64,000 nt of DNA from Halostella limicola (GTDB lineage: Archaea; Halobacteriota; Halobacteria; Halobacteriales; Natronoarchaeaceae). The position numbers and the translations under genes are program-made. Below, one piece after another: positions 1 to 64,000 of this stretch. The DNA is taken from contig NZ_RCDI01000001.1 in assembly GCF_003675875.1 (NCBI RefSeq), positions 558,001-622,000 on the forward strand, in the 5' to 3' direction. Position 1 is the first letter of the stretch. Each line of letters begins with the position of its first letter. Below the pieces are notes generated by a model. The model ran no database searches. It was not told the DNA's origin and saw nothing but the letters and a program-made list of their open reading frames with translations.

Positions 1-178
1 GTGTGCTGCAGTCGCGCCCTGTATTCAGTTTGCTCCTCAGGGACCCACCTGTTTGTCTGACAGTCGATACCGAAGCGAGGAAAGATGGTGTCGCTCTGTT
101 ATCCGCCTCCAGCCAACGGAACGATTGTGAGAACGAGCGTGTGGAGGTCTTCAGTTGACGGTACACACGCCCGGCGTC

Positions 179-498
179 ATGAGACGCCGTCGTATACCCG
201 ACGTGGCGAGTGCGGTGCGGCGGCGCTGTACTATCGCGATCCTCAACGACCACGGTGAACCGCTCTCTTGAGCAGAAATCGCCGAGCGCGTCGCAGCCCG
301 CCAGTACGAGGTCGAGCGTAAGATGGTAACGAGCAAGCAGTGAGAGGGTGTCTGTACGGCCTCTATCAGGCGCACCTGGGGAAATTGACCGATGTCGAGG
401 CGGTCGCCTTCGTCGAGCGGGCCAAGATTCTCGCTCCAGCAAACACGGTGGCGTTGGCTCATGCACTCCGTCGACTGCGGACACAGTTCTCCGTCTGA
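179..498 (+). pseudogene. broken haloarchaeal winged-helix (DUF7344-like) gene
   Basis: Read in pieces, the plus strand resembles the small haloarchaeal HTH family (DUF7344 type). An N-terminal helix with RRR.TIAILNDHGEPLS is followed by AEIAERVAARQYEVE. After a frame change comes YGLYQAHLGKLTDVEAVAF with a C-terminal helix ending at the TGA at 496-498. An in-frame TGA at 269-271 and at least one frameshift near 340-350 break it, so it cannot make the full protein. These proteins are thought to be DNA-binding regulators. The family assignment is from recalled consensus; the lesions are read directly. It lies in a decayed region with the orc1/cdc6 remnant. Confidence 0.55.
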
Positions 499-626
499 TC
501 GGCCCACGACGTGTGGGCGACGACATGCCGCGACGGGAGCGAGGTCGCTGCTCTAGGTCTCCTCACGTGCCGCCGTCCGGCGACGCCGCAGGAGTAGCAC
601 CGGGCCCCCACGCCCCTCCTGCTAGT

Positions 627-884
627 TCAGTCCCCCCATGCACTGGGCCCGATGCCGAGGCGCTGGACGACCGGTCGGTAGAGACTCCCAACAACGAGCA
701 CAATCAGCAATTCGATCCAGAAGCCCACGTCGCCGGCGAGTGACCGGACGACGGAGAGCACGAGAAATACGAGGAGCAGCAGCGCGACGTAGTGGGGGAC
801 GACCTCGAGGAGCCGGTTGCTGTTCAGAGCTATCGGTTGCACCGGAGACAACAAAACGATTGTTGGGACAGGCGACGTCCGCAA
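627..884 (-). CDS. small two-helix membrane protein, haloarchaeal, function unknown
   Basis: An 85-codon frame. The central part has two hydrophobic stretches (about residues 31-48 and 53-68) separated by a short RSLAGDVG turn. It ends with a conserved-looking tail, YRPVVQRLGIGPSAWGD. Such short, two-helix proteins with a VGPS-type C-terminus are common hypothetical proteins in haloarchaea. The first 20 or so residues have poor composition, so the true start may be internal or the 5' end may be truncated. It lies just downstream of the orc1/cdc6 remnant on the same strand, in a decayed region. No function can be assigned. Confidence 0.45.
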   Translation of the reverse strand: MRTSPVPTIVLLSPVQPIALNSNRLLEVVPHYVALLLLVFLVLSVVRSLAGDVGFWIELLIVLVVGSLYRPVVQRLGIGPSAWGD

Positions 885-974
885 CCGAGAGACGACATCT
901 CAGAACAGCTGATGAGCCATCAGAAGCGATAGCCGAGTCAGCAGAACGGCCAGCTCCTGCCAACAACACGATAG

Positions 975-1237
975 CGAGATCGTCGGTCCGAGCGGCGAAC
1001 CCCTGACAGACGCGTCGCGTCGTGAGCGTCTTCCCCGTCCCCGGCGGGCCGTAGATCGAGACGGTCGTCGGGAGGTAGCCCTCGTGCACCCCGTTCAACA
1101 GCGTCGCGAGGTCGCGTTCCTGTGTGTCCCGACCGACGATCTTGTCCGGCTCAGTAAGGGGATCGAGCGCGCCCTTGTCGGCGAAGACGCTGTCGTCGGG
1201 GGCGGTGTTCGTCGAAGAGGTCGTCGTACTTGCTCAT
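975..1237 (-). pseudogene. orc1/cdc6 N-terminal remnant, frameshifted and truncated
   Basis: An ATG at 1237 opens MSKYDDLFDE, the usual start of haloarchaeal Orc1/Cdc6. One base appears to be missing in the C-run near 1203-1210. In the next frame the protein continues as APDDSVFADKGALDPL, then IVGRDTQERDLATLLNGV, then the Walker A motif GPPGTGKT and RRVCQGFAARTDDLAIV. Similarity stops after LAIV (near 975) and unrelated sequence follows, so the Walker B, sensor and winged-helix parts are lost. An intact Orc1/Cdc6 is about 400 residues and binds and opens replication origins. This remnant cannot do that. It marks a former replicon gene or an abandoned origin region. Confidence 0.8.
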
Positions 1238-1689
1238 GGCGGCGTTCAGCGGGGTGACGCGTGAGTACACGCCAGCAGTGATAAAGGTGCGCAAGGACCG
1301 GATGGTGTCGAGCGCGACGCTGGCGGCGGACGCGTTATTGTCCTCCGTGCGCTGGGGATAGCGGGCCGTGTGCCAGCGGACTGACGACTGAAGAGCGCCC
1401 GAGCACGGGAAACAGTGGGGACCAATCGGGCTCTCCGACTCGGCCATCGACCGACGCCGTCGCGGCACCACCGACGCGGTCGCAGCGGTGCGGAGGCGTC
1501 GCCGCTCCCAGTCGTCGCAGCGAACTGGCTGCACCGCGTCACGCCCACTGACCCAGATCGGATTCGTCGGAGGCGTCACCGTCTGGCGGAACTCATCCAC
1601 GATGGGGCCAATTCACAGTCGGCGATGGTCGGGCCACGGCGTGCTGAATCGGGGCTCATGTGAAAAAATGATCTATCGGAGACACATTC
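1238..1689. other. gene-free stretch, decayed sequence
   Basis: No open frame here has a convincing protein. The frames present are Arg/Ser-rich shadows without initiation context or recognisable motifs. With the two broken genes to the left, this looks like decaying DNA upstream of the orc1/cdc6 remnant. The upstream region of an orc gene is where haloarchaeal origin repeats usually lie, but I did not find clear repeated origin boxes. Confidence 0.5.
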
Positions 1690-2352
1690 CTACCGTGTTA
1701 TCGTCAGACCCCCATCCATTTTGAAGAAGCCGAGGTGAAGTTCGTAGGGTGGTTCTGTGTCTTCGCTCTTTATCGTTCGAGTCACCAGTTCACCCTCGTT
1801 CACATTGAGGGCTACGCTATGTAGTGAACAGTGGACATCAAGGGTGACAGACCCGCCCCAGTCCTCGATCGTTGCGCTGTCATAGTCTTCAATAAGATCA
1901 TACGGAGGCCAATTCTCAAAGCCCGTTGACGCTACTTTCCCACCGGTTTCTTCGATCACGAGATCGTTTCCTTCCTCTCTGAACTCCACCTCGTAAAACG
2001 TCGGCCCTAATGGGACCGATCCGAGGTCAGGAGCATTGAAGGATGACATCTGCGTAAAAATCCCACTTTCGACCAGATGGCCATCCTCATGGTGGAGATG
2101 GACGTCATGAGGAACGGGAAAGCCCTCCCCGAAATAGTTCACTTCATCATTCGTCCACCGGACAGTCGCACTCCCTTCACCACCGAGTCTTACGTTCGCC
2201 TGATTGGGAGTGAAGTTATGGCCCCTGAGGTAGATATCGGTTCCCTGACCAGGCGACGCAGTTGCGGAGCCGGTCAGCACTGTCCCCCCGGTAACGCCTG
2301 CACCGATCGTTTTCAGTACGTTCCGCCGTGTCGATCCTCTCAGTTCGTTCAT
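1690..2352 (-). CDS. Tat-exported cupredoxin-fold protein
   Basis: A 220-aa protein with an N-terminal Tat signal (STRRNVLKTIG, twin Arg at residues 9-10) followed by a short hydrophobic stretch and ATASPGQ. The mature part looks like a cupredoxin beta-sandwich. His82 (in FPVPHDV) and the Cys175-x2-His178 pair (DVHCSLHS) match type-1 copper ligands. The axial Met expected shortly after the last His is not evident, so the site may be atypical or three-coordinate. Family members are secreted or membrane-attached one-electron carriers. No C-terminal anchor is seen. It stands alone on the minus strand, but a multicopper oxidase lies 4 kb away and could be a redox partner (inference). Confidence 0.65.
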   Translation of the reverse strand: MNELRGSTRRNVLKTIGAGVTGGTVLTGSATASPGQGTDIYLRGHNFTPNQANVRLGGEGSATVRWTNDEVNYFGEGFPVPHDVHLHHEDGHLVESGIFTQMSSFNAPDLGSVPLGPTFYEVEFREEGNDLVIEETGGKVASTGFENWPPYDLIEDYDSATIEDWGGSVTLDVHCSLHSVALNVNEGELVTRTIKSEDTEPPYELHLGFFKMDGGLTITR

Positions 2353-2659
2353 GGGTCTGCAATTGGTTCGATCATGTGTCAGTCCGTCCGCTCAGCAGTC
2401 CGGATACGGGCTCGCTGTTGGTTTTCCCTCGCCAATTGAGATTCTCACCTCCATGGTAGTAGAGAAGATAACGCACGACATGGCCGATAAAAACACACTA
2501 GACTCTGTTCTAGGTAACTCTCTGACGAGTCCGTGTCGGCGTGGAACTCCACCGTGTGACTCCCTCGCTCTTCAGGACCTGGAATCTGGAGAAGTCGATT
2601 CGGACTGTACCAAACAGAGAACGCTGATCTCTCAAGGGTGTGGTCCCGACAGACTTCCG
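2353..2659. other. intergenic, no gene seen
   Basis: The spacer lies between the acetyltransferase stop and the cupredoxin start, both on the minus strand. It should hold the cupredoxin gene's promoter. Only short self-complementary words are visible, such as CTAGA..TCTAG near 2508. No open frame with credible coding character is present. Confidence 0.5.
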
Positions 2660-3172
2660 TTACGGTGCGATCAGCCCGTAACGGCGGACATCCACGTATT
2701 CTCCGTCGACATATTCCTGCTCTCGAAGGACGCCTTCCTGTTCGAATCCATGCTTCTCCAGCACTCGTATCGACGCCCTGTTGTCCTCGTTTACTCGTGC
2801 CCAGACTTTGTGAAGGCCTCTGTCGTTGAACGCATGTGTGAGACACAACTCGACAGCTTCGGTGGCAAAGCCGTTGCCCTGTTCCTCGGGGGTGATCACG
2901 ATCCACCCTAGTTCGGCGTTGCTGGCCTGCGTATCGAGTTCTGTCAGCGCGACGTGTCCGATGGGAGTCCCGTTACGACAGACGAGAAACTGCACTGTGT
3001 CTTCGGTCTCTTCGATAAAGTCGGCGACCTCGGTTTCGGACCACGGTACGGACACGCCTGCTTGCTGCCGGATCGAGGGGTCGTTGAGCTGCTTCTCGAC
3101 GAACGGATAATCCTCGGGATGAATCGTATTGAGCGTCACTCGCTCACCACGCATGAATACTGCCCCAGGCAT
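2660..3172 (-). CDS. GNAT-family N-acetyltransferase (RimJ/RimL type)
   Basis: A 170-aa cytoplasmic protein of normal length for the RimJ/RimL-like GNAT group, which transfers acetyl from acetyl-CoA to an amino group of a protein N-terminus or small molecule. The start MPGAVFMRGERVTL is typical of haloarchaeal members. The acetyl-CoA pyrophosphate-binding loop is EEQGNGFATEA (residues 96-106). The NRASIRVLEKHGF helix (131-143) is the usual motif-B end of the family. The substrate cannot be told from sequence. It is flanked by long non-coding stretches on both sides and does not look operonic. Confidence 0.85.
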   Translation of the reverse strand: MPGAVFMRGERVTLNTIHPEDYPFVEKQLNDPSIRQQAGVSVPWSETEVADFIEETEDTVQFLVCRNGTPIGHVALTELDTQASNAELGWIVITPEEQGNGFATEAVELCLTHAFNDRGLHKVWARVNEDNRASIRVLEKHGFEQEGVLREQEYVDGEYVDVRRYGLIAP

Positions 3173-3729
3173 AGGCTCCGATTCTGGCGCTGTTTTCTTA
3201 ACCCTGCCCCAGAGACCGCGATCTGTCTCGCGTCGTACTGCCGTCCAGCCTCTGATGAACTTCGCCTCTGTCTTCCCCCTGAATGTCCTATTCTACTTCT
3301 TCCGGGTCCCAGGGATCGTAACACCGTACGAGCATGATACCCGGGTAGCCTCATGAAGCGACCTGCGCAGTTCCTGATCCTGCCGACGAAAACATACTCA
3401 TCCACCAAAGGTGTCACCCCGTCAACTCGAAATGGAGGGGAAGGGCTGCCGCAACACCCCTCGTCAGAGACGGAGCAGTCCATCCGCTCGTCCCGACATC
3501 TGGGTGACCCGTACAGCATTGGGCACTCCTGCGCTACCGCGGACGACCACCGTGTGAGCGTCGCCTCGACAGTGAAACGCGACGTGAGCATCGCGCCCGT
3601 CCCGACGGGGCGAATGGCCGCCGTGCGGTGTCGACTTGGTCGTCCTCCCGACCATGCACTGCGTCTCCGCACGCACGAGGCCCGGCGCCACACCGTCATG
3701 GCGTCGTGTGGGCAATGGCGTGGCTCGCC
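3173..3729. other. gene-free stretch of about 560 nt
   Basis: Only Arg/Ser/Pro-rich shadow frames are present on both strands. None has a recognisable motif, and none has a start positioned against a neighbouring gene. The right part lies downstream of the 5'-nucleotidase gene and the left part upstream of the acetyltransferase. The high GC of the right half suggests recent loss of a gene, but no family could be identified. Confidence 0.4.
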
Positions 3730-5682
3730 TCACCGCCCCGGTCGACCGGGAACCTCGTCGGCCGGCACCCGTCCGCGCAACACGAAGGTGTCCCACGCAG
3801 CGGCGACCGGGAGGTCGATCAGGGCACCGTCGTCATCCCGGTAGTCGTAGTACCCCTCGTCGGGATCGAACCCACCGAACACGCGGAGGTCCGGTTCCTC
3901 AGTGTCCGCGAGCGCGGCGAGGTCGTCGCGGTCGAAGATCACCCGCAGTGCGCCTGCCTCCCCGCGGCCGCGGATCCCCTGTGCCTCCGCGTGGTCCCCG
4001 GTGCGCGTGACCGCGTAGAAGGTGCCGTCGGCCGGCCCCTCCACGGCAGCCGGCAACTCGAGGAAGACGCTGATGCGGTCACGATCCGCGGTCACTTGTC
4101 GGGCGTCCGTCCGCGCATCGACACGCAGGATGCGGTGCTCGACGCTGGGTGAGACCGTCCCCTTCGCCTCGAGCATGTCGAGCGTGATGGGCCCCTGTGG
4201 CCCGTCGGATTCGTGGACGACGTCGGCGTCTGCGAGCTCGTCGAACCCGGCGACGTAGCTGTTCGTCGTGAACGTATAGGTCGTGTCGGGGTCGAGCGGC
4301 TCGCCCTGTACGTAGACGGCCTCGACCTGCCCGTCCCCGTCGTGGCCCGACCACTCGTACTGGACGCCGCCTACCTGGACGGACTGCTGTGCGCCGAAGG
4401 TCGACCACGGGAGCGCCGCAATCTGGCTCTCGAGGAGGGCCTGCAGGGTGCGTCCCTTGACCTCCATCGTGACGATGGTGTTGGGGAACGGAAGGATGTC
4501 GAGCCACTCTAGCCCGGTGATACCGCCGGGGCCGTACACCTGGTTCGAGCGGATCCCGCCGGCGTTCTGGAGCGCAGCGTCGACCTCGTCCACGCCCGGG
4601 GCGTTGGCCTCGGCGTACTCCATCATGAGGTCACAGATCAGGTTCCCCAGCGCGCTCTCCTTGGCGTAGTTGGTGTCGAACCTGGCGTCGAGCGTGACGT
4701 CGGTGGTGAAGTACTCCCGTCCCAGTTCGGCCTCGAGCTGGTCCCGCCACGTCGAGACGATGGAGGCCATCCCGTCGTCGGGCTCGAGCGCGGCGACGTC
4801 GGGATCGTGTCGCTGCCAGTCGACGAGGTCCCCGTCCACAGTGAGCGTGAGCTCGCCGAGGTGGTCGAACTCGTCGCCGACCTCACTGATGACGGTCCCC
4901 GCGTGAACCTCCGGCTCGTCCATCGTGACCTCCGAATGCGAGCCGACGATGGCGTCCAGGTCGTCGACTGCCTCCGCGATCTCGTAGTGGGTCGAGTGGT
5001 TGGTGTGGGAGGCGAGGACGACGACGTCCGCTCCGGCGTCCTTGAGCGCGGCCGTCGCTGCCTCGCTCGCCGTGACCGGGTCGATGGCCTGGTAGTCCGC
5101 CGGATAGTCGGTGATGTCGTAGAAGTTCCGGACGCCGCTCCCGAAGACGCCGAGCGTGACCCCGCCGACGTCGCGGGTGATCCACGGTTCCGTTCCCGGG
5201 ATCGGGTCGCCGTCGGGTGTGCGGAGGTTGGCGACCACCCAGGGAAACGTGCTGTCCGCGAACCGCTCCGTGGCGACGTCGATCCCGAAATCGAACTCGT
5301 GGTTGCCGACACCCACCGCCAGCGGGTCGAGGTAGTTGAGCGCCTCGACCATATGCTCGCCTTCGTGGATGAGGCCCATGATCGACGGCGCAAGGTCGTC
5401 GCCGATGCCGAGGAACACCGCGTTCTCTCGGGCGCTACGCAAGTCGTCGATGAGCGTCTGGTATCGGGCGATGTCCATGGCCCTGTCATCGGTCGGGTCC
5501 CCGAAGCGACCGTGGAAGTGACTATCGTGGAGGATGGTCACCGTCTCGGCCGACTGTGCGGCGACCGTTCCACCCTGTGCGACGCCGAGGCCGCCGGCAG
5601 CAAGCCCTCCGGCCGTCGCTGAGAGGACGTTCCGTCGTGTGATCGACTCCTGCGTGTCTAATGAATCATCACTGTCTGGCAT
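3730..5682 (-). CDS. Tat-exported 5'-nucleotidase / UshA-family metallophosphoesterase
   Basis: A 650-aa protein. The Tat signal is SITRRNVLSATAGG (Arg16-Arg17) followed by AAQSAET. The metallophosphoesterase domain shows the ordered metal motifs D-x-H (HDSHFHGR, residues 52-59), GD (GIGDDLA, about 92-98), GNHEFD (126-131), and the later LASHTNHSTH and GSHSEV histidines. The 5'-nucleotidase C-terminal substrate domain follows, with NAGGIR and LPFPNTIVTMEVKG. An extra C-terminal stretch of about 110 residues after HRILRVDA is unusual. Family members hydrolyse nucleotides or related phosphoesters outside the cell. The upstream region carries a TATA-like element and an inverted repeat. A second UshA-type gene lies at 12423-14516. 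Confidence 0.85.
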   Translation of the reverse strand: MPDSDDSLDTQESITRRNVLSATAGGLAAGGLGVAQGGTVAAQSAETVTILHDSHFHGRFGDPTDDRAMDIARYQTLIDDLRSARENAVFLGIGDDLAPSIMGLIHEGEHMVEALNYLDPLAVGVGNHEFDFGIDVATERFADSTFPWVVANLRTPDGDPIPGTEPWITRDVGGVTLGVFGSGVRNFYDITDYPADYQAIDPVTASEAATAALKDAGADVVVLASHTNHSTHYEIAEAVDDLDAIVGSHSEVTMDEPEVHAGTVISEVGDEFDHLGELTLTVDGDLVDWQRHDPDVAALEPDDGMASIVSTWRDQLEAELGREYFTTDVTLDARFDTNYAKESALGNLICDLMMEYAEANAPGVDEVDAALQNAGGIRSNQVYGPGGITGLEWLDILPFPNTIVTMEVKGRTLQALLESQIAALPWSTFGAQQSVQVGGVQYEWSGHDGDGQVEAVYVQGEPLDPDTTYTFTTNSYVAGFDELADADVVHESDGPQGPITLDMLEAKGTVSPSVEHRILRVDARTDARQVTADRDRISVFLELPAAVEGPADGTFYAVTRTGDHAEAQGIRGRGEAGALRVIFDRDDLAALADTEEPDLRVFGGFDPDEGYYDYRDDDGALIDLPVAAAWDTFVLRGRVPADEVPGRPGR

Positions 5683-5722
5683 ACCGTTCTGAGCGTCAAC
5701 ACAGTGGTATGTTAATGTAAGG

Positions 5723-5730
5723 GAATAAAA
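5723..5730 (-). promoter_or_regulatory. TATA-like element for the 5'-nucleotidase gene
   Basis: On the minus strand the sequence reads TTTTATTC about 42-48 nt before the ATG at 5682. The spacing predicts transcription starting near 5700 and a short leader, as is common in haloarchaea. Assignment is by sequence and position only. Confidence 0.4.
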
Positions 5731-5741
5731 TGTACAACAAA

Positions 5742-5764
5742 ACTACTAGAATTACAAAAGTAGT
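5742..5764. promoter_or_regulatory. inverted repeat ACTACT-N11-AGTAGT, operator candidate
   Basis: Two perfect 6-nt half-sites, ACTACT (5742-5747) and AGTAGT (5759-5764), are 11 nt apart. They lie immediately upstream of the TATA-like element of the 5'-nucleotidase gene. A dimeric regulator could bind here. The regulator is unknown. Confidence 0.4.
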
Positions 5765-6017
5765 ATAATTAACAGGCAATCAGATGGATCCAATTCAACA
5801 CTATGTCGGTAGTCTCCGGCGTGCGACCCAAAACACCTCTCAGCGACAGAGACGGGGCCAGACGCAGACTCCGCGACATGTGGGACCTCTCGTGGGGATG
5901 TATTCGCTGATTATGGAAATATGAGTCTCATAAATATTCCGTATAAACAGCGTAAATTCAGCCGAATAGGGATAAGTGGTTGATTCTTAATACTGACACT
6001 ACTGACGTGTCTCGAAG

Positions 6018-7703
6018 ATGACGCACAACTACAACCGCCGCGCGGTGCTGAAAGGGGCCGGTGCGGCCCTCGGCATCGCAGGTGGCCTTCGGCTCGGAAC
6101 AGGGAGTGCGGTCGCGCGCACGTCCCCCGAACTGGACAAATACGTCCAACCCCTGCCGATCCCGGACGTGCGAGCGCCCGACGGCCGACGACAGGGCGCC
6201 GACTATCACGAGATCCCTCTCACGGAGTTCACGGCACAACTCCACCCCGATCTGCCGGAAACCACGCTCTGGGGATACGACGGCCAATACCCCGGGCCGA
6301 TCATCCGCGCACGCCGGAACGAACGTATCAAGGTGCAGTTCGGCAACGGTGCGCTCCCCTCGGAGCATCTCCTGAGCGTCGACGAGCGCATCGCTGGCAC
6401 GACCCCCGACGACTACCCCGAGTTCGACGGGCCCGTGCCGGAGGTCCGGACGGTGACGCATTTCCACGGGCTCAACGTCGACCCCGAAAACGACGGTCAG
6501 GCCGAGATGTGGACGTCGCCGGACGGGGTGACGGGCCCGCGATTCGCCACGCACGTCCACGACATCCCGAACCGCCAGTCCAGGCTGACGTCGTCGTATC
6601 ACGACCACGCCCTGGGCATCAGTCGTCTCAACCTCTACGCCGGGCTGGTCGGCTTCTATTTCATCCGAAGTCGCGCCGAGGACCGCCTGGACCTGCCCAG
6701 CGGCGAGTACGATATCCCACTCATGCTCCACGACCGGTCGTTCAACGAGGACGGGTCGTTGCACTATCCGGACTCGTTCGAAGCGAACGTCGCCGGTGAT
6801 ACGGCCGTCATCAACGGGGCCGTCTGGCCGTATCTGGAAGTGGAGCCCCGCCGCTACCGACTTCGGTTCGTGAACACGTCGAACGGACGGACGTACAACA
6901 TGCGCCTCGACAACGACGCCGGCACGGCCGTCCCCACGCTGTATCAGGTCGCTGCCGGCCACGGCTTCCTCGAGCGAGTCGTCCCGATCGGCCCGGACGG
7001 CGACCTCGACTCCCTGTTGCTCTCCCCGTTCGAACGCGGGGACGTCATCGTCGACTTTTCCGACCACGCGGGCGAGACGTTCACCGTCACCAACGACGCC
7101 GAGTTCCCGTTCGAGGGCCACACCGAAGGCGCCGACCTCGACGAACTCATGCAGATCCAGGTGGCCGAGTCGAGCAGTGGCCGAGACACCAGCACGCACC
7201 CGTCGGACCTGACCCTCCCGTCGTCGGGTGGCCCCGACGAGCGGAGTGCGACGGAGACCCGGCAGATGACCATGAGTATGACGATGGACGACCATGGGCT
7301 CTCGACACATCTGCTCAACGGCCGACGGTTCACCGAGGAGACACAGATCAAACCCCAGCTCGGAACGACAGAGGTCTGGGAGCTCCAGAACGAGACCCAC
7401 CACACGCATCCGATCCACCTCCACCTGGTCGAGTTCAGCGTGATCGGCCGCGGCCCGGACGGCACCGAGGCGCCCGCCCCGAACGAGCGCGTGGGGAAAG
7501 ACGTCGTCCGCGTCAATCCCGACGAGACGGTTCGCATCGCGGCCAAATTCGGCGACTTCACCGGGCAGTACCCCTGGCACTGTCACATCCTCGAACACGA
7601 GGACCACAAGATGATGCGGCCCTTCGAGGTGGTGTCGGGCAGTGCGGAGAGAAACGGTGAGAAGTCCAAGAGACATCAGAACGATCCGGATACTGACGAC
7701 TGA
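6018..7703 (+). CDS. Tat-exported multicopper oxidase (CotA/bilirubin oxidase type)
   Basis: A 561-aa protein with a Tat signal at its start (NYNRRAVLKGAG, Arg7-Arg8). All four copper-ligand motifs of multicopper oxidases are present: HFHG (148-151), YHDH (194-197), HPIHLH (464-469) and HCHILEHE (521-528). The three-cupredoxin arrangement and length fit the CotA / bilirubin oxidase / PcoA-like group. Such enzymes take electrons from phenols, metals or bilirubin at a type-1 copper and reduce O2 to water at a trinuclear cluster. A Met-rich stretch (MTMSMTMDDHG, near residues 417-427) resembles copper- or substrate-binding loops. A 1.7-kb open frame on the opposite strand is only a composition shadow. 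It is followed by three LVIVD proteins on the same strand. Confidence 0.92.
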   Translation: MTHNYNRRAVLKGAGAALGIAGGLRLGTGSAVARTSPELDKYVQPLPIPDVRAPDGRRQGADYHEIPLTEFTAQLHPDLPETTLWGYDGQYPGPIIRARRNERIKVQFGNGALPSEHLLSVDERIAGTTPDDYPEFDGPVPEVRTVTHFHGLNVDPENDGQAEMWTSPDGVTGPRFATHVHDIPNRQSRLTSSYHDHALGISRLNLYAGLVGFYFIRSRAEDRLDLPSGEYDIPLMLHDRSFNEDGSLHYPDSFEANVAGDTAVINGAVWPYLEVEPRRYRLRFVNTSNGRTYNMRLDNDAGTAVPTLYQVAAGHGFLERVVPIGPDGDLDSLLLSPFERGDVIVDFSDHAGETFTVTNDAEFPFEGHTEGADLDELMQIQVAESSSGRDTSTHPSDLTLPSSGGPDERSATETRQMTMSMTMDDHGLSTHLLNGRRFTEETQIKPQLGTTEVWELQNETHHTHPIHLHLVEFSVIGRGPDGTEAPAPNERVGKDVVRVNPDETVRIAAKFGDFTGQYPWHCHILEHEDHKMMRPFEVVSGSAERNGEKSKRHQNDPDTDD

Positions 7704-8301
7704 GGGAGCGTTCGTTCCCATCGTGTATCCGGTCTGCGGCAGTGGGGAACGAATATCTCATCGAAGAACGCCGCTGACGAGCCAATTGGATGTACGACAC
7801 CCCGCGTGGGAGGGAGGCGGACGAGCGCGACAACGCCGATAGCAACCACGCCATAGTCTCTACCGATGAATGTTCCATGGCCCGGTACGTCAGAGCAGTG
7901 ATCCTGTGACCTCTCTCTGTAGCGGCTGAACACTGATAATCTCAAATCACAGTAGACAGTAGCTCTCTCACAGAAATACGTACCTCTCTTCTTCCAATTC
8001 ATTCTGTTCTCCAGAAGTAGATCCGAGTAATCCAAAGGAACCGCGGAAAATAGGCTCTTTCCCGGACTCTATTATCCACCGTCATGACAGGTAATTAGAT
8101 ACTTCGGAATCTTTCAGGATTATCTTAGTACAATTCTATCCTGTGATTTTCCGGGTCCCACCCCTATGATTAACATATAAAATATAGTATCTATAGTAGC
8201 AGGCGCTGATGGCAAACACTACTACTTCATCGCTGCCATTCATGTCTCTAACTACCGATTTACTATGATACACATCAACGAATGCGAAGACGGATCGTCC
8301 A
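7704..8301. other. gene-free stretch of about 600 nt
   Basis: This spacer lies between the multicopper oxidase and the first LVIVD gene. The left half is GC-rich with no believable frame. The right half becomes AT-rich and contains TA-rich words (ATATAAAATATAG near 8178-8190, GATTTACTATG near 8259-8269). The latter lies about 35-40 nt before the ATG at 8302 and could be the promoter of the LVIVD genes. Confidence 0.45.
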
Positions 8302-9579
8302 ATGAAGCCCACACGACGCACGCTGCTCAAAGCACTTGGCAGCACGGCCGCGATCGGTAGCATCGGAACGGCAGCCGCACGCGAAACACCACCGAAAGGA
8401 CGGATCAGGAACCTCGGCCACTCCCTGCTCTCGGACCCGCCCGGGGGGTACACCGAGGGCGACGTACGCGACGATGGACAGTACGCCCTCACGGGGAGCT
8501 TCTACGGGACAGGGGGTAGCTTCCTCGTCGACATCAGTAACCCGACCGACCCCAGGGAGGCCCACCGCGTCCCCTCGTCTGAGAACGTTCGCAACGCAGA
8601 CGTGAAGTTCGGCCGTCGGGACGGCCTCTACTACCGGACGCAGGAAGCGAACAATGACGGTGCAGAGCTCGACGGTGTCGAGATCATCGACTACGGCTAC
8701 GCCGAGGGGTCACCCGAGGATCCGACCATCCTGGGGTCGCTCGACGCGGGGGAGACGCACAACCTCTTCCCGCATCCCACCGAGCCGTACGTCTACACCA
8801 CTGAACACCACGGAATGGGTGTCTTCGACGTGAGCGACCCCACCGACACCTCGTTCGTCGGGACGTTCGGCCCCGAAGCCGACCTCCACGACGTCGTCGT
8901 CGATCCTGAGAACGATCTCGCCCACCTCGCGTTCATCGGCGGCGGCTTCGACGGCTACGTCATCATGGACGTGAGCGACCCCGCGAACCCGGAAGAGGCC
9001 GGGCGTTTCAGCTACGAGGGGCTCCCCTCCTACGAGGACGTCCCGCTCGGCGAGGAAGGCTTCCAGAACTGCCACTACGCCAACTACGACCCCGACCGGG
9101 ATATCGCGGTCGTCGGCGACGAGATCGGATTCGGGAAGCCCGGCGGCAAGCACATCTTCGATATCGGCTGGGGTGACGGCTCCGTTGCGGACCCCAAGCC
9201 CATCGGGTACACGCCGTCACCGAACGCGCAGGTGATGGACGAACTTCCGGAATTGTACGACTGGACGACACACAATCACGATATCATCTCGAAAGGGAAC
9301 AACTCCCTGCTCGTCGACGGGGCGTACCACGAAGGGATGGTCGTCTGGGACATCAGTGACCCGACCGATCCCACGTTCACCGACCGCTACGCGACCGACG
9401 ACCAGGCCGACCAAGCGAATAGTCCGAGTTGGATCGGCGAGGCGCCGATGGCGTGGGGCGCGAACTACAACAAACAACGCGACCTCACCGTCGTCTCCGA
9501 CATGGCCACCGGCGTCTACGTGTTCAAGGTCACGCCGTCCGCCGGAAACGGTGGCAACGGTGGAAACGGAGGGCGGTGA
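8302..9579 (+). CDS. Tat-exported LVIVD-repeat beta-propeller protein (first of three)
   Basis: A 425-aa protein with a Tat signal (MKPTRRTLLKALG) and a cleavage-like AAARE. LVIVD-type repeats of the form V-D-(V/I)-S-(D/N)-P-x-(D/N)-P occur near residues 73-84, 173-183, 217-227 and 346-357. This is the pattern of a secreted beta-propeller. The C-terminus is a Gly/Asn repeat (GNGGNGGNGG). LVIVD proteins are extracellular or surface proteins of uncertain function. This is the most divergent of the three neighbours: it lacks the WRNPNRPE block shared by the next two. It ends 2 nt before the next start and is probably cotranscribed with it. Confidence 0.85.
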   Translation: MKPTRRTLLKALGSTAAIGSIGTAAARETPPKGRIRNLGHSLLSDPPGGYTEGDVRDDGQYALTGSFYGTGGSFLVDISNPTDPREAHRVPSSENVRNADVKFGRRDGLYYRTQEANNDGAELDGVEIIDYGYAEGSPEDPTILGSLDAGETHNLFPHPTEPYVYTTEHHGMGVFDVSDPTDTSFVGTFGPEADLHDVVVDPENDLAHLAFIGGGFDGYVIMDVSDPANPEEAGRFSYEGLPSYEDVPLGEEGFQNCHYANYDPDRDIAVVGDEIGFGKPGGKHIFDIGWGDGSVADPKPIGYTPSPNAQVMDELPELYDWTTHNHDIISKGNNSLLVDGAYHEGMVVWDISDPTDPTFTDRYATDDQADQANSPSWIGEAPMAWGANYNKQRDLTVVSDMATGVYVFKVTPSAGNGGNGGNGGR

Positions 9580-9581
9580 CC

Positions 9582-10820
9582 ATGCGCCGGCCACGCAGAC
9601 GCGACTTCCTGAAGGCGACCGGTGCGCTCGGCCTCACCGGCATCGCTGGCGTCGGAAGCGCCAGTCCCCCCGGGAACGGTAACGGCCGCGAAAAGGACGA
9701 CACGCTCCGCCTCTTCAGCGAGGTGGCCGTCGACGGTTCGCTGGAGGTCTCCATACAGAAGAATCATGCGTACGTGGCGACCGGGAACGGTCTCGCCGTC
9801 GTGGACTGGCGAAACCCGAACCGACCCGAAGTCGTCGGGTCGATGACGGCCGACGATCCTGCGGGCGGCATCCTCGACGCCAAAGTCGAGGGTGACCTCG
9901 CCAGCCTCGCGAGCAACGGCAGCCCGGGTATCACGCTTGTCGACGTGAGCGACCCGACCGACCCGACCGAGATCGGCTTCGTGGACGTCGGCCACCACAT
10001 CCACAACAACTTCCTCGCCGACGGCTACGCCTACCTCACGGTCAACGAGTCCGGCGAGGCCGCCTTTAGCGAAGCGCGGACCACCATCGTCGACGTACGC
10101 GACCCCACGGACCCGGAAATCGTCGGCGAGTACCGCCTCAAGGACGACTTCCCCGAGTTCGCCATGGGCGGCGTCAGTCCGTGTCACGACATCTACGTCC
10201 AGGACGACCTGCTGTATCAGGCATTCTGGGACGCGGGTGTCGTCGTCGCTGACGTAAGCGACCCGACCGACCCGCAGCTCGTAACGCAGTTCGGAGACGC
10301 GCCGGACGCTGACGGGCCGGGATTCGACTTAGAGCGCTACCTCACCCCTCCCGGGAACGCACACTACGTCCAGCCGTCGCCCGACGGCGACCTCGTCTAC
10401 GTCGGCGCGGAGACGTTCCCCGGGGTCGTCAAGGACGACCCCGCGGACGATGACTACGGCGGCATTAGGATCTTCGACGTCTCGGACTACGACGACCCGC
10501 AGGAACTCGCAGAGATCAGGCCACCGGACGTCGACGCGTTCCGCACGTCGCACAACTTCGACGTCACGGCCAACCGCCTGCATGCGTCGTGGTACAACGG
10601 CGGCCTGACCGTCCACGACGTGACCGATCCCACTGCTCCCGACACCGTCGCGAGCTACCACACCGACGATACGTCGTTCTGGGGTGCTGAGGCCGCCCGG
10701 AGCTTCACCGTCGGGAGCGACATCGGCGGCGGACTGGTGTTCCTCCACGAGGACCGCGGCAAACGAGACTCGCCCGGTTTCGAGGGGACTGGCCGTCCCG
10801 ACTCGCCCGGGATGCGGTAA
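9582..10820 (+). CDS. Tat-exported LVIVD-repeat beta-propeller protein (second of three)
   Basis: A 412-aa protein. I chose the ATG at 9582 because it begins the Tat signal RRPRRRDFLKATGALG and lies 2 nt after the preceding stop; a longer upstream frame runs into the previous gene. Repeats include VVDWRNPNRPEVVG, LVDVSDPTDPTEIG, IVDVRDPTDPEIVG, VADVSDPTDPQLV and VHDVTDPTAPDTV, consistent with a beta-propeller. The N-terminal DTLRLFSEVAVDG block and the C-terminal SDIGGGLVFLHEDRGKR block are nearly identical to the next gene, showing a tandem duplication. Expected location is the cell surface or outside. The ligand is unknown. Confidence 0.88.
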   Translation: MRRPRRRDFLKATGALGLTGIAGVGSASPPGNGNGREKDDTLRLFSEVAVDGSLEVSIQKNHAYVATGNGLAVVDWRNPNRPEVVGSMTADDPAGGILDAKVEGDLASLASNGSPGITLVDVSDPTDPTEIGFVDVGHHIHNNFLADGYAYLTVNESGEAAFSEARTTIVDVRDPTDPEIVGEYRLKDDFPEFAMGGVSPCHDIYVQDDLLYQAFWDAGVVVADVSDPTDPQLVTQFGDAPDADGPGFDLERYLTPPGNAHYVQPSPDGDLVYVGAETFPGVVKDDPADDDYGGIRIFDVSDYDDPQELAEIRPPDVDAFRTSHNFDVTANRLHASWYNGGLTVHDVTDPTAPDTVASYHTDDTSFWGAEAARSFTVGSDIGGGLVFLHEDRGKRDSPGFEGTGRPDSPGMR

Positions 10821-10871
10821 CGTCGGCGGACCGTATCGCTCGCCACCCACCTTCTTTCAGCCACACAGATC

Positions 10872-12140
10872 ATGGACGACACACCACGGTTCACTCGACG
10901 AACGGCACTGAAGACCACCGGACTACTCGCAGCGACCGGACTCTCGGGCATCACAACAGCCCGCGACCCCGGAAAGGGGAACAGCGACAGGGACGCCACG
11001 CTCCGCCTTTTCAGCGAAGTGGCCGTCGACGGCGCCCAGGAAGTCGTCACCGAGAAGACGTGGGCCTACGTCGCGACCGGCGACGGCTTCGCGGTCGTGG
11101 ACTGGCGAAACCCGAACCGGCCGGAACTCGTCGGGACCTGGCACGCCCCCGGCACGGGCATCGCCGACGTGAAAGTTGAGGACGACCTGCTCGCGGTCAG
11201 CACGCAGGGAGCGGAACACGACCACGGTCCAGGTGACGACCCAGACGTCGATCCGGACGCCCAGATCGGCACGCACCTCTACGACGTAAGCGACCCCACC
11301 GACCCGGAGTACCTGAGCACGTTCCAGGTGCTTCCCGACGGCGTTCACAACGCCCACCTCGTCGACGACGTCCTCTACATCTGTAAGGAAGCCCCGTTCG
11401 ACGAGAGCGCACTCATCATCGTGGACGTGAGCGACCCCGCGAATCCGACGGAACTCTCGCGGTGGGTCCTCGAAGACGTCCATCCCGAACTCGATTCGGT
11501 GACGAACTTCGTCCACGACGTCTACGCACAAGGCGACTACGCCTACCTCGCGTACTGGGACGCCGGTTGTCGCATTCTTGACGTGAGCGACCCCACAGAC
11601 CCCGTTGAGGTCTGCTGGTTCGGCCAGACCGAGAACGCCGTCATGGGCATGGACGGTGACCCTTGGGCTCGAGTCTTCAGCTCCCCGGGGAACGCCCACT
11701 ACGTCCAGCCGTCACCTGATGGCGACCACGTCTACATCGGCGCGGAGACGTACGCCGGCGAGTCCGGCGGCATCACGGTCTTCGATGTCACCGACTTCGA
11801 CGACCCGCACCAGATCGCCGAGATCGAGGCCGAAGACCGGAATCCGGGTATCTTCCCGGACACGTCGCACAACTTCGACGTGACGTCGAACCGTCTCTAC
11901 ACGTCGTGGTACGACGCCGGCGCTCGAGTCTACGACATCACGGACCCGTCGAGTCCAGAACAGACCTACGAGTACGACCCCGATGGCTCGTCGTTCTGGA
12001 CCGCCGTCCGCGCTCGCGGGTTCGTCATCGCGAGCGACATCGGGGGCGGCCTCGTGTTCCTCCACGAGGACCGCGGCAAACGGGCCGCGCCAGCCTTCGA
12101 CGGGGCCGACTCCGTGCCTAACCACGGCCGTCAGCGCTGA
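10872..12140 (+). CDS. Tat-exported LVIVD-repeat beta-propeller protein (third of three)
   Basis: A 422-aa protein with Tat signal RFTRRTALKTTGLLA. It shares LRLFSEVAVDG, VVDWRNPNRPELVG, GNAHYVQPSPDGD and SDIGGGLVFLHEDRGKR with the second LVIVD protein and is clearly its duplicate. It has at least five LVIVD-type repeats (for example IVDVSDPANPTEL, ILDVSDPTDPVEV, VYDITDPSSPEQ). An acidic insert near residues 116-131 (DHGPGDDPDVDPD) is not in the paralog. It starts 51 nt after the second gene and is likely in the same transcript. A T-rich stretch follows the stop. Function is unknown beyond the beta-propeller fold. Confidence 0.88.
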   Translation: MDDTPRFTRRTALKTTGLLAATGLSGITTARDPGKGNSDRDATLRLFSEVAVDGAQEVVTEKTWAYVATGDGFAVVDWRNPNRPELVGTWHAPGTGIADVKVEDDLLAVSTQGAEHDHGPGDDPDVDPDAQIGTHLYDVSDPTDPEYLSTFQVLPDGVHNAHLVDDVLYICKEAPFDESALIIVDVSDPANPTELSRWVLEDVHPELDSVTNFVHDVYAQGDYAYLAYWDAGCRILDVSDPTDPVEVCWFGQTENAVMGMDGDPWARVFSSPGNAHYVQPSPDGDHVYIGAETYAGESGGITVFDVTDFDDPHQIAEIEAEDRNPGIFPDTSHNFDVTSNRLYTSWYDAGARVYDITDPSSPEQTYEYDPDGSSFWTAVRARGFVIASDIGGGLVFLHEDRGKRAAPAFDGADSVPNHGRQR

Positions 12141-12156
12141 CGCTAGTCGGTCCACG

Positions 12157-12167
12157 TCTCCTTTTTC
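12157..12167 (+). terminator. T-rich termination candidate after the LVIVD genes
   Basis: CTCCTTTTTCG lies about 17 nt after the stop of the third LVIVD gene. Archaeal intrinsic termination often occurs at such T-runs without a stem. A matching T-run serves the convergent gene. Confidence 0.4.
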
Positions 12168-12256
12168 GCTCAGAAACTTGGCTGAGTCAGGCTCCACTAG
12201 GCGATACCCGAGATCTGTCTCTCCGTGATAACATCAACTAAGTACTGCTCAGGCAC

Positions 12257-12310
12257 GGAGGATACGACGGCTGATGAGCAGGGAGTTGGGTGTCTACGAC
12301 GGTATCCTCC
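12257..12310. repeat. 9-bp inverted repeat in the convergent spacer
   Basis: GGAGGATAC (12257-12265) and its exact complement GTATCCTCC (12302-12310) are separated by 36 nt. They sit between two convergent genes with no coding sequence. This could form a stem-loop at the RNA level or be the end of a lost insertion sequence; I could not decide. Confidence 0.4.
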
Positions 12311-12410
12311 CCGCGGTAGCCAGCGGAATCCACCACAACAACTGAATTCGGGAGTAAAGAGAGTCAGACGTCTGTCCATGCCATCGAACACAGATGGAAG
12401 AGACCCGAGA

Positions 12411-12419
12411 AGAAAAAGG
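12411..12419 (-). terminator. T-rich termination candidate after the CHRD-nucleotidase gene
   Basis: On the minus strand CCTTTTTCT lies just after the stop of the 12423-14516 gene. It mirrors the CTCCTTTTTC element serving the convergent LVIVD genes. Confidence 0.4.
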
Positions 12420-12422
12420 AGC

Positions 12423-14516
12423 CTACTGAGTCGGGAGCCGCAACGATGCGGCACCGGACGTATCGCTGTCGAGTTCCGTGATGCGACCCTCCACGGCCGG
12501 TGCGATCGGGGACTCCGCGGCAATGCTGTCGACGATCAGCTGCGCGAGCAGCGGCCCGCCGTTCTCGTCGATGAGCCGTTCGGCGTCTGTGAGCATTTCG
12601 TATCCGTCGCCGCCGCCCGCGACGAAGTTGTTCGTCGCCAGCGTGTAGGTCGCGCTGTCGTCCAGCGACTCGCCGCCGATGGTCACGTCGACGATGCGGT
12701 TTCCGGCGTCCGCGTCCGGATCCCACGTGTACGACAGTCCGCCGACCTGCGGGAACCTGCCGGCGAGGTCTTCGACACGGCTGACGCCGTTCTCGAGCGC
12801 CGCCCGGATGGCCGCTCCCGTCACGCGTAATTTGACCACCGTGTTCCCGAACGGGAGAACGTTGAACACCAGAAGCTTCGAGACGTCGGCTGGCGATTCG
12901 GGGCTGGCGTCGGGGAAGTAGCGCGTGTCCGTCCGGATGCCGCCACCGTTCATGAGGGCCGCGTCGGCGTCAGCGAACTCGCGCATCTTGTCCGCGATGT
13001 AGTTCCCCGTATTGGCTTCCTCAGTCCGAACCACTGCCTCACGCGTGTCTAACGGCACTTCCGTCGTACCGATGACCTCGTCGAGGTCTTCGAGACGAGA
13101 CTCGTATTCTTCTTTGATCTCTGCGACGGCCGGGTCGGGCTCAAGCCCGTCCTCGACCGCTGCGGTGAGATCGTGGAGCGTGAAGTCGTGGTCCGACACC
13201 TCGCCCGCCTCGACGTCGAGTGTGAGTTCGCCGACGAACTCGAACTGATCCCCGACGGCCGAAAAGACGGTCCCGTTGATGACCTTCGGTTCCTCGAAGA
13301 CCTGCGCAGCGTGGTCGCCGACGACGGCGTCGATAGCGACGTCGTCGAGGTCAGCCAGAACGTCCTCCATGACTGGACTCGACAGATGCGAGAGGACGAC
13401 GACGACGTCGGCGCCGTCCGCACGCATCTGCGGGACGACCTCGCGGAGCGCTGGCTTGACGTCCTGAACGGTCGCGTTCTCGCCGAGGTTGGTGATATCG
13501 GGCGCCTCCTCGTTGATGACGCCGGTCACGCCGACCAGAAGGTCGCCGACCTGATCGAGGATGTACCGCCGTGCACCCTGATCTTTCGCGAACACGTCGC
13601 CGGTGCGCTCGTCGAGAAGATTCGCGCTGAGCCAGGTGAACTCGCTGTCGGCGACCCGGTCGCGGGTGATATCTGGCCCGAGGTCGAAGTCGTGGTTACC
13701 GTACGTGTCGTAGCGCAACCCGCCCGCGTTGAATGCGTCGGTCATGTGCTCCCCCTCGAAGAACGATGAAAGGACCGACGAGGCGAGGTCGTCGCCGTTG
13801 CCGACTTTCATCGAGCCGACGTTCTCGGCGTCGAGGCGGTTCATCAACCCGAAGTAGTTGGCGATGTTCTGCTGTTCCTCGAAGGAGTTCTCGAAACGGC
13901 CGTGGAAATGCGTGTCGTGAATGAGCGTCACCTGTCCGTCTTTCTGTTCATCAGGAACGGTTCGGGCGTCCGTCGCCTGCTCGCCGATCTGGCCGCGGAT
14001 CTCACCCGCGGGGTGGGCCTCGGTGTGGACGTTGACGTACGTATTGCCCGCGCGGATGGCATCGACCAGATCCGCAACCGTCCGGCCACTGAACGGACCG
14101 GTCAGGTCGTCGTCGGTGATCGTTCCTTCGGCGAGGACGCCCTGTGTCCGTCCGGTAGTCGAGCCACCGTAGAGGCCGACGATGACCGGGCCGTTCTCGC
14201 CAGCGACCTCGTAGTGGATGTGCGCCGCAACGGCGTCCGTGATGTTGGCGACGGTCAGTTTGTACTGCAGCTCCGACCCGCCCTTTCGTAGTTTGAACGT
14301 TCCTGTGCCGGTGGCCTCCGTATCGACGGGCGGTACTTCCTCGTCGCCGGAACACGAGGCGACGAACGTCTTCCGCTTGTCGTCTCCGTTCTCCTTTCCT
14401 GAGTCTGCTGCAACCGGTCCGGCAGTGAATCCCGTGACGACACCTGTCCCGAGCGCCTTCAGGAACGGACGTCGCGCCTGTGACGGACCGGCTGATTCGG
14501 TCGTTTCATTGCCCAT
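12423..14516 (-). CDS. Tat-exported CHRD domain + 5'-nucleotidase fusion
   Basis: A 697-aa protein. I chose the ATG at 14516 rather than the frame's first start at 14540, because MGNETT leads into the Tat signal QARRPFLKALGTG and the spacing from the TATA box fits. Residues about 48-178 form a CHRD (chordin-type) domain, including VAAHIHYEVAGENGP and the ending AHPAGEIRGQI. A UshA-like part follows. Metal motifs are HDTHFHGR (200-207), GNGDD, GNHDFD and SHLSSP/GDHAAQ. The C-terminal nucleotidase domain has NGGGIR and LPFGNTVVKLRV. It should hydrolyse nucleotides outside the cell. The CHRD part may bind a surface or another protein (inference). It differs from the 3730-5682 enzyme by the added domain and the absence of its C-terminal extension. 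Confidence 0.87.
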   Translation of the reverse strand: MGNETTESAGPSQARRPFLKALGTGVVTGFTAGPVAADSGKENGDDKRKTFVASCSGDEEVPPVDTEATGTGTFKLRKGGSELQYKLTVANITDAVAAHIHYEVAGENGPVIVGLYGGSTTGRTQGVLAEGTITDDDLTGPFSGRTVADLVDAIRAGNTYVNVHTEAHPAGEIRGQIGEQATDARTVPDEQKDGQVTLIHDTHFHGRFENSFEEQQNIANYFGLMNRLDAENVGSMKVGNGDDLASSVLSSFFEGEHMTDAFNAGGLRYDTYGNHDFDLGPDITRDRVADSEFTWLSANLLDERTGDVFAKDQGARRYILDQVGDLLVGVTGVINEEAPDITNLGENATVQDVKPALREVVPQMRADGADVVVVLSHLSSPVMEDVLADLDDVAIDAVVGDHAAQVFEEPKVINGTVFSAVGDQFEFVGELTLDVEAGEVSDHDFTLHDLTAAVEDGLEPDPAVAEIKEEYESRLEDLDEVIGTTEVPLDTREAVVRTEEANTGNYIADKMREFADADAALMNGGGIRTDTRYFPDASPESPADVSKLLVFNVLPFGNTVVKLRVTGAAIRAALENGVSRVEDLAGRFPQVGGLSYTWDPDADAGNRIVDVTIGGESLDDSATYTLATNNFVAGGGDGYEMLTDAERLIDENGGPLLAQLIVDSIAAESPIAPAVEGRITELDSDTSGAASLRLPTQ

Positions 14517-14976
14517 TGTTTTCAACTCCCAATACAACATCCATATTCCATTACAAATGTTATTTATACTCTAGATCGGGCTAATTTATAACTAAACAAG
14601 GCTGTCCGACCGCTCTGGGCGTAATTGCTGCAACCCGCCGAACGCCGTCAAGCAGTGGAGCTACTGAGGGCTGGCGTGGGATCAGTGAAGATGGCTGATT
14701 CCTCCTTCAGTGTCGACCGACAACACTTGGTCTCCGATACTCGGTTGACCAACCGATTGGTTCAGTAGAGGAAGTGCTCTCTCGATCCGAGAATACGCGG
14801 CAGAGCCGTCGCATCGTAACCGTCCTGAGGGGCCACCCATCGATACCGCACCCTTATTTGCAGATAATCCTCATGGATACCAAGCCGCCGGAGACCAGCT
14901 GGCCACCAAAGATGTCGAATGCGAAATAGTTGGGTCCGGACCGCGCCCGGTACCAGTTCTGGAAGCGCTGGTGATC
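14517..14976. other. upstream region of the CHRD-nucleotidase gene, otherwise gene-free
   Basis: The left 60 nt are AT-rich and hold the promoter noted separately. The remainder is GC-rich, with no frame that looks coding on either strand. No repeats were noticed. Confidence 0.5.
14561..14570 (-). promoter_or_regulatory. TATA box of the CHRD-nucleotidase gene
   Basis: On the minus strand AGTATAAATA lies 45-54 nt before the ATG at 14516. This is a good match to the archaeal TATA consensus. The spacing predicts a start site near 14538 and a leader of about 22 nt. Confidence 0.55.
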
Positions 14977-15102
14977 TCAGAGGTAGTCAAGACCCTCGAT
15001 CTCGGGATGGCAACGGGAACACCGCCATTCGGTCCCCCCGGGCGTATCGAACCGGAAGACGCGGGTCGTATCGCCACGACAGTGGTCACAGGTCGGAGCC
15101 AT
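14977..15102 (-). CDS. 41-aa zinc-finger microprotein (two CxxC)
   Basis: The short frame runs from the ATG at 15102 to the TGA at 14977-14979. It encodes MAPTCDHC near the start and WRCSRCHPE near residues 26-34. The two Cys-x2-Cys knuckles (Cys5/Cys8 and Cys28/Cys31) are 19 residues apart and should bind one zinc. Many haloarchaeal one-domain zinc-finger microproteins have this design; some regulate biofilm or stress responses. It stands alone, flanked by non-coding DNA. The paired cysteines in a compact acidic/basic mix argue for a real gene, but it is short and lacks comparative support here. Confidence 0.6.
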   Translation of the reverse strand: MAPTCDHCRGDTTRVFRFDTPGGTEWRCSRCHPEIEGLDYL

Positions 15103-15616
15103 TGAGGCAACATTTGCGAGGGCGCGTTCGTGGTTAGGTCTTTCGTCCGTGAGGGCGAAACATACTTTCCGCGAAAATTCTGCCCAAAATACAGAGCGGT
15201 AGGTCTCATCCTAGACGCCAGCGCGATCCGCATCTGTCGTACTGCTGCAACCAAACAACACAATTGAGGAGGGCTACTGTTCGTCGCCCGCGGTGGTAAA
15301 CTGAGTCTGCTCGTCATCGGACTCTTCTTGTGGCTCTATTGGCGGCGAGGGTCCTACCGAAGACCGTTCCAAACGTCGAATAGATTTGACAAGCGTGAGA
15401 CTGCTCCGTCACTGAGCAGTCTCCCTGTTAACGACCGCTGTCACGTCGGTGTCCCCGACGGCCGCGCAGTCACGCGGCGTCTTGAATCCCAGTATAGCAA
15501 CTGAAACAGCCTCTAACCGCACCACACAGTGCCCACTCAGACTGGTGGGAACGCGACCCCCTACAGAGAGTCGTGGATGGAAAGAATGACCTCCTCAGTC
15601 ATACGACTCACCGGTG
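15103..15616. other. gene-free stretch of about 510 nt
   Basis: No credible coding frame. The most visible structure is the perfect 10-bp hairpin at 15397-15423. Otherwise it separates the zinc-finger microprotein (minus) from the plus-strand membrane-protein pair, and should contain promoters for both. Confidence 0.5.
15397..15423. repeat. perfect 10-bp stem-loop
   Basis: GAGACTGCTC (15397-15406) and GAGCAGTCTC (15414-15423) are exact complements around a 7-nt loop. The hairpin lies in gene-free DNA and is not next to a stop codon, so it need not be a terminator. It could be a transposon-end relic or part of an RNA. Confidence 0.5.
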
Positions 15617-16138
15617 ATGCCTGACTCCCGACAGCGTACTCGTGGCGTCACAGCTTGTTTCTTCATCGTCGCTCTTGCCGGCCTGTTCGTCTGGGGTGGA
15701 AGCGTGTCGCTCGTCCCGCCGTCGTTTGATAATCCCGGGAACGAGGCTGTCGTTCCGACGCCTGATGCATATGTCGGCGAACGCGTGACCCTCTACGGGA
15801 CGGTCATCGCTACGGAGCCACTCGTGGTTCGCACCACAGGTGCCGATACCTCACTCGACGTCACGCTCCGCGGTACTGACGCGGACCACGTTGCAGGCGA
15901 CGAGGTAATCGTCGTCGGGACGTTGCGCGACGACCGCACGCTCGCTGTCGACCGAGTCGTCGATCGTGACCGGGTCGCCAACCATGAAGTGTGGGAGTAC
16001 TGGTATCTGTACGGCGCCTCACTGTTCGGGATTCTCTGGGTACTCGCTCGCGTCGCAACACAGTGGTGCGTCGACCCGGAGACACTATCGGTCGTTCCCT
16101 GCACGGACTGCTTCTCGGACGGTGAAAGCGATGGCTGA
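15617..16138 (+). CDS. membrane protein with an extracytoplasmic OB-like domain
   Basis: A 173-aa protein from the ATG at 15617 (a GTG lies 3 nt before). A first hydrophobic helix spans about residues 9-27. A beta-rich middle follows (GERVTLYGTVIATEPLVVRT, DEVIVVGTLRDDRTLAVDRVV) that resembles a small OB-type barrel. A second helix lies near 137-150, and a short Cys-containing tail (CVDPETLSVVPCTDC) follows. Function is unknown. The stop overlaps the start of the next gene by 8 nt, so the two products are probably made together. Confidence 0.75.
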   Translation: MPDSRQRTRGVTACFFIVALAGLFVWGGSVSLVPPSFDNPGNEAVVPTPDAYVGERVTLYGTVIATEPLVVRTTGADTSLDVTLRGTDADHVAGDEVIVVGTLRDDRTLAVDRVVDRDRVANHEVWEYWYLYGASLFGILWVLARVATQWCVDPETLSVVPCTDCFSDGESDG

Positions 16139-16637
16139 GCTCCTCACGCACGCCCTCGTGGGCTACAGTCTCGGCACGATCCTAACCATCTTCGACGACC
16201 GACTCCGTCCAGCCCACGTGACGCTCGTCATGCTCGGTGCACTCGTGCCGGATCTCGTCAAAATGCAGGATCTTGTTCCCGCCACGACCGTCGAAACACT
16301 CTCTGGTGTACCGTTCGCGTGGTTTCCGTTGCACACTCTCGCCGGTACGGTCCTCGTTGTCGTGCTCGGGGCGCTACTGATCGGTCCTGACCAGCGACGT
16401 ATAGGCTTTGGACTGCTAGCCCTCGGCGCTATTAGTCACCATGTGCTTGACTTGCTCCTTCTCACTTCCAGTGGGTACGCCTATCCCATCTTCTGGCCGC
16501 TCACAGGGTATTACCCGCCGACCGGAAACCTGTATCTCAGTACTGATCGGTGGCCAGCTGTCGTTGCCGGGAGCGTCGCTTTCGTTCTATGGGTTGGGAC
16601 ACGAGAAAGAGGAAGCACCGCTGGATCTTCGCGGTAA
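16131..16637 (+). CDS. YdjM-like (DUF457/PF04307-type) membrane protein
   Basis: A 168-aa protein with at least four hydrophobic helices. The ATG at 16131 overlaps the preceding stop. Conserved features of the YdjM/LexA-regulated membrane hydrolase-like family are visible: an N-terminal LTHALVGYSLG, a PDLVK motif after the second helix, and later His residues (FPLHTLAG, ISHHVLDL) that could bind metal. The enzymatic activity of this family is not established. It was chosen over a longer upstream frame that runs antisense to no known feature but overlaps the preceding gene. Confidence 0.75.
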   Translation: MAELLTHALVGYSLGTILTIFDDRLRPAHVTLVMLGALVPDLVKMQDLVPATTVETLSGVPFAWFPLHTLAGTVLVVVLGALLIGPDQRRIGFGLLALGAISHHVLDLLLLTSSGYAYPIFWPLTGYYPPTGNLYLSTDRWPAVVAGSVAFVLWVGTRERGSTAGSSR

Positions 16638-16788
16638 ACACCAACATCGAGACCTTCCGAAACTGCAGGACACCGCTCTCGTGGAGTACGACCGACGGAC
16701 CAATACCGTGCGCTATCGATTCCCTTCCGGTCTCCTCAACGAGTTACTTCGTCTCGCTGCGAGAATTGAACAGCCGCAGTCCGAGTAA
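16636..16788 (+). pseudogene. C-terminal fragment of a DUF7344-like winged-helix gene
   Basis: The frame reads KHQHRDLPKLQDTALVEYD, then NTVRYRF, then a Leu-rich end helix and a TAA at 16786-16788. This matches the second half of the haloarchaeal HTH family (the H..H.PKL.D..LVEYD wing and C-terminal helix). The N-terminal half is missing: the fragment abuts the stop of the membrane-protein gene. It looks like a rearrangement breakpoint. The broken gene at 179-498 belongs to the same kind of family. Confidence 0.6.
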
Positions 16789-17063
16789 GTCCTACTACGG
16801 CCCCGAAAAGCGCCGATCTCTCCTCGCTCAGTTTGTTTTCGTTGTTAGGCCAGCAATTTTTCATCCTCAGCAGGTGATTCGGCAGAGAGAGTAATGGATT
16901 TCTATTCCCTACTGTGCTCGAACGGTGGCGACAGCGACCAGGGGGCGATGGGCTTGGTTTATTGACCTCCTCCTCTCCCTTGACCTGCCAAAAGCGCCTT
17001 GGAATGGAGATCGTGGCGCAGTAGGCAATCGTAGCGTCGCGAGGCGAGATAGCGGGCAAATCT

Positions 17064-18350
17064 TCACAGAATACCGTCGTAGAGCTCGAAGTAGTCGACG
17101 AGATGCCGTGTCAGGAGAAACCGTTCGCGAACGGTTTCCCGCCCGCGCTGGCCCAGTCGGTTGCGATGCTCCTCGTCGGCAAGTAACCGTTCGAGGCGAT
17201 CGCTCACCGCCGACGTATCGTCTGGGTCGACGAGATAGCCGTTCGCGCCGTCGTCGATCTGTACGGGGATACCGCCGACGTTCGACCCAATGACCGGCGT
17301 CTGCTTCCAGAGTGCTTCGGCGACGACGAGACCGAACCCTTCACGGAGCGACTTCTGCACGACGACGTCTGATTCCCGCTGGAGGAAGTTGATGGTCGTG
17401 TCCGGTTCGTTCGTCAGCAGATGGATCCGGGGATCGTCCGCTGTCGCGTCCGCAACGCGGTCGTACACCTCGGGGCCTTCCGGGTCATCGTCGGCCATGC
17501 CGCCTGCGAGTACTAAGTGTGCGTCTGGAACCATCGCTTGCGCTTCCTGAAACGCCTGGACGACACCGAGTGGGTCTTTCCACGGATCGAACCGCGACAC
17601 CTGCGTCACTACCGGTGCGCCGGTATCGAACGGTATCGAGTCCAATCGGTTGCGTGTTGCCGCTCGTTCCGCTTGGTCCTGGGGTCGGTTCTTCTCGGAG
17701 AGGGGATCGATCGACGGATAGATGATCGTCGACGGGACGTCGATACCCGGCCTGTAATTAGAGTGACTGAACACTGTTTGATCGACCTCGCGCGCGTAGT
17801 CGACGATAAACGAGAGCGGCGACTGGGATGCCGCCGTGAGATCGATGTGACACCGCCAGATGAATCGTGTGTTCGGGAAGCGATCCGTGAGCCGAGGTAT
17901 CATCCCGAGAGTCTGCGGGTCGTGGAGGACGACGATATCGTACTCGCCTGTGACCATCCCCGCGTTTCGGTCGGTTACCGCCCGATATGTCGCCCGCATC
18001 TCATCGGTGAGCGTGACCTCTTGGCCCTGCAGACCATTGTGGAGCGCTTTCGTCACCTCGAAAAACCTGTCGTCGGCGTCCATGACGACCCAGTCCGTGT
18101 CGACATCGAGGCTGTTCGACAGTGGGACCAGCGAATGGAGCATCTCTGCGACGCCGCCGCCGGACGCCGTCGAGTTGACGTGGAGAACGCGCAATTCTCC
18201 GAGTTCGGTGGCGAGCGTCTGAAGTTGTTCCCATTGCTCGCGTTCGACGAGTTTTGCGTACTCCGCACGTGGCTGTTCGGTGGTTCCTGTCGTAACCGGT
18301 TGGTGCAATGATCGGCCACTCCCTGAGACGGGACTTTGTTCCTCTGCCAT
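17064..18350 (-). CDS. treT: trehalose glycosyltransferring synthase (TreT-like, GT4)
   Basis: A 428-aa cytoplasmic GT4 glycosyltransferase, close in length to characterised TreT. TreT joins glucose from ADP- or UDP-glucose to glucose to form trehalose. Visible features are the N-terminal nucleotide-sugar loop STASGGGVAEML (60-71), WRCHIDLT, VTQVSRFDPWKDP (the start of the second Rossmann domain), and the EX7E motif REGFGLVVAEAL (Glu337 and Glu345). The ASGGGVAEML and FIWRCHID blocks are characteristic of TreT rather than other GT4 enzymes. Trehalose would act as an osmolyte or reserve. The gene is transcribed alone, away from the HTH pair on its right. The symbol is by family resemblance, not by test. 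Confidence 0.8.
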   Translation of the reverse strand: MAEEQSPVSGSGRSLHQPVTTGTTEQPRAEYAKLVEREQWEQLQTLATELGELRVLHVNSTASGGGVAEMLHSLVPLSNSLDVDTDWVVMDADDRFFEVTKALHNGLQGQEVTLTDEMRATYRAVTDRNAGMVTGEYDIVVLHDPQTLGMIPRLTDRFPNTRFIWRCHIDLTAASQSPLSFIVDYAREVDQTVFSHSNYRPGIDVPSTIIYPSIDPLSEKNRPQDQAERAATRNRLDSIPFDTGAPVVTQVSRFDPWKDPLGVVQAFQEAQAMVPDAHLVLAGGMADDDPEGPEVYDRVADATADDPRIHLLTNEPDTTINFLQRESDVVVQKSLREGFGLVVAEALWKQTPVIGSNVGGIPVQIDDGANGYLVDPDDTSAVSDRLERLLADEEHRNRLGQRGRETVRERFLLTRHLVDYFELYDGIL

Positions 18351-18760
18351 TGGCAGTCTCCGTCGGCGGTCCGGGGTCGTTCACGGACGCTCGATCTCTG
18401 GCCTGGTCGGACGTGCCGACAGCCCAGCCGTCTCCGTCGCTCACCTTTGTTATTTCTTCACACACCAATTTGCAGTAGCGTTTCCTTGCGACGTGGCCAG
18501 CGCGATCGCTGTCGGTTATTACTCTGTGAGGTGGTATAATTGGAAACCTATTTATGGCGGCATAGCGGCCGCTACGGAGGTATCCGCGTTCAGCTCCCTC
18601 GTTCTGGCGGACTATCGAAAAGCGAGAAGCCGTGGTGTCGACGATAGCCTCGACCTCCAGTTTCAGGTCCGCGCCGAGCGCTTGATCACAGTTGAGCTGC
18701 CCAGCATTGAGTCCGGCGTCGTTCGCGCCGGTGGCTAGTCGGCACTTACGTGTTTCGCGT
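18351..18760. other. divergent intergenic region
   Basis: This region separates treT (minus) from the plus-strand gene pair starting at 18761. It contains AT-rich words suitable for promoters (for example near 18530-18556). A minus-strand frame extends through here into treT, but it continues antisense to no recognised protein and I reject it as a gene. Confidence 0.45.
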
Positions 18761-19060
18761 ATGACGATCCAGACCGAGAATACGAATAGTGGATCAAGCA
18801 TGACGAGAGCGTCCCATGGGAGCATCTATCCGTGGGACATCCCACGGGGTCGCGCCGATACTGAGCAGGACGTTGCGCGCTGTTACTGTGGGGATTGTGG
18901 ACCGGACGGCATCGCGGCGCCCACCCTCGGGACGAGCGAGACGCTGGCGGCCGCCGCGCTCGGCACCGTGTCCGAGGTGCGCCGGCAGACCCACCGGTTC
19001 TCCCTGCTCAAGGTTGACCCGGTTGCTACGAGTCCGGTGGCGGAGGGGACGCCACCGTGA
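18761..19060 (+). CDS. 99-aa protein of unknown function coupled to an HTH gene
   Basis: A 99-codon frame from the ATG at 18761. It includes a compact Cys cluster (ARCYCGDCGPDG, near residues 38-49) that might bind a metal, and an Ala/Thr-rich helix after it. The stop TGA overlaps the GTG start of the next gene (GTGA at 19057-19060), which supports translation as a coupled pair. I do not recognise the family. The pairing with a coiled-coil/HTH protein suggests a mobile-element or plasmid-type regulatory module. Confidence 0.55.
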   Translation: MTIQTENTNSGSSMTRASHGSIYPWDIPRGRADTEQDVARCYCGDCGPDGIAAPTLGTSETLAAAALGTVSEVRRQTHRFSLLKVDPVATSPVAEGTPP

Positions 19061-19803
19061 CTGATGACGCAGACCTCGAACGCCGCCTCGACGCCGTCGA
19101 GGCAGCCGTCCACGATCTGGAGGAGCAACTGTCGACGGCGACGAACCGCGACATTCCGCTACTGAAAGGTACGGTTCGTACCCTCGTCGCGACCGAGGTC
19201 GACAGTCTTGACGACTTGTCTGAGGCGGGGCGAACGTTCCGCCGACGCTGTGCCGACCGCGAGAAGTGCTTGCAGGCGGTGGAGACGAAGCTCGAAACAC
19301 TCTGCGAGGCGGGGACCGCCGCGTCGACCAAGGCCGAGAAGTACGGCGCGATTCTGGCGTTCGCGCAGAACAAGCGCAACGGCTCTGCCAAGCTCGTCGT
19401 CTCTCCCTCCGAGATCATGAGGTACACCGGCGTCTCCCGGCGCTACGCTTACGACCTGCTGGCAGAGATTTCGGCCGACGTCGACGGCGTCCGCGTCTGG
19501 GAGGCCACGGAAAACCCGACTGGGTCCAACGTGAAACGGAAGGTACTGCTCGTCGACTGTGAACACGTTCACGCGGCGACGAAGGGTATGAACCAGTTCA
19601 CCACGGGAGGTAGGAGGAACGACGAGGAGAGAGCGTGGGAATCGTCGCTGTCTGATGGAGTGGCGACGTCCAGCGGTCGTCGTTGTCTCTGCTGGTTGCC
19701 ACGTAGTGGGGTCGCGTACTGGTGGGTAGTACATCCACTCGCTCGAACTCACTGTGTGAGCGCGGCCGCTGGCGGGGGTCACCTGCCCATGCACCTTTCG
19801 TGA
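19057..19803 (+). CDS. coiled-coil plus HTH protein, 3' end probably altered
   Basis: The frame is 248 aa. It opens with an acidic coiled coil (DADLERRLDAVEAAVHDLEE) and continues helical to about residue 100. An HTH-like segment follows near 112-140 (SPSEIMRYTGVSRRYAYDLL), then a beta-rich VKRKVLLVDCEHVHA. Such coiled-coil/HTH proteins occur next to transposons and plasmid genes in haloarchaea and usually end shortly after a VNQFTT-like motif. Here GMNQFTTGG is followed by about 65 residues of shadow-like sequence (WLPRSG, CVSAAAGG). A 13-bp direct repeat suggests the original end was displaced to 19801-19841. Start is GTG, coupled to the preceding gene. Confidence 0.7.
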   Translation: MTDDADLERRLDAVEAAVHDLEEQLSTATNRDIPLLKGTVRTLVATEVDSLDDLSEAGRTFRRRCADREKCLQAVETKLETLCEAGTAASTKAEKYGAILAFAQNKRNGSAKLVVSPSEIMRYTGVSRRYAYDLLAEISADVDGVRVWEATENPTGSNVKRKVLLVDCEHVHAATKGMNQFTTGGRRNDEERAWESSLSDGVATSSGRRCLCWLPRSGVAYWWVVHPLARTHCVSAAAGGGHLPMHLS

Positions 19804-19813
19804 ACCAGTTCAC
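19589..19813. repeat. 13-bp direct repeats bounding a 212-bp unit
   Basis: TGAACCAGTTCAC occurs at 19589-19601 and again at 19801-19813. The second copy, with the preceding G, is the palindrome GTGAAC-CA-GTTCAC. Deleting one unit would join the reading frame at NQFTT to a short tail ending at the TGA at 19839-19841. I see no clear terminal inverted repeats inside the unit. Confidence 0.6.
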
Positions 19814-19995
19814 AACATTCCTGATAACGCCTACTCATTGAGACAGGGTTCTCCTGTCACCCAGAGCTGTTCTACATAAAGATATCCGTTCAATCCACTA
19901 CGAGGTTCGTTTGAGACCGCTTTGCCTGGCCGTTCAGAACCACGATTCCATGTGTAGCGGCCAGCGTATTTCACTATTGGCACGGTGGTGGAGAT

Positions 19996-20937
19996 ATGGT
20001 ATCTCCGCCGAATCGTCGACAGTTCCTCACGATCGCTGGCGCAGCAGCGGGGCTCGCCGGGTGTAGTGATGCGAGTGGACGCCAAACGGAGTCCGGCACG
20101 TCAGCGGGATCTCAGGTAACACTCCAAGAGAACAGTGACCCGGTCATACTTGGCGACGGAGCGTCGGGAGTCGATTCGGCAACGGTCGTCGGCCCGAACA
20201 GTACTGGGCCGCCTGACGGCGTCGTCATCGGCGAGGGGATCGACGCGTCCGGGAACGTCGGGTCAACGATCATCGGCCAGGGGAACGAATCAAACGGCAA
20301 CGAGGAAGTCGTCGTCGGGTACGACAACGCTGGAGAGCGCGCAGCCGTGACCGTTGGTTCCGGTGTTTCGAACAAGGAGGAGTCAGTGACGCTCGGCCTC
20401 AATGCAGTCGGAGCGAACCGGAACTCTGTTGCGATCGGCTCCCACGTCAACGAGAATGCTCCCGGGCAAGACGAGAAGTGGCCCGGAATTCGGGTTGCCG
20501 TCGGCTCCCGTGCGGCGGCGAACGTACGTGGCACCGCAGTCGGGCCTGGCGCCGGTGAGTACGGGACGCCAGGAACGAACGTCGTCAACATCGGCAATGA
20601 GGCCTCCGCGTCCGGTGATTACTCGATCGCGATCGGCGACCAGCGGGAGATCGGCACTGAGGGAGACGAAGAAACGATGATCAAACCCGACGCGGATGGG
20701 GCGGTCGCTATTGGCACCGCAGTCGAAGTCGGGACCGCACAGGTGGCGCGTATTGGTACCTCGACCGCGTCGAACCCGGGGCCACGGCAGTTAGTCTGGC
20801 AGGGCGTTGAGCAACTCGCCGACGAGGACTACGTGAACCAGGAGGTGACGCTGCTGATGGACGAGTCAAACGGTCAGTTCGTCATCAAGGGGAAAGATAG
20901 CGACGGCATCATTCAGGAGGCGACAGTCCCATGGTAA
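19996..20937 (+). CDS. Tat lipoprotein with YadA-head-like beta-roll repeats
   Basis: A 313-aa protein with a Tat signal (NRRQFLTIAG) and lipobox LAGC (Cys23), so probably lipid-anchored on the outer face. From about residue 50 to 260 it is made of short repeats with alternating hydrophobics and the pattern (V/A)-x-(I/V)-G-x-x-(A/V), such as SVAIGSHVN, GTAVGPGAG and DYSIAIGDQ. This is the pattern of the left-handed beta-roll of YadA-type trimeric adhesin heads and some viral fibres. A C-terminal part (TLLMDESNGQFVIKGKDSDG) looks like a tip or trimer module. Probably a surface adhesin or fibre. The stop overlaps a 49-aa frame. Confidence 0.75.
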   Translation: MVSPPNRRQFLTIAGAAAGLAGCSDASGRQTESGTSAGSQVTLQENSDPVILGDGASGVDSATVVGPNSTGPPDGVVIGEGIDASGNVGSTIIGQGNESNGNEEVVVGYDNAGERAAVTVGSGVSNKEESVTLGLNAVGANRNSVAIGSHVNENAPGQDEKWPGIRVAVGSRAAANVRGTAVGPGAGEYGTPGTNVVNIGNEASASGDYSIAIGDQREIGTEGDEETMIKPDADGAVAIGTAVEVGTAQVARIGTSTASNPGPRQLVWQGVEQLADEDYVNQEVTLLMDESNGQFVIKGKDSDGIIQEATVPW

Positions 20938-21080
20938 AGGAAGTGACCCTTGAGATCAGTGACGGTCATTACGCATTACTGGAGGTCTTGCACGAGGATC
21001 TTGAGGAGGACGTGGAAGCGGAACTGGCGGCGATCGTCGAATCGTCGATTCATAACACCCACCAGGAGTATTTCCGGTAG
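20931..21080 (+). CDS. 49-aa acidic small protein coupled to the surface lipoprotein
   Basis: The ATG at 20931 overlaps the stop of the lipoprotein gene by 7 nt and the frame ends at the TAG at 21078-21080. The 49-residue product starts VKEVTLEISDGHYALLE and contains a very acidic helix (HEDLEEDVEAELAAIVE). It has no signal or membrane helix, so it should be cytoplasmic. The overlap and good codon use support it. Function is unknown; it may be an accessory to the surface protein or a DNA/RNA-binding small protein. Confidence 0.6.
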   Translation: MVKEVTLEISDGHYALLEVLHEDLEEDVEAELAAIVESSIHNTHQEYFR

Positions 21081-21153
21081 GTGAAAACATCCCTCCAAGA
21101 TAATTCCGGATTGTACTCCGTATGGGAGGCGACTGCTACATAATTTAATAAAC

Positions 21154-21161
21154 TTTATATA
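21154..21161 (+). promoter_or_regulatory. TATA box before the Cys-rich secreted protein gene
   Basis: TTTATATA lies about 55-62 nt before the ATG at 21216. It predicts a start site near 21185 and a leader of about 30 nt. Confidence 0.5.
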
Positions 21162-21215
21162 TTTTCTATTGTTTATTTGGAAACGCTCTTTTGTTGAGTT
21201 CTTAAACTGTAAGGC

Positions 21216-21818
21216 ATGGTAGAAAGTAACAAGAACCAAGAGGGGGAGGGCACGCTATCACGAAGAACAATACTGAGAGCGACAGGTGTGGGGGCAGCGG
21301 GAGCCGTTGGGTTAGCAGCCGGTCCGGGTACCGCAGCTGCCAACTGCCCGTGTGAAGGTGTGACGCTCGGGAAGTTAGATTCGGATGAAATTGAAAGTCT
21401 GGAAGAGGGGGAAACTTCCACGTTTGAGCTGACGTTAGATGGTGATCTTCGCATCGCCGATGACCCCGAGTGTCAGAATGACAAAATTGTAGAGGTATTA
21501 GCTAAGCCAACTGAGTTCAAGGGAAATGAGGTGACGTGTGTCGAGTTGGAAATCATTGATGACAATGGCGCCTGCAAATGTGCCGACGACGGCCTGTATC
21601 TCAACGGTGCCGTCGTTAAGGGAGGACCAGAGTTTGCAGAATTTAACTGCGGAGATGTGGATCAAGTAAATCAGAAATATAGCAAACTAGAGGTATGTGC
21701 GCCAATTAACGACAACAACGGGAAACGATATGGGATAAGCAATATCACCATCGAGGTTTGTGTCTTCCCGAATGATAAACAAACTGGAGGCGACTGCGTG
21801 AACGAGGGTGGAGGTTAA
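21216..21818 (+). CDS. Tat-exported Cys-rich protein, function unknown
   Basis: A 200-aa protein with a Tat signal (TLSRRTILRATG, Arg16-Arg17) and a clear AAA cleavage region before Asn43. The mature part contains ten cysteines, including NCPCEG at its start, GACKCADDG near the middle and single Cys residues in beta-like segments toward the end. In a secreted protein these would form disulfides. The fold looks beta-rich and is not one I recognise. Codon use is more AT-rich than in neighbours. It is flanked by two other predicted surface proteins (the beta-roll lipoprotein and the beta-helix protein), each in its own transcription unit. Confidence 0.75.
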   Translation: MVESNKNQEGEGTLSRRTILRATGVGAAGAVGLAAGPGTAAANCPCEGVTLGKLDSDEIESLEEGETSTFELTLDGDLRIADDPECQNDKIVEVLAKPTEFKGNEVTCVELEIIDDNGACKCADDGLYLNGAVVKGGPEFAEFNCGDVDQVNQKYSKLEVCAPINDNNGKRYGISNITIEVCVFPNDKQTGGDCVNEGGG

Positions 21819-22168
21819 GATCGGCTCAATTCTTACCATAGGCTCACGATCTCAGCCACTTCCATGACCATATTTGGTTACTGAAGGGTTCAGCCAGATG
21901 ACGACGATATTTACTTCCTATATAATTGGGATCCCTTAGCTCAGATGAATAGCCAATAAGCTTTGTAGTATATTCAGTTAGTTATCAGGTATACAAAAGT
22001 ACCTATATAGTATATGTGCATATTATAACATCTTCGAGTATGTAAACCAAAATTGGCTAGATTATATAACACCAGCACAGGGCCTAAAATACGTTTCTAG
22101 GGACTAACAAGACGATTTAGCGCGATACCAGAAAGATTATATGTATGTATCCTATGATAGTCGGATAG
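21819..22168. other. AT-rich spacer of about 350 nt
   Basis: The sequence is very AT-rich with several TATA-like words (TATATAG and similar around 22005-22025). It contains no open frame of interest. It separates two secreted-protein genes on the same strand. Confidence 0.5.
22136..22143 (+). promoter_or_regulatory. TATA-like element before the beta-helix protein gene
   Basis: ATTATATG lies about 26-33 nt before the ATG at 22169. The spacing would give a leaderless or nearly leaderless transcript, common in haloarchaea. Confidence 0.45.
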
Positions 22169-23782
22169 ATGACAAAGAAGCAGAAATCGGAAAAGCCAGA
22201 AACGTTTGAAGATGAGGACCAAGACGGATTCGAAGAACTGGAAGCTGTCGTCGACGACCGGATCCAAACGTGGTTCGAAAAACAAGACATTGATATCGAG
22301 GATCTGGAGAACGATTCTTCGACGTCGATGGCTCGTCGCGGCGTGTTAGGGATGCTCGGTGGAAGCGTTCTCGGTCTGGGGTTACAGAGTGGTTCGGCAG
22401 CAGCTCAAGGAGAGGTCCGCGAATCCATGTCGGTTGAGGCGACGACCCAAAGCCTACAGGCAGATCAGATCACCACCTCCGACGTCGACGGTATTCGATA
22501 CGCGGAGACGGCAGACGAGATCCAACCGGCTATCGACGAGCTCGCTGAGCCAAACGGTGACGGATCTCGCGGCGGTATCGTCAAACTGGGTGCAAAAGTG
22601 TATAAGCCGGAGACGACGATCTGGCTGAAAGCCGGTGTGACGCTGGAAGGCGTTGAGACAAACCGCCATTTCAATCACCGGAATCATCCTGAGGCCCAAG
22701 CCACTGTCCTGTCGACCGAGAATCTCGGGAGCGAGGCGACGTTCCGACACAACGGCGATCATCCCCACGATCACTATCCCGTCGTTGCGAACTATCGGAC
22801 GCCGCCGATGGAACTCGCGAACCGTGACCCGACCGACGAGGAACTAACGTACTGGGGCCACAATGTCGGGCTGCGGAACATCATCATCGACGCATCGGAA
22901 AAGAAGTATTACAAGTCAGGCTACTTCGGCGCATACGACGCGACGCTCTTCTCGCGGTCGGACAACCTCCGGCTCGAAAACGTCGAAACAAGAAACTTCG
23001 ACGGATACGGCCTCTTCCTCAACGGGTGCCGTGGCGTTCGCGACCTCGGTGGACGGTATGAAGGAGGTGCAACGGACTTCCACTGCAACGCCGTTACACT
23101 GCACACGGCCTACCCCCCGGACCCGACCGTTTACACCACCGGGATCTTTGACCTCGAAGCTGTCGGCCCGGCCCCGACTATGGAAACGTTCACGCATGGG
23201 GTCAAGTTCGTCTCGGGCGGCTGGTCACAAGCGAGGATCGAGGAAACGGAGCCCCGTTTCATCGGGAGCGAAAGTGACTACTACGCGGGGAATGCTCCAC
23301 TCACCAATACGGAAGATTCCACAGCTATCTGGAAGCACGAACACGGCCACGCGGACATGGACGGATACACTATCGAGGGGAAAAATGGGAATGCAGATGG
23401 TGTCTGGTGTCAGTACAACCATGCTAACATCTCTAATACCTCTATCTCGAACGTTCGGTACGGGTATCGGCTCAACGGGATGGTTCCAGCTCGGATTAGT
23501 AACTGCCATTTCTCCAACACTGAGGCCGGTATCTCTTGTGAGACCCACATTCCGAATGTAAATGGACTCACGATCTCAAATTCGGACGCAGGAGTTCTAT
23601 TCAACTCTGGGCGCGCCAATCAGTACGGGACACTTTCAGAGATAATCTTCTCGGACGTCGATTACGGTCTCAAGGGATTCAATTCGAAGCAGGTTGTCGT
23701 TAACAACCCCGACTTCCGTGGCTGTGGGACGGCCGTGGATGTAGAATTCGACGAACTCGAACTCAATAATCCCGTCTACTGA
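22169..23782 (+). CDS. Tat-exported right-handed beta-helix (pectate-lyase-like) protein
   Basis: A 537-aa protein. An unusually long charged N-terminus (about 50 residues, with FEELEAVVDDRIQTW) precedes the Tat signal SMARRGVLGMLGG (Arg56-Arg57). The mature part starts with a segment typical of pectate-lyase superfamily enzymes (DEIQPAIDELA, then GGIVKLGAKVYKPETTI). A series of coils follows with N-x-x-I and turn motifs such as GLRNIIIDAS, LRLENVETRNFDGYGLFL, ISNTSISNVRYGYRL and ISNCHFSNTEAGI. This is a right-handed parallel beta-helix, as in polysaccharide lyases, epimerases and tail spikes. Catalytic residues cannot be assigned. Likely acts on or displays a surface polysaccharide. Confidence 0.78.
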   Translation: MTKKQKSEKPETFEDEDQDGFEELEAVVDDRIQTWFEKQDIDIEDLENDSSTSMARRGVLGMLGGSVLGLGLQSGSAAAQGEVRESMSVEATTQSLQADQITTSDVDGIRYAETADEIQPAIDELAEPNGDGSRGGIVKLGAKVYKPETTIWLKAGVTLEGVETNRHFNHRNHPEAQATVLSTENLGSEATFRHNGDHPHDHYPVVANYRTPPMELANRDPTDEELTYWGHNVGLRNIIIDASEKKYYKSGYFGAYDATLFSRSDNLRLENVETRNFDGYGLFLNGCRGVRDLGGRYEGGATDFHCNAVTLHTAYPPDPTVYTTGIFDLEAVGPAPTMETFTHGVKFVSGGWSQARIEETEPRFIGSESDYYAGNAPLTNTEDSTAIWKHEHGHADMDGYTIEGKNGNADGVWCQYNHANISNTSISNVRYGYRLNGMVPARISNCHFSNTEAGISCETHIPNVNGLTISNSDAGVLFNSGRANQYGTLSEIIFSDVDYGLKGFNSKQVVVNNPDFRGCGTAVDVEFDELELNNPVY

Positions 23783-23866
23783 CCACGCCGTATCCTATAC
23801 AAGTCTTTATTCTGCTTCAGGGAGACTCTCAGAAATCCCATCTCCAAGTAGCCCAATGGAGTATTT

Positions 23867-24628
23867 TCATCCCTGTTTGATTAGGTAGCCGACATTTGGC
23901 GCAACGTAACCATGAGTGACATTTCGTCCGTTAACAATTCTCTCAAATGTATCGCTTTTGTGAACATCATCAGCTATGACTGTGGCGTTGGGAGCGAGGT
24001 TCGACCACACGATGTTGAGTTCTTCGTCAAATATGCTCGCCATCGTATCGTGGAGAAAGAGATCGACGTCGTCCAAGTCGGAAACAACACTTGGAAGCTT
24101 CTCTTGGGACTTTCCTTTCGTGAGTGACCATCGGTATCGGAGATCGTCAGGAATGATCCAGCCGGGTTCCTCTCCCTCCGGGATACGATCAGGATCCGGA
24201 TAATCGACGGAATAGAGGTTGCCGTGCCCGTTCTCTTCCAGGGCCTGAAGGAGGATGTATGTCGAGACGCCGTTACAGACTCCCGTTTCAACTATCGTAT
24301 TCGGTTTGAATTTTCGGACGAATGCGTACAACCGAGGATGGGTGAACTGGTTGATCGCCGCGAATCGTCCGTGTCCCGTTCGCCGACGGTGTTTAACGCG
24401 AGAGGTCTCGATACGACCCATCACGTTCGATTCTTTGAATTCCTCGACATATGCTTCAAACTCCGTCTCACTATCAAAGAACTTACGGACAAACCCCTGT
24501 CTGTAGTTCGGGGCGATTCCGCTACCCTCCATGTAATCCTCGTACACGGTACGGATCACTCGTTGAAGCGGTTCTGGTAGCTGTCGGAACGTCCGGAACG
24601 CACGACGATGCCAATCCACGGATATCAT
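23867..24628 (-). CDS. class I SAM-dependent methyltransferase (Methyltransf_24-like)
   Basis: A 253-aa protein from the ATG at 24628 (MISVDWHRRAF); the longer upstream frame has non-coding character. After an alpha-helical N-terminal part of about 105 residues, the SAM-binding motif I is TIVETGVCNGVSTYILLQAL (about 111-130). Motif II is NLYSVDYPDP, with an acidic residue at the ribose-binding position. VDLFLHDT follows near 187-194 with the acidic triplet typical of the caffeoyl-CoA/cephalosporin-hydroxylase-like group. Such enzymes in polysaccharide loci methylate sugars. It is the first gene, going right, that fits the glycan theme. It is convergent with the beta-helix gene, 84 nt away. 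Confidence 0.75.
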   Translation of the reverse strand: MISVDWHRRAFRTFRQLPEPLQRVIRTVYEDYMEGSGIAPNYRQGFVRKFFDSETEFEAYVEEFKESNVMGRIETSRVKHRRRTGHGRFAAINQFTHPRLYAFVRKFKPNTIVETGVCNGVSTYILLQALEENGHGNLYSVDYPDPDRIPEGEEPGWIIPDDLRYRWSLTKGKSQEKLPSVVSDLDDVDLFLHDTMASIFDEELNIVWSNLAPNATVIADDVHKSDTFERIVNGRNVTHGYVAPNVGYLIKQG

Positions 24629-24857
24629 TATCTTCCAATATCTGTGTGAAGCATTATCAATGCATGTTTTGTTGTGGTTCGACGATCGCCTATCATGGTA
24701 TTTTGAGATTGGGAAGAGAATAAGTCCAGACAGGACAAGGTTCTCACACGCCTGTTTCATTTAACGGCATCTGAATTTTTTCGCTGTCTATTGGTGGAAT
24801 GAATAGGGGTTAGACTATTATACAATGGTATCGTATTAATTCCGAGGGCCATCAACA

Positions 24858-25070
24858 ATGGTATTAAATAGGGTGTGGAAGGGATTCGCTACTTCTGTCA
24901 CTACCGGTCTTTGGGTCGCCACTATCGTCATGGTGCTGGTGTTACTACCCCCACTCATAACCACACCGATGCCCTTCGGCATGTCCTGGCAGACGGGAAC
25001 CGATATTCTCAAGTTGTGTTCTGTCTTCGTTGCCGTGGCCGCTCTCTTGGAGTTTATTACGCGGTTTTAG
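24858..25070 (+). CDS. small two-helix membrane protein
   Basis: A 70-aa frame from the ATG at 24858. Two strongly hydrophobic segments (about residues 15-36 and 52-68) flank a short polar loop (PMPFGMSWQTGTD). A charged N-terminus (VLNRVWKGF) suggests an inside start. It ends by overlapping the stop of the convergent membrane-protein gene by 4 nt. Function is unknown. The clean hydrophobic pattern supports it as a real small membrane protein. Confidence 0.6.
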   Translation: MVLNRVWKGFATSVTTGLWVATIVMVLVLLPPLITTPMPFGMSWQTGTDILKLCSVFVAVAALLEFITRF

Positions 25071-27415
25071 ATTGTCTCTGTATCGTTTTCGTGGCTTTCG
25101 TTTGAGTGGTACAACGTCGCTTGTCCGCTGGTGTAGACTTTATTCCGCTGCTCGGTCTCCAGTTCGTAGTCAGCTAACGGACGCTGCTCAAGGTGTGTTT
25201 CCCAGACGATACCGGAGACTACGTTGTGACCACCGAGGAGGATGTATCCCGGGTCCGACGACGAATCGGCGACATTCTCGAGATCATACTTCGGCTTGAA
25301 TCGATATGGTCCTCGGGTCGACCGGGCAGCTGTCTCTCCATTATACCAGTCCGTCGCTTGCTGGTAGACAACCCTATCGCTATACATCTGTAGCTGCCGA
25401 TCCATGTGGTCAGCCGTCCATGCATGAGCCTGTATATCGGTCTCCACGAACGTGCCAACTCGATGGGATGGGTAGTCCTCCTTCGTCGTATCACCGGCAA
25501 GGGGAACGGTACTTGGTGCGTATCCTCCGAGGACCACTGCAGCCATCACGCCGCTATTGACAAGAAGGAAAACAGCTAGGAGGACGGCGAGTGCTGTGCA
25601 TTGCCGCCGACTCACTGCTTCCAAATCGCTCACTACCGATGGATGCCAACCCACCTGCTCAGTAACTCGCAAAATACTGCTCCGGAGGAGTTTCCCCATC
25701 GTGACGACAGCCACAACGACGAATACTGCGTCAAAAGCGAGAACTACCATCATCGGACGGCCGCCGCCCCACTGGCCCGAGAAGATGACCGTCCCACCGA
25801 AAAGGACGAAGACGAGAGTTCCAAGTGCCAGATATCCCTTATCAAATTCAGTGTCTTCAAAGTCGAAGACGTGACGGGCATAAACCACTGTTAGTCCGGC
25901 CCCCGTGAGGAAGCCTATTAGCACGTAGAGGTACTTTGAGAGAACGATCGACTCCGCACCGTAGTCCACAGTCATCCGTGTCATCGTCGACCCATGTCCA
26001 GATGTTTCTCCGATTAGGTCGCTATAGATCTTAACAAGACGCTGTTTCAGTAATTCAAACTTCGTTCCGTCTCCCGTATAGAGGTACCATCCGAGGACGG
26101 CTACCACGTAAGCCATGACGAACTGTGGTGTCAAAATACCGCCCCATCTCTCAAACGTACTATCCGCGTGATTAGACTCTTCAGCTCCATCGGCGGGTTG
26201 TCCTCCATCTGTGATTCTCCTTTCTACTTGGTGGAGTCGGTGAATTCCGACACTGATGACATCATTGCTGATGAGGAGTACGAATGCGCCAACGATGGCA
26301 AACATTACGTAGTAAGAGGTCCCGTAATGTGAGACGATTAGACCGTACGCAAACGGAAATGCCAGTCCGCGGCGCTGGAACACGGAGAACTCTGACTCGC
26401 TCATCGCAAGTCCGATTAGTACGAAGAAGAAGACGGGCATTGACGCTCGCGGCGTCGAAGGATATTGATAGTAGAATGGATGGGCAAAAATGAACAACAC
26501 CGCGCCAAGGAAAGCCGTCCGTGTTGACGTGTAGCGACGAGACGCAGTGTAGATACCTGCCGGAATGAACGCGACGAGGAACGGCATAATCACCTTCATT
26601 TGAGTCAGAATTTCGATTCCTGCCAACCGTGCAAGAGCCGGCATTAGTACTGCGTTCGGAAGGAGGTTTTCAGCACTCAGAGCGTACGCCTCAGTCTCGT
26701 AGAATGTGACGACTGACGCGTGCCCGCCGTAGACGAATCCCTCCCAGAGACTCTTATGATAGAGGAGCGCCAGTGCCATAGACCAGACCGCAAGTGTGAG
26801 ATACCGATCGTCGAAATACGAGAGCGAAATTGCGATAGCAAGGACTGCGAGACCGCCGAGGACGAGTATCAGGGGCACGTTCCTTCCAGTGACGTTGAGC
26901 AACTTGACGCTAAGGATGCTCCAGAGCGGTACGAGCAAAAGAATCATCGGCTGAATGGGGAGCGTATCCAGAGAAGCCGGAATTGTCAGATCAATTGACT
27001 TCGGTGCCTCATGATAGCGAACACCTATCGTAAGTACACCAAGAAGCGTGAGCATCCCCACTAACAGTGGACCGATGGCCAGCGGCCGTTCACGTCCGAT
27101 GAACGGAAGCACGCCAGCGAGGAGACCAACGGCCATCAGAAGGACGGCACCGACTCCGAGAGCATACACTAACCACGCTGTTTGAGGCCGTGGTCGAACG
27201 CCAAGCAATGATAGCGTGAGTGCTCCTGGACCGAACAAGAAGACAGCCAAGACGAGTACGGGTCGAATAATCGGCAACTCAACGCCGACTCGCTCAAAGA
27301 GAATCGTCACAACGAGTAAGGCCGCACCGACAGCTAGTAGTCCGTCTAATCGTATTCGTATTGACCGCCACCCGTTGCCATTCGTCTGTTTCAAATTTAA
27401 TATAGGTTCACTCAT
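25067..27415 (-). CDS. large polytopic membrane protein, glycan-assembly type (GT-C/DUF2206-like)
   Basis: A 782-aa protein. The ATG at 27415 lies 8 nt after the sulfatase-like gene's stop; an overlapping TTG at 27427 is possible. About a dozen hydrophobic helices fill residues 20 to about 410 (for example LLAVGAALLVVTILF, FLFGPGALTLSLLGV). More helices follow near 430-560, then a soluble C-terminal region of about 180 residues (after VNSGVMAAVVLGGYAP). The layout of many helices followed by a soluble domain is that of lipid-linked-sugar glycosyltransferases (GT-C) and DUF2206-like haloarchaeal proteins. A TRRLH-like acidic first-loop motif of GT-C enzymes (GHASVVTFYETEAY) is a candidate active site. 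Probably adds a sugar outside. It is likely cotranscribed with the AlkP gene upstream. Confidence 0.65.
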   Translation of the reverse strand: MSEPILNLKQTNGNGWRSIRIRLDGLLAVGAALLVVTILFERVGVELPIIRPVLVLAVFLFGPGALTLSLLGVRPRPQTAWLVYALGVGAVLLMAVGLLAGVLPFIGRERPLAIGPLLVGMLTLLGVLTIGVRYHEAPKSIDLTIPASLDTLPIQPMILLLVPLWSILSVKLLNVTGRNVPLILVLGGLAVLAIAISLSYFDDRYLTLAVWSMALALLYHKSLWEGFVYGGHASVVTFYETEAYALSAENLLPNAVLMPALARLAGIEILTQMKVIMPFLVAFIPAGIYTASRRYTSTRTAFLGAVLFIFAHPFYYQYPSTPRASMPVFFFVLIGLAMSESEFSVFQRRGLAFPFAYGLIVSHYGTSYYVMFAIVGAFVLLISNDVISVGIHRLHQVERRITDGGQPADGAEESNHADSTFERWGGILTPQFVMAYVVAVLGWYLYTGDGTKFELLKQRLVKIYSDLIGETSGHGSTMTRMTVDYGAESIVLSKYLYVLIGFLTGAGLTVVYARHVFDFEDTEFDKGYLALGTLVFVLFGGTVIFSGQWGGGRPMMVVLAFDAVFVVVAVVTMGKLLRSSILRVTEQVGWHPSVVSDLEAVSRRQCTALAVLLAVFLLVNSGVMAAVVLGGYAPSTVPLAGDTTKEDYPSHRVGTFVETDIQAHAWTADHMDRQLQMYSDRVVYQQATDWYNGETAARSTRGPYRFKPKYDLENVADSSSDPGYILLGGHNVVSGIVWETHLEQRPLADYELETEQRNKVYTSGQATLYHSNESHENDTETI

Positions 27416-27423
27416 CGTTCCGT

Positions 27424-28926
27424 TCAAATATATCCCAACGCCTCTAGATGCGAGACGTCGGCCTTGGACAGTTCCTGTTCGGTGCGATCGATTTGTTCAA
27501 GCCTATCGAGGTGTTCATAACATCTGTTGACGAGTCGATCTGGTGCCTCCTCGATAGGTTGCTCTTCCCCTTCTCTCCACGCCCACTCACTTTCGTTTGA
27601 TCCGAGAACAACTTTCCACTCTTGGGTGTATACGACAGATAGATGTCGACGGAGGAGTTCTTGGAGATCAGGATATCGTTGTTCAAGGATGTCGGTCCCG
27701 GTCGCGGGAACTTCACTCGCGACGATCCCGTCTGATGGTTTCAGCGGTCCAATATTACGTCCATCTGTCTCTAGCAGCTGGTTGATAGCATCCGTGAATA
27801 GTCTCTTCAAATCCTTCGTCGAAACGGGCGTTTCCACGCGGCGTCCTTCGAGTTCGGGATGGGCAATAACCAGCGGGACACGAAGGTGGGCATCACTCGC
27901 CGAACAGACGTGTCCCATCCGTCGCTCACCCATTTCGTTAACTTCGCCGAGATTTTCTCCATGATCGGCAGTTACAACAATAACGGTTTCATCGCGCAGA
28001 TTGTGTCGTTCTAAAGATTTCAATAGTCTGCCCAGATGTTCGTCAGCAGTTCGGACCTCGCCTGTATAGAGTGTTCGAACCGTATCTAAGGTTTCTTCAG
28101 GTGGTGATATTCTTGGCCCATAACGGTCTATGAACTCAAAAGGATGTGTATCCTCTGCTATTTGATCAAGTTCCTTATATCTAAATGTGCGTCCACTGAA
28201 TTCTTGTTGAAACCGTTCAGGCGGCGCATACGGATGGTGGGGGTCCATGTAGTTTGTGAACAAAAAGAAAGGCTCATTTTCGTCTTCCGTCTTCTCAAAG
28301 AGTCGTGTCAACCACTTCGTGTTTTTCTTCGGGTCGTACATGAACTCATTGTACCGGCTAAACCGGCGGTGGGGAATCCGCGAAAAAATGGAATATTGTC
28401 CGACCAACTGTGAGAGGCCGGCCGCGGCAACGTTGATTGCACTCTTTACTGGTCGCTCATGTTTCACAACGGTTCGGAGAAGTCTTAAATATCCGATATC
28501 ATTTGCTTGTAATTCATCATTCCCCTCCTCACGCACTGTCCCAGCATATCCGTGGACGTCTAGACCATCAGGATAGACGGTCACACCTTGCGTGTTATAA
28601 AACGCGTCGAATCCGTGGTCGAATCCATACTTTGCTGAGGCGAAACCGTTAGCGGAGACGCCATACCGAGTGTACCCGGCATCGCCCAGATCGGTTAGTA
28701 GCGGCATCGAAGAGATCTTGTGAGTCTGTTTAAATGTCCCATGGCAATGGGGGAGCACCCCAGTTACCATTGAAACATGAGATGGTAACGAAGTCCCCGC
28801 AGGGGCTATCGCATTTTCGAACCAAAGATTCTCTTTAGCGAGTTTTCGAAGATTCGGAGCGGCTGAACAAGCTACGTCCAGACGAGCCGCATCCCAGACG
28901 ATGAATAGTATATTTGGTTTTAACAT
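27424..28926 (-). CDS. alkaline-phosphatase-superfamily (sulfatase-like) enzyme 1
   Basis: A 500-aa protein from the ATG at 28926 (a TTG lies two codons upstream). It begins directly in the first beta-strand, MLKPNILFIVWDAARLD, with the metal-binding Asp12 and no signal peptide. The nucleophile position is TSLPSHVSMVTG: Ser46-Leu47-Pro48-Ser49-His50 in place of the Cys-x-Pro-x-Arg of sulfatases. A second metal motif is TADHGENLGE, and it ends LEALGYI. Classical sulfatases need Cys or Ser converted to formylglycine; with Ser and no Arg, a phosphatase or phosphotransferase role is equally possible. Apparently cytoplasmic. It precedes the large membrane protein by 8 nt. Confidence 0.8.
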   Translation of the reverse strand: MLKPNILFIVWDAARLDVACSAAPNLRKLAKENLWFENAIAPAGTSLPSHVSMVTGVLPHCHGTFKQTHKISSMPLLTDLGDAGYTRYGVSANGFASAKYGFDHGFDAFYNTQGVTVYPDGLDVHGYAGTVREEGNDELQANDIGYLRLLRTVVKHERPVKSAINVAAAGLSQLVGQYSIFSRIPHRRFSRYNEFMYDPKKNTKWLTRLFEKTEDENEPFFLFTNYMDPHHPYAPPERFQQEFSGRTFRYKELDQIAEDTHPFEFIDRYGPRISPPEETLDTVRTLYTGEVRTADEHLGRLLKSLERHNLRDETVIVVTADHGENLGEVNEMGERRMGHVCSASDAHLRVPLVIAHPELEGRRVETPVSTKDLKRLFTDAINQLLETDGRNIGPLKPSDGIVASEVPATGTDILEQRYPDLQELLRRHLSVVYTQEWKVVLGSNESEWAWREGEEQPIEEAPDRLVNRCYEHLDRLEQIDRTEQELSKADVSHLEALGYI

Positions 28927-29117
28927 TGACAATAGCTTTTGATTCCAAGGGGGAAGAATGTTAGTGAGTAAAATTTCTACTCATATTTCATTTCCTACAA
29001 TTATTTCAATGACCAAATGTATTGAGGGAGAGTTTAATTATCATTGAATCCGAATCCTTGGTTTATGCGTTCAGTCTGCCCTTTAGAAGCGAAATTGCAT
29101 CAGATCATCAAGAAAAA

Positions 29118-29122
29118 GGAGG
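29118..29122 (+). promoter_or_regulatory. strong Shine-Dalgarno before the pyruvyltransferase gene
   Basis: GGAGG, in the context AAAAAGGAGGAATAAG, lies 8 nt before the ATG at 29131. Strong ribosome sites are not usual in this window. It supports this start and fits a transcript with a leader. A TA-rich word (TTTAATTATC near 29033) could be the promoter. Confidence 0.6.
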
Positions 29123-29130
29123 AATAAGAG

Positions 29131-30186
29131 ATGAGAATACTATTATTGAAAACATGGATAACAAACATAGGGAATGGGTTTATAGATAAAGGAGCAAGGG
29201 CACTGATTCAGAGTACTCTACCAGACTCCGAAGTAATCGAAATTAGTGCATATGGAAATTTTGCTGCGGATGAAAAAGCTACGGGGACGGTATCCAATAT
29301 AGCGAGGGAGGTTTTAGATATTGATTGTAGAGAGAAAGACTATCAGGAACAGAATAAGGCCCTTAATCTATCCGAGCTTTTCAAGGCCGATCTAGCAATT
29401 CTCCCTGGCTGTGTATTAACCAGTCACGCTCTGCGAAAATATGATAAGGTTTTGCAATCTCTGACTAATCGTGATATACCTATAATAATTGTTGGAGGAG
29501 GCGGTGGTATTTACACGAAAGAAATGCAGGAATTTGTCCGAAAGCGGTTTAAGAGATTCAAGATCACCGCCTTATTAACTCGTGACAAAAAAGCTTATGA
29601 ATGCTATAATGACGATGTCATTTATGCTTATGACGGTATTGACTGTGCATTTTATATTGATGAGTGGTATCAACCCCCAAATATTGAGAAGACATTTATG
29701 GCTTCCACTTTCGATAAAGTAGAGGAACCTCCGATAGAATATAATGGCCTTATCGTGAGGCCTCACCATGCTCCCTTTGGTACGCCTTTTCAAGGATTTG
29801 CGAAAAGAATTATTAGACCAGACGATCGTCCTATAGATTTGTCTTCAGATATTCGACATTCTATCAAGTCAGTTGCCAAATCGTGGTTATCTGAGGGATA
29901 TTTTGAAGATGAGAACCTATTCATATCTGATAGTATAAAAGATTATCTGACCATATACTCAAATGCGGAAAAGACAGTTTCTGATCGTGTTCACGCCTGT
30001 GTCCCATCACTTGTATATGGAAACTGCGCCTACTTTTCGTATGAAACTCCTAGAGCTGGATTATTTGACAAAGTACTTGGTGAAAATATATCTAGCGGTT
30101 ACAACGAAATTGACCAAGAGAAATTACGCGTAGAAAAAAGAGCCCAATCTGAGGCATTAAAGGAGGCAGTAGAAGTTTCGAAATGA
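29131..30186 (+). CDS. polysaccharide pyruvyl transferase family protein
   Basis: A 351-aa cytoplasmic protein. The N-terminus (RILLLKTWITNIGNGFIDKGA) matches the Gly-Asn-x-Gly loop of the polysaccharide pyruvyl transferase (CsaB/WcaK) fold. LPGCVLTS, IIIVGGGGG and ALLTRDKKAYE follow. The C-terminal ISDSIKDYLTIYSNAEKTVSD then RVHACVPSLVYGN corresponds to the conserved S-x-R-x-H motif. These enzymes add ketal pyruvate from PEP to sugars in exopolysaccharides or surface glycans. Pyruvate groups give negative charge. Codon use is markedly AT-rich compared with most of the window, suggesting recent acquisition. A GT4 gene follows 57 nt downstream. Confidence 0.8.
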   Translation: MRILLLKTWITNIGNGFIDKGARALIQSTLPDSEVIEISAYGNFAADEKATGTVSNIAREVLDIDCREKDYQEQNKALNLSELFKADLAILPGCVLTSHALRKYDKVLQSLTNRDIPIIIVGGGGGIYTKEMQEFVRKRFKRFKITALLTRDKKAYECYNDDVIYAYDGIDCAFYIDEWYQPPNIEKTFMASTFDKVEEPPIEYNGLIVRPHHAPFGTPFQGFAKRIIRPDDRPIDLSSDIRHSIKSVAKSWLSEGYFEDENLFISDSIKDYLTIYSNAEKTVSDRVHACVPSLVYGNCAYFSYETPRAGLFDKVLGENISSGYNEIDQEKLRVEKRAQSEALKEAVEVSK

Positions 30187-30243
30187 ACGAAGATCATGGT
30201 TATAAAGTAAGATTATTTATACTGCATATAGAAGTCTACCTTC

Positions 30244-31368
30244 ATGAAGAAAGAACCATTCCAGAGGAATGATGATCTCTGCAGCAGTGAAGAGAGTTTT
30301 GCTACTAATAGTTCTTCCCCAATTGCGTCGACACTAGATGTTACCTTTCTATCATCGTTTTCCCATGACGTACACTTAGGATTTGCAAATTCAATTGATG
30401 CAAACATTGTTGATTTCCGATCAACATACAACGGTCCCATGAAAAATACTCCATTTGGTGATGCTATGGCTGGCAGGTATTGGCCAGAAAGTGATATCTA
30501 TATGATCGAAGGTTCATCACCGCTCATTGCCGCTGCTGCCCGGAACCTAATTGATGATTCAATTTTTATATATTTAGGGGCTGATCGTGGGATGTTTGGA
30601 TTAACAAATGCTAGTGAAAGAACAATGAGGAATTCCATATTTAATGATCTCATAGAAAGATATGGTAATTTTGCTGCCAAACAATTAATAGAGGATACTA
30701 TAGATGGGGTAATAGCAGTCTCAGATTTCATAGCAGATTATACTCGTCTCTTTGTTGGATCCAAAACACCCATTCGTATCGCACACCCGTATATAGAATA
30801 TAAAAAATATAGTAGATTGGCTAAAGTTAGCCCTGAAATTTCTTCCACCAAGGCCGTTACGATAGGGCGGTCAATGAATTATAAAGGGATAGAACAACTT
30901 GTAAAAGGATGGACAAAGGTACGTGAAAGTAATTCTAAAGCAGAATTAAAAATTGTCGGCCCAGGAGATCATCCAATAGAATATGAAGAAACACCAGGTG
31001 TAACCGTTGAGGGATATGTTGATGATATTACAAATATTTTTAACGATGCATCTCTGTTTATCCAACCTTCACGTGGTGATGCCTTCCCTGTAAGTACACT
31101 TGAAGCTTTAAGAGCTGGAGTCCCAGCAATTGTCACTCTTACCACTGGAACTCGCTCCGAAATTCGCGCTATTGACGGTGATCTCGTTGTTGACTCCAAC
31201 GCATCCGCTCTCGCCGAGGGTATCATTGATTATTTCGACTCTGATGTTAATCGTCGGCATGAGTTATCCCAGCGTGCCCGCGAACGAGGGGCATGTTTTG
31301 ATCCCGAGTCACGCAAGGCGGCCTTCCGAAAGGCGTTTGAAAGCCTTCTTCGGGATATTTTACTATGA
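30244..31368 (+). CDS. family GT4 glycosyltransferase (AT-rich)
   Basis: A 374-aa protein. After a variable N-terminal domain (SSSPIASTLDVTFLSS, then HLGFANSID), the second Rossmann domain starts at AVTIGRSMNYKGIEQL. The nucleotide-sugar site is GDAFPVSTLEALRAGVPAI, where Asp-x7-Glu replaces the usual Glu-x7-Glu. GYVDDITNIFNDASLFIQPS precedes it, as in GT4 enzymes. It transfers a sugar from a nucleotide donor to a glycan or lipid carrier. Acceptor and sugar are unknown. AT-rich codon use is shared with the pyruvyltransferase gene upstream. Its end overlaps the convergent flippase gene by 6 nt. Confidence 0.8.
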   Translation: MKKEPFQRNDDLCSSEESFATNSSSPIASTLDVTFLSSFSHDVHLGFANSIDANIVDFRSTYNGPMKNTPFGDAMAGRYWPESDIYMIEGSSPLIAAAARNLIDDSIFIYLGADRGMFGLTNASERTMRNSIFNDLIERYGNFAAKQLIEDTIDGVIAVSDFIADYTRLFVGSKTPIRIAHPYIEYKKYSRLAKVSPEISSTKAVTIGRSMNYKGIEQLVKGWTKVRESNSKAELKIVGPGDHPIEYEETPGVTVEGYVDDITNIFNDASLFIQPSRGDAFPVSTLEALRAGVPAIVTLTTGTRSEIRAIDGDLVVDSNASALAEGIIDYFDSDVNRRHELSQRARERGACFDPESRKAAFRKAFESLLRDILL

Positions 31369-32928
31369 TCTTCGTGTATTAAAATACTTCACAACCCTTC
31401 GAGCACTGGCTAACTGAACTCCTGTTGAGTCTTCAAATCGGTTAATTACTTCAATATCAATTGGTTTGATCGCCCCAAGTCTGATAACTAACGGCCCATA
31501 CACAGTGAGGAATACCAGCCCGATACAAGCCACTGTAAGGAATGATGACGTGAAAAACCGGACAAAAACAGCATACCCAATTGCCACTAACAGCGCCACA
31601 CCTATTAGCGGTTGTAGGAGTGCTCGCGAGAATGGCTGGATATCATACCAGTAATACAGTAGGGCGGTGTAAAATAGGTCACGAGTAACGAACGAGATCG
31701 CGGTCGCTGTCGCAGCACCAATGAGCCCAAATTTAGGAATGAACAGCACATTCAATCCAATATTCAGTAGTGCAACAGTACCATTACCGTATAAGTTTAC
31801 GTGGTTGTGGCCGAATGCGACAAGAGCAGAACCGTTTGCACCAAGGATCGTCGTTACCATTACTGGAATGATGAGGATCTGAAGCGCCGTAGCCCCAGTT
31901 GCGTATTCATTACCGAACGCTGATTTGATTACCACTTCAGGAAAAAGAAAGACGAGGAGGAATAATGGAAGTGTCAGGAGTGTCATCCACTTCGTTACAA
32001 CTTTGTAGGTTCGATCAGCTGACTGCACCTGATCGTGCTTCATCAATCGCGTCAGGACTGGCGGAAGGAGGAATGTCACAGGGTAAAAGAATATCATCCC
32101 GAGGCTATGTAACCGGTAAGCTACGTTGTAAGCGCCGACATCACCAGCAGCCATGAACATACCGACGAGAAACGTGTCTGTCTGTGCAAGAAGGTAATCT
32201 GCACTCGACGCAAGGAGGAGGGGAAAACTAAAGGTCAAAAGTTCGAACCGCATTGGTATCGTCGGTCCTCGGACCGAGAACGGCAAAGCCCGGTAGCTGA
32301 GATAAAGAGCCGCGAGGGCGCTCACAGCCATTGCCAGCACATTCCCCATCACTGCACCGGCTGCACCCCACCCCGCAAGTAGCAAGACGCCTATTAATAC
32401 GACCTTGAGCCCGGTACTCAGTAGTTGGTTGACGAGGACATGGGTTTTTGCGTCGCGCAGCGCTCGCGCAGTTGACACACCGATTGTCATAAATACTGAA
32501 AATGGAATACCGACAGCTGCAATCCGAATCAGTGGGGTAATACTCGGGTTATTGAACAACCGAGTAGAGATTATTGGTGCGGTGACCATCAAGATTGACC
32601 CCATGACGAAACTTGACACTATTGCAATCTGGACACTCGCTTTCACTATACCCCTAGCCGTCGCCGGATCATCTTCGTGGTATGGAAGTTTCCGCATTAC
32701 ACCGGACTTCATACCGAGTCTGGCGATCAGCACCCCTACAGCCATTGTCATTGTCGCGAGTACAACACCGCCATATGCATCTGCTCCGAGTAGACGCGCC
32801 ATGATTACCTGCAGACTAAATCCAAGTCCTAGTTTCGCAAGCCGGCCGCCGAAGACGAAACCTGCTCCACTTGCTATCGTCGCTAATTGAGAACTCTCGC
32901 TTTTGGGGTTATCAGAGTTGTTTCCCAT
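31363..32928 (-). CDS. polysaccharide/oligosaccharide flippase (Wzx/MATE type)
   Basis: A 521-aa membrane protein with about 12-14 hydrophobic helices. The start SGAGFVFGGRLAKLGLGFSL and MARLLGADAYGGVVLATM are the typical N-terminal signature of Wzx-like polysaccharide flippases. These move lipid-linked sugar repeat units across the membrane. GC content is intermediate. It lies between the AT-rich GT pair and the next AlkP run. Its start is followed by about 100 nt of spacer before the AlkP gene. A second flippase is at 53505-54821. Confidence 0.9.
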   Translation of the reverse strand: MGNNSDNPKSESSQLATIASGAGFVFGGRLAKLGLGFSLQVIMARLLGADAYGGVVLATMTMAVGVLIARLGMKSGVMRKLPYHEDDPATARGIVKASVQIAIVSSFVMGSILMVTAPIISTRLFNNPSITPLIRIAAVGIPFSVFMTIGVSTARALRDAKTHVLVNQLLSTGLKVVLIGVLLLAGWGAAGAVMGNVLAMAVSALAALYLSYRALPFSVRGPTIPMRFELLTFSFPLLLASSADYLLAQTDTFLVGMFMAAGDVGAYNVAYRLHSLGMIFFYPVTFLLPPVLTRLMKHDQVQSADRTYKVVTKWMTLLTLPLFLLVFLFPEVVIKSAFGNEYATGATALQILIIPVMVTTILGANGSALVAFGHNHVNLYGNGTVALLNIGLNVLFIPKFGLIGAATATAISFVTRDLFYTALLYYWYDIQPFSRALLQPLIGVALLVAIGYAVFVRFFTSSFLTVACIGLVFLTVYGPLVIRLGAIKPIDIEVINRFEDSTGVQLASARRVVKYFNTRRS

Positions 32929-33029
32929 TCTTCTAAGAAATATTCAACGAACTGTGGATATCCTGACTTCTCTAGTCATTTCTGTACCTTCTGGATAAAT
33001 AGTTTTCCGTGAGGGGAGAGAATAAAACA

Positions 33030-34334
33030 TTATAATTTCTCCCGAGATGAATCAGCTATAATCTTGCTTAATCGGACCTGCTCAGATTGGCGGTGACGGA
33101 CAATATTTAGAAAAGAATTTCTCACTTTTGGATACTCGATGGCTACGTTGGCCTGCTCGTCGGGATCTTTTGTCACTTTATAAAGTTCCTCTTGGCCGCC
33201 AGCGTAGATGTATTCCCACTCCTCCGTGTCTGTTTGGTACGCCCACGACGACCCTCGGACACCGACGCGCTCGCTTTCTTCTGTCTTTGAGAGGACAAAC
33301 TTGCGCGTGAATGCCTCTGGTTTAATGAGTTCACCGGTGGCGATGGCGGTCAAGAGGTCGGGCACGCATCGGAGCGAAACTGGTTCCTTGACTTGATCCA
33401 CTGAATTGGACCCATGCACAAGCAGGGGGACGTGAACATTTTCGCGGTAGAGTTGCGGCCGATGACCGAACGTCCCATGTTCCTGAAATGCTTCTCCGTG
33501 GTCGGCGTGAAATACCGTTACGGGATCGTCCGCGGCGAAGTCCTCTCGATACTGCTCAATGAAACCGTCGACCGATCGGACGGTGTCACGATAGGCCCGA
33601 CGGAGTTGACGGTCGAGATGCGACGGTAGCTCCTCGGTATACCCGTGGGCGTAATTGTAGCGGCCGTTTCCGTAGAGCATCCCTAGCACGGTAGTTTCCT
33701 TCCGATACCGACGAGGGGCAATGTATGGTTGGTGGGGATCCATCAGGAATACCCACAAAAAGTATGGTTCAGCGAGCGAATCGCGGGCAGCTTGAACCGT
33801 ATCGTAGAAATCGGTCCACGTGAGCAGGACGTCTCCCCAGTCAATGCCCATAGTATCGCCGATCTTATCAGTCAGTGAGGAGTACCACGGTCTCTCCGAT
33901 GCATCGGCCCCTTCGACGGCGTGGAACTCGTCGAACCCCTCGTCGAAGTTGGTGTCTTCGGTCGTCCAGGGGTTGGCCGTCACGCCCGCAGTCTCGTAGC
34001 CCCGATCTTGCATCCGCTCGGCAACGCTTCTGAATCTGCCGAGATGGCTCGCGATGCGCCGCCTACGGGCTTGCCATCTGGTCGACTTCTCCTCCCAATT
34101 CGAGTAGACACCTTGATCAGTGGGTCGGTAGAACTCCCCCGTGAATATCGCCGGCATTGAGGAGGGGGTGCGCGGTCCTGGCGCAAACGCCCGCTCGAAC
34201 ACCAGCGACTCCTCGGCGAGGGAGTCGAGCATCGGAGTCAAGTCGTGTTCACCGCCCGGTCCCTCATCTGCGAGGAAACCGCAGTGGTCCGCCCGGAGGC
34301 TATCCACGGTGACGAGTACGACGTTTCGGCTCAC
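33030..34334 (-). CDS. alkaline-phosphatase-superfamily (sulfatase-like) enzyme 2
   Basis: A 434-aa protein from a GTG at 34334 that overlaps the preceding stop (GTGA). No signal peptide: it starts MSRNVVLVTVDSLRADHCG with metal Asp11. The nucleophile site is RTPSSMPAIFTG, Ser59-Met60-Pro61, with Ile instead of Arg two after Pro. HADHGEAFQEHGTFGH provides the second metal motif. It resembles the paired enzymes at 60080-62667 (shared DSLRADHCG, SMPA.FTG, GHGEAF.EHGT.GH). It is the third gene of a coupled minus-strand run: polysaccharide deacetylase-like, DUF1616-like, AlkP. Substrate unknown; sulfatase activity should not be assumed. Confidence 0.82.
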   Translation of the reverse strand: MSRNVVLVTVDSLRADHCGFLADEGPGGEHDLTPMLDSLAEESLVFERAFAPGPRTPSSMPAIFTGEFYRPTDQGVYSNWEEKSTRWQARRRRIASHLGRFRSVAERMQDRGYETAGVTANPWTTEDTNFDEGFDEFHAVEGADASERPWYSSLTDKIGDTMGIDWGDVLLTWTDFYDTVQAARDSLAEPYFLWVFLMDPHQPYIAPRRYRKETTVLGMLYGNGRYNYAHGYTEELPSHLDRQLRRAYRDTVRSVDGFIEQYREDFAADDPVTVFHADHGEAFQEHGTFGHRPQLYRENVHVPLLVHGSNSVDQVKEPVSLRCVPDLLTAIATGELIKPEAFTRKFVLSKTEESERVGVRGSSWAYQTDTEEWEYIYAGGQEELYKVTKDPDEQANVAIEYPKVRNSFLNIVRHRQSEQVRLSKIIADSSREKL

Positions 34335-34843
34335 GGTCGCACCATATTCGTCGAATTCTTATCTTGGTCTTCCACCCTCACTGTGGTCGATTCTTCGGAC
34401 GTCACGTTGACCCAGAGCCGCGTCGTGAGGTCCGGTTCGTCCGATATTTCGCTTTTGTACAGCAGGAACCGGACCCGGTGACGACCTGGTTCGTCGATGC
34501 TGAACGTCACGTTCGTCTCCCACGTCTCCCCCGCGGTGATGGTCGGTGATCTCGTCGCAAGTACGCCGTCGCCCGACGCGTTCGTATCGACGATCCGGAT
34601 CTGGTAATCTGTTGTCTCTCCTTCGTAGTTAGTGACGCCGACCGTTACCGTTCCTGATTCGCCGGGTTCGAGCTGCGTCGGATAGTCACTGGCGTTCCCT
34701 TCCGATCCGAGGAGATAGAACTCCGTGTACGGGTCGGTCGACTGCGGAGGGTTCACCGCAATGTACCCGGTGGCCAGTAGCGAGGCTACGAACACGACGA
34801 GGACGATAGCGGTCAGTACCCGGTTGAGTGTTCCATCGCTCAT
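34331..34843 (-). CDS. DUF1616-like membrane-anchored protein
   Basis: A 170-aa protein from the ATG at 34843, which overlaps the preceding stop (ATGA); an alternative ATG lies three codons upstream. One N-terminal hydrophobic helix (LTAIVLVVFVASLLATGYIAV) is followed by an extracellular beta-sandwich-like part. This includes TEFYLLGSEGNASDYP, GTVTVGVTNYEGET and HRVRFLLYKS. The FYLLG..G.A.DYP motif is the hallmark of the archaeal DUF1616 family. Several Asn-x-Ser/Thr sites (NAS, NVT, NST) are present. Function unknown. The overlaps on both sides suggest it acts with the deacetylase-like and AlkP products. Confidence 0.8.
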   Translation of the reverse strand: MSDGTLNRVLTAIVLVVFVASLLATGYIAVNPPQSTDPYTEFYLLGSEGNASDYPTQLEPGESGTVTVGVTNYEGETTDYQIRIVDTNASGDGVLATRSPTITAGETWETNVTFSIDEPGRHRVRFLLYKSEISDEPDLTTRLWVNVTSEESTTVRVEDQDKNSTNMVRP

Positions 34844-35826
34844 GCGATGCATTCCCCCAGTTCGGCCATCGTTTTTATTTGAACCGCATCACGATCGCGA
34901 TAGCTGGCCAGCGCCTCGAGGAACGACCGTATTGGTGGCCACTGCACATCGTTCGAGAGGTTGAACAGGTGGCTCCAGTAGTGAATACATCCATCATTCG
35001 AAGCCACGCTTTGCAACCCCTCAAGGAGGTACCGGCGGTGATGACGTTGCCGCACTGACCGTGGAAGCGTGCGGTAGAGAAGATGCGGTGATGCGGTCCC
35101 GTTCTGGAGGTACGGTGCAGACAGTGATGCGTGCCACGACGTATACGTCTCGACGACCCCGTCCACCTCTGCTGGCGAATAGACGGATGGGGTACGGGAG
35201 ACCATCTCGACAGGATGTAGACGCCCAATGCGCTGCATCATGCGAGCTAGGGCATTCTCGGGATGACTCGGAGCCGCGATCGGCGGCCGGTATTCGACCG
35301 GACTGCGCACCGTTCGGATTCCGTGGTCGACAAGCACGTCCCGGGGCGGCGGTGCGTGGACCGGAGGGACGAACGACTGAACAGACGGTAGGTCACGCTC
35401 GTCGTGCAGATCGATCACGTGCTCAAGTTCCTGATCGATCACCGCCTCGCTCACCTCGTCGCAGCGTGCGTGCGAAAACGTGTGCGTACACACCTCGTGG
35501 TCGATCTCGGCTTTACGGACTCGCTCAACGAGATCCGGCGCGTAGTAGAGTGGGTCGGTACTCGAGTCAGTTCCCGGATCGGCGTCAAACCATCCCGGCG
35601 GATAGGGACCGTCGTGGGTTCCAGCACAGGAATCAAGCAGGAGGTGTCCCACTACATCGAAACTCACCGGCAGACCGAGGTCGTCACAGAGACCGAGCAG
35701 TCGTTCCAGCGTCTCGGTCTCTCGACGGCGCCCCTTGCTGTGTCGGTCCTGCGGATCTGCATCCTGAATATGGGCGAGGCCCCACGCAAGTTCGATCTCG
35801 AGGCTAATTGTCACTGTTGCGTCCAT
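34840..35826 (-). CDS. polysaccharide deacetylase-like protein
   Basis: A 328-aa protein with no signal peptide, starting MDATVTISLEIELAWG. The NodB-like (beta/alpha)7 fold is suggested by ISLEIELAWG (first strand; classical TFDDG Asp is not seen), VSFDVVGHLL, and VCTHTFSHARCDEV, which matches the H-x3-H metal motif and its Thr. FVPPVHAPPPRDVLVDHGI matches the R-P-P motif region. Family members remove acetyl groups from sugars. Missing catalytic residues leave activity unsure. It begins a coupled three-gene run with a DUF1616-like protein and an AlkP enzyme, each overlapping by 4 nt. Confidence 0.65.
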   Translation of the reverse strand: MDATVTISLEIELAWGLAHIQDADPQDRHSKGRRRETETLERLLGLCDDLGLPVSFDVVGHLLLDSCAGTHDGPYPPGWFDADPGTDSSTDPLYYAPDLVERVRKAEIDHEVCTHTFSHARCDEVSEAVIDQELEHVIDLHDERDLPSVQSFVPPVHAPPPRDVLVDHGIRTVRSPVEYRPPIAAPSHPENALARMMQRIGRLHPVEMVSRTPSVYSPAEVDGVVETYTSWHASLSAPYLQNGTASPHLLYRTLPRSVRQRHHRRYLLEGLQSVASNDGCIHYWSHLFNLSNDVQWPPIRSFLEALASYRDRDAVQIKTMAELGECIA

Positions 35827-36221
35827 TATATGAAGTATGGTCTACGCCGGTCGGCTGTGTCCCGCATCTCATTTGGTCCCCACTCCTTTTTCGTCATGGC
35901 ACGCCACGTTCTGTCTTAACGACACCGGTTATACACTTCACAAGAGTCTATGGTCTATGAAAGAAAATACGGGTCAAGCCTTAAATTGAAGATTGCTACG
36001 GCACCCAAGTCAGTAACAGAGAGCATCTCCCAGACGAATTGGTGAGATACTTCATGTATAGATACCCCATTAGAGCATAGTCGTGGCTGTCGGTCGCGGA
36101 CCTTTAGTTATTGACCACAGTCAACTGATCAATCGCGGAACATCTAGTAGCCTACGTGGTTATTCACGAGAGAATCTCACGCCACAATGGCTTTACCGAA
36201 TCGTAGCAACCCATCGACCGA
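35827..36221. other. divergent intergenic region of about 400 nt
   Basis: This lies between the minus-strand deacetylase run and a plus-strand membrane protein. It contains AT-rich stretches near 35840-36070. No credible coding frame is seen. Confidence 0.5.
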
Positions 36222-36560
36222 ATGGCGCTCGCAGTAACGCACTTCGCGCTAGGGATCACGCTGACGCTTCTCCTGGTCCACGTGGTAGCCCCCAAGACAC
36301 AGTATCGTATGACGCTCAGCGTCTCCGGCGGACTCTGGGCGCTGCTGCCAGACCTCCATTACGTGGTCCCGGGACATTGGGGGTTGCTCTGGGGACTCAA
36401 ACACACCGTTTTTGGCAATCTCTTCTGGTTTCACGCGGCGCTTGATGGTGCTGTCCAGGGACGTGGATCACGTCGGACAGCAGCCGTCACTCTCGGCGTC
36501 TTACTTCTCGTCGTCGCGGCCACTGAGCGTTGGGGCCAATCTGGGAATAGATACGAGTGA
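36222..36560 (+). CDS. small YdjM-like membrane protein
   Basis: A 112-aa protein with three or four hydrophobic helices. THFALGITLTLLLV at the start, LWALLPDLHYVVPGHWG and the later His residues (LKHTVFG, WFHAAL) resemble the PDxxH and His features of the YdjM/DUF457 family, in shortened form. The long version is at 16131-16637. Function is unknown. It is transcribed alone, ahead of the CPBP protease. Confidence 0.65.
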   Translation: MALAVTHFALGITLTLLLVHVVAPKTQYRMTLSVSGGLWALLPDLHYVVPGHWGLLWGLKHTVFGNLFWFHAALDGAVQGRGSRRTAAVTLGVLLLVVAATERWGQSGNRYE

Positions 36561-36711
36561 CGATGCCTACCTTGAATCAATGTGTCGGTGACCTGCTAGG
36601 CCACTGCTGTGAGTGCATATTAATCGGTGAATGATATAACGGAGGAGCCGCAATCCTATTATCGAGAAAGCGGAGCAAACTGAGATGTGATGACTGCCCT
36701 AAGCTCTAACC

Positions 36712-37515
36712 ATGGACATTACCGATTCCATTCAACACACTCGAACCCGTTTTCCGGCGACCGTCTCCAGTCGATCGCGACTCGCCCTCACTGTTGCTCT
36801 ACCGACTGCCGCGGTCCTGACCGCTGAAACACTCCTCTACTTCCGCTACATCCAGTCGGCACTCCTCGTCCACCTGCTCGTACTAGTTGGATGCTCGCTT
36901 GCCCCGCTCGTGACGACTCGCGAGGCCACCGTGTTTCATGCCTTCCTGCTCGTTCCACTTTTTCGCCTGCTGAACTTCGGGATGCCGATCCTCGTCGAGA
37001 GTACACTCGCGTGGTTGACCCTGATTTACGGCGGGCTTCTCGGAGCGACCTATGTAGTTGCAAGCGAGCAACCGGAGGTGGAACTCCCAGGAGGTCAGGA
37101 AGTCTACGAACTCCTCACAGAGGCGCCGCTGGCCATCGTCTTCGGCGGTGTCCTCGCATCTATCGAGTTCTTCATTCTTCGGCCAGACGCACTCGTTACC
37201 TCTTGGGCTAGTTTTGACTTTTTCATACTCGTCGTTGTGATGGTCGGGTTCGTCGGGTTCGGGGAGGAGTTCCTCTTCCGAGGCGTCTTACAAGAGACGC
37301 TCACCGAGCGTGTCGGGCCAGTCCCGGCTATCGCACTTTCGGGGCTCATCTTTGGCGTGATGCACGGCTCTCACGGTATCCTCGCTGAGGTCGGGTTCGG
37401 CGTCGCTGCCGGTATGTTGTTCGGTTATCTCTATTATCGGTCGGAGAATCTGCTGGTCGTCGCGTTGGTTCACGGCGCGTTGAACGTATTCTTGTTCGGC
37501 CCGTTCGCGTTCTGA
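36712..37515 (+). CDS. CPBP-family intramembrane metalloprotease
   Basis: A 267-aa membrane protein with about eight helices. The CPBP (CAAX protease/bacteriocin-processing) motifs are present in order: EEFLFRGVLQ (Glu-Glu-x3-Arg), then FGVMHGSHG, and VHGALNVFLFG near the end, giving the Glu and His residues for zinc. Family members cut within membranes and process prenylated or membrane proteins, or act in transport. The gene is alone on its strand and convergent with a small membrane protein. Substrate unknown. Confidence 0.88.
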   Translation: MDITDSIQHTRTRFPATVSSRSRLALTVALPTAAVLTAETLLYFRYIQSALLVHLLVLVGCSLAPLVTTREATVFHAFLLVPLFRLLNFGMPILVESTLAWLTLIYGGLLGATYVVASEQPEVELPGGQEVYELLTEAPLAIVFGGVLASIEFFILRPDALVTSWASFDFFILVVVMVGFVGFGEEFLFRGVLQETLTERVGPVPAIALSGLIFGVMHGSHGILAEVGFGVAAGMLFGYLYYRSENLLVVALVHGALNVFLFGPFAF

Positions 37516-37523
37516 ACGCAAAT

Positions 37524-37883
37524 TTACGAGATCGCGTTGAGCTCGAGGAAGATAATGCCGACGAACACCAGTCCGAAGAGTACGATGATAGTCGATAGCA
37601 CCCGTCGAAGCCGATCGTATTCACCATCTATCGCATCTATCAGATCAAGGTACGTTAGCAGATAGACGAGAGCTATTGTGACGAACATACCGCCGACAGC
37701 AATTCCCTCTGTTGCCACGGCGGACAGGCCTCCTGTCCCCGTTCCTGTGACGATTTCCGTGCCGGCGGCCGTCAATCCCATACGTATTGATCCCTGTCTT
37801 TCCCTAAACCGTTTGTGTCGTGGTGCTAACCGCTTTTCGAGATCTTCTATGACAGGGAAAATGATGAGTGTTGGAATACACAT
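37524..37883 (-). CDS. small membrane protein, unknown function
   Basis: A 119-aa frame from the ATG at 37883. It has a charged N-terminal part (DLEKRLAPRHKRFRERQG) and two or three hydrophobic stretches (about residues 53-83 and 95-115). The N-terminal part looks amphipathic. It is convergent with the CPBP gene (8 nt apart) and divergent from the AlkP/GMC operon. No family recognised. The well-formed helices make it a likely gene. Confidence 0.6.
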   Translation of the reverse strand: MCIPTLIIFPVIEDLEKRLAPRHKRFRERQGSIRMGLTAAGTEIVTGTGTGGLSAVATEGIAVGGMFVTIALVYLLTYLDLIDAIDGEYDRLRRVLSTIIVLFGLVFVGIIFLELNAIS

Positions 37884-38127
37884 AGGGCTTGGGATCTGTT
37901 ATTTATATCCTCGGTTTTAATGGTGCTATTCTGATTGTTAGAGCGAATAAAAGCAAACTTATTTGTATCGCCGTTAGTCGCTCAATCCTTTTAGCGACTC
38001 TGTCGAGTAGAGAGATGATCGGAAGGGACGCCGAGAGGCGGCCAACCAGCCACGATCATTTATCGCGTTATATTTGAAGATAGGTATAAAACACAGCACA
38101 AAATACTCCCCTCCAGGTTGCCAGTAC

Positions 38128-39675
38128 ATGGAATTACTCGTTGTCGGCCTCGACGGACTTTCGGACAATATGCTCTCCGAATTCGACGTCGAGACGCCAT
38201 TTTTCGATCACGTACGGTCGGCGGGCGTTTCGGGCGACCTTCGGAGCGTGGACACGCCGACGACACTCCCCGCATGGACCTCCTTCGCTACTGGCTTAGA
38301 TCCGGGTAGTCACGGCATCTCGACGATGCTGCAGCAGTCTTCTGATTACTCGATCAGTTCCGTATCCTGCAACACGACGGATCCTGCGGTTTACGATCTG
38401 CTCGACGATGCGGTGTTCGTCAATCTCCCAGCATCAGTCGAACGAGAACCAGCCGGTGAGACAAAACTCGTTTCTTCGATCCTCTCTGCTGACCCGTCGG
38501 ACGCCGTTCCTGTCAGACTCCAATCACTAAGGGCCTTCGACGATTACGTCGTCCACGATGACGAAAGTCTGAAGTCTAATCCGGAGTCATATATCGAGCA
38601 TCTGCGATCCGTCACTCGTGCACGTCACGCGTTCGCTGTAGAGGCGTTCGACCGCGAGGACCCGCGCATGGGATTCGTCCTCTTTTCGACGCCAGACTGG
38701 GTCGGCCACTTCCTACAGTTCGCTCCGAACGAGGAGTCACGCACACGGTGGTATCAGTCGATCATCGGACTGTGCGACGAGTACGCAGCCGACCTCGCCG
38801 ATCGCACGAACGCAGAGAATATTCTCCTGCTCAGCGATCACGGTTTCGAGCGTAAACCGAAGGCCGTCCATCTACAAACCTGGCTCGAACGGGAGGACTA
38901 TCTCGCGAAAGCCGACGGTCAGTCGCCAGTCCAACAGCTCGTTACGGGCGCCGCGAAGCAAGTCGCAAAGCGGTACGACGCGCTGTTCGATGTACTGCGG
39001 ACTGCATATATTCGCGTGGCGAACACCACGGGAGGTGACCCACTCGAGGACGTCGTGGATTTCAATCCGGACGTGGACTTCGCGGCCTCGCGTGCATGGC
39101 AGCTCCGATACGGCTGTCTCTATATTAACGACGACCGATTCGATCATCCGACCGTCGACGATGTCGACGCGCTTCGCCGTGAGTTGCGCGACCAACTCAC
39201 GTCACTAACTGACGAAGACGGAAATCAGGTGTTCACGTCAGTCCACACGCCCGAGGAGGTGTACGCCGACCCCGATCCTGACCACCGGCTGCCCGATCTC
39301 ATCGCGCGACCCGCATCAGGGTACCTGCCGTTACGCGCGTTCTCTCCGACGGGAGACCCAGTTATTCCGAAACCTGGACACGCTCACTACGACCATCGAT
39401 ACCGCGGGCTCATCGCCGCTGAGGGGCCCTTGTTTGAGGAAAGTGACGTCGACGGGATGTCCATCGTCGACGTCGTTCCGACGCTCTTGCACGCACTGGG
39501 GGAACCAATCCTATCCACCTTCGACGGGGAGGTCCAAACGGAACTACTGACAGCGGACTCTGAGCCGATAACGCTACCCGACAGCGAAGTTCCGGTCCCA
39601 CAAACACGCGAGAGTAGCGAGGACAGAGAAGCGGTCGCGCGTGACCAACTCCGCAATCTCGGCTACTTGGAGTAA
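38128..39675 (+). CDS. alkaline-phosphatase-superfamily (type I phosphodiesterase-like) enzyme 3
   Basis: A 515-aa protein. I chose the ATG at 38128 (MELLVVGLDGLSD) because the upstream part of the frame lacks coding character. It begins in the metal-binding strand (Asp9). The nucleophile is DTPTTLPAWTSFATG: Thr46-Leu47-Pro48-Ala49-Trp50. This is the typical Thr nucleophile of nucleotide pyrophosphatase/phosphodiesterases rather than a sulfatase. LLLSDHGFER is the second metal motif, and GHAHYDHRYRG lies near the C-terminus. It ends LRNLGYLE, like two other AlkP proteins here. It leads the operon with the membrane protein 3 nt downstream. Phosphodiester hydrolysis or transfer is most likely. 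Confidence 0.82.
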   Translation: MELLVVGLDGLSDNMLSEFDVETPFFDHVRSAGVSGDLRSVDTPTTLPAWTSFATGLDPGSHGISTMLQQSSDYSISSVSCNTTDPAVYDLLDDAVFVNLPASVEREPAGETKLVSSILSADPSDAVPVRLQSLRAFDDYVVHDDESLKSNPESYIEHLRSVTRARHAFAVEAFDREDPRMGFVLFSTPDWVGHFLQFAPNEESRTRWYQSIIGLCDEYAADLADRTNAENILLLSDHGFERKPKAVHLQTWLEREDYLAKADGQSPVQQLVTGAAKQVAKRYDALFDVLRTAYIRVANTTGGDPLEDVVDFNPDVDFAASRAWQLRYGCLYINDDRFDHPTVDDVDALRRELRDQLTSLTDEDGNQVFTSVHTPEEVYADPDPDHRLPDLIARPASGYLPLRAFSPTGDPVIPKPGHAHYDHRYRGLIAAEGPLFEESDVDGMSIVDVVPTLLHALGEPILSTFDGEVQTELLTADSEPITLPDSEVPVPQTRESSEDREAVARDQLRNLGYLE

Positions 39676-39678
39676 CTC

Positions 39679-40521
39679 ATGGGACTGGACACTCAGACCG
39701 TCCGGAGCACAGTCGACCATTGGCGTCAGTCGCAACGACTCCGACTCGTGGCTATCTCCACCACGATGTATCTCGTCGGGACACTTCTCATCAACCGTGC
39801 AGCGCTCACTGTGGGCATTCCGCTCGATGCTTCAACGGGATTTGTACTGGCACTGGGGGTCGTGTTCGGCCCGACGGTGGCGATCGGCGCCGGTCTCGGA
39901 TACGTCTTCACTGATCTCCTCACTGGCACCTTCGGTCTTCACAGCGCCTTCGGCTACGCAGCCGCGTTCCTCCTCGTATTCGTGGCCGTTGCATACTGGA
40001 ATACGCTCGACAATCACATACCGCTCGAGCGCGGACGTTGGGACTTCGTACAGTTTGTTGTGGCCGCCACGCCTGCCGTCCTCACCGCTTCGACCGTCGA
40101 GGCGTGGGGAGCGGATCTTCTCGTCCGGGCACCATTCGCCACCGTGTTCCTTAACTCACTCGGCGGCACAGTCGGAGGAGTCGCTGTCGGACTCGCCGCG
40201 TTACCGATCGTCCGGTATTTGTCCGGAATTGGCTCGCTCGTTCGGACAGCCAGCCCGAGTTCCGAACCGGTATTTCCCAAGCGATGGGCGATCACGGTCG
40301 CAGTGGTGCCTGCCCTGTGGGGGGTATTCGGAACGCTCCTGAGCGTTGCGTTCCAGCCCCTCCAGCTCGAATATCCGCAGATCCTCGCGAACCGGTTCGG
40401 GTGGACCGCGCTAACTATCGTCGACCTCGTTGGACCTGCCGGGCGTAACGCGCAGTTCCTCCTTGGGCTCCTTGGATTTACCCTCCTCACCCTTGCCGTG
40501 GGGTCGGTTCGTCGCTCGTGA
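39679..40521 (+). CDS. polytopic membrane protein, ECF-S-like
   Basis: A 280-aa protein starting 3 nt after the AlkP stop. About eight hydrophobic helices are visible. The N-terminal part (FVLALGVVFGPTVAIGAGLGYVFTDLL) resembles S components of ECF-type transporters or QueT-like proteins, which bind vitamins or small substrates. The match is weak. A helical C-terminal part (LVGPAGRNAQFLLGLLG) follows. It is followed by the GMC oxidoreductase subunit genes, so it may move or hold their substrate or be a quinone partner (inference). Confidence 0.6.
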   Translation: MGLDTQTVRSTVDHWRQSQRLRLVAISTTMYLVGTLLINRAALTVGIPLDASTGFVLALGVVFGPTVAIGAGLGYVFTDLLTGTFGLHSAFGYAAAFLLVFVAVAYWNTLDNHIPLERGRWDFVQFVVAATPAVLTASTVEAWGADLLVRAPFATVFLNSLGGTVGGVAVGLAALPIVRYLSGIGSLVRTASPSSEPVFPKRWAITVAVVPALWGVFGTLLSVAFQPLQLEYPQILANRFGWTALTIVDLVGPAGRNAQFLLGLLGFTLLTLAVGSVRRS

Positions 40522-40572
40522 CTTGTTCAAAACGCCATAAGGTTTTGTAGGTCCGTCATGATATCCGGAGCG

Positions 40573-41103
40573 ATGGAATTGACCCGCCGGGATGCGCTCA
40601 TCGCCCTCTTCGGAGGAACAGGGGCAACGGCTGTAGTCGGAGGCGGGGCAGATCTCCTTAACCAACCTGCCGATGCCTCCATCGAGGATGTCCACGTCGA
40701 TCGACTCCAGGCCGTCGCGGCAGTGCTCTATCCCTCTGCAGTAGACGCGACGCAGGAGTTCGTCGAGACGTACGTCCTCGGCCGTATCACCGACCGCGAG
40801 TCCTACCGTCAAGGAGTCGTCGACGCACTCACTGAAATTGAGTCGGCGAGCCAGCGCCGCCACGGACAATCAGTGACAGCCCTCTCCGAATCGAATGTGG
40901 ACGGCCTGCTCCGCGCGATGGGCGTCGCCACGGCGTATCCCGTCCCCGATGGGACGATCCCGGAACAGGTCCGGTACTATGTCGTCAACGACCTGCTGTA
41001 TGCGCTCTACACGACGCCCGTGGGGGGCCGCCTCGTCGGGTACGAGAACCCGGACGGCTACCCGGGCGGAACGGACGCTTACCAGCGAGGGCCCGACGCG
41101 TGA
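40573..41103 (+). CDS. gluconate 2-dehydrogenase subunit 3-family protein (Tat)
   Basis: A 176-aa protein; I chose ATG 40573 since MELTRRDALIALFGG forms the Tat signal (Arg5-Arg6) directly. The alternative ATG at 40558 adds MISGA. The mature part (DRLQAVAAVLYPSAVDATQEFVETYV, read as adjoining blocks) is typical of the gluconate 2-dehydrogenase subunit 3 family, the small chaperone-like/Tat-carrier subunit of membrane sugar dehydrogenases. It would carry the GMC subunit across the membrane by hitch-hiking. Its stop overlaps the GMC start (GTGA). Confidence 0.82.
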   Translation: MELTRRDALIALFGGTGATAVVGGGADLLNQPADASIEDVHVDRLQAVAAVLYPSAVDATQEFVETYVLGRITDRESYRQGVVDALTEIESASQRRHGQSVTALSESNVDGLLRAMGVATAYPVPDGTIPEQVRYYVVNDLLYALYTTPVGGRLVGYENPDGYPGGTDAYQRGPDA

Positions 41104-42809
41104 CCGGTCCGGACGACGTGGATCGAACACCCGTTTCTGACCCCGACGTCTGTATTGTCGGCGCCGGTCCCGCAGGGGCATTACTCGCTCACCGACTCGC
41201 GACGGCCGGGATCGATGTCGTCGTCCTGGAGGCCGGCCCGCGGTTCGACTTCGACGAGCGACTCGAACGGATGGAGAAAGCCCTCAGACCGGCTCATCCG
41301 CCCACCGACGTCTGGGAGATGGGAGGGGACCGTGACCGATACACGAACTCGGGCGAGGTCGTCTATCCGCTAAACACGCGTCGAGTGAAGGGCATCGGTG
41401 GCTCCTCACTCGCGTGGGGCGCCCGACTCAGTCGCTTTCACGAGAAGGATTTCGAGATGGGGTCGCGGTATGGGCTCGCCACTGATTGGCCGATTTCCTA
41501 CGACGATCTTCAACCGTACTACGCAGAGGCAGAGCGGGCCCTAGGCGTCGCAGGTCCGGCCGACAATCCATTTTCCCCACCCCGAGAAAACCCCCCTCCG
41601 ATGGATGCCTTCGCACCGAGCTACGCAGACTCGCTGTTTGCCGAGGCCTGCGAGTCCCTCGATATCACGATGCACCGGACGCTGTTCGCGATCAACTCAG
41701 AGTCCTACGACGGACGCAGTGCCTGCCAAGGCTATGGAACTTGCTCGCCCGTCTGCCCGTCCGGGGCGAAATATAGCGCAGATCACCACATTGCGAAGGC
41801 CGAGGCCGCTGGTGCGACGGTGATCGACCGTGCGGCCGTCCAGCGACTCAAACACGATGCTACGGGTGAACGGATCGAACGGGCGGTCTATGCGACACCC
41901 ACCGGTGAGACATACATCCAATCCGCCGAGACGTTCGTCCTCGCCGCCGGCGGGGTCGAGATTCCGCGACTCCTCTTGCTATCGCGCTCGGACGAGTATC
42001 CAGACGGCCTGGCGAACTCCAGCGGACTCGTCGGCAAGTATTTCATGGAACGCCCGACCTGCGGCGTCACAGCCCGCATCGACAAACCGACGCGCCAGCA
42101 CCTCATCGGCTTCGGCACGAGTTCGACCCATCAGTTCTACGACTACGACGAAGACGCAAGCCCGCCCCCGGGTAGTTTTAAGATCGAGTTCAAGAACATC
42201 CGCGGTCCCCGGCCCTCGGACGTCGCGCTCACCCAGCAGAACATCCTTTACTCTCTTCAATCAGCGTTCGGTGATCCCTTTGACGCTGACAAATGGAGCG
42301 ACGTTGGTGAGGCCGCTTTCGTTGGCGATGAATGGGGAGACGACCTCCTTGACACGATTCAATCGGCATACGGGAATCACATTGGTCTTAGTGCGGCCGT
42401 CGAGGGGATTCCCAGGCGGGAAAATCAGATCACCCTCGACAGCTCTCGAACGGACGACCACGGTAACCCCGTGCCGAACGTCTCGTGGACTCCATCGTCG
42501 TTCGCGAAGGAGACGATGGACCGGGCATTCGAGGTAATGGACGATATCCTCGACGCGCTCGACGCTGACGTGTTATCCCGAACTCGATATCGGAACTGGA
42601 AGGGTATCGGCCACCATATGGGTACGACGCGGATGAGCGAAGATCCTGAAGCGGGTGTCGTGGATCCTGACTGCCGAACTCACGAGATAGAAAACCTATA
42701 TATCGCTTCGAGTAGCGTCTTCGTGACGTCTGGCGCCTTGCAGCCAACGCTCACTATCGCAGCACTTGCCTTACGGTTAGCAGATAAGCTTGAAGGAGAA
42801 CTACGTTAG
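41100..42809 (+). CDS. GMC-family oxidoreductase (sugar/alcohol dehydrogenase subunit)
   Basis: A 569-aa protein from a GTG at 41100 overlapping the previous stop. The FAD-binding Rossmann motif is VCIVGAGPAGALLAHRL (GxGxxG at 21-26), with GIGGSSLAWGARLSRF as the second FAD signature. A Cys-rich segment (CQGYGTCSPVCPSGAKY) is typical of gluconate, sorbitol or fructose dehydrogenase large subunits. The C-terminal active-site region is GHHMGTTRMSEDP (His505-His506) with SGALQPTLTIAALALRLAD at the end. These enzymes oxidise polyols or sugar acids and pass electrons to the membrane chain. There is no signal, so it is probably exported with the Tat-carrying small subunit. Confidence 0.9.
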   Translation: MTGPDDVDRTPVSDPDVCIVGAGPAGALLAHRLATAGIDVVVLEAGPRFDFDERLERMEKALRPAHPPTDVWEMGGDRDRYTNSGEVVYPLNTRRVKGIGGSSLAWGARLSRFHEKDFEMGSRYGLATDWPISYDDLQPYYAEAERALGVAGPADNPFSPPRENPPPMDAFAPSYADSLFAEACESLDITMHRTLFAINSESYDGRSACQGYGTCSPVCPSGAKYSADHHIAKAEAAGATVIDRAAVQRLKHDATGERIERAVYATPTGETYIQSAETFVLAAGGVEIPRLLLLSRSDEYPDGLANSSGLVGKYFMERPTCGVTARIDKPTRQHLIGFGTSSTHQFYDYDEDASPPPGSFKIEFKNIRGPRPSDVALTQQNILYSLQSAFGDPFDADKWSDVGEAAFVGDEWGDDLLDTIQSAYGNHIGLSAAVEGIPRRENQITLDSSRTDDHGNPVPNVSWTPSSFAKETMDRAFEVMDDILDALDADVLSRTRYRNWKGIGHHMGTTRMSEDPEAGVVDPDCRTHEIENLYIASSSVFVTSGALQPTLTIAALALRLADKLEGELR

Positions 42810-43087
42810 CAATGTGTATTTGACGAAAATTCTGAGACTGTCGTGGGGTATCAAACGACTTGAAGCTATCTAACCGCCATATCCACCGCTCAATATTATC
42901 CTTCTTTACCTACTTTATCAATCGGCACAGATGCACCTATTCCATCCAGAAATAACTCAATCATTTTCCCAATCCCGTTCCCCGCCTATCATATTACTAT
43001 AATGACTGCTTTAGAACCAGCTTTACGAAAATAGCATTGTAATAACAGTAATAAAGAAAATTGACACCTTCCACCACTTTAGTGATT

Positions 43088-44485
43088 TCAGAGGTATCCG
43101 AGGTTTTGAAGTCTATCAGTCATTTCCTTTGTCATTTCTCTATGGTCAGCTTGTCTAGAGTCGACTTCATGTAATTCAATGCCATCAACAAAGGGTTCTT
43201 TGGCCCACTCTGGGATTTCAACGTTGAGGGCATCCCTATGGCGCCAGTTTGGCCGCGTCGGATCAATCAGATCCAAGTACCGGTTCCCTTGTGAATCCCA
43301 TATGTATTTATATTTTTCCTTATAGCAGCAACGAATAGATCGATCAAAGTATACAAATTCTGAATTTGATATATGGGGGTCGGTACTCCCGAGTCCTATG
43401 AGTTCACTCGGAATGTACTCTATATATTTAAACTCCTTTTTAATTCCCAATAACTGACTAACAAGAGGGCCGAGATCTAAAAGCGAAAAAAGCTCATTCT
43501 GTGGTGGGTCAAATGAACTTGGTGGATTAATAATGGTAAGAGGGACATGGAGAAGTCCTTCGGAAAGACTCCCTTTGTGTTCAATGAGGTTGTCATCCTC
43601 GGGATAAACGAGGTTCTCACCGTGATCTGCAGTGATAACCACGGTGGTTTCTCGAGAAGATTTCTCGGTCAGCATGTCGACAAGGTTAGTGACCAACCGA
43701 TCAAGGTACGCAATTGATGCGCTGTATAGCTGCCGGTAGTGGTTGATATCCTCCTTATACGTGTCCACGTCACCAGTATTCACGCCCCAGAAATCGATAT
43801 CTTGGGATGACCATCCCCACGGGACAGTTCTGTAGGCTCGGTCATAGAGAAGAGTGGAGGAAAACGGTGCATGAGCGTCCATGAAATTGAGAAAAAGGAA
43901 GTATGGCTCTTCGGAGCTATCTATCGACTGGACAGCTGCGCGTTTGACGGCCCGTCCACCATCATCACTTCGACGAGGGATCCAGTCAGGCTTTGCTTGG
44001 CTCAAAAAGTGGCTAACCCCGTTGGCCAAGCTCTTCCATGAGTGTTCATGATCAAGGGCTTGGAAAACATAATCTGCATAAGCTGAGTATCCTTGTTTAT
44101 CAGAACTAAAATCCTTTAGGTATATTCCTTCTGAAAAGACGACGCTTGGCGCAATATCTACAAACTCGTCAAAAAGAGAGGCTGCACCGAATGAAGAACT
44201 AAAATACGGATTGGCACTTACACCAATAGTACGGTGTTTAAGAGAGGAAAGAAAGGTATCTTCTGTAGAGAGATTCTGAAATGAAGTATCGTATGCGTGG
44301 CAGCCATGTTCATGGGGAAGCTGGCCAGTAAAGAAACTTGCATGACTAGGGACAGTCCAAGAACTGGGGGCCCGACACTGGGAAAATATGATGTCTGATT
44401 TCGAAACTAGCCGGTCGGCGTGCTCATCAAAATAGTCCTTCCGGACAGTGTCAAGACAGATGACAATGATATTTCGGTTATTCAT
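43088..44485 (-). CDS. alkaline-phosphatase-superfamily (sulfatase-like) enzyme 4
   Basis: A 465-aa protein, AT-rich compared with neighbours. It starts MNNRNIIVICLDTVRKDYF (Asp12) with no signal. The nucleophile site is PSSWTVPSHASFFTG: Thr44-Val45-Pro46-Ser47-His48. This is the form seen in many haloarchaeal sulfatase-annotated proteins and lacks the Cys needed for formylglycine. ITADHGENL is the second metal motif. It ends LQNLGYL. It closes the long minus-strand glycan run, 88 nt after the GT2 gene. Enzymatic role uncertain: glycan sulfatase, phosphatase or group transferase. Confidence 0.82.
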   Translation of the reverse strand: MNNRNIIVICLDTVRKDYFDEHADRLVSKSDIIFSQCRAPSSWTVPSHASFFTGQLPHEHGCHAYDTSFQNLSTEDTFLSSLKHRTIGVSANPYFSSSFGAASLFDEFVDIAPSVVFSEGIYLKDFSSDKQGYSAYADYVFQALDHEHSWKSLANGVSHFLSQAKPDWIPRRSDDGGRAVKRAAVQSIDSSEEPYFLFLNFMDAHAPFSSTLLYDRAYRTVPWGWSSQDIDFWGVNTGDVDTYKEDINHYRQLYSASIAYLDRLVTNLVDMLTEKSSRETTVVITADHGENLVYPEDDNLIEHKGSLSEGLLHVPLTIINPPSSFDPPQNELFSLLDLGPLVSQLLGIKKEFKYIEYIPSELIGLGSTDPHISNSEFVYFDRSIRCCYKEKYKYIWDSQGNRYLDLIDPTRPNWRHRDALNVEIPEWAKEPFVDGIELHEVDSRQADHREMTKEMTDRLQNLGYL

Positions 44486-44573
44486 ATTTGATTCCTATTG
44501 ATGGAATACCGGCGACTGTCGTAATATTTCTATGGACGTTAAAATCCAACCCGCTATTCAAGGAGATCCTGAA

Positions 44574-45509
44574 TTAGGTGAGCTTCCCTCTGTGCTTGTC
44601 CCCTAACACTAACTGTGAATAAACTACCTTTCCAAGGTCTCGCCCAGGCCGGCCAAACAGGGACGCGAATAGGAACCCAACGAAGGAGAGAGGCCATCCG
44701 GGAACCACGTAGCAAGCTTGCATCGCTCGTTGTATCGCATGAAGTGACATAACCTGATTATTTAGGGTCAACTCGGCGTCAAGCAGATAAGTATGTGCAA
44801 GTGCCGTACGCCGAACCGAATCTGGGAATTGTTTGTACAGTTGTGCGTATTGCTCCAAGAGTTTTAGCCGTCCGTCGATGTTTTCCTCCGACCCACCGAG
44901 CGACTCTTCTGAGTGGCCCTTTCGTACGAGGGGATCGTCTACGAATTCAAAATAAGACCGTTTCGCTAATTCAATTTTCATACCCATATCGTCTGCACCG
45001 TGGAGGTTTTCGAACGGAAGAATGTCTTCCAACACGTCTGCATCGATCAACATCGTCGACGGACTACTGGGCGTCATTTGGAACATTAAGGCATATTTCA
45101 GGACGTCCCCACTCACGTCCGGATCTGGTAAAACAGGATGATCGTTTTCCCACTGGATTCCAGAATAAACCACCCCGACTTCGTTACTTTCCTCCGCAAC
45201 GGGTACTTGCTTCTCAATCTTCACCGGAACAAGGCGATCATCGTCATCAAGGAAGTTCACATACTCCCCTTTCGCCTTTTTCGCTCCAAGACTCCGTGCA
45301 GCGTGAGCCCCACGGTCCTCTTTTGGACAGATGTATTCGACACCCATCTCTTTGGCGACAGATTCAGCATTACGCTCCTCTTCCGAACCATCAACAACAA
45401 TGATTTCTACTGGATTATACGTCTGTGATTGTGCGCTCTTTATTGCCTCCCTTAGCCGATCATTCCGGTAGTAAGTCGGAATCACAACCGAGACGAGTGA
45501 ATTTGACAC
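44574..45509 (-). CDS. family GT2 glycosyltransferase
   Basis: A 311-aa GT-A-fold protein from a GTG at 45509. SNSLVSVVIPTYYRNDRL begins the nucleotide-binding strand. EIIVVDGSEEE and NFLDDDDRLVPVKIEKQ give the acidic triad (Asp-x-Asp type) for metal and donor binding. HGADDMGMKIEL contains the probable catalytic acidic residue. It closely resembles the partial GT2 at 63592-64000 (both with IPTYYRND, a DDDRL site and RG..AAR). AT-rich. It transfers a sugar in surface glycan synthesis; specificity unknown. Confidence 0.85.
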   Translation of the reverse strand: MSNSLVSVVIPTYYRNDRLREAIKSAQSQTYNPVEIIVVDGSEEERNAESVAKEMGVEYICPKEDRGAHAARSLGAKKAKGEYVNFLDDDDRLVPVKIEKQVPVAEESNEVGVVYSGIQWENDHPVLPDPDVSGDVLKYALMFQMTPSSPSTMLIDADVLEDILPFENLHGADDMGMKIELAKRSYFEFVDDPLVRKGHSEESLGGSEENIDGRLKLLEQYAQLYKQFPDSVRRTALAHTYLLDAELTLNNQVMSLHAIQRAMQACYVVPGWPLSFVGFLFASLFGRPGRDLGKVVYSQLVLGDKHRGKLT

Positions 45510-45685
45510 TTCTCTTCCTCCGTCAATTCCTACATTGTGTGGTCGAATGCTATAAAAGGAAAGGGGTATAAGTTAATTATGTGTTACAAAAATTACCTGA
45601 GGTGAAAGCCCTAAATATAATTATTATTTATTCACACATTACTTATTAATAATAAATAATATAGCAATTTGTATTATATTTCCCG

Positions 45686-48640
45686 TCATCTCTGATCTTC
45701 TCTTCGGTTGTAGACAAGATACCCTATACATGTAACCAATGCAATAGCTGAGATAATAATCCCCTGGTAAAACCACCGTTGCGGCCGATATCGAATGATC
45801 ACTGTATGTTCTCCCGTTTCGTTGATGTGGAAACCGTTGACCGCCGAGAAAAGCGGAACAGGGCCGTATCGTTCTGTCCCATTTGAGGACCGTACTTCGG
45901 CGATCCAGAGGGGGCCGTAATCTTCGGCGAATGAGAGCGTGTATGGCTCGCTCGCATTGACCTGAACTCTGTATTTCGTCGAACTACCCCGTTCGAAGGA
46001 TTCGACCTGCGCATTCGTTTCCTCATGGGAGAGGGTTTCGGACAGCGTCTCGTTCTCCTGAGACATGTAAAGCCAAACGGTATCGAGAGAGCTACGTCCG
46101 TGCGAGATAACACTGATGTTGTGCTGACCGACAGAGAGATCGACTGACTCGAGATGTGTGAGTCGCAGGTCGTCGCTTTCGACCCTGTACGTGCGATTAT
46201 CGACCCGGACGGTGAAGTTACCGGCACCGCGTATGGCGGGTCGATAGGAACCGTCCACCTGGGTTTCTATCGTAGTATACGCTCGACTACCGTTCCTCAT
46301 TTCGACGAGCGTGCCGTTGGTGGCATTACTTCCTTGCTCATTTCGAGGAGAATCAATATAGAGATCCGAATTGGCTTCGAGCAAGTGGATCAACGTCTTG
46401 TTCGCCAGTGTTCGCTCCCGCGTTCTGTGTACCTCTTCGTATCGCTCCTCGCTCAGTACTGAGAACGCGGGAATCGCGTTCTCTCCGTTCACGTTCTCGA
46501 GCGTCAACGTGTGGCGACCTTCCTCGAGTTCGAACGTCCCCACTTCGTTCTCCACGAACCGATTCAGTCGGTCTTCTGTGTCCAGAGTCACCGACTGGCC
46601 ATCCACGAGTACTCGAACTGCACCACCTTCTCGCCCCTCAAAATACCTAGCGAGCAGTTTGTAACTTCCATTCTCGTCGACGCGGAACGGGATGTCCATT
46701 GAGCCGTTCGCCGTTGTAACGACCATACTCTGGCCGGATTGTAGTCTCGCCAACTGATCTGTGTTCAGGTTGTTCACGACATATCGAGACGAGAGAGTCG
46801 TCCGCGCCCATCCAGAGTTCGGATCTGCGTTATACGTGTATTCCGATGGGTGAATGACGTCTCCCCCGTCGAATGCCCCGTCTCTCACTGAGGAGACGAT
46901 CTGATACTCCACAGTAGAAGCCCGCTGGCCCGTGACGATACTTGTGTTCTCGAGTCCGACAGACCGTTGAATAGGGAAGCTATCGGCCAGATCTCCCGAA
47001 ATAACGACATCTGGAATATAGGCAGTTCGTCGTGCATTCCGTATTCTGGTCACTTCTCTTTGACGTTGACCGCCATAGTCGATCAAATATCGCACCGATA
47101 TCTGGCGTAAAATCGCATTTCGGGTAGTAGTATCGTTGCCATCAGTAGCGATAGCCAAGCTATCTCTAAATGAATCCCTTCCGACCGTCCTCATCGGTAG
47201 GCCGTATTGTGGTTCCCGAGGTATGGCGAACACGGCGTGTTCTCCGAGGTTGTTTTGGATATCTCGGTACGTCTGGTGCTCATCTTCTGGGAGTGGACGA
47301 GTAGTAAACCCCGATCGAACTCCATCCCTCATGTCCGTAGTGAAAAGTAGCCAGGAGTTGGTGGCCGCGGACACGACTAAGAGTCCAATCAGGGCGAATC
47401 CGATTACCTTCGAATAGCGACGACTGGACGAAACCAGTCCCCCCACGGCCATTGATGCCAATAACACCAGCGGGAAACTCGCTGGCAGAAGCCACTTGAA
47501 AGCAGTTCGGAATGCCGTACCGAAGGGGGCGTTGAAGACGAAGAAATCGTACATTTCTCGAACGACTTCAAGCGAGGAGGTTGGAGCCGTCGCAACGAAG
47601 ATCAGAATCACGTAAAGAACGGCGACAGGGAGCGCGCGTTTCCGATGATGGAATAACGAACCCAGGGCGACGATAGGAAGAACTAGTCCGCTCGCGAACC
47701 ACAGTCTTCGCCACGGCATCGTGTTTGGTGTAAACCCCTCTCGAAGTGGTGGCCACCAATCGGCGTGAAATCTCAACGCGTTTACCCACGTGGAGTCGCC
47801 ATTCAACATGTCAATTAGATGCCTCGTGGGAGGGTTTTGTTTCGTTAGGGGGTTCACTGCGGTCCAGCCATCAGGATGGAAGAGAGGCACGAGCCAGAAC
47901 GCACTGAGAGCTAGGAAAGAAACACCAGCTACACCGATGACCTTCAGCGAATGAAGTAACTGTTCGTTCGAACGATCTCCAACGAGTGAGAGTACTCCGA
48001 AGAGAACTCCGATAGAGAGGAAACTCCAAACTGGCCACCTCGGGTCTCCCGAGGTGGCCGTTACGGCCATTCCTAACAGAATCCCGTATTTCAGTGGGTC
48101 CTGTTGCGAAGACTCGTAAGCCGAGTAAATCGTGTAAATCACCAGCGGAAAGACGGCATACCCCATCAAGAGAAATATCTGGCTTGCTTGGAACACGTTT
48201 ATCGGATTCAACAGGTAAAGGAGACCACCCATCACCCCTAGCCGGAGAGCGGTAGTCTGATCCACCTCGTTTTTGACGAACCAGTACACCACGATCCCCC
48301 CGATAGTCCCGATAAGGGTATACACGGTCAGGAAGAGTATCCGTTGCAGGAGTGCCGGAGAGCCCGGAAGTGACCACAGGAATGCGAAATGCGGAATGTG
48401 ATTTGGGAGCTGGTGTAGTGTCGTAGTGTACTCATGGCTCTGGGAGCGAAAGTAGGGCCATACCAGATCGCCGGAGTTGACTACGCCCGATGAGAACAGG
48501 AAATCCTTGAATATGAGGACAGTTACGAGATACGAAACACCGGCTATGATCCCGTATGCCTTGAGGTTCGAATAGTTCAGTTTCTCCTCGGTAGAGTCCC
48601 TGAGATCCGAATAGTTTAGCCTCTCGACCGTATCCCTCAT
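45686..48640 (-). CDS. giant polytopic membrane protein with extracellular carbohydrate-binding-like region
   Basis: A 984-aa protein. Residues about 28-440 form about 12-14 membrane helices, from AYGIIAGVSYLVTVLIF to LVVSAATNSWLLF. A large extracellular part of about 500 residues follows, with beta-rich domains such as DENGSYKLLARYFEGREGGA and LEEGRHTLTLENVNGENA that look like carbohydrate-binding jelly rolls. It ends in one C-terminal helix and a basic tail (CIGYLVYNRREDQR). This layout resembles GT-C/YfhO-type glycosyltransferases or oligosaccharyltransferases. The very N-terminus contains a 13-residue tandem duplication (LNYSDLRDST.., LNYSNLKAYG). It is likely to add or transfer sugars on the outer face. 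Confidence 0.75.
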   Translation of the reverse strand: MRDTVERLNYSDLRDSTEEKLNYSNLKAYGIIAGVSYLVTVLIFKDFLFSSGVVNSGDLVWPYFRSQSHEYTTTLHQLPNHIPHFAFLWSLPGSPALLQRILFLTVYTLIGTIGGIVVYWFVKNEVDQTTALRLGVMGGLLYLLNPINVFQASQIFLLMGYAVFPLVIYTIYSAYESSQQDPLKYGILLGMAVTATSGDPRWPVWSFLSIGVLFGVLSLVGDRSNEQLLHSLKVIGVAGVSFLALSAFWLVPLFHPDGWTAVNPLTKQNPPTRHLIDMLNGDSTWVNALRFHADWWPPLREGFTPNTMPWRRLWFASGLVLPIVALGSLFHHRKRALPVAVLYVILIFVATAPTSSLEVVREMYDFFVFNAPFGTAFRTAFKWLLPASFPLVLLASMAVGGLVSSSRRYSKVIGFALIGLLVVSAATNSWLLFTTDMRDGVRSGFTTRPLPEDEHQTYRDIQNNLGEHAVFAIPREPQYGLPMRTVGRDSFRDSLAIATDGNDTTTRNAILRQISVRYLIDYGGQRQREVTRIRNARRTAYIPDVVISGDLADSFPIQRSVGLENTSIVTGQRASTVEYQIVSSVRDGAFDGGDVIHPSEYTYNADPNSGWARTTLSSRYVVNNLNTDQLARLQSGQSMVVTTANGSMDIPFRVDENGSYKLLARYFEGREGGAVRVLVDGQSVTLDTEDRLNRFVENEVGTFELEEGRHTLTLENVNGENAIPAFSVLSEERYEEVHRTRERTLANKTLIHLLEANSDLYIDSPRNEQGSNATNGTLVEMRNGSRAYTTIETQVDGSYRPAIRGAGNFTVRVDNRTYRVESDDLRLTHLESVDLSVGQHNISVISHGRSSLDTVWLYMSQENETLSETLSHEETNAQVESFERGSSTKYRVQVNASEPYTLSFAEDYGPLWIAEVRSSNGTERYGPVPLFSAVNGFHINETGEHTVIIRYRPQRWFYQGIIISAIALVTCIGYLVYNRREDQR

Positions 48641-48803
48641 GAGGTTCCGTTGGGATACGATGATAGGGGAAATAAGTGTATCTGAGATACACAGAATTCA
48701 ATACAAAAAATACACCAGAGCCCGACTTCGGTCACTCCACCACAGTTAACAGGATCGAAAGCAACGCCGGCCTATAGTATAGTGACTTTTGATCACCGTC
48801 GGT

Positions 48804-49457
48804 TCAGCCATTACCTGGTTTCCGCGCGATCAGTATAATCGCACCTCCGAGTCCGGAACGGCACAGAGAAAGCCAGTCCGGTAGCGGACGAAACGGAGTA
48901 GCACAGCCCACGACTTCGAACCCCGTACGCTCTGTGAGAAATCTCAGCGAGTACGGGGTGAACATGTACTTATGAGTTTCGTCTTTATCCCCGAACCAAG
49001 TAGTCCTATTCAGGAATCGCCCGATTGCATTCGCGTTCGGGCAGTGGATAGCCACCACCCCGTTCGGACGAAGAACACGATATAACTCCTGCAGCGTCCG
49101 ATATGGACTCTCAACATGCTCGATGATATCGAACATGGAGACGATATCGAACGATTCGTCTCGGATTCCGAGCGACCCGTCTACGTCCATCCTTGCTACG
49201 TCTCCCTTGGTCGATTCGTTCGCAGCACGGATCGCCACGCTGGAAATATCCACGCCGACCGTTGCCCATCCCTCCTGTTCAAACAGTCGCTGTAGGTAAC
49301 CGAACCCACAACCGCAATCTAATACACGGGGAGATTCGAACTGCGAATGTTTTTTGATGTACTCAATGAACGTCTGGTTCGCATCTTTCATCGATTCGAA
49401 CGAGTACCCCTGCTCCTCTCGTTGCCACGTCCAGTACGAATTACCGTAATCTGACAT
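48804..49457 (-). CDS. class I SAM-dependent methyltransferase
   Basis: A 217-aa protein of the Methyltransf_11/UbiE-like type. Motif I is VLDCGCGFGYLQRLFEQEG, the acidic ribose-binding residue is in VGVDISSV, and FDIVSMFDIIEHVE is motif II. LYRVLRPNGVVAIHCPN is the post-II motif. Members in glycan loci methylate sugars or carriers. It starts 6 nt after the GT4 gene stop and is part of the minus-strand glycan run. Confidence 0.88.
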   Translation of the reverse strand: MSDYGNSYWTWQREEQGYSFESMKDANQTFIEYIKKHSQFESPRVLDCGCGFGYLQRLFEQEGWATVGVDISSVAIRAANESTKGDVARMDVDGSLGIRDESFDIVSMFDIIEHVESPYRTLQELYRVLRPNGVVAIHCPNANAIGRFLNRTTWFGDKDETHKYMFTPYSLRFLTERTGFEVVGCATPFRPLPDWLSLCRSGLGGAIILIARKPGNG

Positions 49458-49463
49458 TTTGTT

Positions 49464-50678
49464 CTACGGAAGCTTCGAAGTCCCACCACAGATTTTGAGA
49501 AGCTCACGCAGGTCGTCTTCGATCGACTGAGGCGTATAGCGTTGCGCGATGAACGCTCGATTGCCGTTCTCGTAGTCGTCGAACAACTCCTCAAAGTCTG
49601 GCAGCTGTTCTGTAAACGTTTCCTGAGTGACCACCTCTACTCCTGATAAACTATCGATAGGAAGGCTTTCAGCTCCTTTCTCCGTCGTGAGGACCGGATT
49701 GTCGTACACCATGTATTCGAGAACCTTCGTCTTCGTTCCCGCACCGACTCGAAGCGGGGCAATACTCACGTCACTCAGTTCCATATACGGACCGAGGTCG
49801 TCTACATACCCCGTGAATATCACGTTATCGGGCGTTTCGTTCCACTCGGTACCGCCTTCTCCGATCACCAAGAAAACGATCTCATGGTTTGCAGCGCTTG
49901 CGCACGGGGCGAGCTCCTCAACGAGAAACTGAACGGCGTCACGATTTTGTACCGATCCCAGCGCCCCGACGAACGTGGCGACACGTTTTCCCTCTAGGTC
50001 GAGACGATCTCTGAGAGACCTGAGTTTGCCTGTATCGGTCTCCAGATCGGGCAGTTCCACCACGTTGGGAATCACGTGGACGTTCGAAGAGTTCACACCG
50101 TAGTCGTTGACGACGAATTGCGCTTCCTGGTTGGAGACAGCGATGACTGCATCGCTTGCTTTCGTTCCGAAGCGTTCCAGAACATCCCATAAAACGCGAC
50201 GGAGAAGATACGCAATGAAGTTTCGATCTCTGAATCCGTCGGCCAAGCGCTTGTTGATACAGTGTGTATCGAGGACGGTCGTTACGCCGGCCAGTTTCGA
50301 GACGATGATCCCGGCAGGGATCAGAGCGCCCCCGACGAGTACGATATCACACTCTGCTAGCTTCGATCGTATCTTCCAGAGGGCGGCGATCGATTCAAGC
50401 TGGAACGTGATGGCTTCGAAGACGTCGAAGGTAAGATACTCCTCTAGAAAACCTGCTCCCTCGTCTTTTTGGCCAGTATCGGTATTAAGTGCTACCGTCG
50501 TGTAGTTTTCCGAAACCTGATCGCGTTCGCTCGGTTCTTGGAGTTCAAACACGAACACGTCCTTACATATTTCTCCCAATTGTTCTGCGATATGGTGTGT
50601 ACGGACGTGATAGCCCGTCGACCGACTCGCTACTGGACCGAAGGCGATAATTCCGACCGTAGCCTGGTCTTCCCTCAT
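49464..50678 (-). CDS. family GT4 glycosyltransferase
   Basis: A 404-aa protein. Its first domain ends with the HVIPNVVELPDLE linker. The second Rossmann domain starts KRVATFVGALGSVQNRDAVQ. The donor site is GAGTKTKVLEYMVYDNPVL, where Lys/Glu replace the usual Glu-x7-Glu spacing but keep the Glu before the PVLTT segment. It starts 6 nt after the GT2 gene stop. Adds a sugar in glycan assembly; specificity unknown. Confidence 0.85.
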   Translation of the reverse strand: MREDQATVGIIAFGPVASRSTGYHVRTHHIAEQLGEICKDVFVFELQEPSERDQVSENYTTVALNTDTGQKDEGAGFLEEYLTFDVFEAITFQLESIAALWKIRSKLAECDIVLVGGALIPAGIIVSKLAGVTTVLDTHCINKRLADGFRDRNFIAYLLRRVLWDVLERFGTKASDAVIAVSNQEAQFVVNDYGVNSSNVHVIPNVVELPDLETDTGKLRSLRDRLDLEGKRVATFVGALGSVQNRDAVQFLVEELAPCASAANHEIVFLVIGEGGTEWNETPDNVIFTGYVDDLGPYMELSDVSIAPLRVGAGTKTKVLEYMVYDNPVLTTEKGAESLPIDSLSGVEVVTQETFTEQLPDFEELFDDYENGNRAFIAQRYTPQSIEDDLRELLKICGGTSKLP

Positions 50679-50684
50679 TCCTCT

Positions 50685-51524
50685 TCACTCCTGTCCGTCA
50701 TTTACGGCGTTCGCTACTAGCATACCCGTTCCGGCGGCAGCGTACTCCAGTGTCTTCAATCCGAGTACGCCAATAGCGAGACGCGGGTTCCTGTAGAAGC
50801 GATGCTCAGCGAGAAACGTTGCGTACCGGGAGAGCGGATTCACCTGTTCGCCGGCCCGATCGTCGTACTTGCGAACATAATGGTGTGCCGTCTTCCCGTA
50901 GCGATACTTCTTCCCGAGCCAGTCTGGTAGGCGAACCCCGTCCTCATGATGGAGTATCGCGGCATCGTCGACGCGGTACGTCGTATCCAGTCCGGTCTCT
51001 CGTTCAATCCGTTGTGGAAGCGTGCTATCCTCGAAGAAGGTCACGTTTTCGTCGTAGCCACCGACGTGACGCACTGCGTCCATCGGGAAGAACCGTGCTG
51101 ACTCGACGGCAGTACTCTTGTAGAAGCTCCGCTCGAAATCGCGGACTCGAGCCCAGTAGGAATCTCCCATACTCCGTTCCGGAACGACGATACCGCCCAC
51201 TCCGTCTTCGGCCACGTATGTTTCGATGCATTGCTCGACGACGTCTCTCTCTAACTCCATGTCGGCGTCTACCGAAAGGAGGAACGTCCCCGACGCACGG
51301 TCGATACCGACGTTTCGAGCTTCGCTTAACTCAGCGTCGGATCGGACCACCGTCGCATCGTGTTCCTTCGCAATGTCCGCCGTGTCGTCGTCGCTGTACG
51401 CGTCAACGACGATTGTCTCGACACGGTCGTACGTCTGGGTCTCAATCGATCTGAGACAGCGGTCGAGGTGGTCGGCGGCATTGTACGTCGGGATCACGAT
51501 CGAGACGAGCGACTCGTCGTTCAC
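50685..51524 (-). CDS. family GT2 glycosyltransferase
   Basis: A 279-aa protein from a GTG at 51524, which overlaps the GT4 stop (GTGA); the longer frame upstream is inside that gene. VSIVIPTYNAADHLDRCL, ETIVVDAYSDDDT and LLSVDADMELE give the GT-A nucleotide and metal sites. FFEDSTLPQRIERE carries the acidic catalytic candidate. A C-terminal hydrophobic segment (TLEYAAAGTGMLVANAV) may associate with the membrane. It lies in the coupled minus-strand run. Confidence 0.85.
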   Translation of the reverse strand: MNDESLVSIVIPTYNAADHLDRCLRSIETQTYDRVETIVVDAYSDDDTADIAKEHDATVVRSDAELSEARNVGIDRASGTFLLSVDADMELERDVVEQCIETYVAEDGVGGIVVPERSMGDSYWARVRDFERSFYKSTAVESARFFPMDAVRHVGGYDENVTFFEDSTLPQRIERETGLDTTYRVDDAAILHHEDGVRLPDWLGKKYRYGKTAHHYVRKYDDRAGEQVNPLSRYATFLAEHRFYRNPRLAIGVLGLKTLEYAAAGTGMLVANAVNDGQE

Positions 51525-52588
51525 CGTACTACCTCCCTCAGCTGGTGCTCTACTTTGTCGGTGGTCGCCTCCCAATCGTACTCCCGGGCGTTTTCGAGGG
51601 CGTTCTTAGCGTAGGTGTCGTAATCGTCGAATAGGGATATCGCCGACGCGGCGAGTGATCCCGGGTCGGATGCCGACAGGAGTCCGGTCCTGCCGTCCAC
51701 GATCGAATCGCGGAGTCCTGGCACGTCGTACCCGACGGCGGGCGTCCCCATCGCGGCCGCCTCCGTGACTACCAGCCCCCATCCTTCACGAACGCTCGGA
51801 ACGAGCAATGCATGACTCCGTTTCATCATCTCTAGTTTCTCCGCTTCTGGGGCGTATCCGTGGATAGTCACGCCCTCATCGGCCTCCTGCCGGAGGTCAT
51901 CAAGCAACTCTCCGTCGCCGACCATGTGCAACTTCGCATCGGAGAATCGACGTTTAATGTACTCGAACGCCTTGACCGCGTGGTCCGGCCGCTTCGCCGA
52001 GTTCATCCGTCCGACGAACGAGAACGTCGGCACGTCCGCCTTCTCAGGCAGTTCGTCAACCGGCTCGAAGCTGAGCCCCTGCGGGACGACGGTCACGTCC
52101 TCGAAGTGGATGTTCACCAGGTCTTGCTTCGTCGATTCCGAGACCGTCAACGTCGGCACGTCGGTGTAGCGCCGCAGCCATCGGTCTTCGAGCCAGTGGT
52201 AACCGAGTCGGTCAACGGGAAACGACGTCTCGTAGAACCAGATCTCACGAGCGAGTTGGTGGATCAGCGCCACAACTGGCTCGTCGACGTACTTCGGGGT
52301 CATGAACGGGCGGGTGTTGATCTCGTCGACGACCACGTCGAACTCGCCGCGGAAACGCCGGCGATAGTACTTTTTCGCCTTCCGATAAACAGTGAGCCTG
52401 CCACCCGACCGGACAACATTGACGCCGTCCATGACTTCCTCACGGTCACAGCCGTCGAACGCCGACGTGAACAGCGTCGGTTCGTGTCCGCGTTCCGCGA
52501 GGCGTTTTAACAGTTCGTGGGTGAATATTTCCGCCCCTCCAGCGTTTGGATTCTCAATATCGCGCCAGTTCATGACGAGTACCCTCAT
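51521..52588 (-). CDS. family GT4 glycosyltransferase
   Basis: A 355-aa protein. The N-terminus MRVLVMNWRDIENPNAGGAE contains the Gly-Gly-Ala-Glu loop typical of GT4 donors' first domain. FSFVGRMNSAKRPDHAV starts the second domain. The EX7E motif is REGWGLVVTEAAAMGTPAVG. Junctions on both sides are 4-nt overlaps (ATGA at its start, GTGA at its end). It transfers a sugar from a nucleotide donor; acceptor unknown. Confidence 0.9.
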   Translation of the reverse strand: MRVLVMNWRDIENPNAGGAEIFTHELLKRLAERGHEPTLFTSAFDGCDREEVMDGVNVVRSGGRLTVYRKAKKYYRRRFRGEFDVVVDEINTRPFMTPKYVDEPVVALIHQLAREIWFYETSFPVDRLGYHWLEDRWLRRYTDVPTLTVSESTKQDLVNIHFEDVTVVPQGLSFEPVDELPEKADVPTFSFVGRMNSAKRPDHAVKAFEYIKRRFSDAKLHMVGDGELLDDLRQEADEGVTIHGYAPEAEKLEMMKRSHALLVPSVREGWGLVVTEAAAMGTPAVGYDVPGLRDSIVDGRTGLLSASDPGSLAASAISLFDDYDTYAKNALENAREYDWEATTDKVEHQLREVVR

Positions 52589-53508
52589 CGATGTCCCTCT
52601 CGATACGTGGGTACCCGTCTTTGAACGTAGCTGATTCCATGGTCGAGTTTCTCAGAGAACTGTCGTCGTTTCAATCGGCAGAATACGGCCAGCGTGTCTA
52701 ATCCGATCCGGCAGACCTCACTCCAGTCGATACTCGAGTCGCCATCGAAATCGAGCGAGACGGGCGCCTCGGCTATCGTGTACCCGCGCCGATGCAGCAG
52801 CGCCAAGAGTTCCACATCGAAGGCATAGCGTTCTTCGCGCAACAACGGCATCACATCATCGACCGCCTCTCTCGTGAGCAGTTTCATCCCGACCTGAGTA
52901 TCTGTTACATGAAGCCCGAACAGCGCCCGAATCAGTGCCGAGTATCCGGTGCTGAGAACGCGACGCTTGAGCGGATACGATACGTCCGACTCCGGATGAC
53001 GCTTCGATCCGATTACGACGTCCGCTCCTGTCACCTCTGCCCGCTCAACGAAGGCCGCTGTTCGTTTCGGCATGAGGTCGCCGTCCGCATCCATGAACAA
53101 GACGTACCGGCCCGTCGCCGTCAGACAGCCATCACGCACTGCGTGTCCCTTTCCGTGGTTCTCGTCGTTTCGGACGATCCGAACGGACGGGACATCGTCC
53201 ATCACCTCATAGACGGCCTCGCGCGTAGCATCGTCGCTACCGTCGTCAATGACGATGATCTCGTAGTCCTCACAGACCTTAGCGGCGAACGTGTCGACGG
53301 TGGAAAGGGTCGACTTGATCGAACGCGCTTCGTTGTAGGCCGGGAGTACTACGCTCAGAAAGGGCGGCTGCTGGACAGTGTTCGGCTCGTCCGATAGCTC
53401 GTTTGCTCTACCGACTCCTGGGACGGAGGTGAAACGGTCATCCGATGAGTGGAGTTGTGGCGACGCCGGTGAGGTCCTTTGTGATGACCGATGTTCACGA
53501 TTACTCAT
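52585..53508 (-). CDS. GT2 polyprenyl-phosphate sugar synthase-like (dolichol-P type)
   Basis: A 307-aa protein from the ATG at 53508, overlapping the flippase stop (ATGA). A disordered N-terminus of about 45 residues precedes FLSVVLPAYNEARSIKSTL. The Dpm1-like motifs are IIVIDDGSDD, NHGKGHAVRDG and FMDADGDLMP (Asp-x-Asp). RVLSTGYSALIRALFGLHVTDTQ fits the interface helices of DPM1/GtrB-like enzymes. These attach a sugar to a polyprenyl phosphate carrier, used outside by GT-C enzymes. No membrane helices follow. Confidence 0.85.
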   Translation of the reverse strand: MSNREHRSSQRTSPASPQLHSSDDRFTSVPGVGRANELSDEPNTVQQPPFLSVVLPAYNEARSIKSTLSTVDTFAAKVCEDYEIIVIDDGSDDATREAVYEVMDDVPSVRIVRNDENHGKGHAVRDGCLTATGRYVLFMDADGDLMPKRTAAFVERAEVTGADVVIGSKRHPESDVSYPLKRRVLSTGYSALIRALFGLHVTDTQVGMKLLTREAVDDVMPLLREERYAFDVELLALLHRRGYTIAEAPVSLDFDGDSSIDWSEVCRIGLDTLAVFCRLKRRQFSEKLDHGISYVQRRVPTYREGHR

Positions 53509-54821
53509 CGTCTCACCTCCGAGATGCCGTACGCGAACAGGCCGGCGTTTACGATCAGGATCACCTGGATAATCCGGACCATCGACCCGTGGGCGGCCCA
53601 CATCAATCCGATCTCGATCACCGTGGTCGCGGCGAACACGTAGACGAACCGCATTCGGTCCCGAGCGAGTTGGAAGTTGAGAACGACGACCGCGAGGACG
53701 AAGGCGAAGATTGCGACCCCGTACCAGCGGACCAACGGCGCGGCGGCCGCATACGTCGCGCCGAAAAGCAACTCGAGCACTATCGTCGGCACAATCCAGA
53801 ATACCAGAGCGCCTGAACCAGCGGTAACAGCGGTGTAGAGGAGCGCGCGGCGGAGCAACCCGTACATTTCTTCGCCGTTACCGCTCGAGTAATCGCTGGT
53901 GACCTTCGGGAACAGTGCGGTGCTAATCCCGGTTGGAAAGAAAACGAGAACCTTTCCGAGGACGGACGCGGCGGTGTAGAGGCCAGCTTGTTCACCCGGG
54001 AAGAAGTGCCTGACCAGAAGGACGTCTGCGTTTGCCGGTACAGTGATACAAAACCCTGCCAAAACTGCAGGAGGTACAAACCGATAGACCTCGCCGTAGT
54101 CGAACTGGTGGAGCTGGGATAGGTGGCCCTGGTCGGCTGGAAACTGCCTTCGGATGTGAAGCGTGGTTAACGTGAACACGGTCGCAGCAGCGATGACTAC
54201 TGCTCCCAGCGCTCCGTAGATACCGTAGCCAAGGAGTACGAGTCCTGCACCAGCGAATAGTTTGGTGCCGGCTCGGAGAACGTTGTACGCTCCGAGGGGT
54301 GCAAAGCGTTGTAACCCCTCGAACGAGCCCATGTTAGCTGTGACCCCGAACGCGAACGGGATCATACCGGCGACCGTGATCACTGGCCAAACGGACGAGA
54401 GTTGCAGGAACTCACTGATCACAGGACTTGCGAACGATAGCAGTACAGCGATACCGCATCCGACAAGGAATGATCGAAAAACCAACCCGTGATGCAAGGT
54501 CGAAACGCCTTCACCGTCTTCCTTGAGTTCCGCAGTGAACCGACTGGCACTGAACCGGATACCGGACCCGAGTACGCTCACAAGATAGAACAAAGAGAAC
54601 AACGCGCCAAACACGCCATACTGTCCCGGGCCGAGCGCCCGTCCCATGAAGATCTGAAACGCGTAGTTGAGGCCACCACTGAGGACCGTTGCCCCGGCTA
54701 AGAGGCTACCGTGATGAAGCAGGTCATCGTCGGTCAACAGTTGTCTAACAGTGATGACTGCGTGATCGAGGATGTCTCCTGTCTTCTCGAAAAACCCCAA
54801 TTCGTCGTGCTCACCTGCCAT
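53505..54821 (-). CDS. polysaccharide flippase (Wzx/MATE type), second
   Basis: A 438-aa membrane protein with about 12 helices. A helical N-terminal extension (ELGFFEKTGDILDHAV) leads to GATVLSGGLNYAFQIFMGRAL, the Wzx signature, followed by LGPGQYGVFGALFSLFY. It should flip lipid-linked glycans. It is the first gene of the long minus-strand run (flippase, GT2, GT4, GT2, GT4, methyltransferase), all coupled or within 6 nt. Confidence 0.9.
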   Translation of the reverse strand: MAGEHDELGFFEKTGDILDHAVITVRQLLTDDDLLHHGSLLAGATVLSGGLNYAFQIFMGRALGPGQYGVFGALFSLFYLVSVLGSGIRFSASRFTAELKEDGEGVSTLHHGLVFRSFLVGCGIAVLLSFASPVISEFLQLSSVWPVITVAGMIPFAFGVTANMGSFEGLQRFAPLGAYNVLRAGTKLFAGAGLVLLGYGIYGALGAVVIAAATVFTLTTLHIRRQFPADQGHLSQLHQFDYGEVYRFVPPAVLAGFCITVPANADVLLVRHFFPGEQAGLYTAASVLGKVLVFFPTGISTALFPKVTSDYSSGNGEEMYGLLRRALLYTAVTAGSGALVFWIVPTIVLELLFGATYAAAAPLVRWYGVAIFAFVLAVVVLNFQLARDRMRFVYVFAATTVIEIGLMWAAHGSMVRIIQVILIVNAGLFAYGISEVRR

Positions 54822-55170
54822 ACTTATCGTCTGATGTGTATAACCGAGGAAATTGGACTATCCTCCTATCAAATCCACAACTACGCTTAGCGGCCCAGCG
54901 ACAACAATTGAGGATAATGGAGGAGAGTTTTCCTTTCATTCCTACTTCTGGCTTTATCTCTTATTCGACAGTGAGGGCACGGACTTTGCTAGCGCAACTC
55001 ACTATTCACCAGCCATAAAGATTCGTCCGATTAACACTATAATTAGACAATTGCGGGTATGAGGAGCGAACCACCAAGAGGAGCTCCGGTTTCCTACAGG
55101 GTTAAGTTTGGCAATATTATAATAACAAAAATGCCATCAGTGGTTCTACACTACGGTCTCTCCTGGATTT
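54822..55170. other. intergenic, about 350 nt
   Basis: This lies between the flippase start and the stop of the HTH gene, both on the minus strand. It must hold the promoter of the long glycan run. TA-rich words are seen near 54836-54845. No coding frame is credible. Confidence 0.5.
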
Positions 55171-55926
55171 TCAATCAGAAGCGCTCTCATTCGTAGAGGA
55201 GACTTCCGAGATAGACTCCTCATCGGACTCGTTCTCGGCGTCCGGCCCTTGGTCCGTATTGCCTACGGGAATCGAATCAGGGTCAGCATTGAGCAAGGCG
55301 TTAATAGAACTTGAAGCAGTGTTAGACGAGGGCTCGTGAATATCATATTTTATCATGTATCGACGGACTGTCTGTGGAGTCACATCAACATCAAGCGCGT
55401 CTGTCATCTCAGCAAATGACGAGTATAATTCGTAGACCTCCTGTAGCCGATCGGGATCACGATAGGGAGGGAGGTCGTCAGTGTCCGGAGGTTCGGAGTG
55501 ACGTCTTGCTTGCGACACGGCCTCAGTAGGAGATTGATCCGGATTTTGAGCCTCCTGTTTTTGCTGCCCTTCTTCATGTCCTATATCGTTGTTCGACCCG
55601 TGATCAACTCCCGATGGTGACTTGCTCCGGGATATTGTATCTTTCTCTCCATTCTCCGGAAAAGCTCTGGCCTGGAATTGAATGCGCAACGCCCCATTAT
55701 CTTTCACTCGGGCGTCTTCAATGGAAACCGCTTTTTCAGTATCTATGTCTGAATTTTCTAGAAACGGTATTTCGACGTCCATCTCCATTGAAACAGCCCC
55801 CGTCTCGGTATCTTCGTCCACGTTCTCCAGTAGCGTCGCTGTGGTGAAGTCCGTCTCCGAACTTGATTTTTCGATTCCAGCACACACTGCAGCCAGTTGT
55901 TGTAATGCTTCACTCACCCCCATCAT
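55171..55926 (-). CDS. acidic HTH protein with N-terminal effector-like region
   Basis: A 251-aa protein (ATG at 55926, another at 55923). Its N-terminus (VSEALQQLAAVCAGIEK) is a helix, followed by acidic beta-like segments (VSMEMDVEIPFLE, ALRIQFQARAF). A disordered acidic linker follows, then an HTH near residues 163-196 (LQEVYELYSSFAEMTDALDV, then TPQTVRRYMIKYDIHEP). The C-terminus is acidic and Ser-rich. The HTH style suggests DNA binding. Its place between two glycan runs suggests it may regulate them. Some similar proteins in haloarchaea have unknown function. Confidence 0.65.
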   Translation of the reverse strand: MMGVSEALQQLAAVCAGIEKSSSETDFTTATLLENVDEDTETGAVSMEMDVEIPFLENSDIDTEKAVSIEDARVKDNGALRIQFQARAFPENGEKDTISRSKSPSGVDHGSNNDIGHEEGQQKQEAQNPDQSPTEAVSQARRHSEPPDTDDLPPYRDPDRLQEVYELYSSFAEMTDALDVDVTPQTVRRYMIKYDIHEPSSNTASSSINALLNADPDSIPVGNTDQGPDAENESDEESISEVSSTNESASD

Positions 55927-56609
55927 AGTGAAAATCGGTTCCCCCTGAGCACTCTTATAGCTCTACGATAGTTCACGGCCTTATGAATGAATTTTTATAA
56001 AAGTAGCGTTCCGCTGGTTATTGAATTGAGAATATAAGTAATATATAATATCGGGTTAGAGCCATAGAGAGCTTAGAAGAAATTCCTGATCAAACAATTC
56101 TCGGTGCCAGAAATCCGGGGGCGAACTCTCAATCCCACCGCCGGGATCTCTCTGAGAGATAGATTTCGATGATCTGGATTCCGGATGTCTAGACCATGCT
56201 AGAGTCATGTATTCATACTAACCCCTTTGTGCTATCTATGAAGAGTACTCTGCGATTTCTCTTCTACTAGTGGAAATAGTGTCCTCTGATATTGTTTCTC
56301 TTTCCCGTACTATGGCAGAGAAACATAAGGGATAGACATGATATTTAAATGTTGTATACAGTACGTGTTATATGTTAATCAGGTGATTTTGATACTACCG
56401 AATTTCATTCTTAACGATAGAATAACTTGATATAGTGGGTTTGTTACTAAGATTACACGTGTAGCAGGGAGATGGTATGTTAGATAGCAGTATAAATAGC
56501 TATTGCGATCAAAGGTATCTGTCACCCAGTTCGGCCACTCATATCATGGAGAATCATCTGAGGAAGGCCTTGTCTACATGCACTGAGATTAAGAAAAGAC
56601 CATAGAGTA
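55927..56609. other. AT-rich 680-nt divergent regulatory region
   Basis: The largest AT-rich spacer in the glycan zone lies between the HTH gene (minus) and the plus-strand GT4 operon. A good TATA box for the operon is at 56491-56499, and CTATAAGA near 55953-55960 on the minus strand could drive the HTH gene as a leaderless transcript. No open frame is credible. Its length suggests regulation or a small RNA. Confidence 0.5.
56491..56499 (+). promoter_or_regulatory. TATA box for the GT4-Gfo-GT4-AlkP operon
   Basis: TATAAATAG lies about 110 nt before the ATG at 56610. It would give a leader of about 85 nt, long for haloarchaea. Confidence 0.5.
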
Positions 56610-57836
56610 ATGCCGGACGGGGTATCATCGCCGAATCAGGCAATGAGCAGCCCACCAGCTCTCCAAAAATCCACGATTGAGGGTGGCCGGGAAAAGGACC
56701 GAGAGAGCGTACGCGTCTTGCTATGCACTGACTACCTCCCTCCGAGTGACGGAGGGGTCGAACAGGTCGTTGAAGAACTCGCACGGCGGTTGAACGACCG
56801 AGGCCACGAAGTCGGAGTGTTCACTCTTTATTCCTCGGATGACTCAATCGAGTTATCTGGCCACCCCGATATCGCGGTGTTCGGATCCTCCAAGGTCGAT
56901 CTGACCGATCTTATCGGTCTCCAAAGCGCCGTATCGATTCCTGCCGTACGAGACTTTAGGCGTGTAATCTCCCGGTTCAGCCCGGATATCGTTCACGTTC
57001 ACAACAGGTTCTTCTACACCTCTTACCTCGGATTACTATACAAATTCCCCCACGAGTACTCGCTCGTGACGACGATGCATCTGGGGGAACTGGAACACAT
57101 CGACGGTGCAGGAGGGATCGCAGCGAACGTCTTCCAGTCTCTGTTCGCCAGACAACTCGCCCGCCAAAGCGATGCAGTACTCGGTGTCAGTGACGCAGTT
57201 ACCGATCTTGCCTGCTCCTTGGGGTCAGGCCAAGCGAAGACGGTACCCAACTCCGTCGATCTGTCTCGCTTCGACGTTCCGCGGTCAGAGTTCGATAAGA
57301 CGCTTCTCTACGTCGGACGATTGGTCCGTAACAACGGTCCGCAGGACCTCGTTCGGGCGGTACCGAATATCGTGGACGAACACCCCGACGCCCACGTCCA
57401 CGTCGTCGGGGATGGCACACTCAAACCAGACTTAGAGCGACTCGTGGACTCACTCTCCGTCTCCGACTCCGTGACGATCCACGGCTTCGTTGACGATATC
57501 CTCCGGATGTACGAGGACGCCGATGTTTTCTGCCGTCCGTCGTACTCGGAAGGGTTGCCCCTGACGTTGCTCGAATCCATGGCGACGTACTCGGTTCCGG
57601 TCGTCACGCCGGTCGCCGGCGCGAAGGAAGTCCTCACGGAGGACCAGACAGGGCATTTCGTCCAAGTTCAGAATCCAGACTCCATCGCGTCCACCGTCAA
57701 TCATCTCTTCCACAATCCCGACGGGGTAGAACAGATAGCCGAAGCCGCTCGTTCATACGTGGAACGCCGACACAGTTGGGAGCACCGCGCGGAAGATATC
57801 GAACGAACCTACAGAGAGGTGCTAAACCATGGATAA
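56610..57836 (+). CDS. family GT4 glycosyltransferase
   Basis: A 408-aa protein (ATG at 56610; an in-frame ATG at 56643 is possible). RVLLCTDYLPPSDGGVEQVV is the donor-domain loop typical of GT4. TLLYVGRLVRNNGPQDLVRA opens the second domain. The EX7E motif is YSEGLPLTLLESMATYSVPVV. It leads the plus-strand operon and overlaps the dehydrogenase start by 8 nt. Sugar unknown. Confidence 0.88.
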   Translation: MPDGVSSPNQAMSSPPALQKSTIEGGREKDRESVRVLLCTDYLPPSDGGVEQVVEELARRLNDRGHEVGVFTLYSSDDSIELSGHPDIAVFGSSKVDLTDLIGLQSAVSIPAVRDFRRVISRFSPDIVHVHNRFFYTSYLGLLYKFPHEYSLVTTMHLGELEHIDGAGGIAANVFQSLFARQLARQSDAVLGVSDAVTDLACSLGSGQAKTVPNSVDLSRFDVPRSEFDKTLLYVGRLVRNNGPQDLVRAVPNIVDEHPDAHVHVVGDGTLKPDLERLVDSLSVSDSVTIHGFVDDILRMYEDADVFCRPSYSEGLPLTLLESMATYSVPVVTPVAGAKEVLTEDQTGHFVQVQNPDSIASTVNHLFHNPDGVEQIAEAARSYVERRHSWEHRAEDIERTYREVLNHG

Positions 57837-58878
57837 GTTCTCCGTCGGCGTTGCGGGCTGCGGAGCGATCGCCACGGAGCGTCACATCCCGGCGATCAAA
57901 AACAGCGACCAAGCACAGCTCCGAGCGGTGTACGACCATAAGCTGCCGAACGCCGAACGAGCCGCCTCCCGATTCGACGTTCCGTACGAGTACGCGGACT
58001 TCGATCGATTCCTCGACGATGTCGACGTCACCACTATCGCCACGCCGCCCTTCGTCCACCGCGATCTCACGGTCGCAGCGTTACGGTCGGACACTCACGT
58101 CCTCTGTGAGAAACCGTTCGCAGTGGAGAAGTCGGACGCCGAGGCCATGCTCGAAGCGGCCGAGCGGTACAACGCTCGGTTAGGCATCGTCCACAACTTC
58201 CTTTTCGCCGATTCGGTCAAAAAGGCGAAAACGAGGGTTCAGAATGGATCCGTCGGAGAGGTGCAGTACGTCAAGGGATTCCAGCTCAGTTCGCCCGCTC
58301 GCGGTCTCCCATCGTGGTACGCGGACCTCCCCTACGACCTCTTTTTCGACGAGTCGCCGCACCTGCTGTATCTCATGGAGGAGTTCATCGGCTCGCTTAC
58401 GCCGACGCACGTCGAGTCCCAGACGGCCGACGAACGACTCAAATCACTTTCTGCGACCTTCGACGGAGAAGACGACCGACGGGGGCAGCTCACGATGCAT
58501 TTCAACGCCCCACTCTCCGAGTGGTACCTGTTCGTGATCGGTACCGAGCAAGTGCTCATCGTGGACGTCTTCCGAGATATCCTGTATGCGTTCGGCAGAG
58601 AGCGGTTCCACTCGTCGGTCGAGGTGTTGCAGACATCGCTTTCAGCTGTGATGCAGATCCTCCTCGGCATCGCGCGATCTGGAATTCGACTGCTCGCCGA
58701 CGATCTTTACTTCGGATTCGCCGACCTGTTCGACCGCTATCTCCAGGCAGTGCGGACCGGCGACGAACCGCCGGTCACCGCTGCAGATGGGTATCGTATC
58801 TTCGACACTATGTACGAAGTCATTGAGTACGACGAACGCTCGATCTCCGCGGCTCACAGAGGGAGTGATTCGAGGTGA
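57829..58878 (+). CDS. Gfo/Idh/MocA-family NAD(P)-dependent dehydrogenase
   Basis: A 349-aa cytoplasmic protein. FSVGVAGCGAIATERHI (GxGxxA at 10-15) binds the nicotinamide dinucleotide. CEKPFA (93-98) contains the catalytic Lys of the family. A C-terminal sheet domain follows with long hydrophobic helices. Family enzymes oxidise or reduce nucleotide sugars, for example giving uronic or amino-sugar precursors. Between two GT4 genes (8-nt and 4-nt overlaps) it probably makes or modifies a donor sugar. Confidence 0.88.
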   Translation: MDKFSVGVAGCGAIATERHIPAIKNSDQAQLRAVYDHKLPNAERAASRFDVPYEYADFDRFLDDVDVTTIATPPFVHRDLTVAALRSDTHVLCEKPFAVEKSDAEAMLEAAERYNARLGIVHNFLFADSVKKAKTRVQNGSVGEVQYVKGFQLSSPARGLPSWYADLPYDLFFDESPHLLYLMEEFIGSLTPTHVESQTADERLKSLSATFDGEDDRRGQLTMHFNAPLSEWYLFVIGTEQVLIVDVFRDILYAFGRERFHSSVEVLQTSLSAVMQILLGIARSGIRLLADDLYFGFADLFDRYLQAVRTGDEPPVTAADGYRIFDTMYEVIEYDERSISAAHRGSDSR

Positions 58879-60083
58879 GCCTTCACGTCGTCCACCTCTA
58901 CGACGGCCACGAGAAGGTCCACGAGGGGCGCGGTTCCGTACCGGACGTCGTATGGAGTCTCGCGTCGCGAACCACCGACCGCGGACACGAAGTGACTGTC
59001 GTCGAACGACAGTGGGAGGACCTGCCAGTGACGGCCGAACACGAGGGGGTAACGTTCCACCGACTCAACCTCTCGACCGGCTCCGACGAGCCGTGGACGG
59101 ACATCCCCTACGAGATGGTTGGGTCGCCGATTGGAGCTACTCGCCTCTTGGGGGATCGGACGAACTTCGCTCTTCAAGCGATACGGCTTCTGCATCACCT
59201 CGAGCCGGATGTCATCCACGTCCATCTCCCCTTCGCAGCCAACGTCGTCGCGACGCTTTCGCCCGGAATGCGGGAGGGGATGGTGTATACGGCACACTTG
59301 GGGGAAACCGAGAGCCGCGTTGAAGAACCGACGTTTTCACCGGACGTCTATCTCGCGAAACGGGTCGGGCGAACGGTCGCGCTGAACCCGAAGATACGGC
59401 GAGCGTTCGCCGAGCGCGGCGTCGCCGAGGATCGGTTGGTGCTCGTCCCGAACGGCGTCGACGTGCAGCGGTTCTCAGATGTTGATCCTGAGGTTCGAGC
59501 GCGAACGTGCGAGGAGTACGCGATCGATGGTGATCCTGTCGTCTTGTTCGTCGGCACTGTCACGCCGCGGAAGGGCGTTCATGAACTCGTCGAAGCAGCG
59601 TCGGAGATCGTCGATGATCACGACGGCGTGCAGTTCGTCGTCGTCGGACGGACCGACCTAGAACCCGACTACACGGAGACGGTCCGTGACGCTATCGCCG
59701 CGGCCGGGATCGAAGACCAAGTGACGCTCACTGGGTTCGTCTCTGAGGAGGAACTCTTGGCGTTCTACGATCTGGCGGACCTGTTCGTGCTTCCGTCCTA
59801 CGAGGAGGGATCGAGTATCGCCGTCACGGAGGCGATGGCGGCCGGTCTCCCCGTAGTCGGAAGCGATATCGACGGTATCGCCCAGCAGATCGACCATGGG
59901 ACCCACGGACTGTTGACGCCACCGGGTGACACGGCGACGCTCGCGGAGCACCTCTCGCGGCTTATCGAGGACGCGGACGAACGAGCCGCGATGCAGTCGG
60001 CGATCGACGCCCGCGCACGCGAACTCTCGTGGGACCGGGTGACCGACCGCATGGTGGAGGTCTACGCGGAGGTGGCAAGATGA
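58875..60083 (+). CDS. family GT4 glycosyltransferase
   Basis: A 402-aa protein from a GTG at 58875 overlapping the previous stop (GTGA). SLHVVHLYDGHEKVHEGRGS starts the first domain. DPVVLFVGTVTPRKGVHELV begins the second. EX7E is YEEGSSIAVTEAMAAGLPVVG. Its stop overlaps the next AlkP gene's ATG. A cytoplasmic sugar transferase in glycan assembly. Confidence 0.9.
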   Translation: MSLHVVHLYDGHEKVHEGRGSVPDVVWSLASRTTDRGHEVTVVERQWEDLPVTAEHEGVTFHRLNLSTGSDEPWTDIPYEMVGSPIGATRLLGDRTNFALQAIRLLHHLEPDVIHVHLPFAANVVATLSPGMREGMVYTAHLGETESRVEEPTFSPDVYLAKRVGRTVALNPKIRRAFAERGVAEDRLVLVPNGVDVQRFSDVDPEVRARTCEEYAIDGDPVVLFVGTVTPRKGVHELVEAASEIVDDHDGVQFVVVGRTDLEPDYTETVRDAIAAAGIEDQVTLTGFVSEEELLAFYDLADLFVLPSYEEGSSIAVTEAMAAGLPVVGSDIDGIAQQIDHGTHGLLTPPGDTATLAEHLSRLIEDADERAAMQSAIDARARELSWDRVTDRMVEVYAEVAR

Positions 60084-61345
60084 GAAACACGATACTCGTC
60101 ACTCTAGACAGCCTCCGGGCGGACCACTGCGGTTACTGGGGGTACGACCGGGAGACGTCACCAACGCTCGACCGGATGGCCGAGGAGGGGGTGGTGTTCA
60201 CGAATGCGGTTAGTCCTGGTCCGAGCACACCGGAGTCGATGCCGGTATCGTTCACGGGCGAGTACCCCACGCCGCCGGCCGAGACGGGGGACTCGTCGTT
60301 GCTGACCGAGCGGCGAGAGACCATTCGCCGCCACATGGAGACCCGCGAGACCCTCGCCGAACGGTTTTCGTCCGCTGGTTACGCGACCGCGGGCTTCTCG
60401 CCGAACCCGTACACGTCACGGTACTTCGGGTTCGACGCCGGGTTCGACCGCTACGAGGACTTCATGGGCGGATCGCGGGAGCGACTCTACCAAGGAATAC
60501 TCGAGGGGGCCCTTGAGGGGACGTCGCTCGCCGCCGTCCTCCCAGTCCGAATTCTCCTCAACTGGGTGCAACGCGAGGAGGTGTTCAAGCCCTGGGAAGC
60601 GTTCTACGACGAACTCCGCGACTGGGTCGCGGACGTCGAGGGACCGTACTTCCTCTGGGTGTTGCTGATGGACACGCACGACCCCTACTTGGTCCCGTCG
60701 GAGTATCGCACGCAGTCACGCGCCGCGATGTACCAGGCCAACTATCGGTTGTGGCGACAGAACCACGAACCGCCGTTCTCGGAAACGACCCACGAGCGGC
60801 TCGTGCGAGCGTACGACGATACGATCCGATACGCCGATGATTTCCTTGCTCGACTCCGATCGGACTTCGGCGAGACCGACCCGCTCATCGTTGTCCACGG
60901 CGACCACGGTGAGGCGTTCGGCGAACACGGCACCTACGGCCACCACGCCCGCCTGTACGAGGAGAACGTACACGTCCCGTTCGTCGTTGACGGCGGTCCG
61001 ACGGGAACCGTGAAAGCGCCCGTCTCACTCCGTGAGATACCGGACCTGCTCTGGACGTTCGCAGTCGAAGAGTCGACGCCGATACCTGACGGTTCCCCGG
61101 CGGTTGCGCGCACGCTCGACGGAAACCGCATCGCCGCGCGCGACCGACGGTGGAAGTACATCCGCAACGGCGGCCGCGAGGACGAACTCTACGCGCTCGC
61201 GGACGGAACCGGAGAAACCAATCCCGTGACTGACGAGAGCTTCAAAGAGACGCCACGGCGGCTCACCGATCAGTGGAGGGAGTCGTTCCGGGAGCGGGAG
61301 CGGATCGCTGCCGCTGCGGGCGATATTGGGGAGGAATTACTATGA
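60080..61345 (+). CDS. alkaline-phosphatase-superfamily (sulfatase-like) enzyme 5
   Basis: A 421-aa protein from the ATG at 60080 (ATGA overlap). No signal peptide: it starts MRNTILVTLDSLRADHCGYW with Asp10. The nucleophile site is STPESMPVSFTG: Ser53-Met54-Pro55. VHGDHGEAFGEHGTYGHH is the second metal/His cluster. It is very similar to the next gene (DSLRADHCGYWGYDRETS shared), showing a tandem duplication. Coupled on both sides to glycosyltransferases or its twin. Confidence 0.85.
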   Translation: MRNTILVTLDSLRADHCGYWGYDRETSPTLDRMAEEGVVFTNAVSPGPSTPESMPVSFTGEYPTPPAETGDSSLLTERRETIRRHMETRETLAERFSSAGYATAGFSPNPYTSRYFGFDAGFDRYEDFMGGSRERLYQGILEGALEGTSLAAVLPVRILLNWVQREEVFKPWEAFYDELRDWVADVEGPYFLWVLLMDTHDPYLVPSEYRTQSRAAMYQANYRLWRQNHEPPFSETTHERLVRAYDDTIRYADDFLARLRSDFGETDPLIVVHGDHGEAFGEHGTYGHHARLYEENVHVPFVVDGGPTGTVKAPVSLREIPDLLWTFAVEESTPIPDGSPAVARTLDGNRIAARDRRWKYIRNGGREDELYALADGTGETNPVTDESFKETPRRLTDQWRESFRERERIAAAAGDIGEELL

Positions 61346-62667
61346 GTGACGATGAGAGAGACCAGCGAAACGTAGTGTTGGTGACCGTGGACAGTCTCCG
61401 TGCGGACCACTGCGGCTACTGGGGGTACGACCGAGAGACGTCGCCGACCCTCGATCGGATGGCCGAAGAGGGATTCGTCTTCGAGCAGGCCTTCGCACCG
61501 GGACCGAGCACGTACGAATCGATGCCGGCCATCTTCACGGGGCGTCACATGACGAGCTTCTCACCGAACGTCGAGTCCAGTGATGGCGACGAAGATGCGA
61601 TCGATGCACGGACCCGGAACATCCGGATGAACATGAACGCGCCGACCATCCCAGAATGGTTCGCCGAGCAGGGGTACGCCACGGGGGCGTTCACGACGAA
61701 TCCGTACACTGGTGCTCATACGGGGTTCGCCCGAGGCTTCGACCACTACGAAGACTTCATGGGGGACGGCGAGGGCCCGCTGATGCGGAAGGCGGCGCAT
61801 CTTCCTGTCCTTTCCGAAATCAAGCACGTAATTACGCTTCTCCGCGGCGATCGCGCTTCGAAGCAGTGGACCGAGTACTACGACCGCATTATCGAGTGGG
61901 TGGAAGACGTCGATGATCCGTACTTCCTGTGGGTGTTCCTGCTCGACACGCACACCCCTTACCTCGCCGATTCGGAACATCGGGCCGAGACGGATGTCAG
62001 CCACCTCGAGATGTACTATCACAACTGGCGGCTGTGGATGGAGAAGAAGTGGCGCGCGGACGAAAACCACTCATCGCTAGACCAGGAGACGCTCGTCGAC
62101 CTCTACGACGCGACGATCGCGTCGGTCGACGATTTCCTTTCGTCGCTTCTGGAGGATCTGGGAGATACGGATCCCATAGTCGTCGTTCACTCCGACCACG
62201 GCGAGGCGTTCGGCGAACACGGCACCTACGGTCATGATGCACAGCTCTACGAGGAGAACCTCCACGTCCCGCTCATCGTCCACGGAAACGGGCTCACGGG
62301 GCGAACAACGACGCCGGTGTCGCTAACCCAACTTCCAGAACTACTACAGCACCTTGCAACCGGCGCTGAACAGCTTTCAACGGTGAACCAACCCGGCACA
62401 GTTCTCTCGAAGACGTTCGATGCCGAACAGTTCTGCCTCCGTGGCCCTGACTGGAAGTACGTTTGTCGGACGGATCCTGACGAGAAAACAGTTCAGGACG
62501 ATCGGCTGTACGATTTGCGCCACGATCCCGACGAGCGAGACCCGATAGACAAGCCGGAGTCGCTCGCAGCGGCCTGCCGACAGGCGATTCGTCGTCGACT
62601 CAGTCACGAACGGGAACTCGACGTTCTCGCCGACGGCGTTTCCGCAATTCGGGGTGAACAGTCGTGA
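61342..62667 (+). CDS. alkaline-phosphatase-superfamily (sulfatase-like) enzyme 6
   Basis: A 441-aa protein from the ATG at 61342 (ATGA overlap). VVLVTVDSLRADHCGYWGYD has Asp17. The nucleophile site is STYESMPAIFTGR: Ser60-Met61-Pro62. VHSDHGEAFGEHGTYGHD is the second metal cluster. It is a tandem paralog of the preceding gene and of the 33030-34334 enzyme. The stop overlaps the GT2 start (GTGA). It lacks a signal peptide. Confidence 0.85.
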   Translation: MSDDERDQRNVVLVTVDSLRADHCGYWGYDRETSPTLDRMAEEGFVFEQAFAPGPSTYESMPAIFTGRHMTSFSPNVESSDGDEDAIDARTRNIRMNMNAPTIPEWFAEQGYATGAFTTNPYTGAHTGFARGFDHYEDFMGDGEGPLMRKAAHLPVLSEIKHVITLLRGDRASKQWTEYYDRIIEWVEDVDDPYFLWVFLLDTHTPYLADSEHRAETDVSHLEMYYHNWRLWMEKKWRADENHSSLDQETLVDLYDATIASVDDFLSSLLEDLGDTDPIVVVHSDHGEAFGEHGTYGHDAQLYEENLHVPLIVHGNGLTGRTTTPVSLTQLPELLQHLATGAEQLSTVNQPGTVLSKTFDAEQFCLRGPDWKYVCRTDPDEKTVQDDRLYDLRHDPDERDPIDKPESLAAACRQAIRRRLSHERELDVLADGVSAIRGEQS

Positions 62668-63617
62668 ATCTCAGCGTCGTCATCACGACGTACGACCGTC
62701 AGGACGATTTAGTCGAGTGCCTCCGTTCGCTCTCTTCCCAGTTTGATCCGCCAGAGGAGGTTATCGTCGTGGACGATGGAGACGTGGATACCACCCAACA
62801 GCGACTCTCAAACGAGGACCTAGAGTCGGTTGAACTCGTCTCGGGAAAAGGAACAGGACTCCCAGCGGCTCGCAACGCAGGGATAGAAGCGGCCACCGGT
62901 GACGTGGTCGCGTTCGTGGACGATGACGTGATTCTCCCGTCGAACTGGACGCAAGAGCTCCGACGGACGTACGAACGATTCCCCGAAGCCGCCGGCGTCG
63001 GCGGATACGTCCTCAACTACAGCCCAGATGGAATCAACAAGGCCAACGTCGAATCGTTCAGGTACCGTCTCCTGCAGGGGATCCGGATGGCGTTTCTTCA
63101 CGATAAAGTAGGGGAGGTGAGCCCCATCGGTATCCTCTGGGCACCACACGTGTTCATGACCTCAACCATCCGCTTCGTAGACACGTTACAGGGCTGTAAT
63201 ATGTCCTTTCGGGCGGAAGTGTTCGAATCGACTCGATTCGATGAATGGTACGGGAGTACAGGCTCTTCAGCCTGCGAGGAGCTGGACTTTTGTACCCGCC
63301 TTTCCGCCAACGGCCACCAACTTATCTACAACCCCCGCATGGTCGCGGTACATAAGCGCTCGATCGACGGATTGAACGATGAACGGTCGGGCGAACCGAA
63401 CTACGGGAATATGGCCAATCTGACCTACTTCATTCTGAGCCATCCGAATATGGGTCTTCTCAACTTACTGTTGTTCGTTTCCGCAGTGTCCGTGTACACT
63501 GCAATTAGCGTTGATACCGGATATCTCGGGGCGGTGAAAGACGGCATTCTCGCCTATCGTCGCTCCGAATCCGAAACTCCGGTACAGATCGATGGAGGCG
63601 ACTCCAGTGGCCAGTAA
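62664..63617 (+). CDS. family GT2 glycosyltransferase
   Basis: A 317-aa protein from a GTG at 62664 overlapping the AlkP stop. NLSVVITTYDRQDDLVECL, EEVIVVDDGDVDT and GDVVAFVDDDVILPSNW give the GT-A donor and metal sites. ACEELDFCTRLSANGH carries the catalytic acidic candidate. A C-terminal hydrophobic helix (LLNLLLFVSAVSVYTAISV) suggests membrane association. It overlaps the next GT2 gene by up to 26 nt. Confidence 0.88.
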   Translation: MNLSVVITTYDRQDDLVECLRSLSSQFDPPEEVIVVDDGDVDTTQQRLSNEDLESVELVSGKGTGLPAARNAGIEAATGDVVAFVDDDVILPSNWTQELRRTYERFPEAAGVGGYVLNYSPDGINKANVESFRYRLLQGIRMAFLHDKVGEVSPIGILWAPHVFMTSTIRFVDTLQGCNMSFRAEVFESTRFDEWYGSTGSSACEELDFCTRLSANGHQLIYNPRMVAVHKRSIDGLNDERSGEPNYGNMANLTYFILSHPNMGLLNLLLFVSAVSVYTAISVDTGYLGAVKDGILAYRRSESETPVQIDGGDSSGQ

Positions 63618-64000
63618 CTCCGACGAAACGGTCTCGGTTGTGATCCCGACGTACTACCGTAATGACGAACTCGACGCGGCCGTAGAGAGCGTTTTCGCAC
63701 AGCGGTACGATCCCATAGAGATAGTCGTCGTCGACGACTCCGGAGAAGCCCACGCCGCACCAGTCGTGGCAGACGACGACCGCGTGACGTACGTGCCGCT
63801 GGAAGAGAACCGCGGTCCGTACGCAGCCCGGGAGATCGGGATAGAGCGATCCACAGGGCGATACGTCCAACTCCTCGACGACGATGACCGACTCCTGCCC
63901 GGCAAACTCGAAGCACAGGTGCCGCGACTCCGATCGAATTCGGACGTGGGGGTCGCTTACTGCGGACTTCGATGGGAAGACGGACCAACAGTTCATCCCG
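63592..64000 (+). CDS. family GT2 glycosyltransferase, cut by window end
   Basis: A partial gene. The ATG at 63592 (or the GTG at 63607 in the same frame) overlaps the preceding stop. ETVSVVIPTYYRNDELDAAV, IEIVVVDDSGEAH, PYAAREIGIERSTG and LLDDDDRLLPGKLEAQ match the GT-A donor domain. It resembles the GT2 at 44574-45509 closely (IPTYYRND, DDDRL, KLE/KIEKQVP). No stop appears before the window ends at 64000. Confidence 0.85.
   Translation, partial: MEATPVASNSDETVSVVIPTYYRNDELDAAVESVFAQRYDPIEIVVVDDSGEAHAAPVVADDDRVTYVPLEENRGPYAAREIGIERSTGRYVQLLDDDDRLLPGKLEAQVPRLRSNSDVGVAYCGLRWEDGPTVHP

Follow-up and report, generated by a model that had tools for sequence, protein, structure and literature searches.

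The window, that is, the whole 64,000-nt stretch of DNA analysed here, is part of a 4.1-Mb genome (G000:C2:558001-622000), haloarchaeal to judge by the protein matches, and contains a gene for a 313-aa protein, the end of which is overlapped by a gene for a 49-aa protein (Table 1). Both ORFs had been picked out by a first-pass annotation made from the letters alone, and both are present as it reported. The N-terminus of the 313-aa protein (MVSPPNRRQFLTIAGAAAGLAGC) is composed of an RR motif, a short hydrophobic stretch and the lipobox LAGC, in which Cys23 is the residue predicted to be lipidated. This bears out the Tat signal and lipobox proposed in the first-pass annotation; the matches to the Pfam profiles TAT_signal (Table 1) and LPAM_1 (12.4 bits) both stay under the curated cut-offs, so that export is read from the sequence and is not certified by a profile. 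The twin-arginine motif, the short hydrophobic stretch and the lipobox cysteine are all shared with haloarchaeal Tat lipoproteins, which we take to be the known kind for comparison with this leader, although the cargo behind it is here a virus-type fibre. The ORF is intact and its product acidic.

Table 1. Features of the fibre locus and its immediate neighbours, in window coordinates
Feature	Position	Strand	Basis
Predicted Tat-lipoprotein of 313 aa, containing YadA-head-like beta-roll repeats	19996..20937	+	ORF, ATG start; sequence, Pfam, repeat count
Tat signal and lipobox, residues 1-23 (RRQFL ... LAGC)	19996..20064	+	Sequence; TAT_signal 19.1 bits, sub-threshold
Head region, residues about 48-260, repeats of 13-14 residues	20137..20775	+	Pfam, motif count, family profile against PDB
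C-terminal 49-residue domain, residues 265-313 (QLVW...EATVPW), common to halopanivirus provirus spike-locus proteins	20788..20937	+	Leave-one-out profiles
Shine-Dalgarno-like AGGAGG in front of the 49-aa ORF	20915..20920	+	Sequence; ten nt before the ATG
49-aa acidic protein, predicted helical	20931..21080	+	ORF, ATG start; 7-nt overlap with the fibre gene
Adjacent protein of 200 aa, Tat-type leader (context; link to the fibre gene not implied)	21216..21818	+	ORF list, profile search
Nearby protein of 537 aa; its Tat-type leader is internal, and its match to a pectate-lyase-like beta-helix is sub-threshold (context only)	22169..23782	+	ORF list, Pfam

Behind the leader, YadA-head-like repeats of 13-14 residues span about 200 residues. 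The motif [VAITL]x[VIL]G matches 15 times in residues 24-270, mostly at a spacing of 13-15, whereas the same count in 5000 shuffles of the protein had a mean of 3.14 and a maximum of 9, in agreement with the repeat pattern described at first sight. The YadA_head profile PF05658, with which the first-pass annotation had proposed to check its reading, gave 25.5 bits in the genome search, above the cut-off, and 21.5 bits in hmmscan (cut-off 25). At E<=1, a profile of the five-sequence family introduced below matched 12 distinct sequences in PDB (3e-19 to 0.6), of which BpaC (3e-19) was the best and YadA (1P9H) reached 6e-15; the names given by the depositors denote trimeric autotransporter or related surface proteins. 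The 313-aa sequence alone (phmmer) found only YadA, at E 0.11. The likeness to the heads of YadA, BpaC, EibD and UspA1 consists of head repeats of about 14 residues and of profile matches to solved structures. In contrast, YadA-type adhesins have an outer-membrane barrel, whereas the window protein, from an archaeal host, has a Tat leader and lipobox, contains no YadA or autotransporter membrane anchor (Pfam, E<=1), as had also been noticed, and ends in a provirus-type domain.

An AlphaFold monomer model of the 313-aa protein, based on a four-row alignment, shows short strands at regular spacing, at a mean pLDDT of 53. With this low-confidence model as query, Foldseek returned nothing at E<=0.001 from PDB and from viral models, and the 50 matches listed by a second structure aligner were mostly right-handed beta-helices (Z 7-10.6) and did not include a YadA head. 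A right-handed beta-helix fold was given no weight, because the model is poor and a turn of 13-14 residues is too short for right-handed beta-helices of that kind.

The fibre gene and the 49-aa ORF overlap in the letters ATGGTAA. The tiny acidic protein announced by the first-pass annotation contains 13 D/E against 2 K/R and has no strongly hydrophobic segment and no leader, and its single-sequence prediction is one long helix over residues 11-47 (pLDDT 83). A search of 391 haloarchaeal genomes for its counterparts gave matches in nine of them; after seven partial matches (E 0.002-0.01, inside larger open frames) had been set aside from the table of matches alone, one convincing relative was found, a 55-aa protein of G390 with 41% identity over 49 residues. 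Its E value, 0.005 for one genome, is unpersuasive by itself. In G390, there is a 4-nt overlap between the gene for this relative and the end of a gene with 16-residue VGYxAG repeats (12 motif matches against a shuffle mean of 2.3); the product of the latter gene has no leader of its own and gives a match (1e-8) to a tail-spike family of PHROG. A gene of the 49-aa type thus lies directly behind a fibre-repeat gene in both the window and G390, so that the small protein accompanies two fibre-repeat genes that differ from each other, and the 49-aa protein is a candidate escort in the cytoplasm that would help the fibre to assemble or to be exported. The family was not found in IMG/VR. The G390 locus (L041:6938-7941) is located in a polysaccharide-type region with a flippase. 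It is surrounded there by recurring gene pairs, each for a Tat coiled-coil protein and a PHP-like protein, the latter kind recognised by eye and matching no Pfam family.

A surface-glycan island adjoins the locus (window about 24000-63600) and encodes glycosyltransferases, a flippase, a pyruvyltransferase and five sulfatase-family proteins (PF00884 matches). Searches for Rfam families and tRNAs found nothing. Against the set of halopanivirus proteins tested, the window ORFs gave no meaningful match (the matches, both short, were at E 0.003 and E 0.008), and the small MCP and packaging ATPase of halopaniviruses were not found in the whole genome, in searches run without a positive control. The 537-aa beta-helix-like neighbour had no match in the phage collection. 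Upstream of the fibre gene, at window 18860-19650, lies a decayed-looking gene pair, and the region is variable; a stretch of this pair is 69% identical to G000:C2:537461-538030, which adjoins a CRISPR-associated-like gene (by eye).

With the window protein as query, the 391 haloarchaeal genomes gave one other match, in G031 of the same genus. The YadA_head search, which had matches in ten genomes, or eight once G343 and G348 had been set aside by eye as chance frames, added further members in G159 (two copies) and G349. The family therefore comprises five members in four out of the 391 genomes, the window genome included. A profile of the five members had matches in nine of the same genomes, and no additional member was accepted, with G181, G192, G296, G343 and G356 set aside as antisense- or low-complexity-looking frames; scans of genome contigs (queries A1 and A4) found nothing. 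Among nine genomes of the taxonomic family, a member was found only in the window genome and in G031, where it is proviral. No member was found in an isolated virus: this family had no match in the phage collection (including SH1, PH1 and HCIV-1) or in IMG/VR, and the window protein had none in plasmids; these searches found only generic YadA-like proteins, including four IMG/VR fibres (L013-L016). Such fibres and the phage fibre repeat proteins of PHROG 4636 (a tail-spike family to which the G390 fibre has a match) likewise have short-period repeats, but their C-terminal ends differ from that of the window protein, and no Tat leader was seen in them.

All four relatives sit in proviruses, three in number, of the Halopanivirales (SH1/SNJ1-type) in other haloarchaea, and all four are without a signal peptide by eye. 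The G031 provirus encodes a packaging ATPase (69% identity to its counterpart in Natrinema versiforme icosahedral virus 1), a small MCP (58%), a large MCP (42%) and VP9 (36%, all three as identity to halopanivirus proteins), and its fibre gene lies directly 3' of the relative of the VP9 penton. In G349, a VP9 relative (34% identical to SH1 VP9) is followed by one 92-aa ORF and then by the fibre gene, with matches to VP10, VP5 and VP2 upstream. The G159 provirus was recognised by its ATPase (37%) and both MCPs (37% and 32%), and a penton gene was not identified in it. VP9 is immediately followed by VP3 and VP6 in the genomes of SH1 and HCIV-1. The relatives of the window protein hence hold, in two proviruses, the gene position of the vertex spikes of Halopanivirales (VP3 and VP6 of SH1 and HCIV-1 and their counterparts in Simuloviridae); no BLAST similarity was detected between the YadA-head proteins and the VP3/VP6-type proteins of SH1, HCIV-1 and HJIV1, so that by position they are a different type of spike. 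This position, known from proviruses alone, suggests that the proviral relatives are virion spikes. In the literature, the VP9 penton is described as an adaptor for distinct spikes and VP3 and VP6 as being arranged on a horn-shaped spike (PMC6414509), and the spike genes as the least conserved of halopaniviruses, with the spike complexes most likely recognising the host (PMC5332951).

Some further features of these proviruses deserve mention. A 73-aa gene downstream of the fibre gene in G031 is 67% identical over 52 residues to HJIV1 ORF30; this overlapping gene is of TM type and unrelated to the 49-aa gene, and the idea that the latter comes with the viral module seen in G031 was rejected. 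The G159 provirus carries two different YadA-head proteins (L042:11453-12115 and 13484-14194), 33% identical over 177 residues, which might be two spike types or tip variants. In the G349 provirus (L043:6526-8526), the YadA-head gene is followed by a gene for a 666-aa Pel9A-like beta-helix protein, which shows no BLASTP similarity to the 537-aa beta-helix-like neighbour in the window.

The homology between the window protein and the viral proteins covers both the head and the C-terminal domain. When a profile built solely on the four viral members was searched against the 408 window ORFs and 500 shuffles, it found the window protein at E 7e-16, and none of the other ORFs or of the shuffles at E<=0.1. 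Leave-one-out profiles of the C-terminal 50 residues also found it (E 1.3e-10 with four members and 4.5e-12 with three), and because this non-repetitive C-terminus is homologous by itself, the family homology is no artefact of the repeats. Identity at the C-terminus is 25/49 between the window protein and G031, and 32/50 between G031 and G159a. In an unrooted tree of the five rows, the window protein and G031 are grouped (96/99), with G159a outside and a long window branch (3.72). This favours a capture from a virus, a direction that stays unproven with five rows, no root and a long window branch. The window form differs from the halopanivirus vertex spikes by its Tat-lipobox leader and by the lack of a virus around it, and its gene is not a viral or proviral gene near a penton; with no halopanivirus gene found in the window, it is filed as a relative of viral spikes, not as a viral spike. 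The lipid-anchored, YadA-head-like fibre put forward in the first-pass annotation is thus well supported at the level of sequence, but its closest relatives, which are viral spike-locus proteins, had been missed.

Combined with the above analysis, the window gene somewhat more probably than otherwise encodes a surface fibre that came from a halopanivirus spike module and was re-tethered by a Tat-lipobox leader. The source would be a halovirus of the order Halopanivirales, icosahedral and with a membrane, the spike module of which is known from proviruses in forms that lack a signal peptide, whereas the window form has a Tat leader and a lipobox. Folding would take place in the cytoplasm and would probably yield a left-handed beta-roll trimer; the protein would then be exported in the folded state by Tat, lose its leader and become tethered by lipid at Cys23, its C-terminal tip directed outwards just as it would be on a virion vertex. 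The co-translated 49-aa helical protein would stay in the cytoplasm. Tip and head may bind a surface glycan or an S-layer component of haloarchaea, so that the fibre could act as a cell-cell or self-surface adhesin and possibly also as a cover over the receptor of related viruses. In short, the window protein is probably a glycan-binding surface fibre and possibly a receptor mask.

On the one hand, the transfer could have run in the other direction, with a Tat-exported YadA-like surface fibre born in the host and its head and tip, without the leader, later taken by halopaniviruses as a spike. Other Tat-exported beta-roll fibres do occur in haloarchaeal chromosomes (G361, G049 and probably G043), and the five-row tree is unrooted; however, the G361 and G049 fibres belong to another repeat class (the G361 fibre matches one family member, G031, weakly at E 0.002, and the G049 fibre none at E 0.01), four out of the five family members are viral, the sole cellular member groups with a viral one, and the family was found in so few of the 391 genomes, which makes a host origin unlikely in our judgement. 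On the other hand, the gene could be a relic, the last piece of a decayed halopanivirus insertion without a present function, as the variable region with its decayed-looking upstream gene pair and the proviral nature of the only other member among the nine genomes of the taxonomic family would allow. This is very improbable given that the ORF is intact and acidic with a leader seen in none of the viral relatives, that the 49-aa ORF and its AGGAGG are intact as well, and that no other viral gene is recognised nearby. We give hardly any credence to the view that the gene encodes an unrelated glycine-rich repeat protein resembling YadA and the viral proteins by composition only: PF05658 does fall below its cut-off in hmmscan and phmmer reaches YadA at no better than the E value given above, but shuffles match neither the motif count nor the profile score, and the C-terminus is homologous outside the repeats.

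A special case of the re-tethered fibre is superinfection exclusion, in which the lipoprotein would occupy or hide the receptor of halopaniviruses with the same tip. It would be in line with a head and tip family in common with a spike-locus protein of a same-genus provirus, with a tether that probably lies at the end opposite the shared tip, and with adjoining surface-glycan genes that could make the receptor. It is nevertheless doubtful, since no receptor of these viruses is known according to PMC5332951, and since the C-terminus agrees with the nearest viral tip at just 25 out of 49 residues, which makes shared binding uncertain. The most complete version, a domesticated virus fibre whose capsid-binding end was swapped for a Tat-lipobox tether, provided with a small escort and displayed to occupy the receptor, so that the attacker's own spike serves for superinfection exclusion, is likewise assigned a low probability.

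The re-tethered fibre would connect three subjects: folds of the YadA-head type, the spikes at the vertices of icosahedral viruses of archaea, and lipoproteins of the cell surface. Among the matches listed in searches of the literature on YadA in haloarchaea and archaeal viruses, none dealt, by its title and the opening of its abstract, with YadA heads in archaea or halopaniviruses, and none linked these three subjects. The window protein may be a clear case of a viral attachment module re-tethered to the cell through the swap of one N-terminal leader, and a relative of the spike tip that is anchored to a cell would lend itself well to probing for a receptor.

The Tat-exported beta-roll fibres of the second class, located in haloarchaeal chromosomes at L063:7421-8965 (G361), L064:7360-9303 (G049) and L067:about 4278-8305 (G043), have an N-terminal coiled coil, a Tat motif and GGG-type repeats. 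The G361 and G043 fibres end in a Peptidase_S74 tail-fibre chaperone domain. The three loci also encode homologous partner proteins, directly downstream of the fibre in two cases (G361, G043) and close by in the third (G049). The G043 fibre gene is seemingly interrupted by an IS200/IS605-like transposase gene pair (L067:5721-7428), as judged by eye from the translations.
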